DNA of 64,000 nt from NCBI GenBank assembly GCA_038049695.1, contig CP142453.1:1381501-1445500 (forward strand), given 5' to 3'. How positions within the stretch are numbered: the stretch's first letter is position 1; each line of letters starts with the position of its first letter. Below, piece by piece: positions 1 to 64,000 of the stretch. Below the pieces are notes generated by a model. The model did not search any database, was not told where the DNA came from, and saw only the letters and a list, made by a program, of their open reading frames with translations. The stretch comes from Cinnamomum chago (Eukaryota; Streptophyta; Magnoliopsida; Laurales; Lauraceae). The position numbers were made by a program, and so were the translations under genes.

Positions 1-3000
1 GATCCACAAACCCTAGGGGTTGTTCCATATACACCTCTTCGAAGAGAACCTCGTGGAGAAATGCATTGTGAACGTCTTGCTGACGAATGGGCCAACCAAA
101 TTGGATAGCAATTGATAATACCAATTGTACCATGGTATGTTTTACAACTGGATTGAACGTTTCTCCATAATCAACCCCGGGTTGTTGATGAAATCCTTTA
201 AGCGACAAGGCAGGTTTTATACCATCAATGGTACCATCGGACCTTTGCTTGAGTTTATACACCCATTTACACCCTACAACATTGGAACCGGGTTTAATAC
301 GAACTAAACTCCAAGTCCATGACGCTGCAATGCATCATATTCAAGTGCCATCGCTGCTCGCCAATCAACATATTTTACAGCTTGAGAATAACAGGTGGGT
401 TCTAATGGGGCCAAAGCAGCCTGTAACTGGATACCTAGTCACCATTAGTGTTTTTGGTTTATAGATGCCATCCATTGACCGAGTCCATGTAGAATGGTTG
501 CGTGGTGGTACTGGATCCATTGAAGCAGTAGGTAGATCACTTGATAAGTGTGTCTGAGTAGGCAAATGTTGATCAATGCGGTCACCAAGGTGTTGTGTCA
601 AGTGACTATCAAAATCGACGACGAATGGTGGAACATGGTGACATTTGCTGGCCATATGCTGTTTGTGACCGAGGTGAATGAGGTGTAATGAGTCTATAAA
701 TTGGTAGACTAGAGTCCGATCTTGGAGCCTTGGAGCCACATGGATATTGGTCAACGAGTCCTGATGCATGTGTAGTGGATTTATTAGAGTTATCAAGCCG
801 TGGGCTTATGTGACTAGTACCATGTTCATGGAGATGTGGGCCCAACTCATGTGCACCATGATCAAGGAATTGTGGGGAATGCTGAGCATGTGGAGTGGCT
901 GCTATGTCACGCATTGGAGATGGCAAATGTGCAGAGTCCACATGTAATGTAGGAGGCCGGGTAGCATGTGAACCAGTAGGTGGCATTCTTGGAGCAGCAA
1001 TGTTCATGCCAAGAGGCATAGTGGGTACAGAACTGTCCATCGCAGTGGATACAGGCATCTGAAGATGGCCTAAAATTACTTGCTCACTGGATGATACTGA
1101 AGGTGTGACTCCATGAGACGAGGTAGAATTATTTGGCACGGTAAGGGGAAAGACAGTCTCATAAAAAACAACATGACGGGACAAGTAAATTCGCTGGGCA
1201 GCAGGGTCATAACACGTATATCCCTTTTGATTACATCCATAGCCAATGAATACATAAGGAATTGTGCGAAAGGAAAGTTTGCTTGTTGTATAGGGACCGA
1301 TAAAGGGAAAGCACGCACATCCAAAGGACTCTAGGATTTTATAGTCCGGTGTTATGTGAAATAGCTTTTCATAAGGGGAAAGGCCTTGGAGGACATGTGT
1401 AGGCATGCGATTAATAAGAAAAATAGCAGTGTCAAATGCCACATCCCAGTATGACAAAGGGAACCATTTCAACAATGTGATGATGTTTGCGTTCGGCCAC
1501 GCCATTTTGTTCCTGTGTATATGAGGACATGAAATCCAGTGAGAAATGACATGTTGACTTAAGAGATTTTTAAATCTATCCCCACCACCATCAGATTAGA
1601 TGCATTTTATTTTGCGATCAAACATGTTTTCTACAAGGACTTTAAAATGCAATAATATTTCAAACACCTGTGATTTAAAGTGAAGAGGGAACATCCAACA
1701 GTACCTACTGTAATGATCAATAAAAATGACATAAAAGCGACATCCACTAATGGAAGATGCAAGGGCATAACCCCATACATCGGTGTGCACCAGTTCTAAA
1801 GGAATATTAGAAACAAAATTAGAAGACGGGAATGGTAACCTTGAACTCTTTCCTAGTTGACAAGCAGTGCACACAGTAGGAAGATGGGACGTGCCGCGAA
1901 GTGGAAGAGAAGACGCGATCGCTTTGAAAACTTGTGAAGAAGGGTGTCCCAATCGATGATGCCAAAGAAGACTAGACGTGAAATGAAACTGAAGCAGATG
2001 GTGAAGTTGGCAAGCTATCTGGACGAGCCAAAGGAAGATGAAGTGGGTAAAGTCCATTACTGATCCGACCTTGGTAGAGGATCTTCTCTGATTTGTTTGC
2101 CTTGACATAAAAACCAGAGGAAGTGAATATAAAGGAACAATCATTATCTTTGGTAAATTGTGAAACAAATAAGAGGTTGTGAGAAATATGAGGCACTTGA
2201 TATTTTGTAATGAGAGATGAGTACCATTAGGTAGACAATGAGAGGAAACAACATGAGAGAGGAAGCCCCTTACCATTGCAAACAGCAAGATTATCTGTAC
2301 CCACATAGTCAGTGTGAATAGACAGATTACCCAGATCAGGCGTCACATGGTTCGTAGCACCTGTGTCAGTAAACTAGGTGGATGCGCCTTGCTTTGATGC
2401 CACCATAGCTTGTAGTTTTTCTGATGGTTGGCGTCCTTGAAAGGATAGGTCCAATTGATGAAAGCAATTGAGAGTTGAGTGCCCTACCCGATTGCAAATC
2501 TGGCAAGATGGAGAGCTTGTAGATTTGCCACTAGGAGAATTATTGGCAACATTGAATGAGCTACCCTGGGCATTTTGGCGGCCTCGGCCTCGGCCCCGAC
2601 CACGAGAGTTAGAGTGGCCGCCAAAGCCAGGACGTCCTTGAAATGTAGTGGTTGTATAGAGTGCGGTAGCCGGTTGTTCAATTGTGGGAGTGGAGTGACG
2701 TAACTCCAACCTCAACTCAAAAGTTTAGGTTACAACCCATTCAAAACTTGGTTACAAAGATCATACTCAGTAACCCGGTTGGGAAATGGCCTCAAGAGCA
2801 TCTGCAATGCCCTTCATCTTGTCAAGATAGTCGGTCACGGACAGACCTCCCTTTCTGAGATTCTGAAATTGTTGCTTTAGTTGCAACTCTCAGGATCGAG
2901 ACTGGATCAGATGTAACTTCTCCAAACGTTGCCAAACCTCTCGGGCAGATTGAAGCCCAACGACCCTCTGAAGAATTTGGGGTGTGAGAGTGGCATTGAT

Positions 3001-3394
3001 CCATAATAAGACAAGGGAATCTTGTTCGACCCACAGATCATATGCGGGGTTAATGTTTGACGTGATCATATTATCTTTATCACAGAGAAACTGTTCAGGG
3101 CACAAAGCAGAACCATCCACATATTTTAGTAATTTATTTGTGCAAAGAGATAGTTATCTGTGTCCAGTTTGATAGAAATAAGACTTGCAATGTTTGATAT
3201 TGAAATGGTACCTGACGAAGAACCCGAGCCAGCCATTGGAATAATAAATTCATAGAGAGATGTAGCAATATGAGAAGATGGTAACCAGATGGCAGATTGC
3301 ACAGACAATCAAATTACAGATATGATGAAGCAGCGTGGGTAAATTTAGCAGTGCAAAAGGTCACAGAGAAAGGACCGAAGCGCTCTGATACCAT
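1..3394 (-). mobile_element. Broken Ty1/copia LTR retrotransposon, cut by the window edge
   Basis: On the minus strand, copia-type parts run right to left. A tRNA-iMet-type primer-binding site (complement of gctctgatacca, 3382-3393) is followed by a gag-like region with a CCHC-like knuckle (about 2400-3250). An integrase region with a GAG-pre-integrase-like HRLGHPS stretch comes next (about 1500-2300). The start of reverse transcriptase, with a YMEQPLGF-like motif, sits at the left edge. The element is clearly broken, with many breaks, so it is an old fossil. The left part of pol and one LTR lie outside the window. The 5' LTR should begin just right of 3394, but its far end could not be placed. 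Confidence 0.85.
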
Positions 3395-4233
3395 CTAGAG
3401 ATTATTGACTTGCAAGCTCATAAACTTTTTCTTAGTAATTATTTGTTTTATTTTGTAATTTTAATTATTATTTCTTCATCTGATGATTGTATTGGATCTT
3501 GATTATGACATTTAAATACCAATTGAATAAAGCTTCCATTAAATTTAATGAAATTTATTTTGACTCACTACGGTTTGCTATGTGGGTCCACTTTCGGAAG
3601 CTTGTGTTGTATTAAACACAGGAAAATAAATATTTATTCTTATTTTTCACGTTATCACATGCATGATATTGTCCGCTTTAATTTGGCCCACGAGCTTGTT
3701 CTGATGTAATCTCTACATATAACCTCATTCACGTGGGACTCCGGGGCGTCACACTTAGCCTTTGCATTATGATGTATAAATAGAGTTTACATGAGATTGT
3801 TATAGAGAGACATCTCAGTGACATTTGAATTCAAAAGATTCATATCTGATAAGGATTGAGTAGATTTAAACTTGTACACAGCCAGATAAGTAAGTCAATC
3901 TTATCCCTTAGATTGGACCGAGTCAGGTCTGACCTTTCTTTGGAGTAGATCGAGATCCAATTATGTCCAGGTCCTATCTTCTCTTTTTTATTTTAACAAT
4001 TAGTTGTTTTGTATGAGATTCTTGCATGCTAATAATTCTATCTTTCATCCACGAGGTGGCAAGACTCATCTGCTTGCCATGTGGTTGCTATCCTAATTCT
4101 GTGGTCATGGTTTATGCAAGCCTTTTGAAGATAGTACTCAAACAGCTTAGAGCTCCACTTGAAATAAATTGACATAATTTGATGTGTGGTTCACCTTTAG
4201 CTACCCGATCACCCTCTATATATCACCATCTCT
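3395..4233. other. Spacer: probable LTR remnant, then upstream region of BAHD gene 1
   Basis: No gene is seen here. The left part should be the 5' LTR of the copia fossil, because it follows the primer-binding site, but no clean terminus was found. About 4005-4120 resembles 14765-15000: both share a stretch around 'atctttcatcc' and a second around 'attctgtggt' then 'tggtttatg'. This is therefore part of the BAHD upstream region that was duplicated within the window. A TATATAT run at 4217-4223 lies only about 12 bases before the start codon, too close to serve as an ordinary TATA box for that ATG. Confidence 0.5.
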
Positions 4234-5643
4234 ATGGCGACACCAGTGCACACAATCAATGTAATGGAGAAATGTCGAGTCTCTCCACCATCAGGCTCAG
4301 TTGCTGAAACCTCTCTCCCCCTGACCTTCTTTGATCTCATCTGGCTGAGACTAAATGTTGTTGTTCGATCCATATCTTTCTTTGAGTTATCAGACTGCAA
4401 AGTCCAAACCCACCTTCCAAACTTCAAACGATCCCTCTCCCTCGCTCTCCAACATTTCTATCCTCTCGCTGGAACTCTTAGGCTCTCTCCTCAAACGGGG
4501 GAGTACGAGATCTATTACACTGATGGTGACTCAGTCACACTCACAGTCGCCACCGAGTCTGACTCGGACTTCCATGACCTTGTCACGGATCACCCAATAG
4601 ACACGGCCAACTTCCATCCTCTTGTGGCTGAGTTGCAAGCGTCAGATCTAATCTCGTTGCAACTCACCGTTTTCCCCAACTCGGGCTTCTCCATTGGGCT
4701 GGCCGTTCGCCACGTCGTAGCAGATGGACGCAGCATCATGAATTTCATGAGACATTGGGGGTCCATTTGTAGACTCGGGCACGAGTCGGATTCGATCATC
4801 AGCTCCCCGCTCCCGCTCCCGCTCCATGACCGTGCCTTGATTCCAGACCCGAATGGGCTGAAGCGGATCTTCTTGGACCATGTCCAGATGGCAATGGCAA
4901 AACAAGGGCAAAACCAACAAAACCTATTGGCGGTTCAAGCCCCATCCCAGCACCACATGGTCCAAGCCACGTTCGTGCTGACTCGAGCCAAAATCGAGGA
5001 GCTGAGGCAGCGGGTCACTATGGCCCGAGTACACATGGGTGACCATGTTGACAAGAAGCCACTCCACGTCAGCTCGTTCGTGCTTACGTGCGCGCATGTG
5101 TGGGTTTGCCTCACCAAAGCCCAAGCACTAGTAGGGGAACAGATGGTCCATGTCAATTTTGGTGTGGACTGCCGCGATCGCATGAGAGTGGCCCAACCAA
5201 TACCTGCTTCATATTTCGGCAACTGCATCACCATGTGTATCGTGAGTGCAAGGGGAAGCGATATCGCCAGGGGAGATGATGATGATGGGTTTGTGGTTGC
5301 GTGCGAGAGAATCGGCAGAGCGATTCAAAGGTTTGATGATGATGATGATGATGGGGTGTTAGGTACCTCCGATAGATGGTTTAGGAGGCTCTTGTCTATA
5401 ATGGAAGCAGGAGAGCGAATTATTCCAGTGGCTGGGTCACCGAGACTTGGGTTCTATGATATGGATTTCGGATCTGGAAGGCCCAGCAAGGTGGTGGTGA
5501 CTTCAATTGAACAAAGGGGTGGTATATCGCTTGCAGAGAGTAGAGATGGTGCGGGTCGAGGGATTGAGGTCGGTCTGGCCCTACCCAAACATGAAATGGA
5601 ACAATTCACTTACTATTACGACAAGGGCCTCAAAAACTATTAG
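4234..5643 (+). CDS. BAHD acyltransferase 1 (phenolic-glucoside/anthocyanin malonyltransferase-like)
   Basis: This single-exon gene encodes 469 residues, the usual BAHD length of about 430-480. It should transfer an acyl group, probably malonyl, from acyl-CoA to a glycosylated phenolic in the cytosol. The catalytic HXXXD motif is H160-V-V-A-D164. The structural DFGWG motif appears as DFGSG at 411-415, which departs from the consensus at the fourth position. YFGNC at 327-331 is the signature of the anthocyanin/flavonoid-glycoside clade. No signal peptide or membrane segment is visible, as expected. The start at 4234 (MATPVH) matches the starts of the two paralogues at 12334 and 49066. It is closest to the 12334 gene, and both end in a near-identical tail around EMEQFTYYY. 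A run of Asp codons near residues 348-373 is a small GAT repeat. Malonyl versus aromatic acyl donor cannot be decided from sequence alone. Confidence 0.93.
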   Translation: MATPVHTINVMEKCRVSPPSGSVAETSLPLTFFDLIWLRLNVVVRSISFFELSDCKVQTHLPNFKRSLSLALQHFYPLAGTLRLSPQTGEYEIYYTDGDSVTLTVATESDSDFHDLVTDHPIDTANFHPLVAELQASDLISLQLTVFPNSGFSIGLAVRHVVADGRSIMNFMRHWGSICRLGHESDSIISSPLPLPLHDRALIPDPNGLKRIFLDHVQMAMAKQGQNQQNLLAVQAPSQHHMVQATFVLTRAKIEELRQRVTMARVHMGDHVDKKPLHVSSFVLTCAHVWVCLTKAQALVGEQMVHVNFGVDCRDRMRVAQPIPASYFGNCITMCIVSARGSDIARGDDDDGFVVACERIGRAIQRFDDDDDDGVLGTSDRWFRRLLSIMEAGERIIPVAGSPRLGFYDMDFGSGRPSKVVVTSIEQRGGISLAESRDGAGRGIEVGLALPKHEMEQFTYYYDKGLKNY

Positions 5644-6741
5644 GGCTGCCTGGCCTGTAGTATAATTGTACGTACCCCTTTTGTGTGTAATAAGGCTTGG
5701 CTCACTCGAGCCCATTTGGTTGTACGCGAATGCATCTGTGATTAGTTGTGTAAGTCTCCCTTTTGGTACTTTTCCTTAGCGCCCACCGGCCTGTTGCTTT
5801 CCTTCTGGTGGATTTTGCCCAGGGCAACATATAGAGTTTGATGATGATGTGGTATCCTCCTAGTGTGCCTCCAATCAGCCTAATTTTATGATGATCAGCT
5901 TTTCTCTGATAGGCAACACTGCCTTTTTTCACCGCCACATCGATTGGACCGCGTTCTCCAACAACATTTCACTCTAGAAAAGTACACTGCCTCTCTCAAA
6001 GTGAGTTCACTAGCCCAAGCATTTGTCACGTGTTACAAAAAATGCAACACTCTATAACTGACCCTCTTCACACCGACATAATGCATTCGGAAATGTGGCA
6101 GCATTTTCAGCCACAAGAGAACCTCCCCATCGACCTATGTTTGGGGCATTTGTGAGGCAGTACAAGAGGGAAGTGTCACTTGTAAAGTTGAAGTGAAGTG
6201 TAGCAAGTAAAGAGTGTGCTTCTGTTTGCAAGTAGTGCACGGTGTGGTGAAGTGAAGTGCAAGTAGTTCACAAGTGAGAGCACAAGTGAAGTGTAGTTTG
6301 TAGTGAGCGCCTTGTATTGTATGAGTTCAGCCTTGAAGAGAGTTTAAGGTGTAGGTGTCTTTCTAAGTTTTTATGTGGCTTGAAAGATTTTTAGCAGTGT
6401 AGTTTTGTAATATTTATAAAGTGGGTTCTTTTTGTATGTGTATTATTTTAAGTTAAGTATGTGGTTTCAAGTCCCTAACCACAAATCAGGTGCCATTTGT
6501 CCCCTCAATTCATATGTGTATCTTGCCCCCTCATGGGTGTCGTGTTGTTTAGGTGTACCCGGACACCAACATTCAACTGTGGTGGTTACTTTTGTGGTCT
6601 TATTAATACCACATATTTTCGTGCGTAGGTCCCCAAATTAAAGTATTTCTGGGTTACTTAAACCCTCTGGTACAAATTGTAGTTACTCTAAATAAGGCTT
6701 TACTTCGGCTGGTCTCATTGAAGAATGTATTTTTTTATTTT
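5644..6741. other. Gene-free spacer after BAHD gene 1
   Basis: No gene is recognised. The stretch at about 6180-6300 is rich in short 'gtgaagtg' repeats. The stretch 6300-6620, with its TATTTATAAAG run, has the look of a degenerate LTR or leader of a retroelement. No paired repeat, primer-binding site or protein similarity supports that. Confidence 0.35.
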
Positions 6742-7514
6742 ATCGGTGAGTGATACAAGACTGTGAAGCCTAGTTTATGAAGTTCTCGTGCCTAATAGGC
6801 ACCCTCGGTTCTGGTTCATCAGGCTAAAGGTCAAAGTGGGCTCAACCCATTTGAGAAGTAATTACCTTTCCCCATTTAATTATCCAAGCAGTAAGAAAGT
6901 AGGCCCGGAATTGCCTGGCCCATGACTATCCTCACTCTTATGGGCGCTCATGGGTTGGGTCGGGCTGGCTCAATCTTATCCCAGTCTAGACTGTCTACTT
7001 ATAGGGCCTAATATTCAGGCTTCATAAAAATTTGTGAGGGGAGAATCGACCTTCCACCATAGAATTGTGAGGGGAGAATCGACCTTCCACCATGGAAAGT
7101 CCCATGCCTGATGGTGTTAATTATGAGACTGGAAAATAAGGCCCAAGGCAAGCCTACGAGCTTAAAAACAAAGCCCAAACTATCCTAAGTAACATGGCCC
7201 TGGCTAGCCCAGCGGATGATCCTCTCTCTATCTACCTTAAGAAGATGCTTCCACAAAATTTGGAAATGGGAAATTTGCCGATTATAACATTTCAGCTACA
7301 ACTTGTGAATATGGTTGTGAATTGTGATGTATAACCATCTACGAACATATTATTTTCTGTGGGAACTTGGTCCTTGAGAACTGGATACCTAATGGCCCAA
7401 TAAACAGTGGTCCCATCATATTGTATATATATTTTGTGCTTCATTGACATGGGCTTGTGGCCGGAAACTCTAAAAATAGGCTTTTATTTTATAATTTAGA
7501 GCTTATTTACATAT
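6742..7514. repeat. Duplicated flank, copy 1 (empty site)
   Basis: This stretch recurs nearly unchanged at 45628-45738 plus 47321-47981. Matching landmarks include 'tgatacaagactgtgaagcc', 'caccctcggttctggttcat' and 'actatcctcact'. Copy 1 holds the 18-base sequence gtgggctcaacccatttg once, at 6837-6854. In copy 2 that sequence flanks an inserted LINE, so copy 1 preserves the pre-insertion state. It contains a 30-base internal tandem repeat beginning 'ttgtgaggggagaatcgacc' (about 7031-7095). It lies about 1.1 kb downstream of BAHD gene 1, while copy 2 abuts a BAHD fragment, so both are remains of one duplicated BAHD unit. Confidence 0.9.
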
Positions 7515-8292
7515 TAGAGCATTTGGTGAACTTCTATCTGTATTTTCTATTTTAAAGCATATTTATAAATTAAAAGTTTTGCTTAAAAAAAAATAATATA
7601 TATATATATATATATACGTTGTGTAAGTTAATATTGTATGCATTACCAAACGAATTATTTAAAAAGAATTTATATCTCACATATCCATTTGAGCCGCCGG
7701 ATCTATTTGAAACACATAACGATTTTCTAAACAGGGCGTTAGTTAACAAGTAGGTTGGGTATAAGTTGGCGGTTTGGCAACGTGAGGCTCGAGTCAGTTT
7801 AACAGGTAAAATTGTAATAAGAATGCACTCTAAAAAAATTAATTATAATAAAAGATCCAGCCCAATCACCTGTCAGGTCAGAATGTCATCTCAAATCTTG
7901 AATTACCAAGAGCATACAGTTCCAGTGTGCAGGTTGGTGTCTTGGTTGAATAATAGCACAGTCAATGTCACTGTGATTAAAAGTAGGGTTTGGATGTAAT
8001 AAGCAGTGACAAAACCAATGAGGGGCTGGCATAGGCCATGGTTCCTCTATAATTTCAAAATGAAGTGCGCATTCAGACCAGAAGATAGGCAGCAAAGGTG
8101 GAATACTTACGCTTGTTCCTTTATCAGAAATTCAAGAATTCAAGTAGGGAGGAATTTTAAATTCTCCAAAAGTTATGTCCTTGAGGTGAAATTTTAAATC
8201 CCTCTTTTTGAGGGAGCATTTCAAATTCTAACAAAATGCATAGAGAATAAAATTCCAAGGAATTCTAAATGCTCCTTTTGAAGGAGCATTTG
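7515..8292. other. AT-rich spacer
   Basis: No gene is recognised. A (TA)n microsatellite lies at about 7594-7615. The end of this stretch holds inverted short repeats around 'gggagcattt' and 'aaatgctcc' at about 8205-8290, adjoining the MITE candidate. Confidence 0.4.
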
Positions 8293-8675
8293 AAGGGTCT
8301 CTTTCTTTGCGTGAATTCCCGACAAGAATTTAATATGTTGGGGTTCTTTGGACATGATATTTTACATTTTATCCCCTAACATTTAAAATGTTGTGTTTCT
8401 TCCACTAGAATTCCAAATTTCAGTCACCTAAAAGGTTCTCAAATGACCTTTTGGAATTTCTGAAATTCTATTTTCAATCCATTTGGTTGGAATTTCAAAT
8501 GCTCCACGAGAGGAGGGATTTCGAATTCCACTTTAAAGGGACAACTTTTGAAGAATTTGAAATTCCCCCATATATGAATTATGAGAATTCTAATAAAGAA
8601 ATGGGCCCTAAAAGTCATTATTTAAGACTTTTTACGTGGTTGATATTTGAAATTATGATAAAGAAAGAGACCCTT
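8293..8675. mobile_element. MITE candidate with 16-18 bp inverted termini
   Basis: The sequence aagggtctctttcttt (8293-8308) is matched in reverse by aaagaaagagaccctt (8660-8675). The 383 bases between are AT-rich and non-coding, with many 'gaattt'/'aaattc' words that can fold. That fits a miniature inverted-repeat element. No convincing target-site duplication was found, so the superfamily is not assigned, and a chance inverted repeat is possible. Confidence 0.45.
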
Positions 8676-8728
8676 TAGTGGCTGAATGAGCATGACCACA
8701 GGCTCAAGAATAGCTTATCTACTGTAGA

Positions 8729-9210
8729 GTGTAGATGTTAGTTGTGACCCACAAATTTTTAGGTGTATGCATGGAGTGGCCCATTTTATGTATGGTCTCC
8801 GTGTTTCTGCTTAAGGTTCACATCAATTGATTTATGGGCCAGTGATAGCTTACCTTCATAAATTTCAATCTCACATTATACCTGTCCATTCTTAGGCCAA
8901 ATTTCAATTCTACTGGCAATGAAGATCTTAGTTCTTGCTTCACTTTTTTAGGTGTATGCATGGAGTGGCCCATTTTATGAACGTAGATGTTAGTTGTGAA
9001 TGTGACCCACAAATTTTTAGGTGAATGCATGGAGTGGCTCATCTTATGAATGGTCTCCATTTTTCTGCTGAAGGTTCACATCAATTGATTTATGGGCCAG
9101 TGATAGCTTACCTCCATAAACTTCAATCTCACATTATACCTGTCCATTTTTAGGCCAAATTTCAATTCTACTGGCAATGAAGATCTTAGTTCTTGCTTCA
9201 CTTTTTTTCT
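8729..9210. repeat. Tandem duplication, unit about 250 bp, two copies
   Basis: The unit starting 'gtagatgttagttgtga' (8731 and 8982) is present twice, ending near 'ttcttgcttcactttttt'. The copies differ at few positions, among them a 7-base difference near the start. No coding potential is seen. This is a recent local duplication. Confidence 0.85.
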
Positions 9211-10077
9211 TCTCCCAACGTTGTGGAAATCTATGCAAAAGCTGATGTTTGTTTACCTTTTGTCTCTCTCTCGTTTAGGCTACACTTGTTAATTTTCAGA
9301 CCTATCTAGTGTTCAGGTAATGAACGTGATGGATCAAATGGTCAAATCTATCTACACTTGTTTGTTGTTCGGCATGGTCGACACAAAATATCAGCTTTGT
9401 CTCAACTTTTTTTCTCCATTGTTTCTTTTGAAAATGGACTGAGGTAAATAATGGTGTAAATCAAGTATTATTTGGCCAATGATCAACAAACCATGCACAA
9501 ACTTGACAATTGCACATATCAATCAAGTACTACCTTTTCATTATCTAATTAAATCAAATTTGTTCAATTCGGAGCAAAGTGTTGCATAAAAATGAAATAT
9601 TAGAGTTTCAATGAGGTTAGCAGGACATCTAATCGTAGTAGTTGGGTGTTCAATTCGGACAAATAAGTCAGGCTCCATAGACTTATTGATAAAGTTAACA
9701 TTGTATAAATGTACCCCAAAATATTGTTTTATACAGACACTACATTCTAAGATTCACCAAACTGAATGAGAAAGATTAAAAGTAAATAAATCTTGGACCA
9801 TTAACCTCTTTTATTCTTTCTTCCAGAGAAATACAGAACGACTAACTCTAGAGCTTTCATTTATTGCTAGTTGATCAATTTAATGCTATTACCACCTTCG
9901 GTGCAAAATGTCAAACTCCATGTATCACCATTTATAGCTTCCTCAGCAAATCCTGTAGGATAAAATCCAAAAGAGAGATATATGTTTTTTTTTTTTTTTG
10001 CTGACAGGGGTGTCTGGCCTCTTTAAAAACCGACTATTCTCCTAAGTACATGAAGTCCCTTGCTTCCCTCATACGTC
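9211..10077. other. Gene-free AT-rich spacer
   Basis: No gene or named element is recognised. About 9648-9705 shares a 55-base similarity with 11518-11572 (both contain 'catagacttattg'), a short dispersed direct repeat of unknown origin. Confidence 0.4.
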
Positions 10078-10250
10078 AATTGAGAAACAAAGCAACCCCA
10101 AGGGGTAGCTTAGTTGGCTTAGGACCACGGTTTGCACCCGGAGGTTGTGGGTTCGAAACTCTGCTACCACACTAGGGCTACAGAGGATTTACCCGGCTTC
10201 CCTCTGGGCCCGGAGGGATTAGTCCAGCCCAAAGGATTGGAAACCCTCCG

Positions 10251-10289
<39 letters not shown>

Positions 10290-10298
10290 GAAACAAAG
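10078..10298 (+). mobile_element. tRNA-derived SINE, full length, copy 1
   Basis: The SINE body (10093-10283) is flanked by perfect 15-base target duplications, aattgagaaacaaag, at 10078-10092 and 10284-10298. Its head is tRNA-like. An A-box-like stretch starts near 10106 (tagcttagttggc) and a B box, ggttcgaaac, lies at 10150-10159; these are the internal promoter for RNA polymerase III. A poly(A) tail of about 25 bases ends it. The second copy at 46206-46389 has the same body, which defines one SINE family in this genome. It depends on a LINE for mobility. The long, clean tail and perfect duplications point to a fairly recent insertion. Confidence 0.92.
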
Positions 10299-11015
10299 TT
10301 CACGTAACTAATCCTAACATAGTTGGAACAAGACTTTCATGATAGTGATTCTAGCTAAATGGGCTCTGATATCCAGAAGCACATAATACAGAGGGGGTCA
10401 GGAATGATTGGTTGTGACTTGGCTAACTAATACCTTGCATCAGAAATTAGGATATTCATGGGTATGCTGATGTGCCCATTTCTTGTGATCGAAGAGGCCT
10501 ACGGAAAGATATCTGAACTGTTGCTTTGATAGGCCACATCTTGTACTCTAGACTTTATAAATAAAACAGATTGAAAGATGTTTGTCACGTCCCCCTTTTC
10601 CAACTAAAGAAAAAGTTTGCGTAGCAAGGTAGCGAAAATGGTTTACGTGGCAGAATGATTTTCTAGATTTCTATGCTGAAAAGTTCCGCTGTATTTATTT
10701 TCTTAAGCAGAGGCATTTTCTGTAAAAAAATTTACCAAGAAGACTCAAATCCCCAGTAATGAAACATCTCACAAAGAACAATTTTTTTTTGGTAGAACAA
10801 TTTTTTTCTTTGGTAGAACGCAGATTGGAAACATCAACTTCTCACAAACAAAAATCAAAGCCTAGATTCAAAACACCAAACTTTTTCCAACTCCACAACA
10901 ACAGAAAACTGAACTGAGAAACTAGAACTACAACCAAATGATCAGCAGTTAGTTAGAACAGAACTCATCATTCAATGATATATACCTCAAGAGATTGAAG
11001 GAGCATACCTGTTAA
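10299..11015. other. Gene-free spacer
   Basis: No gene is recognised. The word tgtcacgtccccc near 10588 resembles a retroelement terminus, but nothing else supports an element there. Confidence 0.35.
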
Positions 11016-11084
11016 GTGTTTGAGAGAAAGAGGGGTGCTGCTTCGAGGGGGTTGATTTTTGAATGGGGTTGCTGCGCTGGATCC

Positions 11085-11122
<38 letters not shown>

Positions 11123-11480
11123 GTTAATGGGGTGCTGCGTGGCGCTGCGAAGTGGAGGCAGAGCCATGGGGAGCGTGGCTGCTATTGTGATGGGGGTACC
11201 AAATGCCGAGAGTGGGAGGCGCTGCGATTGGCGCTACGATGTGGATTTGAAATCACACGAGAGAGATAGAGAGAGCTTTGCTGATGGGGAGGGATGATTG
11301 CAACGTTTGATAGATAGATAGAGAGCTGTTGATGGGGAGGGAGAATCGCGCGCGAGAGGGAATCACGATGGGCCGAGAGAGATGACCGAATGGGCGAAAA
11401 CTTATCTCTAGGGCATTTGCAGCGATCTCCAATTTCAGGTGGGCGAATCTTTTCATCGGGCGGGCTTTCCATACTCATTT
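11016..11480. repeat. Purine-rich stretch with a GA microsatellite
   Basis: A pure (GA)n run of about 36 bases lies near 11083-11118, followed by GA/GATA-rich sequence with higher GC than its surroundings. Both strands are open for 67-98 codons, but the translations are low-complexity (RERERE or Ser/His-rich) and match no family known to me. It could be the 5' leader of an unrecognised transcript. Confidence 0.5.
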
Positions 11481-11589
11481 TGACATCTTAAACAAGACGT
11501 CCAGTTCGGATCGGTCTCCAATTCGGGCATATAAGTCCGGCTTCATAGACTTATTGTTGTAAATTTTATAAATTAGCTACTCTCATGTT

Positions 11590-11830
11590 CAAATTTTTAA
11601 AGGTGAGCACCGCATTCTAATTTCTAAAGGTGGGTCATGTGTCCACAATTACAAAAAATATGACTCCACTTTGTAATTCATAAATATGGGTCACATGGTC
11701 GTGTTTACAAAAATTAGACCCACATTGTAAATTCTATAAAGGTGGATCCCATATTTACATTCACAAAAAGTTGGTCCACATTATAATTCCTATAAAGTTG
11801 GGCTCACATTATAAATCCAATGAATATGAG
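11590..11830. repeat. Degenerate minisatellite, unit about 55 bp
   Basis: Four to five imperfect units share the pattern 'taaaggtgggtc...cacattgtaattc', with words such as 'gggtcacatg', 'ggatcccata' and 'gggctcacat' in the same place. The units have diverged strongly, so the array is old. It lies directly upstream of the BAHD gene 2 promoter block. Confidence 0.6.
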
Positions 11831-11865
11831 TTCCATGGTCTAATTTTAAGGGCGGGTAATATAGA

Positions 11866-12233
11866 CCGGTTAGGTTTCCACGTGATGATTGTTTGTCTTT
11901 CTACCCTTCTCCAAGTCTTTCTAGCATTATTGATTCTTGAATTGATCATTCCAGAAGAAAAAACAATGACATTGATTCTATAATTTCTTTGAACATTTAC
12001 ATAAAGAAAGAAGAAAACAAGGAAAAGAAGAAAGAAATTAAAGAAAAATAGACAAGGAGAAGGAAAAGAAAGCAGAAATAGAATTTAATGCACTGATCAC
12101 GGTCCCCATCGAATTTATCACATATAAATTTGAGTGAATAACAAGGATTTCTACAATTTATTTATGATTTGAATACATGATTTCAAGCCCTTGTTTAATG
12201 GATGGTTTGGACATGAACAAACTGCCTATATAA
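11866..12233 (+). promoter_or_regulatory. Upstream region of BAHD gene 2: conserved block with G-box, then TATA box
   Basis: About 11866-12155 is clearly similar to 48254-48503 upstream of BAHD gene 3, sharing words such as 'tctagcattattgattct', 'attgatcattccagaagaaa' and 'agaaatag'. Both copies keep a G-box, CACGTG (11879-11884 here), a common plant site for bHLH and bZIP factors. A TATATAA at 12227-12233 lies about 100 bases before the ATG, a good TATA-box distance. Function is inferred from position and conservation. Confidence 0.6.
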
Positions 12234-12333
12234 TCTTGTCGGAATTGTTTGATATTTAGAACCAAAGAACAATATCCATCTCCCTCTCTCTCCCTCCTGT
12301 CCAATTTTCTCTTGTCTGTGTCTGTGAGTGGCT

Positions 12334-13701
12334 ATGGCAACACCACTATACACAGTTAAGGTGATCGAGCAAACTCGAGTCGGTCCACCATCAGACTCAG
12401 TTGCTGAAACCTCTCTCCCTCTTACCTTCTTTGATGTCTTCTGGGTGCAACTACATGCTATTCGATCGATCTTTTTCTTCGAGTTCTCAGACGCGAAAAA
12501 CCAACTTCCAAACCTCAAACAATCCCTCTCCCTCGCCCTCCAACGCTTCTATCCTCTCGCTGGAACTCTTAGGCACTCTCCTCTAACCGGGGAGCACGAG
12601 ATTTATTACACTGATGGTGACTCAGTCCCACTCACCATCGCCGAGTCTGACTCGGACTTCCATGAACTCGTTGCGAACCACCCAAGAGACACGGCCGAGT
12701 TCCATCCTCTCGTGGCTGAGTTGCCCACCGCATCAAGCCTACTCTCCCTGCAATTCACCATTTTTCCCAACTCAGGCTTCTCCATTGGGCTGACCATCCA
12801 CCATGTGGTAGCAGATGGAAGCAGCACCATGCAATTCATGAAACACTGGGCGTCCATTTGTAGACTCGGGCATGAGTTATCTTTGATGAACTCGGTTGTC
12901 CCGCTCTATGACCGTACCTTGATTCCAGACCCCAAGGGGCTGAAGCGGATCTTCTTGGACCATATCAAGACGTCCATGGGAAAAGAGGATCAAAAGCCTG
13001 GCCAGGCCCAGCAAAGAGGGCACATGGTCCGAGCCACTTTTGTGCTGGCTCGATCCAACATTGAGGAGCTGAGGCAGCGGGTCACCATGGCCCGAGTACA
13101 CGTGGAGGACGGAGGTGAAAAGAAGCCGCTCCACGTCAGCTCGTTCGTGCTCACGTGTGCGCATGTGTGGGTTTGCCTGACCAAGGCACGAGGAGTAGAA
13201 CGGGGCCAGATGGTCCATTTCGCATTTCCTGTGAACTGCCGCGGTCGCATGAGAATGGGCCCACCAATACCCATTTCATATTTTGGGAACTGCATTGGCA
13301 ATTGTACAGCAAGTGCAAGTGGAAGTGATATTGAAATGGGACATGATGATGGGTTCATGATCGCGTGCGAGCGGATAGGTAGAGCGATTGAAGGGCTGGA
13401 TGATGATGATGGCGTGTTGGGTGGGTCTGATGGATGGTTTAGGAGGCTCTTGTCTATATTGGCAGCAGGAGAGCAACTTATTTCAGTGGCTGGGTCACCG
13501 AGAATTGGGTTCTATGATATGGATTTCGGATTTGGAAGGCCTCGCAAAATGGAGGTGATTTCGATTGAAGAAACGGGTGCTATATCACTTGCAGAGAGTA
13601 GAGATGATGGGGGTAGAGGGATTGAGATTGGTCTGGCTCTACCCAAACATGAAATGGAACAATTCACTTACTATTATGAGAAGGGCCTCAAAAACCATTA
13701 G
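12334..13701 (+). CDS. BAHD acyltransferase 2 (phenolic-glucoside/anthocyanin malonyltransferase-like)
   Basis: This single-exon gene encodes 455 residues. It has the full set of BAHD marks: HXXXD at H157-D161 inside HHVVADG, YFGNC in the middle, and DFGFG starting at 397. It should acylate a sugar hydroxyl on a phenolic glucoside, using malonyl-CoA or a related donor, in the cytosol. The ATG at 12334 is preferred over the in-frame GTG six bases earlier, because MATP is also the start of the two paralogues. Of the three genes this one keeps the most canonical active-site context (HHVVADG). It is nearest to the gene at 4234: the C-terminal 45 residues differ at only a handful of positions. No break is seen. 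A T-rich run and AATGGAAATAA at about 13790 may hold the polyadenylation signal. Exact acyl donor and acceptor are unknown. Confidence 0.94.
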   Translation: MATPLYTVKVIEQTRVGPPSDSVAETSLPLTFFDVFWVQLHAIRSIFFFEFSDAKNQLPNLKQSLSLALQRFYPLAGTLRHSPLTGEHEIYYTDGDSVPLTIAESDSDFHELVANHPRDTAEFHPLVAELPTASSLLSLQFTIFPNSGFSIGLTIHHVVADGSSTMQFMKHWASICRLGHELSLMNSVVPLYDRTLIPDPKGLKRIFLDHIKTSMGKEDQKPGQAQQRGHMVRATFVLARSNIEELRQRVTMARVHVEDGGEKKPLHVSSFVLTCAHVWVCLTKARGVERGQMVHFAFPVNCRGRMRMGPPIPISYFGNCIGNCTASASGSDIEMGHDDGFMIACERIGRAIEGLDDDDGVLGGSDGWFRRLLSILAAGEQLISVAGSPRIGFYDMDFGFGRPRKMEVISIEETGAISLAESRDDGGRGIEIGLALPKHEMEQFTYYYEKGLKNH

Positions 13702-14340
13702 GTCTGGCCTGCACTAAAATTGTACCCCTTTTGATAATGTGTAAAAGGGGCACTATCCCCTTTTTCCTTTTCCTTTTTTTTTTTTTTCAATGGAAATAAT
13801 TAAGATGCATTTTGGGATTTTACCATCACACCCCCATTGTTTATAATAGCCCTTATTATTTGGGATTGAAAGCTCCCACTTTTTCAAAAGGAAAACTGAA
13901 TTTGGAGTTTGTCTTCCCATTACCTGCTGTTATATATTTTTAGCTCATCCCGGGATAAGACTAAAATGATGATGATCATAATAAATTGAAAGCCTTGTAG
14001 ATACTTTGGTTACAATTGGTTGACATTTCTAAATCTTAGAATTCTCCGAGTCTTTGTTATGACAGTCATCAGGTGAAATGCTGCCCAGTTAATGCACCAA
14101 ATCCAATTGAACATTTGAATAGGGTAGCATTGCACAATGCACACCATATCAGATTGGATTTAAGCTGATTGCAAATATTTATTTTGGATTTCAAACTTGG
14201 ATTTAAACCAGTTATTGGTTGTTATATGTGACAAGGCAACGTTTGTGGGACCGCAAAGATAGTGAGGTTACTGGGCCCATTGTAGCTTGAGGCAAGATGT
14301 GAGGTTAAAATTGAGCCAAACCTGTCTGTTAAAACTTCTA
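13702..14340. other. Gene-free spacer after BAHD gene 2
   Basis: This holds the presumed 3' untranslated region of BAHD gene 2 and AT-rich spacer. No gene or repeat is recognised. Confidence 0.4.
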
Positions 14341-14343
14341 AAC

Positions 14344-14660
14344 CGGGGGGGGGGGGGGGGGGGGTGGGGTTCCAAATAAATAAGAACTAAATTTCAAAAA
14401 GTTGTTCATCTTCTTACAAAAAATAAAAACATCTTCATTTTTCTTTCAAAAAATTCAAAAAGCTACATCTCTCGATTTAATTCTTCACTTTATTTCACTT
14501 ATAAAATTGGGGTTGGGGGGCGGGGGGTTGAACTAAATTTCAAAAAGCTGTTCATCTTCTTACAAAAAATAAAAACATCTTCATTTTTCTTTCAAAAAAT
14601 TCAAAAAGCTACATCTCTCGATTTAATTCTTCACTTTATTTCACTTATAAAATAATTCTT
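14344..14660. repeat. Poly(G) tract and a tandem repeat of about 146 bp
   Basis: A run of about 20 G starts at 14345, and a second G-rich patch lies at 14512-14527. Each is followed by the same roughly 120-base AT-rich unit ('aaatttcaaaaag' to 'tttcacttataaaat'), at about 14390-14508 and 14535-14653. The two units are almost identical, so the duplication is recent and includes the G tract. G tracts of this length can form quadruplexes and promote slippage. Confidence 0.8.
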
Positions 14661-14749
14661 CACTTTACTCGACTTATAAAATAATTTTAATGTCTTCAAC
14701 ATTTTGTGTGCTCGTGATTATTGAAACTTACTTCACATATTTTCTTAAC

Positions 14750-15147
14750 TTTCAAAATTAGGTGATTTGTATGAAATCGTCAAATGCTAACATTCCCATC
14801 TTTCATCCTCAAGGTAATACGACAAAACTTATAGCACCTTTCAACCATCTCTCTCCAGTTTGATGTTGACGTCTTCTAATTCTTAACCTTAGATCCCTCC
14901 CTCAATGTAACCAGTTATCAGAGCACTATCAGACTCATCTGGATGCCAGTTGTTGTCGCCCAAATTCTGTGGTTGTGGTTTATGTTTGAGCTGTTTTTGG
15001 TTAGTGCTCCAACTGGTAAGGTTTCCCTCGTCGTGATCGCGTCTTTGTTCCCTTCTCCGAGTCTTTCTAGCCTTCTTGAAGAAGGATTATTGATTCTAGC
15101 AATAGAATTGATCATTCCATAAGAAAAACAATATGACGTTGATCTTT
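14750..15147 (+). promoter_or_regulatory. Orphan copy of the BAHD upstream region (left part)
   Basis: About 14765-15000 resembles the region upstream of BAHD gene 1 (4005-4120). About 15020-15147 resembles the blocks upstream of BAHD genes 2 and 3, sharing 'ttattgattcta' and 'attgatcattcca'. The G-box kept in the other two is absent here. The block is cut by a LINE end (15148-15501) and an LTR element (15502-19157), then resumes at about 19163. No BAHD coding sequence follows, so this marks a lost or never complete BAHD gene copy. Confidence 0.6.
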
Positions 15148-15501
15148 TAATGCGATCGCATGGGTGTATAAGCGGAAGACTAATCTTTGGATGTTTGACT
15201 TCCACTTGAATAAAATTAGAGAGTTATGTGTTGGAATCAATCTTTCATTCCATCATGAGCTTAGATCGGCTAACTTGGCAAATGTACTAGCCAAGCAAGG
15301 GGTTGATAGACTGCTTTTTTGGGTATGTGTGATTATGTAAATAGTTGATAGGTTGCTTCTTTGGGTGGGTGTGATTATATTAGTAGGGTTGAAGATAGTC
15401 TATTTCTCCTGCACATCCCCTTCCTCTCTTTTCTATGGATTTTTGTACTTTATACATTCTTTACTTTGAATGAAATCTTTCGTTACTGTTCAAATATAAA
15501 T
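15148..15501 (+). mobile_element. LINE 3' end fragment (L1-like)
   Basis: Translation around 15180-15340 gives the tail of a plant LINE RNase H domain: a FHHELRSAN-like stretch, then VLAKQGVDR, as in the ADxLAKxGV motif of the family. A short 3' untranslated stretch follows, ending 'ctttcgttactgttcaaa', typical of plant L1 tails. A 47-base tandem duplication ('gttgatagactgctt' / 'gttgataggttgctt') lies inside. It is severely 5'-truncated. Its end coincides with the insertion point of the next LTR element. Confidence 0.55.
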
Positions 15502-18500
15502 TGATGGGTCAGGCCCAAATGACTCGGTCCACAATGACGGGTCAGGCCTAAGTGACTCGAGTTCGTGATAAGCCCAAGTCCAAATCCATTCATTGAAAGT
15601 TGAGTCCGGATCCACGAAACGACGAAGTCAGCGTGTCGTTTCCCTTAACCCACTTTTACCAAGTCATGCGGAGGAGATCTTACCTGCCTCGCCTGTTGAG
15701 GGCGGTTCGAAGACTCCGCCAGAATAAAGCGCCGTTGCTGAAGAGTCGTCCCCATCTGTTAGGGGAAGACTATAAATTACAAAGCCCCACCAGCACTGGG
15801 GGACAAGAAATCCTTCTCCATTTTTTACACTCTCATTGTATTCATCTGAATTGTAATCTCTACCTCGGAGCAGTAAAATCACCAATTGAAGTGGACGTAG
15901 ATCACAGTTACCGAACCACTATAAACTCCCTCTCTCTCTCTCTATTAATTTTCACATTAATTACTCTTCACTTGACAGGTGGTGCCCGAAACGCTTTTTG
16001 GCATCATCAGTTTGGCGCCGTCTGTGGGAACCGAAGGAAATTCCCTTTTTTCAAAACTATGCCGATCACTACAAGGTCAATGAGGCGACAGAATGGTAAT
16101 TCCTCGCGGGAGGGCTAGGGTAATCCTCTACCGACTAACCCTGCACCGAATGCTCCTGCTCTCTCTCCTCAACAGATGCTGGAAACCATGCAGCAGTTGG
16201 TGACTTAGAACCAGCAGATCTTGCAACTCATGCTTGCAAGGCAAGGAGGAGCACCAATTGGTACAGGACAACAAGAAGTACCGCACCCAGAGCAACCGGT
16301 TGCTCCACGCAGAGGGGCACCTCACCTGGGCGCCCGTCCACATGGTGCCCGGGGCCGAGGCGCCGCCCGTCACCATCCTCACTTGGGCGCCCATTCCTAG
16401 GGCGCACAGGGTCGAGGAGCACACTTGGGAGCCCATCCTCATGGCGCCCATGCCCAGGGCGCCTCTGCTGTAGCTCCCCCCGTCGCCCCACACGAAAGAC
16501 TCTTGGTCAACCCTCAAGGCTGCGCTCATCTCGACGTGCCTCCACCCCCGGGTGGAGCCCCAGGAGGGTCGAATTGCGGTGGACTTCCACCTCCTCCCTC
16601 TACTTCCAATGATGAGGATCCTGATTTCCAGGAGGGGGGAAGTGAAAACCATAGCCTGGAAGATGAGAGTCATTTCCAAGGCCAGTCCAGAGAAGCCCAC
16701 AATCGTTGGGATGAGAAGATCAAGGAAATCGTTCAAACCCGGCGTGGCGAACTACCCACTTCCAAAAAAGTTCAAGATGCCAACCATGGAAACCTATGAC
16801 GGGACAAAGGATCCACTAGACCACCTGGAAACTTACAAAACTCTGATGCAACTACACAACATCTCCGACGAGGTCATGTGTAGAGCATTCCCTACCACGT
16901 TGAAGGGTTCCGCAAGGCAATGGTTCTCCAGTCTGGCCCCAGCCTCCATCTCCACCTTTGCAGAGTTGAGTAACTCCTTCGTGTCACACTTCATTGGAGG
17001 ACGCCACCACCAGAAGCCCGCCACACACCTGCTCAGCATAAAGCAGGATAAAAATGAAAGCCTCAGGAGCTACGTCACTCGTTTTAACGAGGAGGTACTC
17101 CAAGTCGAAGAGCCCGACGACAAGGTATCCATGACAACTTTCCTGGGAGGCCTTCGCTCGTCAAGCTTCCTCTTTTCAGTAACGAAGCGACCACCAAAGA
17201 GCATGCCAGAACTATTGGCAAAAGCTAAAAAATATATGAATGCTGAGGAAATCAACAGGTCCAAGCGGGGTGAATCATCTCGTGGATCGCCAAAAGCTTG
17301 ACCTACCTCTGCACTGTTCTTAAATAGGCAGTCTATCTCCAGCTTAGCGGCTCTCTCGTGGGTCGCAAAAAAGCTTGGCCTCTGCACTGTTCTCAAACAG
17401 CCAGCCTATATATCTAGCTTAGCGACTCTCTCGCGGGTCGTAAAAAAAAAGCTTGGCCTCTGCACTGTTCTCAAACAGGCAGCCTATCTCCAGCTTAGCG
17501 GCTCTCTCGCGGGTCGCTAAAAAAAGCTTGGCCTACCTCTACACTGTTCTCAAACAGGCAGCATATCTCCAGCTTAGTGGCTCTCTCATGGGGCGCCAAA
17601 AGCATGGTCTCAAAAGGCAGGATCTTGAAACTCAGGTCATCTGCAACCCGAAGGACTACATTAAATTAGCGTATCCAACTGTCTGGCCGCCCAAATGAGC
17701 CAGACCAGCGCCAGCAGGGGCGCCCCGTCCGTCTTCCGCCGTAGCAGCAGCGCCCCCGAGCGGCGCCCTCGCTCCCAGCGCCCTGGGCGGCGCCCCGTCC
17801 ATTGCAAATTCATAAGTAAAAGATGACAGGCCAACCATGGCACAGATTGCCTCTTCTAATGCTAGTACAGCTCAGAAACTGCCTTGCCAGAAGATCCAAG
17901 GGGCAAAAATGTAAACACGAACAGAGAAGAAAGAAGCCCAATGATGAACATATCCTCCTCTCTACCAGCTTATCCGTCCATCCCTTATCTTGGATTGGCC
18001 ACTAGCAGCATCACCGTGTTACGAACAAGTGTCATGAATTACATAGTTTCCAGTAAAAGAAAAAAAATCAGATGGCAGGTTATTCAACCCAGACTCTCTG
18101 GATCCAGATACCCAATCAATATAAAAGACAACAGATGATAAAAATCTTGTCTTTGCATTAAACCTGTGAACTTGTAGGTATATAATTGAAGTAAATATTG
18201 CAGCGCCCCCGTCCTCCACCAGCAATAGGCACCAGCGCCCAGCACCAGCAGCGCCCACCAGTAGCCTGGGCGCCCAGCACCAACGCGCGCGCTCCCCACG
18301 CCCGCTCCTTGCCCGCACTCCCAGCGCCCTTCGTGCAAACAACCAGCTCGCCCAGCTGGATTGCGCCCTTAGCCTGGATTACCACTCTTCCCGCCTGGGT
18401 CACCTCTCCCATGTCGCCCCCACAGGCGCCCGGGGCTTCAGCTGCACGCCCAACCAAATCCACTCCAGCTGCACGCCCAACAACGACCCATCATTCAAAA

Positions 18501-19157
18501 AATGAAAAATACTTGGGGTGTTTAGCGAGGCAAAAATATATCATGAAGGGAAATAGTCATCTACCAGAAGGAGTCTCCACCACCCAAAGCTCAAAAATTC
18601 AAGCTAGTGCCCCTTCTCCAAGTTTTCTTAGACAAGGGGCATTGGGGGGCAAATGATGGGTCGAGCCCAAATGACTCGGTCCACAATGGCGGGTCAGGCC
18701 TAAGTGACTCGAGTTCGTGATAAGCCCAAGTCCAAATCCATTCGTTGAGAGTTGGGGCCGGATCCACGAAGCGACGAAGTCAGCGTGTCGTTTCCCTTAA
18801 CCCACTTTTACCAAGTCTTGCGGAGGAGATCTTACCTACCTCGTCTGTTGAGGGCGGTTCGAAGACTCCGCCAGAATGAAGCGCCGTTGCTGAAGAGTCG
18901 TCCCCATCTGTTAGGGGAAGGCTATAAATTACAAAGCCCCACTAGCACTGGGGGACAAGAAATCCTTCTCCATTTTTTACACTCTCATTGTTTTCATCTG
19001 AATTGTAATCTCTACCTCGGAGCAGTAAAATCACCAATTGAAGTGGATGTATGTCACACTGACCGAACCACTATAAACTCTCTCTCTCTCTATTAATTTT
19101 CACATTAATTACTCTTCACTTGACAGGTGGTGCCCGAAACGCTTTTTGGCATCATCA
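15502..19157 (+). mobile_element. Gag-only Ty3/gypsy-type LTR retrotransposon (LARD-like), with both LTRs
   Basis: Two direct LTRs, 15502-16009 and 18654-19157, begin TGATG and end CATCA. By eye they differ at roughly 20 positions, so the insertion is young, perhaps one to a few million years. The LTRs are followed by 'tggcgccgtctgtgggaac', a leader typical of plant Tat-type gypsy elements. A polypurine tract (aaggggcattggggggcaaa) precedes the 3' LTR. Flanks read taaat and tatat, a 4-of-5 match for a target duplication. Inside, only a Retrotrans_gag-like region is seen (about 16750-17270), with no protease, integrase or reverse transcriptase. The rest is non-coding and partly GC-rich with repeated 'gcgccc' words. 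It is non-autonomous and would have needed another element's enzymes. Confidence 0.9.
17288..17605 (+). repeat. Tandem repeat inside the gypsy-type element, unit about 75-80 bp, four copies
   Basis: Units contain 'gcttggcctctgcactgttc', then 'ctcaaacaggcagc', 'atctccagcttagcggctct' and 'ctcgcgggtcgc'. Four copies follow one another directly after the gag-like region. Such arrays after gag are common in Tat-type elements. Confidence 0.8.
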
Positions 19158-20264
19158 TATATATATAGGAGGAAGAAAATGAAGAAAAAGAAAAAAAAAG
19201 GAGAGAAATAGACAAGCAGATGAAGGAAAAGAAAACAAAAATCGAATTTAATCATAGTTCATACCCCTCTTTTTTTTTTTTTACTATAAAAAGAGTAAAA
19301 ATGATGCGCTTTTGATTAAAAAACCATTTTACTTTTTACCAAGAAAGTAAAACAATTACATTCTCGTGGCCACAATCAGTCATATGATCTTGAGTTCGTG
19401 ATCCTTAATTTCAGGGTCTCAAAGTAGATTAGATGACATTCAAGCTTTGAATTTCATTTTCATGTTATCTTTATGGTAGTAGTGAATATTAGGCGGCCAT
19501 GATAACATTAGAAGAGAGATTTTAGGAGATGGAAATCAATATATATATATATATAGAAAGAGATAATAAATGAAAAAGTAAGAACGAAGAAAGCTTAGGT
19601 GGTGATTTTTGGAGTGCTGACGTGGCAATACGAGGCTTGATAGAGTTGACGTGGCACCCTCCACAGCCCACCTCTCCTATTTCTTTAATATATGTGCAAG
19701 ACCAACACCCCCAGCCCCACAAAATTCAACAATCCCTAATGTATTCTTCATTAACAATCATATACTTATATGTACAATATTCGTCCATTCACGTTACATT
19801 CATCATCCACAATCATATACTTATATGTACAATATTCGTCCATTCACGTTACATTCATCATCCACAATCATATGACTACACAAACATTTCTATATTATCC
19901 TTCATTTTAGAGCATTTATATTCTACAATCATTATGATATAATAATTCAATTAATTATTGGTCCATCCAATTTGATTCAAAATTCAAAATTAGAGAGCTG
20001 GCATTTGGAGATTCTTAAGATCCTATTTTGTAGGAAAATTAGAGAATAGTGATTTGTTGAGACTAGATGAGAAGGGGTAATTCCGCAATGTGGCATTGCA
20101 AATAGTCTGAGGATGCGCCACGTGTTGCTCCCCATAAATTCACCTGCTGCTTTAATATATATATATATAAATAAGGATAGGATTTGATTTTGAAATTGGA
20201 GTCTAATTTCTCGACTAGCAAAATGTGGCAAAAAAAAAAATGTTATCGTAAAAAAATCTACTAA
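19158..20264. other. Spacer: end of the orphan BAHD upstream block, then AT-rich sequence
   Basis: About 19163-19260 (from 'ggaggaagaaaatgaag' through 'agaaatagacaagcag' to 'atcgaatttaat') continues the BAHD upstream block interrupted at 15147. A 55-base tandem repeat ('acaatcatatacttatatgt...') follows at about 19755-19868, with two full copies and part of a third. Two short (TA)n runs lie near 19540 and 20155. No gene is recognised. Confidence 0.5.
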
Positions 20265-20289
20265 CACTACAAGAAAAACTGCTTATAGC

Positions 20290-20570
20290 GGGGGCCGGCG
20301 GCCGCCGGTAAAAGATCAGTGGCCGTCGCTTAGCGAGGGTATAGATAGAGTGGGTATAAGTCTTAACGGCGTTTTGGTGACCCCCGCTAAATTTTACTTT
20401 TAGCGGCGGCCAGCCGACCGCCGCTAAAAGTTTTACCGGCGGTCAGTGGCCGCCGGTAAAAGTAAAAAAAGTGTCGCTATATGCTTGGCCGCCGGTAAAA
20501 GTAGAAACTTCTTAAAAAAATACTGCTTTTACCGGCGGTCCTGCGGCCGCCGGTAAAAGCAGTTTTTTTT
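20290..20570. repeat. CACTA subterminal repeat array
   Basis: The word gccgccggtaaaag and its inverse cttttaccggcggt recur about every 30-80 bases (for example 20301-20314 and about 20449-20462). They often form perfect local hairpins, such as 'taccggcggtc' paired with 'gccgccggta'. The right end of the element lacks this array, so the two ends are asymmetric. Confidence 0.8.
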
Positions 20571-21003
20571 TTTTTTTTCTTTTGCTACAAATATTAGCCA
20601 CATCCACTATAGCACGCCTTTCATGTATTGGTACTCTTCTTGAGACTTAACAATCTAATATAAACATCTACCAGAAACTCACCACATACGAATTATATTC
20701 AAATAAATCCACATACACAAAAGAAAAAGAAAAAGAAAAAAAAAAAAGAAAAGAAGAAGAGAGAGAGAGGCCCGAGCTGCCCAATTGACAACCTCATCTC
20801 CCAATATGAAATCCAAGACCATCATATATATCTTCCAATCATTACTCATACTCAAATAGAAAAATTAATAAAATAAAAGTGCAGAAACTGAGAGGATGTC
20901 AAAAGAGGCCCACATTATTGTCTCAAATCCACTCCATCAAACACCAAACAGTTTTCAACCTGAGATTGCCTAGTCTTGCAATCAAAACAAAATACAGAAG
21001 GGC

Positions 21004-21152
21004 TAAACAACATTTGAGTTGGTTGGGAAAGGACTGAACCGAGTTTGCATCAACGTCTTAGTGACTGTAAGGAACTCAACATTCTCAATGTCCATGTCCA
21101 GATCAGTTTCTTCCTTCACCTCTCTCACCCCACACTCTTCAAAGCTCTCACC
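21004..21152 (-). pseudogene. Captured Nudix hydrolase exon (NUDT1-like)
   Basis: The minus strand reads GESFEECGVREVKEET, which fits the Nudix box GX5EX7REUXEEXGU, although the last glycine is replaced (EETDLD instead of EETGLD). The following residues, VEFLTVT, match plant NUDT1-type enzymes that hydrolyse NTPs or dihydroneopterin triphosphate. An acceptor (ttgttgtag) sits directly before GTGAGAGC, the place where a plant intron splits this box. Only this one exon is recognised. The N-terminal half and the C-terminal strand are missing, so no working enzyme is expected. It lies inside the CACTA element, next to the lectin fragment. Confidence 0.7.
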
Positions 21153-21479
21153 TACAACAAATACATGCAACATAATAAACAAACACAACAACAACAACAA
21201 GAGAGAGAGAGGGAGAGAGCTTCTTAAATCTCCACCACTAACTAATAAAAATTCAAACATCAGATTTCGTATTTCTGAAAGTCTCCGACACAGCTCATAT
21301 GATTATGATTATTTATGCAATACAAACGTGCAAATAACCATGTACCCTGGACTACATTTAGCAATAATATGATTTATTTACCCCTATAAAAAAACTCAAA
21401 CTTAAAGTCCATGTCACATAGAGTTTATACATACTGAGATTGTATTGAAATTTCCCTTATTTCTCATGAGCGCTTTGGA

Positions 21480-22562
21480 TTAATAGCTAAATAATTTTGG
21501 CATTATTGACTTGGTGGCTCTTCTCTCTCCTAACCAATGTTGCATATGGACTCCAATTGCATCCAAGTATAGTCCACTCCTGCCATGAAATCCAACCACC
21601 TTTCCCTCTGTAGTTGTAGAAGTGAAAAAGGTCCCTATCTCCTCCCAATAAGGGCCATACTTCCCCCTTGTGGTATAGAATGTGAGAGAGGTGATTACTT
21701 TGGGCCTCTCATCTCTGTTGACGGAACTATAATAGCCACAGATGCAATTGAGGACTTCATTTGGGTATGCAAACTGGACCTGGAAAGAACATAACAGCAA
21801 CAATGTAAGTCGGAGGCGGCGTAATCTTAGAACATGAAAAATTAGAATCCCAACATCTATTACCTTAAGTGTGGCCTCTCCACCACCAGCTCCATGTTTG
21901 GTAGACCAAACAGATTGCCCATTTCTGTCATACTCAACTTGTATTGAAGTAATTGCTTGTCCCCTTGTTATGAAAATCTGCTTTATACCTGAAAAGACAC
22001 CATCATCCCATGGTCTACCTCCTTCACCACCCCATGGCCCTGGTCCACTTGGCACTGGTTCTTTTATCACACTATAAGCAACCTGTATTTGTGCCCCATT
22101 AGAGAAGGTTGAAGTGTAGATTATAGATATAATTTGAAGTTTAAAGTATATTGTTGATTCAACAATTAAAGTAAGAAAGGTTGTATATACCTCCTCTGTT
22201 CCCCCAAGACCTCTCTTAGCAAGCATTAGTTTGTTAGACCATTGAGGATTATCAACCTCAGACACTGCAGCATCACTCAAAAGTGTGTTAGGCAGGGAAG
22301 GTTGTGGCAAAGATAACTTTCCTTCCAGAACATGAACTCCAATGCTATCTATGCACCATCCTTTTCTCCCATGAAAACCAACTATCATTCCTGCTTTCAT
22401 ATTGGAAGAGAAGTACAACCCCTGTTCATCTCCGAATGGTCCATATTTCCTTTTTGTGGTATGAAATGTCAAAGACTTCACTGCTGTTGGTCCCATTATT
22501 AATGTAGCTCCATAGTAGCCAGATATATGAGTCAAGACTTCATACGGGTAATCAAAGATAAT
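21480..22562 (-). pseudogene. Captured jacalin-related (mannose/glucose-binding) lectin fragment, three exons
   Basis: The exons read 22562-22191, 22082-21864 and 21779-21480 on the minus strand, with clean GT/AG borders. The first gives the C-terminal two-thirds of one jacalin domain, ending in the sugar-binding GXXXD loop (GWCID). The second and third give a complete second domain, from GPWGGEGGRPWDDG to GLYLD in GFHGRSGLYLD. Both introns (108 and 84 bases) are multiples of three and open in the same frame. The ORF therefore stays open over 374 codons even unspliced, an oddity worth noting. Plant lectins of this class usually have two or three tandem domains, so the fragment lacks the start of the first. 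The reading frame is not broken, which suggests recent capture or some constraint. As part of a CACTA transposon it is best treated as a gene fragment unless transcripts are shown. Confidence 0.88.
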
Positions 22563-22604
22563 CTGTACAAGGATAGAAAGTTTTTTCTTTTTGGTTAAGA
22601 ACAA

Positions 22605-24980
22605 TTGTGAAGCTAACTACACTTTCAATGGTCATCTTTGACACCAACTGTAAAGGCTTGCTAGTGTTGCTTTTATGTAGTCACTAGCCAAACAGGCCAG
22701 TGCCCAACATGTCCCATACTAAAAAGATAATAAAATTTTATAATAGAATCACTTAAATAAAAAAATTGTCGATGACAAAGGGTGCAGAACTGCAGATGAC
22801 ATAAGTTTGCTGTAAACTAAAAAACTTGACACAATTTGTACCGGCTTATGCCCCAAGTTTAGGAATAAAGAGAAGCATAATATTAGTGAAAATGAAAAGC
22901 TATACAATTAGTTGTAAGATTTATAATTAGTAATGAAAGGTGCATTGGATATATAACATCATAGTTAGTCGTTAGAGAGCTATACAATTAGTAGTCAGAG
23001 AGCCGTTGGCATGCATTTTTGAAGGTTGCTCAGTTTCGATATATTTTCATGATGGCATGTCATTATCTCTCATGGGGCCAAAGAAAAAGGTGCCCAGGGA
23101 AGTTAAAGGGCACCAAATCAACATGCAGTTGTTCATTGAACAAAAGTTTAACCAACCAAAACTTGTTTCAAGTTTCATGAAAATCTGAATAGCTGCCCCA
23201 AGTAAAACGCTTAGGTTACTCCATATCAAGAGATAAACATAATGAGAAAGCAAGCTCTGTCAAAAGTAAATTTTGATAATTTAGTTTTAATAAGATAATT
23301 TTCATCTAATATACATAAAATCAAATGTGCAAACAAATTTCTACATTGGTTGGTTGTTTTCATAACATATGTTGTTCATGTGCACAAGAAAACATTCTAG
23401 TCTTCCATCATCCATCACAACTTCAGACTGCTGACAAGTTAGCCCTTAGAAAATGGACTAGAATTCTCCATGACAGTAGTGACCTCCTAATGTGAACTGT
23501 GCATCTAATTCCAAGCTTGAACATGATGGGTGATACTATACTGATCAGAATTCAACTATGAACATCTTGCTAATCCATGCATGTATTTATGGGTACATAC
23601 ACAGTTTGATTATTTCAGTTGGACTTGGAACAAGTAACTGTTTATCCACAGGATCTTGCCATGGAACATAAATCATTATGAAGCAATTCATGCATCTCCA
23701 ACCATGTGGGCTCTTCTACTTATTTGGGTTGGTGATAGAGGAACATGAGAAAGACAGATTGAGGATGTTTCACATCTCGATGATTCCAAACACTAGAAAC
23801 TAAGCGAACAGATGATATGGAATTAGTAATAGCAGCAGCAGAACAAGAAGAATAAGGCAATTCACTCATATTACAATTGTAGGCTTCTATTCTCATTTGG
23901 GTGAGTGAAACTCAATTCATTACATATGGGCATGTTTCCTCATTTGGGTTTGTGAGAGAATAAGATGAGGAAGATTGGGTGAAGTTGTTATACTTAGATA
24001 AGCATAAAAACTACTAACAAAGCAAGAAATACTATTACTTGTGCTAATAGTATCACTCACCTTCCAATGAAGAAACAGAGTGAAGAAACAGGAAACAACA
24101 ACACACACAAGAAAAAAAAAACACAACAAAGTAAGCAAAGATAAAGTAAAAGTAAAGGTTAAGTGTTAAAATACATCGAGTCCAACTTTACACTCGCCGA
24201 ACCTTCACTCACCTGTATGTATTGAGTCTCAAATCTATGATTAAGATGCAATTAATTAAACTTTGAGGTGTTAAATCAAGGGCCACTAGGATAGTATGTG
24301 GGTCTGGTTTTTTGGCTCCCCATTATCCATTATGAGAGCTTTCATTTGCCCATCTGCATTGATCGTTATGTATTTTTATGAGCCTCATAAGTTGGACCTC
24401 ATCCAACCACTATGCAGTCTGCTCATAGAAGAACATTCTCCTTTGATTAAAAAAGAAAATTACATTAGTTAACAGTTTGATATTGTTGTCAGCTTAAATA
24501 CCAAATTACCAACTCAAAATGTCTTAACAAATTCTAAAACTTGAAACATGGCCATATGTGAAACAGGGAGAACTGTAAGCAGACTAAAAGGACAAACCAT
24601 GATCCTCGTGCTGCAAATTTCAATTTGCTGATCCAATTAATTGTCATATTTCTTTTAGCCAGAGGAAAAAATTCTTCTTTCTTGACACGTCTTAGATGGA
24701 TGAAGGCCTTCTAGCCTTTTCAGAAGCTTGCACGTCTCCTGAAATCTAGATCCTTTATGCTAGCTCCTTTTAAATTACACAAGTACCTAGAGACAGAGAT
24801 CTAGCACACATGCCCTTAAATAACCCATAACCAATGGAAGAACAACAGAATGCAGCTGGCATGGCATGAAAAGGAGACATTGGTAAATGTACTGAAACCT
24901 TAACCCTACATCCCATATCACATAAAAATAACAAGCCCTATCCATTGAAAATGGAAAAAAAAAAAATAGGAGCATTCCTC
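22605..24980. other. CACTA interior without recognised gene
   Basis: This stretch is AT-rich and has no clear ORF. It may be intron or flank of the captured lectin or augmin genes. No transposase similarity was noticed. Confidence 0.4.
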
Positions 24981-24984
24981 AGAC

Positions 24985-25370
24985 CCTATGTGTTCATGTC
25001 ACTTAAACAATCATCAGCAGAGTACTACAGAGACTAATCCCACTTACATTAACAACAAGAAGGTCTAAAATCCTAGTAAGGAAAAAAATGCAGAAACGAA
25101 ACAGCAGAAAAACCAGAACCATATCTGTTAATCTCACTTAAACAACAATCAGAAGATCCTTTCAGAGACTAATCCCACTTACAATACAACAACGATATCT
25201 AAAACCCTAGTAAGGAAGAAAATGCAGAATCAAAACGCAGAAAAACCAGAACCATATGTATTAATCTCACTTAAACAACAATCAGAATATCATTTCAGAG
25301 GCTAATCTCACTTACACTGCAACAACTAGATCTAAAACCCTAGAAACAAAGAAAATGCAAAAAAACAACT
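24985..25370. repeat. Tandem repeat inside the CACTA element, unit about 133 bp, three copies
   Basis: Copies start near 24989, 25123 and 25256 and share 'atctcacttaaacaac', 'agactaatcccacttaca' and 'cagaaaaaccagaaccat'. Copies 2 and 3 are most alike. Slightly downstream, a 45-base sequence ('aaaccatatcaatcgcacga...') is repeated with a 90-base period at about 25682 and 25772. Confidence 0.85.
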
Positions 25371-25825
25371 GAGCTAAACTTCCAAAAAAACCCCCCAATC
25401 GCAAATGTATGAAGCAAAAATCAAAGACTCAGTTCGGATTAAGCAACCAAAACTCAATAAAACACAAACGAACTGAAGAAAACCGGAATCTAAGCCCGAA
25501 AAACTAACTGAAAAAAGGGAACAAAACAAACAAAGAAGAAGAAGAAAACATCACTAGATGGAATACATAAACAAAATGAAGAAGATCAAACCACAAAACC
25601 TTCGAAAACTCAACAGATCTAAGCAAAAACGAAATGAATGGTGATAGATTGAGAAAGAGAGAAGAAACAAGGAAATGGTAAAACCATATCAATCGCACGA
25701 GGCACATCAATATATAATCAAAAGAGGAAAGGATTTTTACCAAATAATTCATATTAGCAATCATCTGTAAACCATATCAATCGCACGAGGCACATCAATA
25801 TATAATCAAAAGAGAATATCAGATC

Positions 25826-26267
25826 CGACCGCTCCAGGAGACAATCTCTCCAACGCCAATTCCAAATTTTCCAAAATCTCCCTAATCCTCACAGCTGTAA
25901 AAACCATCAAAAGCAGAGAATTTCCTACTAAATCTAGGTTTTCAGCCGAGCCACTTGTTTTTTCAAATGAAGGTCTGGAACACTTGGTTCCAAAACCCTA
26001 GGTCTGACCTTGGGAGCGGTAGTCGGAGGCCTTGAGGCGGAGATCGGAGGCGATGATGCTGGCGGCGCGGGTGTTGGCCTTGGAGGCGGTGGCGAGAGCA
26101 TGGAGTCGAGTTATGCTTCGCGGCGTGTACTCGAATGCTAGAACGTCTCTTCCGGCGCTCGCGTCGAATTGCGAGGCCAGCCACGATTCGACCTCTGCAA
26201 TTCGAGCGGCGTCGTCGAAGCTGGTGGTGTTGGTGTTCTTCCATTCGGGTGAAATGCGATCGTTCAT
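25826..26267 (-). pseudogene. AUG1: Captured 5' fragment of augmin (HAUS) complex subunit 1
   Basis: On the minus strand, exon 1 (26267-26009) starts MNDRIS and includes AARIAEVESWLASQF, FEYTPRSITRLHALAT and SDLRLKASDYRSQ. These match my memory of plant AUG1, a subunit of the augmin complex that recruits gamma-tubulin to existing microtubules. A donor (CAAG|GTCAG) and an acceptor (TTTTTACAG) bound an intron. Exon 2 (25894 to about 25826) continues VRIREILENLELALERLSPG in the expected order. The fragment stops there, whereas full AUG1 has about 300 residues. A GA/TC-rich leader of about 250 bases, probably the captured 5' untranslated region and promoter, runs up to the CACTA right end. It has no visible break and may still carry promoter activity. 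Confidence 0.8.
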
Positions 26268-26602
26268 GTCGAAATCTCACGATCTCTCGATCGAAATGAG
26301 GAAGAAGAGGATGAAGATTTTGAAACCCTAGAAGGAGAAGGAGAAGGAGATTGAGAGCAGAGGTACGGAAGAGATGAGGAAGAGTTCGCTGAAACAGATC
26401 TTCTGTTTGGGCGTCGCCGAGACTTGAGCGTGAGCAGAAGAGAGAGCGTGAGCGTTAGCAGAAGAGAGAGCGCAGGAAAGAGCGAGAGAGGCAACGATGA
26501 GCCAGAGCAGGATAGAGGGAACGATGAGTGAGGGAAACGATTAAAATAACTAGCGATTTTAAGTGATTGGCGTCTTTTAAAATACTTTTTCTTGTAGTGT
26601 AA

Positions 26603-27020
26603 GAAAATGGATAAAGTTTTAAATTAACTACAAAATAAAAACTTACAACTTTTGTTTTAAAGAAAAATGAAAATTTAGAAATACATATATATTAATTAAC
26701 ATATGAGTCATGCAATCAAAACATTAGCAATAAAAAAACTCAAAAACTAACTCACGGAATAAATACTTTATTGAAATAGAAATAAATAGCCAAACATAAT
26801 TGTGTTACACTTTCCATATCTAAATTGAAAGAGGAAGAAAACCGAGAAAAAACCTTGATAATACAATTCAGTGGTATGACTTTATGACAACCGTGGAATT
26901 ATCTTTTATTATTCGCTAACATAACTCGATTATACGACTTTGTGGTTGAGGAAATGAACACCTTGAGGGAATGAACACCTTCCAATTATGTTTAAATAAC
27001 ATTTAAATGACCCAACAAAA
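26603..27020. other. AT-rich spacer between the CACTA element and the EF-1alpha pseudogene
   Basis: No gene is recognised. The end may contain a decayed upstream part of EF-1alpha exon 1, but similarity is not visible before 27024. Confidence 0.35.
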
Positions 27021-27023
27021 TAA

Positions 27024-27276
27024 TTCAAGTACGCATGGGTGCTTGACAAGCTAAAGGCAACTAAATATTACTTCAGAGTCATTGATTTGCCTGGCCATCA
27101 TTATTTCATCAAAAACATGATCATTGGGACGTGCAAAGTTGATGTGCCGTCCTCATCATTGACTCAATTGCTGATGCGTTCGAACATGGAATGGCAAACC
27201 ATGGTCAGACTCGTGAGCACGCACTGCTTGCCTTTACACTAGGTGTGTGGACCAGATGATTTGCTGCTGTAGCAAG
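27024..27276 (+). pseudogene. EF1A: EF-1alpha pseudogene, exon 1 remnant
   Basis: The translation [12 protein letters not shown], then [20 protein letters not shown] and later [14 protein letters not shown] matches translation elongation factor 1-alpha, the GTPase that brings aminoacyl-tRNA to the ribosome. About 17 residues (the region of ERERGITIDIALWKFE) are deleted after LKA, and the frame is lost further on. The first ~65 codons are missing. The exon ends in CTGTAGCAAG|GTAA, equal to the CCCNK codons before a plant EF-1alpha coding intron. Because the intron is kept, this came from DNA duplication and not from retroposition. The first G-domain switch residues PGHRDF read PGHHYF, so no function is possible. 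Confidence 0.88.
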
Positions 27277-27627
27277 GTAACAATCACTCCCTTTCACATG
27301 ATATGAACCAGAGGCGGCCGTGAGCTAAAGCCCAGGAAGCCGTTGCTTTAGGCCCCAATTTTTATCCATTTTTAGGGTCCCAAATTTCTTTAGCCCATAT
27401 AATATATAGGTCTATAAAAAATTAAAAAAGGCTACCCAAGACATGAGAAATGACCCAATTTCTAAACAACTCATTACAAATGGGCCTTAAATTAATGATT
27501 TTGTGTTATATTTAAAAAAGTTAAAAAAAAAAAGGGAAAAAAGAGTATGAAACTTAAAAAATTGGAAAAGATTAGGTCGGCTATTATAGAGTAGTTTTGG
27601 ATGCCGATTCACTTTCGACTTCGGAGA

Positions 27628-27662
<35 letters not shown>
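27628..27662 (+). repeat. CT microsatellite in the hAT 5' region
   Basis: A pure (CT)n run of about 34 bases lies in the presumed transposase leader. Confidence 0.9.
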
Positions 27663-27663
<1 letters not shown>

Positions 27664-28299
27664 TATTCACACTCAGAACTGGGTCTCCTTATTCCCAATT
27701 AAAATTAGGTTTTTGGACTGCAAAACCGTTTTCGATTTTCCGTTTATGTGTTTCTCCGCTTTGTGCTGACGAGCCGGGAAGAGAATCAGGTGATTGAACA
27801 TTCTCTCCTTTCCAAGTTTTAAAGAATATTTTAAAAATGAGCCATTATTTTTTTATCTATTCTTTTAATCTTTTTGACTTTTAAAGGGACAAGACTACTG
27901 ATTAATGATTAACAATTTTTTTTTTGTTATATAAATAAAAATTGTTGTATACATAAACTCAATGTAAAAATAAAAGGAAAAGAAAATGTACCACTAAGTT
28001 TAACCACAATATCAATTGAATCAAATGATCTTTCGCTTATTATGAAGAAAAAAAATCCGTTGAATCATCACATTATAAAAATACAAATAATTTATAGATG
28101 GGTTATTTTGGAAAATTTGTTGATTGTTGTTTATTTGGTTTAATGATTTACATATGCTCTTATGTTGTTGATTGAGTTATTGATGCTGGCCTAGCACTCT
28201 ATTGTTTTGCAACCTCAATAATTTTACCTGAATTTGAAGCTTTTGAATTTAGATTGATCGTTCGTTCTTGAGTTCTGCTTTAGATTGTTTCCTAGAATC

Positions 28300-30792
28300 A
28301 TGCATCATAGAAAGTGCCTCTCAGGGTTTGAAAAAAGAAAACAAAAAAAACAAAAAATTGATGCACTTATTCAATCTCAATCAGGAGTTCTTGATAAGTT
28401 TGTTGTTGCTAAGAAATAAACAGATGATTTAGTTCCAGTTGAAAATTTTGAGGATGAAGAATTTATAGATTCAGTAAATGAAGAGCATGAAGAGACACTT
28501 GATGAGGAAATTAATCAGTGGATTAATGAAAATGACAACGAGAATGATGGTAGTCAACAAGAAGACCAAAACGTAGAATTTCAGCCTTCAAATGTTGATG
28601 ATCCGAGTAATTGAGATATGATGGATCAGAATTTACGAGACTTTTTAGTAGAAAGGGGTCGTAAAAGAAGAGTTGATGATGTCAATTATCCTAAAGATGA
28701 TTTTAATAGCCACTTCTCTTCCACACACTACATCCGGCATTTATCCAATGGAGAGAAACATGATAGAAAGTGGCTTGTATATTCGGATGTTTTGGATAGA
28801 GTATTTTGTTTTTGTTGTAAGCCGTTTAATGAAGAGGGGAACAAGACTTTATTGGCTAACGATGGACTTGGAGATTGGAGAAGTATTGGTAAAAGGTTAA
28901 AAAGTCATGAAAGTAGTAATGAGCTTCTCATGTGCATGAGTAAATTGATTGAATTAGATATGAGATTGCACAAGAATGAAACCATTGATAAAAGCGTGCA
29001 AGAACAAATCAATAGAGAAAAAAAACATTGGAAAATGGTGTTGCGAAGGATAATGGCTGTGGTGAAAATACTTGCAAAAAATAATTTAGCTTTTCATGGG
29101 ACAATGAGAAGATTTATCAAGAGATGAATGGATTTTTTTTAAGCATAATTGAAATGATTGCCGAATTTAATCCAACAATGCAAGAGCACCTTCAGCAAAT
29201 TGAAAGTGGTGAGGTTCATTACCATTATCTTAGCCACAAAATTCAAAATGAATTGATACAATTGTTAGTGTGTGAGATTAAGAATGCAATCCTTGCAAGA
29301 ATCAAAGAAGCAAGATATTTCTCGATTATACTTAATTGTACTCCGGATGTAAGCCATGAAGAACAAATGTCTCTTGTCATTTATTGTGTGGATGTTTCAA
29401 CAAGTCCAATAAAGGTGGAAGAATTCTTTTTAGAATTTTTAAAGGTGGAAGATACAACGGGATTAGGGCTTTTCAATGTACTTCAAGAAGCGTTGAGTAC
29501 TCTTGAACTTGATTTTGATAATATAAGAAGATAAGGATATGACAATGGATCTAATATGAAAGAAAAATACAAGGGTGTACAAAATAGGGTACTCAACATA
29601 AATCCTAAAGCATTTTATACACCTTGTGGTTGTCATAGTCTTAACCTTGCACTTTGTGATCTGGCTAACTCTTGTCCTAAGGTTACATCTTTCTTTGGAG
29701 TGGTACAATGAATATACTTGTTGTTTTCATCTTCGCCAAAGAGGTGGAAAGTGTTGAAAGATAATGTAGAAGGTCTCATGGTCAAGCCATTGTCGGAAAC
29801 ACGTTGGGAAAGTCGTGTGGAAAGTGCTAAAGTTATAAGATACCAAGCCCCACAAATAAGAGATGATTTAGTTGAATTGACACACACTACTGAAGATCTG
29901 AAAAAAAAAGAATGATGCCGAGTCCTTAGCAGAACATGGAATTGGCAGTTTTGAGTTTTTAGTTGGTATGATTATTTGGCACAATCTATTATTTGCTATT
30001 AAATCCATTAGCAAGCATTTTCAAAACGAAGACATGCACATAGATGTTGATGTTGATCAGTTGAAAGGGCTTTTTGCATTTATTGAAAAGTATAGAGAAA
30101 CTGGATTTGTAGAGGCCATGATTGAAGGTAAAGAGGTTGCAGCTAGAATGAGTGTTGAACTGGCATTTCAATAAAAACGAATCATATATAGAAAGAAGCA
30201 ATTTGATTATAACAATAGTGAATAGGCGACACAGTCAGCTGAAGAATCTTTTAGAGTGAAGTATTTCTTATATATTGTAGATTAAGCTCTTTCATCACTT
30301 CAAAGCCGGTTCGAACAGTTTCAAGTGTATGAGAAAACTTTTGGATTTTTGTTTGATTTGAAGGATTTAAATGCTACTAATGATGAAGCTTTGATGTCCT
30401 ATTGTGCTAATCTTGAAATTTTTTTGAGCAAGGATGCGCTTTCTGATATTGATGGGAGAGACTTATTTTCAGAATTGAAAGTGTTGAAAGAAGTTTTGCC
30501 AAAAGAAACAGCAAAGCCAATTGATGTGCTCAATTATTTGAAGGTGATGGATGATTGTTTTCCCAATACATGGATTGCGTACAGAATATTTCTAACTATA
30601 CCAGTTACAGTTGCCTCTTGGGAAAGAAGTTTTTCAAAGTTAAAGTTGATCAAGTCTTACCTTCGGTTAACCATATCACAGGAAAGATTGAATAGATTGG
30701 CTATGTTGTCAATTGAGAAGGCCATGGTTGATAAGATTGATTACGCAGCTTTAATTAGTACATTTGCAGCAAAAAAAATGCTAGAAGAGTAG
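28300..30792 (+). pseudogene. Broken hAT transposase (TTF zinc finger, DUF4371, hAT dimerisation domain)
   Basis: The likely start is the ATG at 28300 (MHHRKCLSGFEKRK). An acidic linker follows, then a TTF-type zinc finger (YSDVLDRVFCFCCKPF, about 28780-28830), a DUF4371/RNase H-like core (29124-29900), and the C-terminal dimerisation domain at about 30570-30760, with the family motif SWERSFSKLKLIKSYLR. Nonsense codons interrupt the linker near 28417 and 28612. Further stops or frameshifts lie near 29125, 29535, 29710 and 29915, and part of the central region is lost near 30175-30320. The protein is therefore dead, with at least six lesions. Full-length relatives have about 750-800 residues. 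The family excises and reinserts its element by cut-and-paste; this copy would need outside transposase. Confidence 0.9.
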
Positions 30793-31045
30793 TATTTAAA
30801 TGAATTTGAAGTGATGCAATGACTATTGATTTTTCTATATATATGTTTTGAATTTTGGTAATGATTAATTTATGGCCCATTTTTTTGAAGCTAATTTTCG
30901 TATACAATACATAAGGGGACCCCTTTGAAATCATTGCTTTAGGCCCCAAAAATCTAAGGGCCGACGCTGATATGAACTTACTTCATTTTGAAAAGTTAAT
31001 TCTATGTTTTTTTTTTATTGTTTTTGTTGAATTATTTTTAAATAG

Positions 31046-31501
31046 ATGGATGCTACTACTCCCAAGTATTCAGAGGGGAAACGTACAATGAAATTGTGGA
31101 GTAACTCTCTCATTACCTCAGGAAAGTTGGTTACAAGTATGATAAAATCCCTTTTGTTCCAATCTGTGGGTCTGAGCGTCACAAGTATGATAAAATCCCT
31201 TTTGTTCCAATCTCTAGGCGCTTTGGAACTGTTGTTATTGGTTGTGTTGAGGCCGGATTCCTTCTTCTTCTCATTACTTTTGCTCCCTGTTGCCTAACAG
31301 TTGCTCAGGGTGATGATGTGAGCTTTTCGGTCGGTAGACAGATAGCTGCCATGAATATGAGGCGTGGGCATGTCACCTCGCATACCTTGTTTAACTCAGC
31401 TTTAAGTGCTGCTAGCTTCACTGCATATGTCGTTATCCTGAATCGCCCCAGACACATTGAGAATGGTTATTTGCGAGGATCTTTAAGAAGATTGATAGGC
31501 A
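31046..31501 (+). pseudogene. EF1A: EF-1alpha pseudogene, exon 2, left part
   Basis: The exon starts exactly after the intron's AG with MDATTPKYSE, as in plant EF-1alpha. A KSLLFQS-type stretch corresponds to the KIPFVPISG region read out of frame. A 40-base segment ('caagtatgataaaatccctt...') is duplicated at about 31134 and 31182. Later parts match GTVVIGRVE, then a diverged segment, then the FTSQVIIMNHPG-IGNGY region (read as FTAYVVILNRPRHIENGY). Long stretches are deleted and several frame changes exist. It is cut at 31501 by the copia insertion and continues at 37981. Confidence 0.85.
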
Positions 31502-34500
31502 TGTTATATCATTATTAACATGAACCCTAAGATCGTGAACAACATGATAGTCACATGCAAGATTTAATCTTAAATAAGTTAAAGAATACCTCCAGACATC
31601 CTGATGCAGAGAGCTTTCCGATCCTGCTGTCTGGCGCTGTTGTCGAGATCCGTCGAAGAAGAGGCTGGGTAAATGGTTCCAGTTTCCCTCTCCTTGCCTA
31701 TAAACCTTAATGTGTTGATTTTGTGTGTAGCCTTTGTGATGGACCAAAGGCTTTATTTATAGGTGGAGAGAGGACCAAATTTCCAATTAGGTTTACTTTA
31801 GATTTGATCTCAACCGTCCATCAAGGTAGAGAATATTAAGGAAACTATCTCATTAGGAAACCTTTTTGAGTAATTATAGCGTATGTATCCTATGAAATCG
31901 GAATTCCTATTATGACCACACTTCTAGAAAGGAAAGGACTTGTGGTCCAAGTAATGGGCCTAAAATAATTTCCTTACAGTCTCCCACTTGGTCAATAGGA
32001 ATTTCATTAATGTTTTCATTATTAGGAATCATAAGGCGCGCATTATATGCTAAACACTGCTTTAGTCGGTTATCATAGGTGTCTTGGCTAATTCGGTTGT
32101 TAATGGGAGTCATGGCGTGCACATATTATTTTGCAACATGTTTACTTCCATGTACCACGTCATTTACAACCGTCATAACTAGACCATAAGATGAGATTTA
32201 CATAATGGTCCCATAATGTCTTTGTTTAAAGACTGTTTCTGTTTATCATTTATCCAAACATAATTATGTACACAATGGAAAAACAGAAATAGTAGATGTA
32301 GAGTTGCATTAAGAGCTCAATAAATGTCAAATACAAGTACAGAAATAAATAAGCAGAAAATGATAATTAAGAACTATCTTGAAGACCCATGCTTTCAGTA
32401 TGTCCTTGAAAGGTGTTTGGAGGTAGTCCTTTCGTGAATATGTCTGCGACCATGAAATCTGTACGTATAGACTCAACGACAAATTTTTGTAGTCTAACAT
32501 CTTGCTTCAGTGATAGATATTTAAGGTCCATGTGTTTGGATCCCTTAGATATCCTGTCATGCTTAGAGAAGAAGGTTGCAGCTTCATAACATGCCACATA
32601 TTCAGCCATCATGGTGGATGTGTTAAGCAACTCTGATTTCTGGCTTTTCCATGATATTGCTCCTCCACATAAGAGATACACATAGCCAAGAGTGCAGAGT
32701 CTGGTGTTAGGACATCCAGCAAAATCTGAATCGGAATAACCAGTCACCTGTAGGTGACTTGATTTTCTGTATGTGAGCATATACTTCCTTGTTCCCTTGA
32801 GGTATCTCAGTACTTTCTTTGCAGCTTTCCAATGAGCGATTCCTGGGTTACTTTGAAATCTACCCAGCATGCCGACAACATGACTAATGTCAGGTCTTGT
32901 ACAGACCTGTGCATACATCAAACTTCCTACAAGAGAAGCATAAGGATATTTTTCCATTTCTTTACGTTCCAATTCGTTCTGTGGACACTGCGTAAGATCA
33001 AGCTTGTCTCCTTTATGCAGTGGAACAGGACTAGAAGAACATGTCATCATGCCAAATCTCTCTAGAACTTTGTCAATATATGCTTGCTGAGACAATCCCA
33101 AAATACCAAGTGACCTGTCACGGAATATTTCTATTCCAATCACATAGGAAGCCTCACCCATATCTTTCATTTCAAAGTTCTTAAAGAGATATTCCTTTGT
33201 CTCATGTAACAGACCAAGGTCGCTACTAGCCAGTAATATGTCATCAACATACAGAACCAAAAATATGAACTTACTCCCACTGATCTTGAGATATATGCAA
33301 GGGTCAACTATGTTTTCTTTGAAATCGAAGGCAGTAATGATTTCATGAAACTTGAGATACCATTGCCTCGAAGCTTCTTCAGTCCATATATTGATTTCTT
33401 AAGTTTGCAGACCATGTCTTCCTGACCTTCAATTATGAAGCCTTCAGGTTGACGCATGTAGACTTCTTCTTCCAAGTCTCCATTAAGAAAGGCAGTTTTC
33501 ACATCCATTTGATGTAACTCGAGGTCATAGTGAGCTACTAATGCCATGATAATTCTAAGAGAATCCTTCCTGGACACAGGGGAAAAAGTCTCAGTATAAT
33601 CAATGTCTTCTTTCTGATTAAAACCTTTGGCAACAAGTCTGGCTTTATGTCGTTCAATATTGCCTTTGCAGTCGTGTTTGGTCTTGAAGACCCATTTACA
33701 GCCAACTGGTTTGTGTCCTGGAGGCAATTGAACAACTTCCCATACTTGATTTTCATCCATAGATTTCAATTCTTCTTTCATGGCATCAATCCATTTACTA
33801 GAATTAACATCCTTAATGGCCTGTGAATAAGAAACCGGGTCTTTAATTGTCCCTTCTTCATATTCTACTTGGTAAAGCATGTAATCATCGGAAATAGCTG
33901 ATCTCCTTTGTCTTTGAGACCTTCTTAATGCTGGTCCCTCTGGTGCTTCATCCATATGTTCATTGGTGACAATCTCATTATGGAGTTGTTGATCATTTAT
34001 TGGATTTTCCTCATTGTTAAAGGGTTCAACAACGGGAGGATTTCCAACATCTTTCGGAATGGAGGGTAAAGGGATAGGTACCCTGATTTCCTGAATGATC
34101 ACATCTTGAGTTTTATTACTCCCACTGATTTCACCATTTTCAAAGAATCTAGCATTACCGGTTTCAACAATTCTTGTACTATGGTTAGGGCAGTAAAACC
34201 TAAATCCTTTGGACTTTTCTGGGTAACCTATAAAGTAACCACTGATCGTTTTAAGGTCCAATTTCTTTTCATGTGGGTTGTAGACTCTAGCCTCAGCTGG
34301 GCAACCCCAAATTTGGAGATGTCTTAAACTAGGTTTCCACCCTTTCCACAGTTCAAAAGGTGTCTTTGGAACTGCCTTACTGGGAACCCTATTCAAGATA
34401 TAAACAGCTGTGCGTAGAGCATCCATCCACAAGGATATAGGTAAGTTGGCATGACTCATCATGGATCTAACCATTTCCATGTATGTACGATTTCGCCTTT

Positions 34501-37500
34501 CAGCTACACCATTCTGCCATGGAGAACCAGGCGTTGTGTATTGGGCAACAATTCCAAGCTTTTGGAGGAGTTTTGCAAAAGGTCCAGGATGTTGTCCTGT
34601 TTCATCATACCTACCATAAAACTCACCACCTCTATCTGACCTTATGATTTTCACTTTTCTATCTAGTTGCCTTTCGACTTCAGTAATGAACACTTGTACA
34701 GCATTCACAGACTGAGATTTGTCATGCAACAAGTATAGGTAACAGTAACGTGAGTAATCATCAATAAAGGTAATGAAGTACTTTTCTCCCCCAAAGGTTG
34801 GAACATCAAAGGGTCCGCAAATGTCTGTATGAATTATTTCAAGAAGCTGGGTACTTCTTGTGGCTCATTTCTTTGTGTGTTTTGTTGTTTTGCCTTTAAT
34901 ACAATCCACACACACTGTAATATTAGTAAAATCTAGATCCGGAAGGACACCATCTTTTACTAATCGTTTTATTCTTTCACTGGATATGTGACCCAGTCTT
35001 TTATGCCACAAGAAATAAGAGTCATTTTTAGATGACTTTCGTTTTGTTTCCTTAGAATGCAGGGTAAGATGGGTTTCAGTAAATGGACTATTAAGATGAA
35101 ACTTGTATAGCCCGTCAATCAATATTCCAGAACCAATGCGACTAGAATCTTTAAATAAACTGAAATTACTATTTCCTACTTCAAACGAATAACCAACTTT
35201 ATCAAGTGCACTTACAGAAACCAAATTACGAGAAATAGACGGAACATAAAGAGTTTGACATAAATCTAACTGATAACCGCTATCTAAAACAAGACGAAAA
35301 GTGCCAATAGCTTCAACTGGAGCTTTGTCTTTGTTCCCCATAAAAAGAAAGTTCTCACTTGGGTTTATGGTTTGGATCGTAAGGAATCCCTACATTGAAT
35401 TGGAAACATGAACATTAGCACCAGTGTCAATCCACCAAGTATCAGAAGAAACATAAGTAAGATTTGATTCGAAATAACTTACGAAACCCATAGGGTTACC
35501 TTTCTTTTCGAACCATTCTTTACGTTTAGTGCAGTTTGCCTGAAAATGTCCAGGTTTCTTGCAAAATCTGCATATGTCTTCCTTCTTTTTCTTCTTGGGG
35601 TTCTGACTAGCCTCATTAGGTCTGGGTGGTGCCCTTTTCTGGCCTGAATTATTCTTTTCCCCAGCTTTATGTCCAGCTCCTTAAACGAGATGAGCTACTT
35701 TAATACCTTGTTGATTCAGCCTGGCCTCCTCTTGAACCAGTTTGTTAGCCAATTCATTCACTGTCCACTTGTCCGTAATAGTGTTGTAGTGAATTTGGAA
35801 AGGCCCCTACTGAGGAGGTAAACTATTTAGGATAAATTGGACGAGAAAAGCCTCATCCACTGATAATCCCAAATTCTTAAGTTTAGCAGCAAGGTTGGTC
35901 ATCTCAATGACATGCTCGTGCATTGAACGAGTGCCATCAAACTTCATGGTTGTAAGATCTGCCATTAGTGTCCCAGCAAGGGATTTGTCTGCAGTCTTAA
36001 ACCTATCTTCAATGGCCTTCATATAGTCCTTAGCATTCTCAGTTTTAGGAAGGGATGTTTTGATGTTGTTGGCAATAGTCATTCGCAAAAACATGGTGCT
36101 TAGGCTGTCAGACCTCTCCCAAGCATTGAAGAGTGCCTTTTCCTCAGGGGTACTTGTTTCAATGAGTGCAGCTGGCTTATCTTTAAGAAGAGTCATATCC
36201 AGTTCAAGTACCCCCAATGTGAACTCAACTTGTTCTTTCCATTATGAGAAGTTAGTTCCATTGAGCTTAGTGACAGAGGTAGCATGCGAATTCAGATTAG
36301 TGGGTATAATAACTGTAATAGAGAAACAACAATAAGGCTCCAATTAAAATTAAGACAACACATGCATAATATAAGAATATATACGATATAAAATTTAGGT
36401 GCTCCTGTGGGTAGTCACCATAATTTCTACACATTATACCATCTAAGGTCGTCATATTCAAGGTGGTGCTAATGAGTGATGTTACTCTTAATTATGAACA
36501 AACACTCCTTAATTATTGTTCAAACGTATGAATATAATCCGCCTGTGGGCGATTGAATGTTTCATGCGCTTGAACAATATGTAATGTAAATATCATGATG
36601 GTATTGTTAGTGGCCATCATCAAGGCTCAAAACTCTTATACATGATCTCTTTTTAGCTAATTAGTGATTGGAAAGCAATAATAAAGAGGAATATGGGGTG
36701 CAGATCTGTTGGCAAATGGTCCACCAATTGTATGGTTACAATCATCCAATGAGCCTCCATGGAATTTAATAGTCAGGCCCAAACACAACTAAATTACCCA
36801 GCAGGTACACAATAGAGTATGGACTATGAATTTGAATGTGGACTGATCAATTGTCAAGGGGGCCCAAAATCAGGACTTGATTGTACATAATATTCTCGAT
36901 CTGGGTCCTTCAGATAACCTGGTAAAGCGGGCCCATTCCGATTGTGTATGCATGGCTCTGAGCACATGTGACGTTTGCAATTTGTATTCTATCATACGTA
37001 GTAGAATATGTTTCAATAGTTGTGTACTAATGTCTATACGTGTTAGACTGTCTCTCCCAAAAGTTGTTGATAGCAATAAATTTCGTCTCCAATTCAATCT
37101 CCTGATGGAAAACGGAAAAGAAACCCTTGCTAGTTGACAAGTCAACTACTAAACCCGAACACGTTTCATCATCTGAAGGTGCGAGAAGATGATGGGTTTT
37201 GAAATTACCCACAACCTTTTTTTTTTTTTTCCAGAGACAGCAGTCTTTATTGGTTTGACATTAACTTAAAGTTTGGATGGTGATTTTTTTTTTCTCAACT
37301 TACGCAGGAATTTTATGCATCATAATAAAAAAATCAAAACTTTAAATAAATCACGATCAAACAGTCGTGGTCAAATTGAAATTGCGGAATGACATAAATT
37401 TAAACCATTCATGCAAGCTATAATAATTTGATCGATAATTGTTGCAAAAGTTACCCTAATTAATGGACAATCATGTGTTCTAAAACCATGCTCTGATACC

Positions 37501-37980
37501 ACATGTTATATCATTATTAACATGAACCCTAAGATCATGAACAACATGATAGTCACATGCAAGATTTAATCTTAAATAAGTTAAAGAATACCTCCAGACA
37601 TCCTGATGCAGAGAGCTTTCCGATCCTGCTGTCTGGCGCTGTTGTTGAGATCCGTCGAAGAAGAGGCTGGGTAAATGATTTCGATTTCCCTCTCCTTGCC
37701 TATAAACCTTAATGTGTTGATTTTGTGTGTAGCCTTTGTGATGGACCAAAGACTTTATTTATAGGTGGAGAGAGGACCAAATTTCCAATTAGGTTTACTT
37801 TAGATTTAATCTCAACCGTCCATCAAGGTAGAGAATATTAAGGAAACTATCTCATTAGGAAACCTTTTTGAGTAATTATAGCGTATGTATCCTATGAAAT
37901 CGGAATTCCTATTATGACCACACTTCTAGAAAGGAAAGGACTTGTGGTCCAAGTAATGGGCCTAAAATAATTTCCTTACA
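31502..37980 (-). mobile_element. Ty1/copia LTR retrotransposon inside EF-1alpha exon 2, both LTRs present
   Basis: Two LTRs, 31502-31978 and 37504-37980, read TG...CA. By eye they differ at about eight positions in 477, so the insertion is young. A 5-base target duplication, aggca, lies at 31497-31501 and 37981-37985. On the minus strand come the tRNA-iMet-type primer-binding site (just left of 37504), gag (about 35800-36220), a CCHC knuckle region (about 35540-35590), an integrase with HKRLGHIS, the copia reverse transcriptase with YVDDI, and RNase H (about 32370-32800). A polypurine stretch adjoins the LTR at 31979. The layout is complete, but the coding part has a small number of breaks, so it is a nearly whole, defective copy. 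Another LTR of the family lies at 63713-64000 in the opposite orientation. Confidence 0.94.
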
Positions 37981-38118
37981 AGGCATTCCGGTGAGATTAT
38001 CGAGAATGGGCCTGAATTCTTGAAGAATGGGGATGTTGGATTCGTGGAGATGATTCACACTACGCCTATGGTGGTTGAGGCCTTCTCCGATCACCCTTCC
38101 TTGGCCGCTTTGTGATCC
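37981..38118 (+). pseudogene. EF1A: EF-1alpha pseudogene, exon 2, right part
   Basis: Right after the copia target duplication the frame reads [37 protein letters not shown]. This matches the domain III stretch [38 protein letters not shown]. It ends in a stop at the position of LGRFAVRD. The join with 31501 is exact once the duplicated aggca is discounted. About 25 C-terminal residues are absent. Confidence 0.9.
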
Positions 38119-40385
38119 TAGAGAAGTCACAATTAGATTATAGAAATCAGAAAGTTCTGGTTGACAACAATACAGGCTAACATTTGCAAAAATGCTTCAG
38201 TACTTAATATATCCTTATAAGTGCATCGATGTGACATGGTTGAACTCTATCAGGTATAATTTATGTTGCCAACCTAAGTGGGCCATTGTTGGGATGAATG
38301 CATGTGGCTACAAACATATGTACTCAAATCCAGGGTGAGATCTATATATTAAAAAAATGATAGAAAGTTAAACAAAAACCGGACAAAAAAAAAGAGAAGA
38401 TATTTGACTAACCACATATCATTTCAAGCTCATGTGTATTATTATCATAATGAAATGCATGCATGTTTGGTGTATCATGATTTTAGTCCATTCGAATGTG
38501 TGCTGAATCTCATGATTAGTGAATATTAGGGGGGATTTCCTGTCTATACATGGTTTGGATGGGTTGCTAGGTGGGTCCCATCAAAAGTTCTCATGAAAAA
38601 GCATAATAAGAACTAGTTCTCACCCGAATATTTTCAGTATTATATATATATAAATATATATATATAAATATGAGAAGTTTTAAGTGCATTTATCCCTCAC
38701 CATAGTGTATAGAAAGAGATTTTCAATAAATCCAATAGAGGTCGGTCGTCTACTTATGTTGAGATCAATTTTAATATATCACTAGCATGAAATATCCATC
38801 CAAATATGCCTATATCAGCAACCCTAGGATAAATTAGGATTTTATATTGGTAAAAAGCTTAGTCAAATTAAAATTCAGCAGAAAAAAAGCTCCCAATTTC
38901 TTGTAATGCAATCACATGGCTGTAAATTATATAAATATGGCCCAAATTATCATTATTTATGTGAGATGGTAAAAAAGTCAAAATAAAATACAACCAACAA
39001 AAAAAACCTTCAATATATGTACTTACATAAATTTTTTCAAAAAAGGAATTAATTTAGCATGAGTCCATAGCACCTGCACCCTGGTTGATGGTAAGATGTT
39101 GCAGCCACAAAAAAGTCTCCAATTTATTTAAATGTAATCAAAATAACATATAAAAGTGGGACTCCGAATCTTGTTTCCAAAATGTGTTGTTTTATAGTAA
39201 AAGTTCCATACTAAAATCCCATATATCCATGATTGCTAGAGCATTACATGCAACAAAAACATGATTTTCTTGAATTGGCTCCCAGATACATCCAATTAGA
39301 TATTAGAATACCCAAAACCAATAATATAAACAACGTTCAAACAATTTGATGAATTAAATTAGATCTAAAAAAATTCAACAAAATAAAAAACATCGAGCAA
39401 GAAATTGAAAGACAGAGAAGTAGAAATGCAAATCTAATCCACGGTAATAATAACATAATCTGTTGATTAAAAGGATCGCGTGGGGGCCATAGCCGTTAAA
39501 AAATGCCCAGAATGAAAGATCCTCTCGTAACCATCAGTGTGCATGCCATTTTCCCAAAGTTCCATCTAGATCGACCAATCAATAACAAGGTGGGCCCCAC
39601 ACAGCAAGGAGATCATACACTCACATGCTGTTGGGGGAGAACTTTTCTGTAGTTAAAAGAGGACATTGGATTCAATATTCCATTCCATTCTTCGATTTTT
39701 AAGGAAAACTTTTGTTTGCCTTTCAAATTCCAACAATACCATCTTTCTTTTTCCCTGCATTCTAGTTTCATGCAGTGATTTATCTTCTTGTTTGTCTTCC
39801 CCCTCTCTGTATCTCTTAATCGTAGGTGAGGATGGAGAGAGATGGAAGACGGTGAACAGTTGTAGGTTCCTTGAAGTAGTTTGCATTTTTTAGGGAAAGA
39901 AGAGATGTTTCCATTACCTTAATTGTAGAGATGGGTTGTGGCTTGTTAGGCGTCATGTGAAACGGCAAGAGGCACTTTACATGTGAAACGTTATTAAGAG
40001 GCCCTAAATGATGGTGTGGCTTACGGATGATGACGTGGCACAATGAAATATGAGATCTGAGGGTTTTTTTTTTTATGATGTCTGAAGGGTTTTATGCTTA
40101 ACCCTCATCCGGTTTCAAGGAAGAAGAATTGTTTACCAAACAAATAAAGTCAACTAACAAGCACGTTGTAATTTCTCAAAGAATTTCAAACACACCTTTT
40201 TATTTTTATTTTTATTTTTCCTATACCACCCAATCTCGTAATGATTCCATGCCTGAATTTAAAAAGAATGAATAAATAATTTCATAAACTCATCATAGTT
40301 ACCGATTCTCATCATAAAAGCTCAAGATTGCATAAGTATAAATCTTAAAAAAAGAATAAATAAAATGTTGGAAGAAATATTTAAA
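38119..40385. other. AT-rich spacer
   Basis: No gene is recognised. A (TA)n-type run lies at about 38641-38668. Short ORFs near 39660-39890 overlap on both strands, are low in complexity and match no family known to me. Confidence 0.4.
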
Positions 40386-40740
40386 TAATTTCTACATAGG
40401 GTCGTAAACGGGTCGGTTTCGGTCCGGGTCCATAGTGGATCCAGACCCGGAACCATTTCGGAGCCGGTTTGTTGGCTCCGGAACTGAAACCAAAACCATA
40501 TATGAGATGGGTCTAGATCCGGGTCTGGGTTTAGGTAGAGAATGATATTAAAAAAAACTTGGTTTTTAGGAGAGATTTTCGAAAATTGAGGTAATATGTC
40601 GGTTTCGGGTCCATGGGTCCGAACTAAGGTGGAACCGGATCTATTTACTTATCGGGGCCTAAATAAGGACCCATATCTGATTTTTAGCGGGTCGGAACTT
40701 CCGGGTAATCGGAGAATCGGGAACCTATTTGTATCCTTAG
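40386..40740 (-). repeat. Dispersed GGGTCCGGAACC-rich repeat, copy A
   Basis: The sequence is rich in 'gggtccg', 'ggaaccg' and 'cggttt' words. Its right end ('aacttccgggtaatcggaga') is the exact reverse of the left end of 62355-62975 ('tctccgattacccggaagtt'). The ends form an imperfect inverted repeat (gggtcgtaaacgggtcgg against ggatacaaataggttcc), as in hAT-type MITEs with a TGTAAACGGGTCGG-like terminus. No clear target duplication was found. Confidence 0.6.
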
Positions 40741-41899
40741 TTCGAGAGCGCTTTTGAGAGAGGTTTTTTTTTTTTTTCTTATCTTTCAGCTAGATGTCAC
40801 ATGTAAAGCGTTTTTCTCAAGAAAAGCATCTCTCTAGAACTGTTCAAAACTATCCAGAACCAAAACGTCTCATCCAGATGAAATGTGTGGAACTCAACCT
40901 TCCACCTCTTGGAAATCGAAGCCGTTCAGAATAAGAAGCCTTCACGTGTAGGATATATCTTTAAATTTTATTCCAATATAAGTTGGCCCAACAGTAAGAT
41001 TGTTTTTTTCATTTAATAAATTTTTTTCCATTTAATAAAAAAAAATCATTTATACAATCTTATGCATATTTATTATCATGTTTAAAAGAGTGGAACCACA
41101 CCTTAAGGCCCACCTATCGAAAATTCTAACAGCTCAAATTAAGCACCCTCTCATTGTATGGTATATCCTTGAAATTTAACTCCAATAGTATTTAGTCCTA
41201 GAATAACAATTGTATTGGAGAAATAAAAAAAAAATGTGAGTTACACAATATTATGCATATCCATTGCTCCTATTCTTTTTAAGCACCACTTTTCTTCTTA
41301 TAAAGGATTAATTTAATAGTTAATCTAACTCAGTCTGAAGTCAAGTGGGATGCCCCCATATAAATGCATCTAAGTGTATTTTGAGCGGTTCAAATTTAAA
41401 GATAAGATCCACCGTGAAGTTTCCCTCTTTTTAACTCAACTATTATAATTTCAACCGAATAGACAAAGGAAAAACCAGCACAGTGATGCTTTTTTGGCAG
41501 ACATATCCAATGGCAAGGTATGTGTTTTACAGTAATTTTTTTGGCATCTTTAGAATCTAATAAGTTCTTGAATAAATTGGTCTCGCATGGGTCCAAACCC
41601 TATGTGCTTGATCATATGCTCCCATAAACGCCAATGTCTGTTGAAATATGTGGTCTTCATCGTGATCTGCATCACACTCTTCTTAGTGTAAGCACCATGT
41701 CCACCTCCTATAAAGCCCACCTAGATGCAAGAGAATCTTCTATGGTTAGTGGGTGAGGAGACTGGAAATATCATCTATAGAGCACCCTCTCTCTCAAATT
41801 ACAATCTGACCAGCACTGAACACTCTCATATCCTTGCCCTTTCCCAAACTCATGAAAAACATTAGCTCATTATCCTCATGGCAAATACAAAACATGGAA
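40741..41899. other. AT-rich spacer
   Basis: No gene is recognised. The stretch at 41830-41990 is open in two frames for 60-88 codons, without a family match. Confidence 0.35.
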
Positions 41900-42937
41900 A
41901 ATTCAAAATTTACTACGTTTTCTTTGGATGCATTGTGCCTTGGACAAGTACTGAAGAAAATCGAATGCAGGCACTTAAAATGGGTTCCGACTCCGGTAAT
42001 GGTTTTGTCAATTCAGCGGTGCCTAACACAAAGAATCCTAAACAGATATCAGTGGGGGGCTAGGCTTTTTTGCGTGAATAAGATTTCATTAGAACAATAG
42101 ATAAACTACTTGCTTCAGATCATATCAAACTTACGGACAAAACTTCAAACTTGAATAGCAGTTCTTTTCAAGCCTTACAATCAAAGCCACCTAGTCTCAA
42201 CACTTCATACAAACCTAAGTACAGTATCATTTCTGAAGCATCCTACAAACCTACTCAGTCAACGAAAGAGATTAGAGTTCGCGATACCCGAATGAATCAT
42301 CTTCGTTCATAGATATAAAGGAGGGTATCTCGTTACCCTATACCGTTCATGATTGAGTTAGGTTGAATCCCGATACAACCGGAATAACTGTGAGAAAATG
42401 TCCGCTTAAAACATTCTCACACATAGTCAAATGAGTCAGCAAAAGAGGTAGCCAAGGTCCTACCTAAGTCCATCCAAACTAGATAAAAAAAGGCCCTTCC
42501 TAGAAGGTACCTGTAGTAGTTGGCCCGCCCAAGACCCAGTCGACATCCTTCCAGTGTACTTAGTTGACCCGACGCGGTCAACATGAAATTGTAAACAAAT
42601 GGAGTGCACAGTGTTATTCATCAGGCTTCAGAGAGCCTGACTGTGTGTGGCCGGTCGACTGCATAGACTGCAGTTATAGAACCTCAGTTCTGTAACTGAA
42701 GTGAGATGGGTGGACATCGTTCCCACAATCCCTGAACCTATAATCAGTCAATATGGAGGGCAAAACCCATCCATTCTAATCATGCAAGTCCAATCAATCT
42801 ATCCATCCAATTAAGAATCCCATTTCATTAAGCATATAGACCTAATTATCATGTTTTTCAAAATCGAAGACATCAATGAGCATGTGGTCATCTAAATCAT
42901 CATCAATCATCAAATCAAAGGAGAGACAAACAAATCC

Positions 42938-42941
<4 letters not shown>

Positions 42942-42967
<26 letters not shown>
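42942..42967. repeat. TA microsatellite
   Basis: A (TA)n run of about 25 bases lies inside the long LTR-like fossil. Confidence 0.9.
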
Positions 42968-42974
<7 letters not shown>

Positions 42975-43439
42975 TATACTTACCTTTGGTTGAAAATGCC
43001 CAAATCCACAAATCCTAACTCTATGCCCAACAAACCAAACCTAATGAAGTATTAGCAAAATAAAACTAAATTAAAATATAAAACTAAGAGAATGAAAAGT
43101 TCTAAGCTATCTTATCACACTACTGTACCCAAAACACATAAACCAAACCTAGGGGGAATAAGAGCTTACAAAATAGATGGGAATGGAGTGGTGGCTTGAA
43201 ATTAAGGATGAGATGCTCGCGGGTCCACGTGAAGATGATGGGGCAGCCTCTTAGATCCATTTCTAGCAAGGTGGGAGACAGAGATTGAAAGAAAGAGAAT
43301 GAGACAGATGAGGATTGAAATTGAGATGGGAAGTTGTGGGGCCCACTTGATTGGTGGTGACGGAGGGTCTTGGTGGTCCATTGACAAAGAGGACAATGAA
43401 GACAAAAGAAAGATTGGATGAGAGAAAGAAAGGAAAAGA

Positions 43440-44018
43440 GAAAGCGAGAGAGAGAGAGAGAGAGAGAGAGAAATGGGTGGAATGGGAGTTAACTCACGTC
43501 GGCAGTGAGTGGAGTGAGAAAGAGAAACAAAGAAAGAGAAAGAATTGGTGAGATGGGTAAGGGTCTACATCACATTGGCAGGGATGAGTGAGTGAGGGAG
43601 AGAGGAGAAAGAAAGAGAGAAACAAAGAAGGGAAAAAAAGGGAAAACATGAAGAGAGAGATAGGAAAATAGAGAGAGAAATGGAGAGGTGGGTTTGGTGG
43701 TCGCCGGCAGTGGCGCAGGTGGTCGCAAACGGCGACGGTGGTGGCTCGGCGGTGACGGAAACAGGTCGGAGATGGTGGGGTAGCAAGGAGCTGGGAAAAT
43801 AGAGAGAGATGAGTGAGAGAAATGAGAGATGGGAGATGAGATGAGAGACTGGAGAATGGAGAGGAGCTCGGTGGTGGTGGTGGTGGTGATGGTGGGGCAG
43901 CGTCTTCCAGAGGCGGTGAGCCAGTAAGGAGAGTGAGGAGAGGGAGTGGAGAACGAGAGAGGAAAGAGGAAGGTGGGGGATGCTGTGTTGTGGAGTGAAT
44001 GAAAGGGGGTGTTTTCCT
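43440..44018. repeat. Purine-rich low-complexity stretch with a GA microsatellite
   Basis: A (GA)n run lies at about 43447-43471, and GA- and GGT-rich words fill the rest. Open frames of about 158 codons on the minus strand are Ser/His/Leu-rich and overlap in two frames, a sign of composition and not of a gene. In the fossil element this is the position matching its TC-rich leader near 54250-54360. Confidence 0.5.
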
Positions 44019-45041
44019 GGGGAAGTTCTAAACACATCCACATAGAATGCTTAGCACACCCACTTTTCCAAAAATACCCTCCTCTTCACTCCTCTCCCTC
44101 TCACCCACCGCCGGAGACAACGAACGAATGCTGGAGGAGCTAAGTCCCCATCCACCTTTCGCTGGATCCATCTGCAAGCCTAGTCGCCCTGCTGTGCGTA
44201 GCAGATTGCCAACACTAGGCTGGCCCAGTCGCCCTGCTTCGCCACCGTGAATGGATACCTCCCCATGTAGCACTTGAGAATCGATACCCCGGGGCTCCAG
44301 ATGTCTCCTGTGCAGCCGTCGTAGGTGCCGTTGCTCAAATCGGTGTTGATCCGCTCCGGGCTTAAATAAGCGATCGTCGATCATCCCGACCGAAGAGTTG
44401 CACGGATCCATGGTCTGAGCAAGGATCTGGCTGACACCGAAGTCGGTGATCTTGACCTCGTTCCGGTCGTTGATTAGTAGATTCGATGGCTTGATGTCGC
44501 GATAAACGATCTTTCGGCTGTGGAGGTATGCGATGCCATGGAGGATTTGTCGCGCCACGTCAGCCAGGAACGACTCCAGCATCAGGCTGCGGGCGTCGCG
44601 CTCCATGTATTCCAGCAGGATCTGGATCTCTCTGGCATGATCGAACATGCTGTGGCACTGGACGACGTAGGGGTTGTTGGCCTTGTGTAGGATCTCGATT
44701 TCCCGGCAGATGTGGCGCCGGACGGGATCCTCGTGGTTGCCGCAGATCACCTTGAGGGCAAAGATCCTTCCCTCTGCCCCCCTCTCCCCGCCCTCCGCCC
44801 TCTCCATCTCCCTCTCCCCCTCCTGTCTCTCTCCCTTTCCATCCCTTTCTCTGTCGCTCCCTACCCTACAGGAAGCACTGAGGGGATGGCGGGTGGAAGT
44901 TGCCGGAGGTCGCCGGAGCAGGGAGAGGGGGAGAGAAGGAAGGAGAGGGAGAGGGGTATTTTCGTCATGTGATTTTTTTTTTTTTTAAAGGTAGGTGTGC
45001 TCAGCATTCTATGTGGGTGAGTTTAGAATTCCCATTTTCCT
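44012..45041. mobile_element. MULE-like transposon carrying a kinase fragment (Pack-MULE candidate)
   Basis: Long inverted termini bound about 1 kb. The left end (about 44026-44063) contains ccacatagaatgcttagcac; the right end (about 44991-45029) is its reverse with few changes (gtgctcagcattctatgtgg). Similarity runs from 'ttctaaac' through about 38 bases and resumes at 'aaaataccct'. The flanking 7-mers ttttcct (44012-44018 and 45035-45041) suggest a 9-base target duplication with two mismatches, as for Mutator-like elements. There is no transposase. The cargo is a MAP kinase kinase fragment on the minus strand. The exact borders are uncertain by a few bases. Confidence 0.7.
44147..44764 (-). 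pseudogene. Captured MAP kinase kinase 4/5-like fragment
   Basis: The minus strand reads [24 protein letters not shown], split here as [12 protein letters not shown] and [12 protein letters not shown], the VAIK-lysine region of plant MKK4/MKK5. [12 protein letters not shown] follows, then [18 protein letters not shown]. In MKKs the latter holds the activation-loop sites phosphorylated by MAPKKKs. The catalytic-loop HRD histidine is replaced by Tyr. After SVG the frame shifts; matching residues (SPERINTDL, then [10 protein letters not shown]) continue in another frame and then break again. The glycine loop and the N-terminal MAPK-docking region are absent. No intron is visible, as expected, since MKK4/5 genes are intronless. 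It is a dead fragment inside the MULE-like element. Confidence 0.85.
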
Positions 45042-45515
45042 CACCTATTAAAGGGGATGGGAAAAGGGGAAGGAAAGTGAAATGGGGTGGGGGGTTTTTG
45101 CATGTGGGTTAAGGGGTGGGGTATGATGGGAATGAGGTGGGTTTCACATGGGATAAAAGTGGGGATGGGCAAAATTACCAAATGGCCTTTACGGCCTTGG
45201 GTTGGGTCAGGTCATGTTTTGGGTCGGATTCGAGGGACTTGCTCGGGATGCTACGGAAGGATAAAGTCTGGGGAATTAGGCAATCTACCCAATAGTTTCA
45301 AAATCTCGAAAAGAGGAAAATACTAGGAAGCCGTCGAAACTTTTCGGAAATAGCAACACACACCCCTACTGTATCTAAACAGACTCGGATCTTAATGCTA
45401 CTTCGCATGCACGATCCTAATGATAATCTAACCTATTTGACTTATAAACGAGCTTAATTATTTAAAAGAAAAATTAACTAAACTAATTACAACCTTAAAA
45501 TTTCGGGATGTTACA

Positions 45516-45626
45516 TGTGCGTACATGTGGGCTTGCCTGAATGGACAAGTAGGCGACCTGACCATCTATTTGGGTTTCACCGTGGACTGCTGGCCTCGAA
45601 CGAGCCCACCAATACCCGCTGCTTTT
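45516..45626 (+). pseudogene. BAHD acyltransferase fragment
   Basis: This sequence aligns with 49935-50047 of BAHD gene 3 (from 'tgtgcgtacatgtgggcttg' to 'ccaatacccgctgctt'), covering the residues before the YFGNC motif. About a dozen bases are lost after 'gcttgcctga', which changes the frame. The left edge coincides with the terminus of the long LTR-like fossil. The right edge joins directly to the duplicated flank. It is what remains of a fourth BAHD copy. Confidence 0.9.
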
Positions 45627-45738
45627 GATCGGTGTGTGATACAAGACTGTGAAGCCTAGTTTATGAAGTTCTCGGGCTAATAGGCACCCTCGGTTCTGGT
45701 TCATCAGGCTAAAGGTCAAAGTGGGCTCAACCCATTTG

Positions 45739-47302
45739 CTACTGGAAGGATGACCCGGCAGGCACATGCAAATTTAAGTCAATCTATAAGCATCTTTTGC
45801 CAAGACCGGTGGGACCAAACCTGCCTTGGAAGGACATTTGGAAATTGCCAATCCCTCACAAGTTACAACTTTTCAGCTGGAAACTTCTACAAGACAGATT
45901 ACCCACCAAACATCAGTTATATAGATGGCTAACTTCTGTGGATAAAATGTGCCCCTTATGTAGACAAGCGGATGAAACAGTGGAACACCTTTTTGCACAA
46001 TGCACTTTAACTAATCTCTGTTGGCTTGCACTACCTTCGGGTATTTTTAAGCCTGACTCAGGAGTCTCAGTAGTCAGTACACGCATGGTTTTGGCAGAGG
46101 TTCAACCAGGACACCTGGACCCTCGGTATCATCCTGATGTGGTACCTATGGAAAGCAAGGAACAACTACATCTTCAATTTCCAACCACTGAACCCACCAC
46201 TCTATACAACCCCGAGGGGTAGCTCAGTTGGCCTAGGACTACGGTTTGCACCCGAAGGCTGTGGGTTCGAAACTGCTCTACCACACTGGGGCCACAGGGG
46301 AATTTTACCTGGCTTTCTCTCCTGGGCCCGTAGGGATTATTCTGGCCCAAAGGGCTGGGAACCTACGTTATCAAAAAAAAAAAAAAAAAAACCCACCACT
46401 CTATTATTAAACATAAAATTCTTTCAACCTTGTTAGCTCTTCAACTCACTACTCTTTATGCAGGTCCGGGCTCGGCTATGGCAGTCCACCCCGACTGGTG
46501 GCTTCCCCCTCCACCGAGTTGGCTGAAGCTCAATTTTGATGGAGCCTTCAATCACTTCACACATCAGGCAAGAGTTGGAGGGGCTATTCGCGACCCTTTT
46601 GGCAACCTGGTCACAGCGTACTCAGGGGAAATCAATGCTGTACACCCACTTGAACCTGAACTTACTGCCTTGCAACGAGGATTACTGCGATGCCAAGACC
46701 TCAAGCTGACCCACATGCAAGTGGAAGGTCACTGTCTCGCCGTAGTGACGTCCATACAATCTTTAGGTCACTTGTCTTGGGACATGATGGGCCTGTGGAA
46801 ACGGGTTATGCATCTGCTGGCCGCAATTCCAAGCTGGTCAATTCATTACTGCAAGAGATTGGCGAACACACACTCGCAGATTTACTGGCAAAACACGAAG
46901 GCCCGATCATCACAAACATTGCAGCTGCGTTGCCTATCCAAGCCAGAGAAGCCTACATTGAGGAACGAGACCGCGCGGCCTCTTACACTATTGCATTCTT
47001 CCAAGACTACGTGAATCTCTTTGCTTCATCAAGCACATCGGAAGTCCAGCCGCGGGTAGGACCTCGTAGCGTCATGCCGAGTAGGGGGGTTCGAACAGGG
47101 TTGTTGCAGCTCCAACGCCCACCATGCAATGGACTAATATCTTCGCAGGCAATAGCGATAGCGACAAAGAATGGTATTTTGGTAGCCTTTTTTTTGCTTA
47201 ACCCATGTCTGGGAGGCCGGAATGTATTGTCATAATCAATGATCTTGTAAACATCATCACTTAACTAAATAAAATCCCTATTTTGACGGCATAAAAAAAA
47301 AG
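45739..47302 (+). mobile_element. 5'-truncated LINE (L1-like), with poly(A) tail and 18-bp target duplication
   Basis: The insert begins within the zinc-binding reverse-transcriptase domain (zf-RVT, about 45790-46060) with the family pattern IPHKLQLFSWKLLQDRLPT, then CPLC and HLFAQC. After a nested SINE, an RNase H domain follows (about 46510-46930): LNFDGAF, GGAIRDPFGN, ELTALQRGL and LADLLAKHE. The last motif lies in a different frame from the start, so at least one frameshift exists. In the family motif VEGDS, Asp is replaced (VEGHC). A short 3' region ends in a run of A. The 5' truncation, A tail and 18-base duplication are the hallmarks of target-primed reverse transcription. Endonuclease and most of the reverse transcriptase are missing, so it is inactive. 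Confidence 0.94.
46191..46404 (+). mobile_element. tRNA-derived SINE, copy 2, nested in the LINE
   Basis: The SINE body (46206-46389) lies between perfect 15-base duplications, aacccaccactctat (46191-46205 and 46390-46404). A-box-like tagctcagttggcc starts near 46219, and the B box ggttcgaaac is at 46264-46273. It ends in about 18 A. The body matches the copy at 10093-10283 along its whole length apart from scattered changes. It interrupts the LINE between its zf-RVT and RNase H domains, so it is younger than the LINE. Confidence 0.93.
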
Positions 47303-47981
47303 GTGGGCTCAACCCATTTGAGAAGTGATTACCTTGGCCCATTTAATTATCCAAGCAGTAAGAAAGTAGGCCCGGAATTGCCTGGCCCATGACTATCCTC
47401 ACTATTATGGGCGCACTCATGGGTTGGGTGGGGCTGGGGTCAATCTTGTCCGGGTCTAGCCTGTCTACTTATAGGGCCTTATATTCAGGCTTCATAAAAA
47501 TTTGTGAGGGGAGAATCGACCTTCCACCATAGAATTGTGAGGGGAGAATCGACTTTCCACCATAGAAAGTCCCATGCCTGATAGTGTTAATTATGAGACT
47601 GGAAAATAAGGCCCAAGGCAAGCCTACGAGCTTAAAAACAAAGCCCAAACTATCCTAATTAACATGGGCACATATGGCTCTGGCTAGCCCAGCGGATGAT
47701 CCTCTCTCTATCTACCTTGAGAAGATGCTTCCACAAAATTTGGAAATGGGAAATTTGCCGATTATAACATTTCAGATACAACTTGTGAATATGGTTGTGA
47801 TGTGTAACCATCTCCGTACATATTATTTTATGTGGGAACTTGGTCCTTGAGAACTGGATACCTAATGGCCCAATAAACAATGGTCCCATCATATTGTATA
47901 TATTTTGTGCTTCATTGACATGGGCTTGAGGAATCTTTAAACATAGGCTTTTATTTTATAATTTGTAGCTTATTTACATAT

Positions 47982-49065
47982 GAATTAAGGTAATTTTAAT
48001 ACGAATTCATTAACAGGACCATGAATTTTTTACCAAGACGCGATTGAAAATATAGAATCAAAGAAGACTATTCTATCTTCTATGATGTTGACCGATCTTC
48101 TAGAAACAGTGGTCCTGCACTCTACACAAAAATCCAGCCCATTCATCTGTTGGCGTTTTGGTCCAAAAATATCACTGACATCGTCAGAGTCGTCTGTTTT
48201 CATGCCATGTAATTGTCGTCTATGGTTGAGCTTTTTGCAGGTAGTACACCGCCCGGTTCGGTTTCCACGTGATCATCGTTTGTCTTTCGACCCTTTTACA
48301 AGCCTTTCTAGCATTATTGATTCTAGAATTGATCATTCCAGAAGAAAAACCATGACATTGATTCTATAAATTCTTTGACCATATATAGAAAGAAAGAAGA
48401 ATACAAGGAAAAAGAAGAAAAATAGAAAGCAGAAATAGAGTTTAATGCACGGTCACCATTGGATTTATCGCATATAAATTTGTATGATAGCAGGATTTTC
48501 TACACTGGACCCGCTACACCATGGATCGGTTCCGAATATATTTAATTAATATTCTAAGAAACTGAATTTGAAAAGGTTGGGATGATCATTAGGTGCCAAG
48601 AAATTCTCTCCATATAAATTTAGCATAGGGATTTGAATACCCTGTTTGAATCAATCAAGAGGTGTCATATGAGATGAGAAATTTTGAAAGGGAAGGGAAT
48701 TTTTTTTTTTTAAATGAATGGTACATCTCAACAAATATGATACCCCCAGTTGGTCCAAAATTGAAACATCCATTTCCTTAGCGTACCCCACTATACCGCC
48801 TACCAATAACATTAAGTCTACGGACTCCGACTGGGGGCCAATTCCAGCCCGGGCTTTGAATTCGGTCCCCAGTGGGGTCCGTAGCAGCCCTTCACCAATA
48901 AATGCTTTGCTCGTGATTCGCATTCCCCCTTGCCTCATCTATTTATTAGATTTGACTACTTATGACAATGAGCACATGAACCAATGCATTTTCATTTTTG
49001 AGCCACCCATTCATTTCCCTTCACGCACACAAACCCTCCCACTCCCACTCTCTCTTTCTGTGGCT
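47982..49065 (+). promoter_or_regulatory. Upstream region of BAHD gene 3
   Basis: The block 48254-48503 matches 11866-12155 upstream of BAHD gene 2 and keeps the G-box CACGTG (48266-48271). A TATTTATTA at 48940-48948, about 120 bases before the ATG, is a possible TATA box. Between the block and the gene lie about 430 bases not seen upstream of gene 2. No other gene is present. Confidence 0.55.
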
Positions 49066-50475
49066 ATGGCGACACCGTCGACACCAGTACACGGAGTCAG
49101 GGTGATCGACCAATTTCGAGTGACTCCACCATCCGGCTCGGTCCCTGAGACCCATCTCCCTCTCACTTTCTTTGATGTCTTCTGGGATCAGTCAGTCACC
49201 GTAAAACGCATCTTCTTCTTTGACTCCTCCTCCTCCTCCTCCTCCCATACAAAATCCCGCTTTCTATCCACCCAACTAGCAAACATCAAACAATCCCTCT
49301 CTCTCGCCCTCCAACGCTTCTACCCACTCGCTGCAACGCTTGCATCCTCTCCCCAAACCGGCCACAACGAGTTCCATTACACTGATGGTGACTCGGTCCA
49401 ACTCACTGTCGCCGAGTCTGACTCGGACTTCCACGCACTCGTCGCGGACCACCCAAAAGACACGGTCGAGTTCCATCCTCTCGTACCCGAGTTGGGATCA
49501 TCGGACCTAAGCTCCTTCCAACTCACCGTTTTCGCCAACTCGGGCTTCTCCATCGGGCTGTCTGTGAGACATGGGGTAGCAGATGGAAGCAGCATTATGC
49601 AATTCATGAAATACTGGGCGTCGGTTTGTAGACTCGGGGACGAGTCGGATTCGATGAACTTGCCATCGCCAATATATGACCGTGACTTGATTCCAGATCC
49701 CATGGGGCTTAAGCCCATCTTCTTGGACCAGATTTCGATGCTAGACCTAGAGCAGATGTGGAAGGAGCTCGGCCTCAAACCTGAAGCCCAGCAAAAAGAG
49801 CACATGGTCCGAGCCACATTTGTGCTGAGTCGAGCCAACATTGAGGACCTGAGGCAACGGGTCGCAGCAGCCCGAATGGAGGACACTGGTAAAAGGGATC
49901 CGCTCCACGTCAGCTCATTCGTGCTGACATGTGCGTACATGTGGGCTTGCCTGACCAAAGCCCGTGGACATGCAAGCGACCGGACCATCCATTTCGGTTT
50001 TGCCGTGGACTGCCGGGCTCGAATGAGCCCACCAATACCCGCTGCTTATTTTGGTAACTGTATCGGCTGTTGTTTAGCTAGTGTGAAAGTAAGCGATATC
50101 GATATCGCAAGTGTAAAAGACAATGAAGGATTGGTGGCTGCATGCGAGGTGATTGGTAGAGCGATCCAACGGTTGGATGATGATGGGGTCTTGAATGGGG
50201 CCGATCAATGGATTCCGCAGTATTACTCTATTGCGGCTTCAGGTGACCCGATACTTTCAGTGGCTGGGTCGCCGAGGCTTCGGGTCTATGATGTGGATTT
50301 CGGGTTCGGAAGGCCTCGTAAGGTGGAAGTGATTTCAATAGAAGAATCAGGTGCCATGTCTCTTGCGGAGAGTAGAGAGGATGGGGGTCGGGGGATTGAG
50401 GTGGGTCTGGCTCTACCTGAATCTGAAATGAAGCGAGTCACATCTCTGTTTAAAGAGGGCCTCGGAGCCCATTAG
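49066..50475 (+). CDS. BAHD acyltransferase 3 (phenolic-glucoside/anthocyanin malonyltransferase-like)
   Basis: This single-exon gene encodes 469 residues with HXXXD at H169-D173 (RHGVADG, with Gly at the second position), YFGNC in the middle and DFGFG starting at 411. It should use an acyl-CoA, probably malonyl-CoA, to acylate a phenolic glycoside in the cytosol. The reading frame is open 116 codons further upstream, but that part has no family similarity. The ATG at 49066 (MATPSTPVHG) matches the starts of the paralogues and follows a TATA-like site. A run of seven Ser (residues 54-60) is a TCC repeat. It is the most divergent of the three: the C-terminal tail EMKRVTSLFKEGL differs from EMEQFTYYY in the others. 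That suggests an older split or a different acceptor. No break is seen. Confidence 0.94.
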   Translation: MATPSTPVHGVRVIDQFRVTPPSGSVPETHLPLTFFDVFWDQSVTVKRIFFFDSSSSSSSHTKSRFLSTQLANIKQSLSLALQRFYPLAATLASSPQTGHNEFHYTDGDSVQLTVAESDSDFHALVADHPKDTVEFHPLVPELGSSDLSSFQLTVFANSGFSIGLSVRHGVADGSSIMQFMKYWASVCRLGDESDSMNLPSPIYDRDLIPDPMGLKPIFLDQISMLDLEQMWKELGLKPEAQQKEHMVRATFVLSRANIEDLRQRVAAARMEDTGKRDPLHVSSFVLTCAYMWACLTKARGHASDRTIHFGFAVDCRARMSPPIPAAYFGNCIGCCLASVKVSDIDIASVKDNEGLVAACEVIGRAIQRLDDDGVLNGADQWIPQYYSIAASGDPILSVAGSPRLRVYDVDFGFGRPRKVEVISIEESGAMSLAESREDGGRGIEVGLALPESEMKRVTSLFKEGLGAH

Positions 50476-52223
50476 CATTAGGGCTGCACCAAGGGTCGAG
50501 CCAATTTGGCCTTCTCGGACCCGGCGTGTGATGCACCCACCCTATAGATGGGTTAGTCTCATGTGTCCTTATGTCTTTCATGCGTGTCTTGAAAATCCTT
50601 CTTGTCATAATAAAAGTAATTGTAATGTGAACTTATGAAGCAGGAGTTCAGAACTCCAGATCCTCTTATTGTATACTCCACGGTGTGAAGATCAGTTCTT
50701 GTTGTTGAGAATTTGAACAGCTCAAAATGTATCCGCCGCCAAATACTGGTAGATTAGCTCAAATCTTTCTCCAATTGAAACTGATCTCACTCTTAAGACT
50801 AAAAATATAATTAATAGTGGGAGGGTGAGGGTGTATGAGTTTATCATATTCTTCATCTTGCAGTGGGACCAATCGATCTAAAATTTTAGATAATTTCGAC
50901 TTCTAAACAAATAGCGTGTGCAGTTTGAGCTTTTACTAGATAGCCCAATCTCAAATCACACGCTAACAGGACATAACAGTACAGAAATACAAGGATCATT
51001 TAATACCGATAGACAGCTCACAGCTGCAATGTGTAGACCGCGTGCTGCACGTTGAAGTGAGTTACAGTACAGGAGGCCATACCCTTCAATTCTCTCCATT
51101 CTTTTGTGGGGCATCCAGAGTCCATAGAAGGATCTTGCCCTTTGGGCCAAAAAAAAAAAAAAAAGAATCAAAGGTGACATCAGTTAGCATGAGCATATAT
51201 AAACAGGTTAGTTCGGAGCTTGAACCATACTGGGATATACTTTCCTTCTATTTTAAAACGATTTAGTTTTTCACACCTTTATATTTCTTATTTTCCATAT
51301 TTAATCTACGAATCCTCTCTAAAATATATATTCAACGCTTATAGTGGGGCGTCCCACCAAAAATCAACAAAAGATAAAAAAGCATGATAGTGGACGTGTT
51401 TGGTAGTTTTGCCATGAAACACATTTTGAGTATTTAACCATTGCTTATTACAGGAATGCAAGCACGGACCATTAGTTTTTTTGGTACAAGCACATGGACC
51501 ATTACTTAATACGGTAAAGTGGAGTTAGTGACAGACAGAAATATTAAATGAGCCCTGCACCAATCCAGTGAAACATTGAATATAGGGGGGTGTGGGGTTG
51601 CATTCCACCAACCAAATCTTGAAGACATTTTTTTGTCATTTAATGAATATATACAAGCAGAATCCTAGTTCAAAATGTGGAGCAAAGCTATGCTCATTCA
51701 GAAGCTCTCTTAATTCCGATGTTAGTTTAGAAGAGTTGGAAGCAACAAAAAAAATTAAGAGGGTGGTATACTAAGAAGCAACAAAAAGCCAACCACAAGA
51801 ATGGACCACAACTAATCAAAGGAAGCAGACAAACTTTCCATGATTCAGTTACAATTATCACACCTTTACCGATTCTGCTATGTAAAACCATTGGCCCAAA
51901 CATTCCAAACCAGCTAAAAATCATTGTTGGAGACTTGGATTGTTTCAACAATATACATAAAATTATAAAATGACTTTTTCCCCTTTAATTCTTACAGAGA
52001 ATCACATCATTTGCTGATGACCATAACATTTGTAGCAACAAAGAAATTATTAGGAAAGAGAAGGACAAGAAGAATTAGGGCCGAGTTCTACATCAAAAGG
52101 ATGAGCAAATCCTTCTAGTGGCAAGTTATCAGTAATCTGTTTTCTGGTCAGAATATGTACAAGATTCCTCTTGTGCCATTAAAGCAACCAGTTTCATGAA
52201 TTCAAGGAAAAAAAAAAAAAGAA
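50476..52223. other. Gene-free spacer after BAHD gene 3
   Basis: This contains the presumed 3' untranslated region (AATAAAAG near 50608) and AT-rich sequence. A 16-base poly(A) at about 51149-51164 may be the tail of an old retroposed sequence. No gene is recognised. Confidence 0.4.
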
Positions 52224-52732
52224 TAAGGGCATGTTTGTGTAGCCCATTTCCGCGGAAAATGTTGTAGTTTTCCGCGGAAAACTTCTTTTTCATGTGTTTG
52301 GTGCGGCAGTTTTCCGCGGAAATGCTTTTTCGCCACGTCAGCTTTTTCCTTCCTAGCCATGGAAATAGACTTCCTATGGGGGGTATAGAAAGTCCATTTC
52401 CACGGAAAACCGACCTCCCAATTTCCTCTCTCTCACCTTCACTCCACCCAACCACCCTTTTTCTTCATCTTCCCCTCCCAACCCCTTCCACCCCATACAC
52501 ATACCAACTCACCCATCCAATAGTTTTCACTAAAAAATGATTTTCACTAAAGAAGTCCATAGCTGCACCAAACAACATTAGCACTAATTCATCGAGGAAA
52601 ACCTTTTTGCACCAAACATAAAATTTTGACTTCCGCGGAAAAACTTTTCCAAAGAATTTGAAACCCATGGATTTTGCTGATGTGGTAATTTTCAATTTCC
52701 ACGGAAATTACATGTACACAAACGTGCCCTAA
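52224..52732. mobile_element. Tourist-like MITE (PIF/Harbinger type)
   Basis: The element (52227-52729) starts gggcatgtttgtgta and ends tacacaaacgtgccc, an inverted repeat with one mismatch and a small gap further in. It is flanked by TAA on both sides (52224-52226 and 52730-52732), the target preference of PIF/Harbinger. Inside, 'tttccgcggaaa' palindromes and their variants recur at least six times, so the whole 503 bases can fold. There is no coding region. Confidence 0.8.
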
Positions 52733-53833
52733 ATGTATTCTCTCTGCAGAATCAATCGCCTGGGTAGGAAAAGAAACATCTCTCAATGAACACCTTTTAA
52801 ATGAAGAGAGGAAAAAAAATGAATTTCCAATATTTGACAGAGTACTATCTTTAAATAACACACCCCAGAAGGAAAAAGTTGATAATCACATCACTTGGAA
52901 AGACATTTTATTGTCTCCAATAACACATGGCTTCTCACAACTATGTAACAAAGAAAGATTGAAAAGAAAATAACTTAACTGCACCGTTTATTGTGTTGTT
53001 GAAAGATTCGGCTACTACAAAATGGCATCAATGATTCTCGAGTCTTCACTGGAGACTTCTATTGATCCTTTACTGCAATTGTAACCATAGAATGCTAGTT
53101 CTACAATTATCAGTAAGTTCCAACCTCATTTGGGACATGAAATTTATGGACCAACCTCATTTGGGACCTGAAATTTATGTAAAACAATTCCAAATTCATG
53201 GTAAATAGGACCAAGTAGAAAAATTGAATGAGTAAATATATTACAATATTTATGAGAAAAGAGAGAATTAGATTACACTAAAGCTTCAAATGATCAAAAC
53301 TGATGGGTATGTGATACACTTACGTAAATGAAAAGGTAATGCTTGAGCACTCCATAACAAAATGGGATAAATTCCACAACAGTAAGTATGCTAACATTTG
53401 GGAGTCAGCGGTTCGACCACTATGACAGGATATGAAATAGTTTTCAATGAACATGCTATGATAAATAGCGGGGAAGCAAGCATGGATATGAGAGTAGCAA
53501 AATTCAAAGATCCAACAAAGACTTGTCACATATGACATATTACCCTCACGCTAAGAAATGCAATGAATGCAAATACACCAAAAAAATACCATCAATAAGC
53601 CAACCATCTTCATATGCCAACAATATTTGGAAAAAATGACTAAGAAAACCAAACAAATCGAAAACCCAAATGATCAGAAGAAAAGGTGACATGACGATTA
53701 AGTGGAGAAAGTCTACCTTTTTTTGCCTTCTCGACATATATCATAAATATGATTACGTATATCAACTCGAAAGTGGCCCCAGTGCAATTGATGGTAGCAA
53801 CCAAGATAATACATGGTGGTATTATGAGAAGGT
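52733..53833. other. AT-rich spacer
   Basis: No gene is recognised. A short tandem repeat ('caacctcatttgggacatga...', unit about 32 bases, two copies) lies at about 53122-53178. Confidence 0.4.
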
Positions 53834-56800
53834 TGTAACATCCCGTCCCCTAATGGCCTATTAATTATAATTAATTGTGTGATTAGTCAGTAAGTGTGTT
53901 TAGAGTCTAAATAGTCGGGTTTAACGTTGAATCTCGTGTGCGAAGTTTCGCACGATTCGGAGCGAATTTGGGTATGATAGAGAGTCGTTTTGCTAATTGG
54001 GTAGAGTTTTAGGAAATTTATTAGAGTATGAGTTTTTGTCAGTTGGGTGCATTGGGTAGGTTTCGTCGTTGCATGAACCTTAGCCTTCTGTCGCGTTTCG
54101 ATTCGACGCGTCGAAGAGGTCCAAACATCTTGGATTGAACATATAGGCCGACCCGGAACTTGACCCAAGCCCAACCAAGCCTAAAGCCTGAAATCCATTT
54201 ACTTACCCAAGCCCAAGCCCAAGACCCATTACTTAAAGTAGCTTACCAACCCATCTTTATTATCCATATCTCTTTCATTTCATTCACTCATTCACTCAAC
54301 TCAATACAACCACACAGTAGCAACCGACCTTTCTTCTCTTCCTTTCATCTTCTTCTTCTCCATTGACGAGTACCGGAGTTTCGGCGAAGAAAACCAAGCC
54401 ACTCATCATCTTCCTCAAGTCTCCAAGATCATCACCATACACTTTTCTAAGGTTGTGTTTGGCAAATCTGATTCTTGCCTCTTATTGTCTAAAAACTGTA
54501 TGAAAGAGTTTTTAGATTGTTTGGAAACATATGTTGCAACCTCTATTTCAAATGATGTTTAGATGATTTGCCTCTATTTCAAATGGGCTGGAAATTGGGG
54601 AGATTTGAATCAGAGGAATAAGTCTAAAGCGGGTAGATGGCGGAGCTACAGTGAAACGGGGTCATTTTTGGACAGTCCTTTTTTTAATTTTTTTTTTCAA
54701 TTTCTGGGACCCTCGTTGATGATCCAATCCGTTGAAAGTATTAAAAAGGCCAAAAACGGCTAGAGGTTCAAGTTTCAACCGTTGATCTATCTCGGATCTC
54801 GAGATATGTGTAAAATAATGTAAACCATTTGATCTCAATTTTTTTATCATTGTGGAATCCATAATCACGATCAGAACCATTGCTCCTCTTTACAAGGCCC
54901 ACAACAGCAATGAGACTAAAAATTACTCTCTAATTCCATGTGGATCTCAAGAAACATGCTAAAACGTCTTCCACCGTTGACATACTATGCATGGGTTGAC
55001 TGGGTTTTGAAATGGCCATAGGCAGTCCGATTTTTGTGTTTTTTAATAAATTTTGGGACCATAAACCATGATCCAAACCATTGGATATATTAAGAAGATC
55101 AATAATGACCACGAGTCCAAATTCTAGCCGTTGGATCATCATAGATATTGAGATATTTGCAAAAAAGATACAAACATTTATATCTATTTTTCAACACCCG
55201 TGGGCCCCAAATGCAAGGTCCATACCGGTCATTAAAATGTGGAACACGTGTTTGAGATAAAATCTCAACCTATGGATGGTCGCAGATCTTGAGATATTTG
55301 CAAAATGCCCAGACCATTAAATCTATTTTTACATGTGTCTTACCAAACAGTCTATTTTTAAAATATTAATGTCTTACCAAACAGCCTATTTGTAAAACAT
55401 CAATTTCAAACCGCTCCATTTGATATAGATCTATATCATACAGATCTGTTTCGTAAAGATAAGATTTGTCAAACAAGCCCTAAGTGTTTCACCCACAATC
55501 CATTTAAAGGTAAGCTTTTAAAGCTTGGAAATCATCTCACCTTCTTCCTTCTTGGTTAGAAATGGATTAGGGAGACCCACCTTGACCTTTGGCATGCATT
55601 TGTAGGAGCAATTGGGTTTGGAGAAGTGTTTCACCTCTTTGGAGCTTCTTAGAGTTGTTTTCTCCAAGTTTTCCTTGATTTTGAGTCTAACACATCACCA
55701 AGGCAAGTCTATAGTTATATTATTACTTGATATGTTTGTTTACCTTGATTTGTTTGATAAAATCATGTTTTAGATGCTTATGGCTCAATTGATACCTTAG
55801 AATGTTGAAGACATGATAAATTGGCTTATAGATTGAATGGAATGGATTTAGAGTTTGATGAGGTGATTAGTTAGTTTTATAGATTGTAATTGAAGTATTT
55901 TTCTTCCGCCATATGTTGCTTATCAGGTCCAAGAAGAAGAAAATGGCAAAGTCCCAATTCAGTGCAGAAACAGAGCCTGCACTCTGTTTCCGCAGTTCAC
56001 CCGATCGACCGGCCACACTGGAACAGGTTCAATATTGGAACCTGATCATTTTACTGTTCCTCTTTTTTGCACACAACTGCGGGTCGACCTAGCCTTCACT
56101 CGGTCGACCGCGCCCACTGTGTACCAGGTCGACCGGCCAAGGGGCAGGTTGACCGAGCCTTATGCTGAATTCCTTCTATGAAGGGATTTTTACCCCATTG
56201 TCGGGTGGACTTTGATGGAACCTTGGTTACCCCTTTGATGACTCATTTGACTTATTGTGAGGAAGTCTTGAGCCGACGTTCGTCACTGTTGATTCGGTTG
56301 TATCGGGATTCAACCTAGTTCAATCTTGAATGATATGGGACAACGGGATACTCTTATTTAAATCTATGTACGAAGATTGTTCGTTCGAGTATCGTGAACT
56401 CTAACCCCTTCGTTGACTGAATAGGTTGTACGATGTTTTAGGGTTGACACTTTACCTAGGATTGGATTGTTTATAATTTTCGATTCTGAATTGTACCTTC
56501 TGGTACTATCTTCTACATGTGATGAGCATGTTCCTTAGTCTGTTTGCTTTATTTTATTGGATGATCACTTTGAGAACTTAGATGATGGATTTAGGATCCC
56601 CTTTGCTATTTCGTTTGTTTCGACGTTCGTTTGAAGTGTTGAGGCTAGGGAGCTTTGTTTGTCAGGTTTAAAGAGGACTACTATTGATGTTTGTTTGAGG
56701 TTTGAGTTGATTTGGAACAAAGTAGTTCTCTAATGTTATTGAATCTTGTTCGCGCAAGAAGCCTAGTCCTTCACCGATGTCTTTAGGATTCTTTTTGTCA

Positions 56801-57782
56801 GGTACCACTCAGCTGTTAACGTTCAACACAGTTGGGGCACCATCTGTGAGAGGACTTTTACTATTATTGAGTTGTTTGTTCCTCGAGCGAGACAATGCCA
56901 GAGCTTTTGTAGCCTAAGCTACTGGAGCTACGAGATGTTCCTCGAGCGAGACAGTGCCAGAGCTTTTGTAGCCTGAGCTACTGGAGCTACGGGTGGTTTG
57001 TTTCTCGAAGTGAGACAGTGCCAGAGCTTTTGTAGCCTGAGCTACTGGAGCTACGAGTTCGAAGCGAGATAGTGCTAGAGCTCACGGAGCCTGAGCTACT
57101 GGAGCTACGAGTTATTAGCATATGTGGACAGCCTACTTTGATAGTTTGTTTATGATTCGAATGCAATGTATCTCTTTCGATCAGAGTGCTATGCATATCT
57201 TATAATCATGTTTATCGTTTACTCTCTTTAGTACTGCATATCTATGTGATTTATATATCTATCGTCTTGTCATCCGTTGTGTTGATGATGCTACTCTTGG
57301 TGCATAGCTACCGAGCTTTACTACCCCGAGGAGGAGGAGACGACGGAAGAAGTTCAGGCAGATCAGCCTGATGACTTCCTAGAGTATAGTACGGACGACA
57401 TTGTATAGCCGTGGTGACCCCATACACGAGAGCTTCACGATTATCCTCCTAGCTTCATCTTTTTGTTTCTTTATACTTTTGTTTATGCCTAGTTTTAGTT
57501 GGCCTTTTTACTTGTAATTAATATGTTGTTCACAGTCTTAAACTTTAACCATAATTATGTTACTCAGTATATTGCTCTTAAACTATACATCTTTAAGATA
57601 CCTCTTGCATTATGAAGCTTCCGCTAATTGTTTATGTATTCGAGGAAATGTTTATATCTCACAGCGGTCTTCGATCCAGATGGGACACGATTAGGGCAAG
57701 TGGCACATAATTATTATTGGAAAAGTTTTAAATTGGCCCTAATCTCACGCATAACCCCGATTTCACTTTTTGGGGCGTGACA
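53834..57782 (+). mobile_element. Long LTR-like element without coding region (probable solo LTR, Ty3/gypsy type)
   Basis: It starts TGTAACATCCCG and ends GGGGCGTGACA, a near-inverted pair typical of large plant gypsy LTRs such as those of the Tekay/Del group. It spans 3.95 kb with no gag or pol similarity. Target flanks (aaggt and agttg) do not clearly match. An inverted, diverged relative lies at about 41900-45515. Repeats about 190-340 bases apart around 'ccgttgatc'/'ccgttggatc' and 'gagatatttgcaaaa' occur at 54700-55320. A 'ggtcgacc'-rich patch lies at 56000-56160. Family assignment rests on the termini only. It is old, judging from its divergence from the inverted copy. Confidence 0.6.
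56879..57113 (+). repeat. Tandem repeat in the long LTR-like element, unit about 57-65 bp, four copies
   Basis: Each unit holds 'gagacagtgccagagctttt', 'gtagcctgagctactggagc' and 'tacgag', separated by variable short spacers beginning 'ttcctcgagc'. The unit contains a hairpin word (agctactggagct). Copies are uneven in length, unlike a CRISPR array. Confidence 0.85.
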
Positions 57783-60700
57783 AGTTGGTCATACTAAAGG
57801 GTGATCAAGAAGTTAAAGAGGGCACATTTGTAGGGCAACCCTGAAAATTGGTCAATAGACCTATTCCTAATGATTGGCCACAATGTTATTCCGAATGTAC
57901 AATGGAAGATATTAATCAGAGTGTAAAAGATAATCCATTCTTAATCTTGTGCAATGGCAACAAAAGATGACAGAAAACTTACATTGGTGATATGAACCAC
58001 CCAAAAGCGAAGATGTTCCCACTACGCAAAACACCCATATGGTTATCCGATTCCTTATTGAATGCAAGGATTGTGAGCATCATTTTATAAGGAGTCCTTG
58101 CAAATAAAGGTAGAGGAACTCCCTGAAGTTGATTGTGCTTTTGTTCATCTTGACTTTGAGTGTGATCATAAGCTAGAGCACTCTGTTCTCAGTAGGCTGT
58201 CCAACAGTCAACCTTGACATGGATTTAAGACGTCTGAGCATTTTTTTTCTTCCATATCTTGAGTTGACATCCCTACATCAAGTCAACAGTGTTGAGCATT
58301 TGAAAGTCAAGTGTAGTGTAATAAAACAAAATAGGTGATTTACCTACGGCTCACATGACCATCTAGGCCCTATGTGGTACATGGTTATTCAAGTGATATG
58401 TGGCTACAAATGGGAATGATGTGGCTACCAACAGAATTTTTGTTGCTCTTCACCAACAGAGCCTTTGTTGTTCATCAACTGTCACTACTTGAGATGTGTG
58501 CGAATGCTTGATTTTTTTTTCCTAAAGTACCTTTCTTGATACTGTGGACCAAGAATTTCCATAAAAACATGAAATGATTTGAAAAAACATAGGTTCAGGG
58601 AGTGAGAAAATATTTGAATTCCACTATTAATGATTTCATTGCGTAGTCCAAGTAAAGTGTTCCTATTTTCATTTTTTATTTTCCTTTTGATGGATTGATT
58701 TATGACCCATTGGTGAATGGTGAGAATCTTAGGTAGAAAATAGCCACTTCTGATATTTAATTTTTTTGAGGATTGTGTCCATCATGATAAAGATGGAGAG
58801 AAAGAGAAAGGCATTTGCATGGCTACATGATATGTACCATTCATTCACATAGGCCTACTTTAGATGGTCAATGAATAAGGAAGTATCCAACAGACAATGT
58901 GATTTTAAACATTTACCAAAACTTGTATATCAATTTTTTGCTGGGTTAGTCTACTGGCCAGGAGTGTACTACAACCTGATGACTCAGGGATCGATCTGTG
59001 GGCATGTGAGTGGTGCCGATGTCCCAACACCGCTCAACCATTAGTGTGTCGCTGACTCTATCAATTTTATAGCATATTAGCAGAGTTTCATTCTATTACA
59101 TATAATCTCCACTTATAATCACAGAAAAACATTGGATTTCAACCTTACCAAGTGAGAGGTAATGTCCATGAATATAGTATAGTTCCTATCCGTCTTTTCC
59201 TTATGTGCAAGCAATGTCATTTCTTAAGTCACCAAAACTGGATGATGTAGGGGCTGGTAATATTTTAAGCCCTTTCTCATGCCTTAAACTTCTGTTTTAT
59301 TTGAATTTCCAATTCTTAAGACAACCCAGCCCAACTAAATTTTAGGAAAGTGAGGCTCTAGTCTACATTTGTATCTTATATCCTTCACTCATCACCCCTT
59401 TAACATATTTTCATTAGACCTCACTTTATTATGAAGCTTTAACAATTCAATATAGAACCAACAAATTGGCCATTTATGTATAACTCAAAGCTCATTTTCT
59501 CATCAAACAGTATTATAGCAATTCAATGAAGAGATAATAATAGTGAAAGCTGCAAATTTATTATTTTCTTTCAAAAATGAATAAATGATCAAATACTAAC
59601 AAGTTATTAATTAGTTATGTTAACCAAAGTAGGTTGCACCCTTATTTGATCAGAGCAAATCATATAAGATGCTCTCTACATGTTATATGTACAAAGCCAT
59701 ATTTACTAAAAAAAGAGCTATATACATCATAAGTAGATCAGTGAGTTGCCAAAAAGATAAGACAATAATTAATTAGGTTTTTCATATATTGATTATTCTC
59801 TTGACGAATATTCCTCTGACTGAAGTGAAGTGAAGTGAAATTTGAGCTACATCTTATTTTTCGATAGACAGGCTTCATAAATGGTTAAATTAGAACACTG
59901 AAGCCTACATAAGCCACCGATAGAATTTATTCAAAAGAATAAGAATAACGAAAAAGAGATCCATAAAACCTATTTTCTTTCCCGAATGCCTCTTTGGTTT
60001 AATCTAAAGACAATAGTGAATAAAGTAGATAAAACCTAAAACCAAGTAATAAATCCAAATCTGACACAAATAACAATAATTTGATGAACAACGTAACCAT
60101 TAAAATGTAGAAGAAAGAAGTAATCCGATCATCAAGTCAAGCGAAATCAAACAAAGTTTCTTTAACAAATATCTCATCTGTAAGAATTCCATTCAGAAGA
60201 AAAAGAAAAAAATGCAAAAATAAGCAATCATATGAATTCCAACCAAACATAGTAGATAAATAAAATACCCACAGCAATTCAGCCATCAACTAAAAAATAA
60301 TAATAATAATAATAAACAATTTTTCACAGAAATCCAGAGAATTTGCACTTATTTTGCCCCCAAAATCCTAATGAAATCCTCAATATACTCATGATAATTA
60401 TTTAAAAAAAAGGGAGCAATCCATACAAATGAAAACCTGGCAAAGTTACACAAACATGTTGAAACACACAATCCACCATAGTAGCTCAAGAACTATGAAG
60501 TCAATTAAATTTTTTTGGACTATCTAGCATATTCGATTGTATATCAGATTTGTGAGTCAACTGCAGCCCACACTTGGCATGAGACAACCTTATCCGGTTC
60601 ATATAATAACTTGTATAACTTGGTTAGGATTGTATGTAGGCTTTGGCATTTTTTCTTTTTCTTTTTTTTAGTAGAAGGCATTCATTCTGGAAAAATCCAT

Positions 60701-62354
60701 ACATATTCAATGTGAAATAAATTTTATGTGCATGCACATTTTAAATATGAGACAAGAATGTTTATAATGTATATTCCAATTTCTTTTATTATCATTCCTC
60801 CATAAATTCTTTCCATGAAATATGAGAGAAAGCAAAGACACTGAGTTGAGATATTGGGGGAAACTAAAGTAAATAAGTGGGTAACTTATTTTGGTATAGT
60901 TAGAATTTCTAAGCATTAAAACTACAAATCCATACGCAAAAAGCAACCTAAAGTGTCAGGTGACGAAGTGATATTTCTATAATTAGATGTATATTTATAC
61001 TTGTTCGCACCCGTCATTATTGAGGATTTACAGGAAATTGCATAATGCATATAATACCATGATAGAAGCTTCATTTTCATAGATACATAAGAAGAATTAG
61101 ATTAATATTTAATTTATTAATTTACCTATTTATTTTTAAATAATTTAGATGTATGTTTAAAAGAGTGATGCAACTATGTAGTTATATGCGTGGCAAGATC
61201 ATGCATATTAAAACAATATGATTCTCTTGAAGGAAAGATAACTAATATATGAAAATCCTTTTAGCTCTTATTTATTATTTCAGCATAATAAAGGGAAATT
61301 AGGCAAATTGCAAAGCTTGTATAAAGAAATACGGAAAATTGATATTTGGAGATGAAATTCGGCAAATTGCAAAGCCTCAAATGCTAGTTGGAGGTACTAA
61401 CTTTTTATAATGGGAATTTGATATTTGGAGATATAAAGTGTGTGCGAGTTTGAGAGTTGATCAAATTGGGCAAATTGGAAAGCCCCAAATGATATCGTGG
61501 GAGTTAGTGACTCTTCCATTTTTTTTTCTTTTTTTGAAGACTAAATTGAAGGAAAAATGACGAAGGATTAGAAAAAATACGATTTAGTTGATATTTACAG
61601 ATGAATGACTTTTTTTTTTTTTTTACGGAGATGTAATTCTTTTCATAAGAAATATGTTTCTTGCCAGATGAGCCAGGTTGCATGTACGTGGCCTGACCCT
61701 ACGTGCCCTGACTTGGGGTTTGCAGATAACTGAAATAAGAAGTGCAAGAAAAAAAAATTAAGAAAATGAAATAAGAAGCCATGAAAATGGAGTAATCAAG
61801 AAAAGAAGTAGTTTTCTAACCCTTGAGCTTTGATTATTGAGGGATAGGAAGGAGGAGAGGGTTATCTTTGATTAAAGGTTTTGAGAGGGTTATCTTCATT
61901 CAGAGTTTTCCATTTGTGCCCTCACACGTCCCTTAATTAGCAGATGCCACACAACTTAGATCCATGCAGTGGGGCCAACTTGGGTGTGTAGAGAAAGCAA
62001 TAAGCAAGTTGTTTCTTCTCTTTTATAAGGGTGTATATATATAGAAAGTGGTCGGGTTTTTTTTCTTTTTACTTTTTCAAAAAAAGGAGGCAATTTTGAA
62101 GATGTATACTTTAGATGTGACCCCTTTTGTCTAAAAAATGGAGGCTTTACATTACTTTTACTCTAAAAGTAACTTCTTTTCTCCACTAAATGCCAAAACA
62201 CGCTCACTTTTTATACAAAAGGTCAAAAGAATTCCCTACCAATTTACTATATAGACAAAATGCCATTATAACCTCTTTATATTTTATTTTCTTTCGATTT
62301 GATGCTTTACAATACTTTTACTTTAATAGTAAATTGTTAAACGAGCCCTAAAAG
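57783..62354. other. AT-rich gene-free spacer
   Basis: No gene or element with clear ends is recognised in 4.6 kb. A small 'gtgaagtgaa' repeat lies near 59820. The word 'ggcaaattg' followed by 'aaagc' recurs at about 61302, 61365 and 61470, and 'gatatttggaga' at about 61340 and 61420; both suggest an old, decayed tandem repeat. The stretch 62020-62350 ends 'aaacgagcccta', like a MITE terminus, but its partner end was not found. Confidence 0.4.
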
Positions 62355-62975
62355 TTGTGGGCACCTAAGAGTCGAGTTGCAAACGGGTATCCGATTCTCC
62401 GATTACCCGGAAGTTCTGACCCATAAAAAACCAGGTCTGGAACTTATTTAGGTTCTGATTCATAAATGGGTTCAAAACCCAATTTAGGTTTTGATTGATA
62501 AGCAAGTTCGGGTTTAAAACTTATTTTAGGTTCCGATTCATAAACGGGTCCGAACCTAATTTAGGTTCCGATTCATAAACGGGTCCGGTTCTAGGTCCAC
62601 GTAAGTTCCGATCCATGGACCTAGGACCCGACATATGAGCTTTGGATATTGCAACTTGTACTTTAAAATCAACTTTTTTTTATATTTATTTTATGTTTAA
62701 TACTGGAGGCAGTAGACTTGATGCACTATTATAAGTTGAATGATATGTTTATTTTAAGAAAAATAAAGAATGAAGAGAACCTAGAATTGATTTTGGAATT
62801 AGGTTCCAGACCTCTAGGTGGACCCAGTTCCGGAACCGGATCCGGATCCGGATCCGGGTCTGGAACTAACAAAATAGGTTCCGAGTGAAAACTGGATCCG
62901 GAACCATTATTTAGAAACGGGTCCGGATCTATTATGGTTCCAATCTAGAACCGTCCCATTTGTAATCCTACTCAA
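62355..62975 (+). repeat. Dispersed GGGTCCGGAACC-rich repeat, copy B
   Basis: This is the longer, inverted relative of 40386-40740. The left end reads 'tctccgattacccggaagtt', the reverse of copy A's right end. The termini form an imperfect inverted repeat (gagtcgagttgcaaacggg against gagtaggattacaaatggg). Internally 'ggttccgattcataaacggg' is repeated about four times at 62440-62585. A 'ggatccggatccgg' run lies near 62840. It could be a non-autonomous hAT-like element. The flank aagag appears on both sides, a weak sign of target duplication. Confidence 0.6.
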
Positions 62976-63712
62976 GAGATAGTAGGAAATGACCATTTAT
63001 AATGTACTCTCCCGCTACAAACGAATTAGAATTGGACACAGCTTAGTTATGAACCCACTGTAGTGCCTCTAGTCCACTGTCCAAGACAAACTTGTAGGCC
63101 CAGTTCCTGATCTGGTTTTTAGTTTAAATGGGGACATGCTTAACTACGGAGAGCCATGAACATAAAACCCTTTTTTTGTAATTTTTTTTCCCTAATGTTT
63201 GTGGTGTTCACGTGTAGTCCCAGGAGTGTTCGTCGTAGCTATTCTACTTTGCGAATTTTTACGATCTTCATGGATGAGAAGATGCACAAGATCGTCCAAA
63301 GTGCAAATTTCAATTTATTATCAAATTATCTTCATCACGTCATCATGGTATTACAAAGTTATAGGAGTAAAAGGAGATGTTATAAGCTCAAATGAATGTA
63401 AAAAAAAAAAAAAGTTATTCTTAACTATTACTTTCTGAAACTTTCTTTATAAGTTTTTGATATTATATACAGTAAATAGAAATTAATGTACGTAGCTTTT
63501 GGTTTCCTTAACTCCACTTTTTAAATTCAAGAACTAGGGGTTGCTCTCACCTAAAAGCATAGGATTTGATTTTTGGATATGCTGCTCTTTCTCACGTGTG
63601 TTGGTTTTCTTTTCATGTGTTAGGGGGCTCTCTTAACACATAGGCTCTCTCCCCGAATGGCTTGGGTAATAAAAACGAAAAAAAGAAAGGAAGGAAAAAA
63701 AAAACCCTCCAC
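62976..63712. other. Gene-free spacer
   Basis: No gene is recognised; two overlapping 79-codon frames at 63156-63438 have no family match. Purine-rich sequence immediately precedes the LTR at the right edge. Confidence 0.35.
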
Positions 63713-64000
63713 TGTAAGGAAATTACTTTTAGGCTCATTACTTGGACCACAAGTCCTTACCTTTCTAGAAGTGTGGTCATTATAGGAATTCCGTTTTCAT
63801 AGGATATATGCTATTAATTACTCAAAAACGGTTACCTAATGAGATATGTTGCATAATATTCTCTACCTTGATAGACGGTTGAGATTAAATCTAAAGTAAA
63901 ACTAATTGGGAATTTGGTCCTCTCTCCACATATAAATAAAGTCTTTCGTCCATTACAAAGGCTACACACAAAACTCAACACATTAAGGTTTATAGGCAAG
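63713..64000 (+). mobile_element. Ty1/copia LTR, same family as 31502-37980, cut by the window edge
   Basis: Starting TGTAAGGAAATTA, this sequence follows the LTR of the 31502-37980 element through 'ccacaagtcctt', 'tctagaagtgtggtcat', the CTATAAATAAAG-like TATA region and 'aaggtttataggcaag' up to the edge. It is in the opposite orientation and differs at roughly one base in ten, so it is an older insertion. Whether it is a solo LTR or the start of a full element cannot be seen. Confidence 0.92.

What the first reader, a model, noticed from the sequence alone, without database searches (positions are those of the whole stretch)
20265..26599. CACTA transposon carrying pieces of three unrelated host genes in one orientation
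The ends are exact (14-bp CACTACAAGAAAAA repeats, TAA duplications). Between them lie a Nudix exon, three lectin exons and two augmin exons, all on the minus strand, with introns kept and no transposase seen. Multi-gene capture by a CACTA element with intact splice sites is uncommon and could give a chimeric transcript driven by the captured augmin promoter near the right end.
Basis: partly seen in the sequence, partly recalled or inferred. Interest (0 to 1): 0.85.

Follow-up and report, generated by a model that had tools for sequence, protein, structure and literature searches.

The report
Jumping gene carrying spliced host-gene pieces
A plant jumping gene has picked up pieces of three ordinary genes from three different chromosomes and carries them all pointing the same way as its relatives' own transposase gene; such elements are known, but the one-way loading seen across its relatives is a pattern worth testing.

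Summary
20265-26599 is a complete CACTA transposon (14-bp inverted ends, TAA duplication) without a detected transposase, carrying Nudix, jacalin and HAUS1 pieces with splice sites kept. A second copy (37 differences in 6314 aligned bases) sits on another contig with its own TGG duplication; likely donor genes lie on contigs C5, C1 and C8. It is a Pack-CACTA / Tpn1 / Tgm-Express kind of element, so multi-gene capture as such is known.

The reading changes. Capture was serial and modular: all or part of the Nudix block is at 33 other loci, HAUS1 is in four other elements besides the sister, and the jacalin piece is in another CACTA element. Family transposases run right to left (15 of 15 found inside family ends), so the window's right end is the element's own 5' side; at most ~89 bp upstream of the HAUS1 start was captured, so a captured augmin promoter is not supported. 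HAUS1 exon 1 joins jacalin exons out of frame but the Nudix exon in frame.

New here: in the related elements sampled, host-gene families were found only on the transposase-sense strand (11 against 0, besides the original three). Whether this reflects transcription-coupled capture or retention, and whether any transcript exists, is untested.

The parts
20262..20264 (.). target-site duplication TAA, left copy
   Evidence: sequence; relatives have TGG/TGG, TCT/TCT, CTC/CTC and one imperfect TAT/TGT
20265..20571 (+). left terminus: 14-bp TIR and GC-rich subterminal repeats (CCGCCGGTAAAAG type); the 3' side of the transcription unit
   Evidence: the first 27 bases occur 55 times in the genome exactly, reversed control 0
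20647..21253 (-). captured NUDT1-like (Nudix) gene piece: part of the intron, terminal exon 21151-21003 with native stop, 3'UTR and downstream sequence; carries an in-frame deletion of 56 codons (168 bp) relative to the donor
   Evidence: Pfam; donor C5:80496700-80497900 = L072; all or part of the block at 33 other loci, the exon itself at 24 of them
21248..22584 (-). captured 3' part of a jacalin lectin gene: three exons 22562-22191, 22082-21864, 21779-21480, with stop and 3' sequence
   Evidence: Pfam, exons, donor C1:100336054-100337402 in a jacalin cluster
21248..21253 (.). Nudix/jacalin junction; AAAATT is shared by both parents (microhomology)
22585..25686 (.). patchwork of common CACTA interiors (pieces about 84-100% identical to many other places), with a 133-bp tandem repeat at 24983-25363
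25681..25814 (+). perfect 46-bp direct duplication (25681-25726 and 25769-25814) next to the HAUS1 piece
25820..26356 (-). captured 5' part of HAUS1 (augmin subunit 1): up to 89 bp upstream of the ATG, exon 1 (26267-26009) with 5' splice site, intron 1, truncated exon 2
   Evidence: Pfam; donor gene C8:68512236-68517853
26353..26599 (-). right terminus, family-wide, CT-rich on the sense strand: the element's own 5' side. The window copy lacks 41 bp that the 16 other right ends aligned have
26600..26602 (.). target-site duplication TAA, right copy

Best explanation
20265-26599 is a non-autonomous Pack-CACTA element, most likely moved in trans by Transposase_21 of its own family, which is encoded elsewhere in the genome. 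Its cargo was built up in steps: a NUDT1-like gene was captured, lost 56 codons, and was amplified as part of the left end of a large subfamily; the 5' end of HAUS1 was placed just inside the right end of another lineage; a jacalin fragment, probably one already carried by mobile elements, was then joined in through short microhomology, most likely by repair-type template switching between elements (inferred). The finished mosaic moved as a unit at least once. The cargo lies in transposase sense, from the element's own 5' (right) side to a Nudix 3'-terminal exon with a stop at the left, so a right-to-left spliced transcript is possible (inferred, not shown). The cargo is most likely neutral passenger DNA.
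For: TIR and TSD; sister copy with another TSD, 37 substitutions in 6314 aligned bases; donors on three contigs with no CACTA end found in the DNA held for each: NUDT1 L072, 1.2 kb, jacalin L034, 4.1 kb, in a cluster, HAUS1 L069, 9.9 kb, with matches to the first and last parts of the HAUS1 profile about 5 kb apart; all or part of the Nudix block at 33 other loci; Nudix plus HAUS1 without a jacalin hit in C2a, C9a and C8a and at C6 by coordinates; CACTA element C1b and copies L031 and L032 share one jacalin capture: the same donor breakpoint followed by the same 39 bases of non-donor sequence; window jacalin is 0.51% from L031 and 1.36% from the donor; AAAATT junction; 15 of 15 transposases found inside family ends run right to left (13, 6, 4 of them the same); HAUS1 exon 1 shows dN/dS of 0.31, 0.96, 1.62 and 2.29 between the window and four element copies, and the C6 copy has a stop and no ATG.
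Against: Template switching is inferred from one junction with 6-bp microhomology; fusion of neighbouring elements is not excluded. That the window's jacalin piece belongs to the shared capture is likely but not proven: its own breakpoint removed the diagnostic junction, and of nine sites where all five copies differ from the donor, a paralogue sides with the copies at five, with the donor at two and with neither at two, so most of that signal is change in the donor. No CACTA ends were found in the 4.1 kb held around L031 and L032. Few changes underlie the dN/dS values (1-2 synonymous, 2-7 replacement per pair), so selection is poorly tested. One search used hand-typed end coordinates, some standing in for ends by interior similarity. 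No RNA data.
Confidence: 0.88

Rival explanations
1. The element is a functional chimeric gene: transcription from the right end splices HAUS1 exon 1 to the Nudix terminal exon and makes a 134-residue fusion protein kept by selection.
For: Both splice sites are phase 1, and the joined frame is open from the HAUS1 ATG to the native Nudix stop; 27 of 28 Nudix exon matches, native genes included, have no stop inside.
Against: No sign of constraint among HAUS1 copies (dN/dS 0.31-2.29 against the window, few changes) and one copy has lost its ATG and gained a stop; the captures are recent, so open frames are expected anyway; in-frame joining happens by chance one time in three; no AATAAA in the 20265-21000 stretch, only AATAAT at 20919.
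Confidence: 0.07
2. The mosaic arose by fusion of neighbouring CACTA insertions whose outer ends were used together, taking the DNA between them (the Pack-CACTA model described in PMC8903248 and PMC13317346), not by repair-type template switching.
For: It is the published model for Pack-TYPE elements (PMC8903248 section 9 read; PMC13317346 passages seen).
Against: Donors are on three different contigs; only the two outer TIRs match in the window; the junction seen at base level is a clean 6-bp microhomology join inside the Nudix intron; breakpoints just inside the left module differ between relatives. None of this excludes fusion in several rounds with later loss of inner ends.
Confidence: 0.25
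3. The one-way orientation of cargo is chance or shared descent, not a rule.
For: Only 11 Pfam families plus the original three, from a sample chosen by similarity to this element; some loci are close relatives of each other; at least two of the 11 are below Pfam's cut-off; the two host-type families in the flanking control (DUF247, PMEI) also fell on the minus strand, so the control does not show balance; grapevine Cactavine-5 carries a PPR fragment opposite to its transposase (PMC2528002, passages seen).
Against: 11 to 0 gives p about 0.001 two-sided and 14 to 0 about 0.0001 if each family is one event; plus and minus ORF numbers were similar (105/127 and 69/80).
Confidence: 0.27

Closest known systems
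Tgm-Express1, soybean CACTA element (PMC1947982: abstract, Background section and passages seen)
   Same: CACTA element of similar size (5.7 kb) holding pieces of five unrelated genes with exons and introns; chimeric splicing shown there
   Different: There the isolated transcripts start at the host F3H promoter; here no transcript data and no host-gene insertion shown. Here the Nudix block recurs at 33 other loci and the transposase direction of the family is known
Tpn1 family, Japanese morning glory (PMC5105172: passages seen; Kawasaki and Nitasaka 2004 not seen)
   Same: Conserved ends with internal sequence replaced by captured host sequence; chimeric transcripts reported
   Different: Here the region just inside the left end is itself a captured gene 3' end, and some right ends carry a captured gene 5' end; I did not check whether Tpn1 has the like
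Pack-CACTA / Pack-TYPE elements (PMC8903248: sections 9 and 10 and passages seen; Catoni 2019 not held)
   Same: Non-autonomous, coding DNA of several loci between TIRs
   Different: That survey set orientation arbitrarily because it cannot easily be defined in non-autonomous elements; here it is set by transposase-bearing relatives
CACTA gene capture on wheat chromosome 3B (PMC4290129: passages seen)
   Same: 140 capture events, exon shuffling, and two CACTA families that the authors suggest recently exchanged DNA
   Different: Some captured genes there are expressed and under selection; no such sign in the HAUS1 copies here
Maize Helitrons with stepwise capture (PMC3288121: passages seen)
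   Same: Multiple gene fragments gained over several steps
   Different: Rolling-circle elements without TIRs or target-site duplication (recalled)

Membership tests
CACTA (En/Spm) superfamily | terminal inverted repeats beginning CACTA | tested here: met
   14 of 14 bases identical at both ends
CACTA (En/Spm) superfamily | 3-bp target-site duplication | tested here: met
   TAA here; TGG, TCT and CTC in three relatives, one relative imperfect
CACTA (En/Spm) superfamily | subterminal repeats at both ends | tested here: inconclusive
   Clear at the left; at the right only a CGGCGGTCACTT-type stretch in relatives, which the window copy has lost
CACTA (En/Spm) superfamily | family transposase of the Transposase_21 type | tested here: met
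   Not found in this element, but 15 hits lie within 20 kb inside related ends
Pack-CACTA / Pack-TYPE | non-autonomous, host coding DNA inside | tested here: met
Pack-CACTA / Pack-TYPE | donor genes elsewhere in the genome | tested here: met
   C5:80497 kb, C1:100336 kb, C8:68512 kb
Pack-CACTA / Pack-TYPE | moves as a unit with its cargo | tested here: met
   Sister copy with a different TSD
Tgm-Express-like exon shuffler | chimeric spliced transcripts | not testable with these tools
   No RNA data; only splice sites and frames

The most novel reading that the evidence does not exclude
This CACTA family works as a natural exon trap: its inner ends have become gene ends (own 5' region, in some lineages with a captured first exon, ATG and 5' splice site; and a captured 3'-terminal exon with acceptor, stop and 3'UTR), and cargo is gained or kept only in transcript sense, because capture or retention is tied to transcription from the element. 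It would be a CACTA lineage with strictly directional gene capture.
Probability: 0.3. Interest if true: 0.72.

Novelty: new member of a known kind. Interest (0 to 1): 0.45.

Why it matters
Capture of host exons by DNA transposons is an accepted source of new genes, but how capture happens and what filters the cargo is unsettled. Here likely donors, related elements with other combinations of the same pieces, transposase-bearing relatives and a sister copy are all in one assembly, so the order of captures can be studied. The one-way cargo pattern separates models: neutral repair predicts both orientations, whereas transcription-coupled capture, or purging of antisense cargo, predicts one.

Tried and rejected
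Rejected: C5:8.199 Mb as the HAUS1 donor (dS about 0.5); the C8 gene is far closer. Chance pairing of two ends: rejected by the sister copy. An orthologous empty allele could not be tested in one assembly; one search gave only repeat copies aligning across the join (7 of the 43 non-self rows start at query position 133 or lower and end beyond 290; alignment letters not seen). Led nowhere: Rfam scan of the window (0 hits), bacterial-type promoter scan of the right end (not meaningful in a plant), papers joining CACTA, captured gene and Nudix (0 papers). Not attempted: naming the plant species; dating in years.

Rows dropped: in the orientation count only E of 0.001 or less was used. Left out were, on the minus strand, Peptidase_C1 0.0011, DUF6133 0.0018, DHHC 0.0034, ZZ 0.0054, OB_SHLD2 0.0059 and THU_Piezo1 0.0062, and on the plus strand PsbY 0.0067 and 0.0031. 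Two of the 11 counted (PCRF, TPR_27) are below Pfam's own cut-off; without them it is 9 to 0. I saw per-ORF tables only for the 20 ORFs and the first member of each set. The second ORF set holds loci related to the first.
Full report
What is there. The window lies at C3:1381501-1445500 of a 1.06-Gb assembly in 14 contigs, by its genes a plant. The two 14-bp ends are the only matches in the window even with one mismatch and are flanked by TAA on both sides. The enclosed 6335 bp hold a Nudix piece, three jacalin exons and two HAUS1 exons, all on the minus strand. No transposase family was hit in the 16 ORFs of at least 50 aa tested from 22585-25700.

It is a real insertion of a mobile unit. A second copy at C1:127710025-127716443 aligns end to end with 37 substitutions in 6314 columns and 8 gaps, and has TGG on both sides. 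The window copy has a private loss of 41 bp near its right end; the 16 other right ends aligned have that stretch. With the window flanks joined, repeat copies elsewhere, for example C4:78035427-78035612 at 88% over query 115-295, align across the join at position 165, so the element sits inside a repeat whose other copies lack it.

Donors. Nudix: an intact two-exon NUDT1-like gene at C5:80496700-80497900 (L072). The element block equals L072 positions 1112 down to 292, that is part of the intron, the terminal exon with its own stop, and 3' sequence, minus 56 codons around L072 473-638; this gap is seen in the window and in the 13 left-end loci compared. Four of those loci (L051, L052, L057, L058) reach further back, to L072 84 or 185, so a larger part of the gene was taken and later trimmed. 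Jacalin: C1:100336054-100337402, in a cluster of jacalin genes, 1.36% from the window over 1178 sites. HAUS1: a gene at C8:68512236-68517853 with matches to the first and last parts of the profile, 96.3% over 537 columns; similarity ends 86-89 bp upstream of the ATG. In the DNA held around these three loci no CACTA end was found.

Assembly order. All or part of the Nudix block occurs at 33 loci besides the window, its sister and the native gene, a lower bound because 40 of 106 candidates were scored; the exon itself is at 24 of them, and the 13 such loci fetched all have a CACTA end beside it. Elements C2:29270261-29280100 (TCT/TCT) and C9:65148852-65158115 (CTC/CTC) have Nudix and HAUS1 but no jacalin; C8:39767876-39773925 likewise with an imperfect TAT/TGT. 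An element at C1:23.37 Mb has the same left end and a longer jacalin piece followed by a release-factor-like exon, without Nudix. Two further jacalin copies (C3:121.46 and C11:29.23 Mb; no CACTA ends in the DNA held) are 99.1% identical to each other over 3.7 kb. These two and the C1:23.37 element end their jacalin piece at the same donor base and continue with the same 39 bases of other sequence: one capture, now in different surroundings. The window piece ends earlier, so it cannot be tested at that junction; it is closest to the C3:121.46 copy (0.51%). Base differences alone are weak evidence: of nine sites separating the five copies from the donor, a paralogue sides with the copies at five, with the donor at two and with neither at two. 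The Nudix/jacalin junction lies in AAAATT, shared by both parents. Just inside the Nudix block relatives continue with different cargo.

Direction. Of 150 scored Transposase_21 hits (of 1658 candidates), 13 lie within 20 kb inside a family end as listed by me and all 13 run from the window-right end to the window-left end. With the 55 exact left ends instead, 6 of 6 do so and none lies within 20 kb outside; together 15 of 15. The right end is therefore the element's 5' side, and Nudix, jacalin and HAUS1 are in transposase sense.

Cargo orientation test. I took stop-to-stop ORFs of at least 50 aa from the cargo of relatives: first set 105 plus and 127 minus, second set 69 plus and 80 minus. At Pfam E of 0.001 or less the minus strand gave 11 distinct host families (CTP_synth_N, DUF7705, PEX14, NAD_Gly3P_dh, PCRF, Solute_trans_a, Ank, K_trans_C, TPR_27, UCH, DEAD) and the plus strand none. 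With the three original genes this is 14 to 0. Control: sequence just outside element ends, 79 plus and 80 minus ORFs, gave one family on plus (zf-RVT) and four on minus (DUF247, PMEI, RVT_2, zf-BED). The two host-type families there are also on minus, so this control is too small and does not show balance. Other limits: loci were found by similarity to this element, some are close relatives, donors of these 11 were not located, and two of the 11 are under Pfam's cut-off. A grapevine CACTA carries a PPR piece opposite to its transposase (PMC2528002), so this is not a rule for all CACTAs.

Expression potential. HAUS1 exon 1 ends in phase 1 and the Nudix terminal exon begins in phase 1; joined they read 134 residues to the native stop. 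Joined to any jacalin exon the frame stops within a few codons. The family-wide right end is CT-rich on the sense strand; whether it is a promoter is not shown. HAUS1 exon 1 differs between the window and four element copies by 1-2 synonymous and 2-7 replacement changes, and the C6 copy has lost the ATG and gained a stop: compatible with passenger DNA, but with little power.

Known or new. Soybean Tgm-Express1 (PMC1947982), morning-glory Tpn1 (PMC5105172), Pack-TYPE elements (PMC8903248) and wheat CACTAs that seem to exchange DNA (PMC4290129) cover the main features. I saw no report of strict co-orientation of CACTA cargo with transposase in the listings of searches or in the passages I opened, and the Pack-TYPE survey says orientation of non-autonomous elements cannot be defined easily; papers I could not see, among them Kawasaki and Nitasaka 2004 and Catoni 2019, may say more. 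Verdict: new member of a known kind, with a family-level directional pattern that deserves a proper census.

Noticed in passing
G000:C1:48251530-48282905 and C1:111160187-111188799: Exact CACTA end sequences recur at near-constant spacing: five at 7843-7845 bp, and three at exactly 14306 bp, as if whole elements with flanks were duplicated in tandem.
   Followed up: no
window 31500-31978 and 37502-37980: Direct repeats of 479 bp, 98.3% identical and 6.0 kb apart, possibly the LTRs of a young LTR retrotransposon.
   Followed up: no
window 15498-16009 and 18651-19157; 6833-7514 and 47299-47981: Further direct repeats (95% and 92% identical), possibly LTRs of a short element and two copies of another family.
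   Followed up: no
G000:C1:1729710-1729841 and C1:1733393: A HAUS1 last-exon match, with the same score as that of the C8 gene, lies 3.6 kb from a CACTA end of another subfamily, possibly an independent HAUS1 capture.
   Followed up: no
L068 5961-6318, L033 606-963: The same release-factor-like (PCRF) stretch, 98.3% identical, sits in two elements with otherwise different cargo; the Pfam match is weak (E=1.2e-4 and 0.0044).
   Followed up: partly
window 25681-25814: A 46-bp segment is perfectly duplicated 88 bp apart beside the HAUS1 junction; the ordinary relatives compared match only to about 25686, so the stretch up to 25819 may be repair filler.
   Followed up: partly
window 21500-22584: The captured lectin is closest among solved structures to the lectins 1zgr and 4mq0 (Parkia biglobosa lectin) by sequence.
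   Followed up: no
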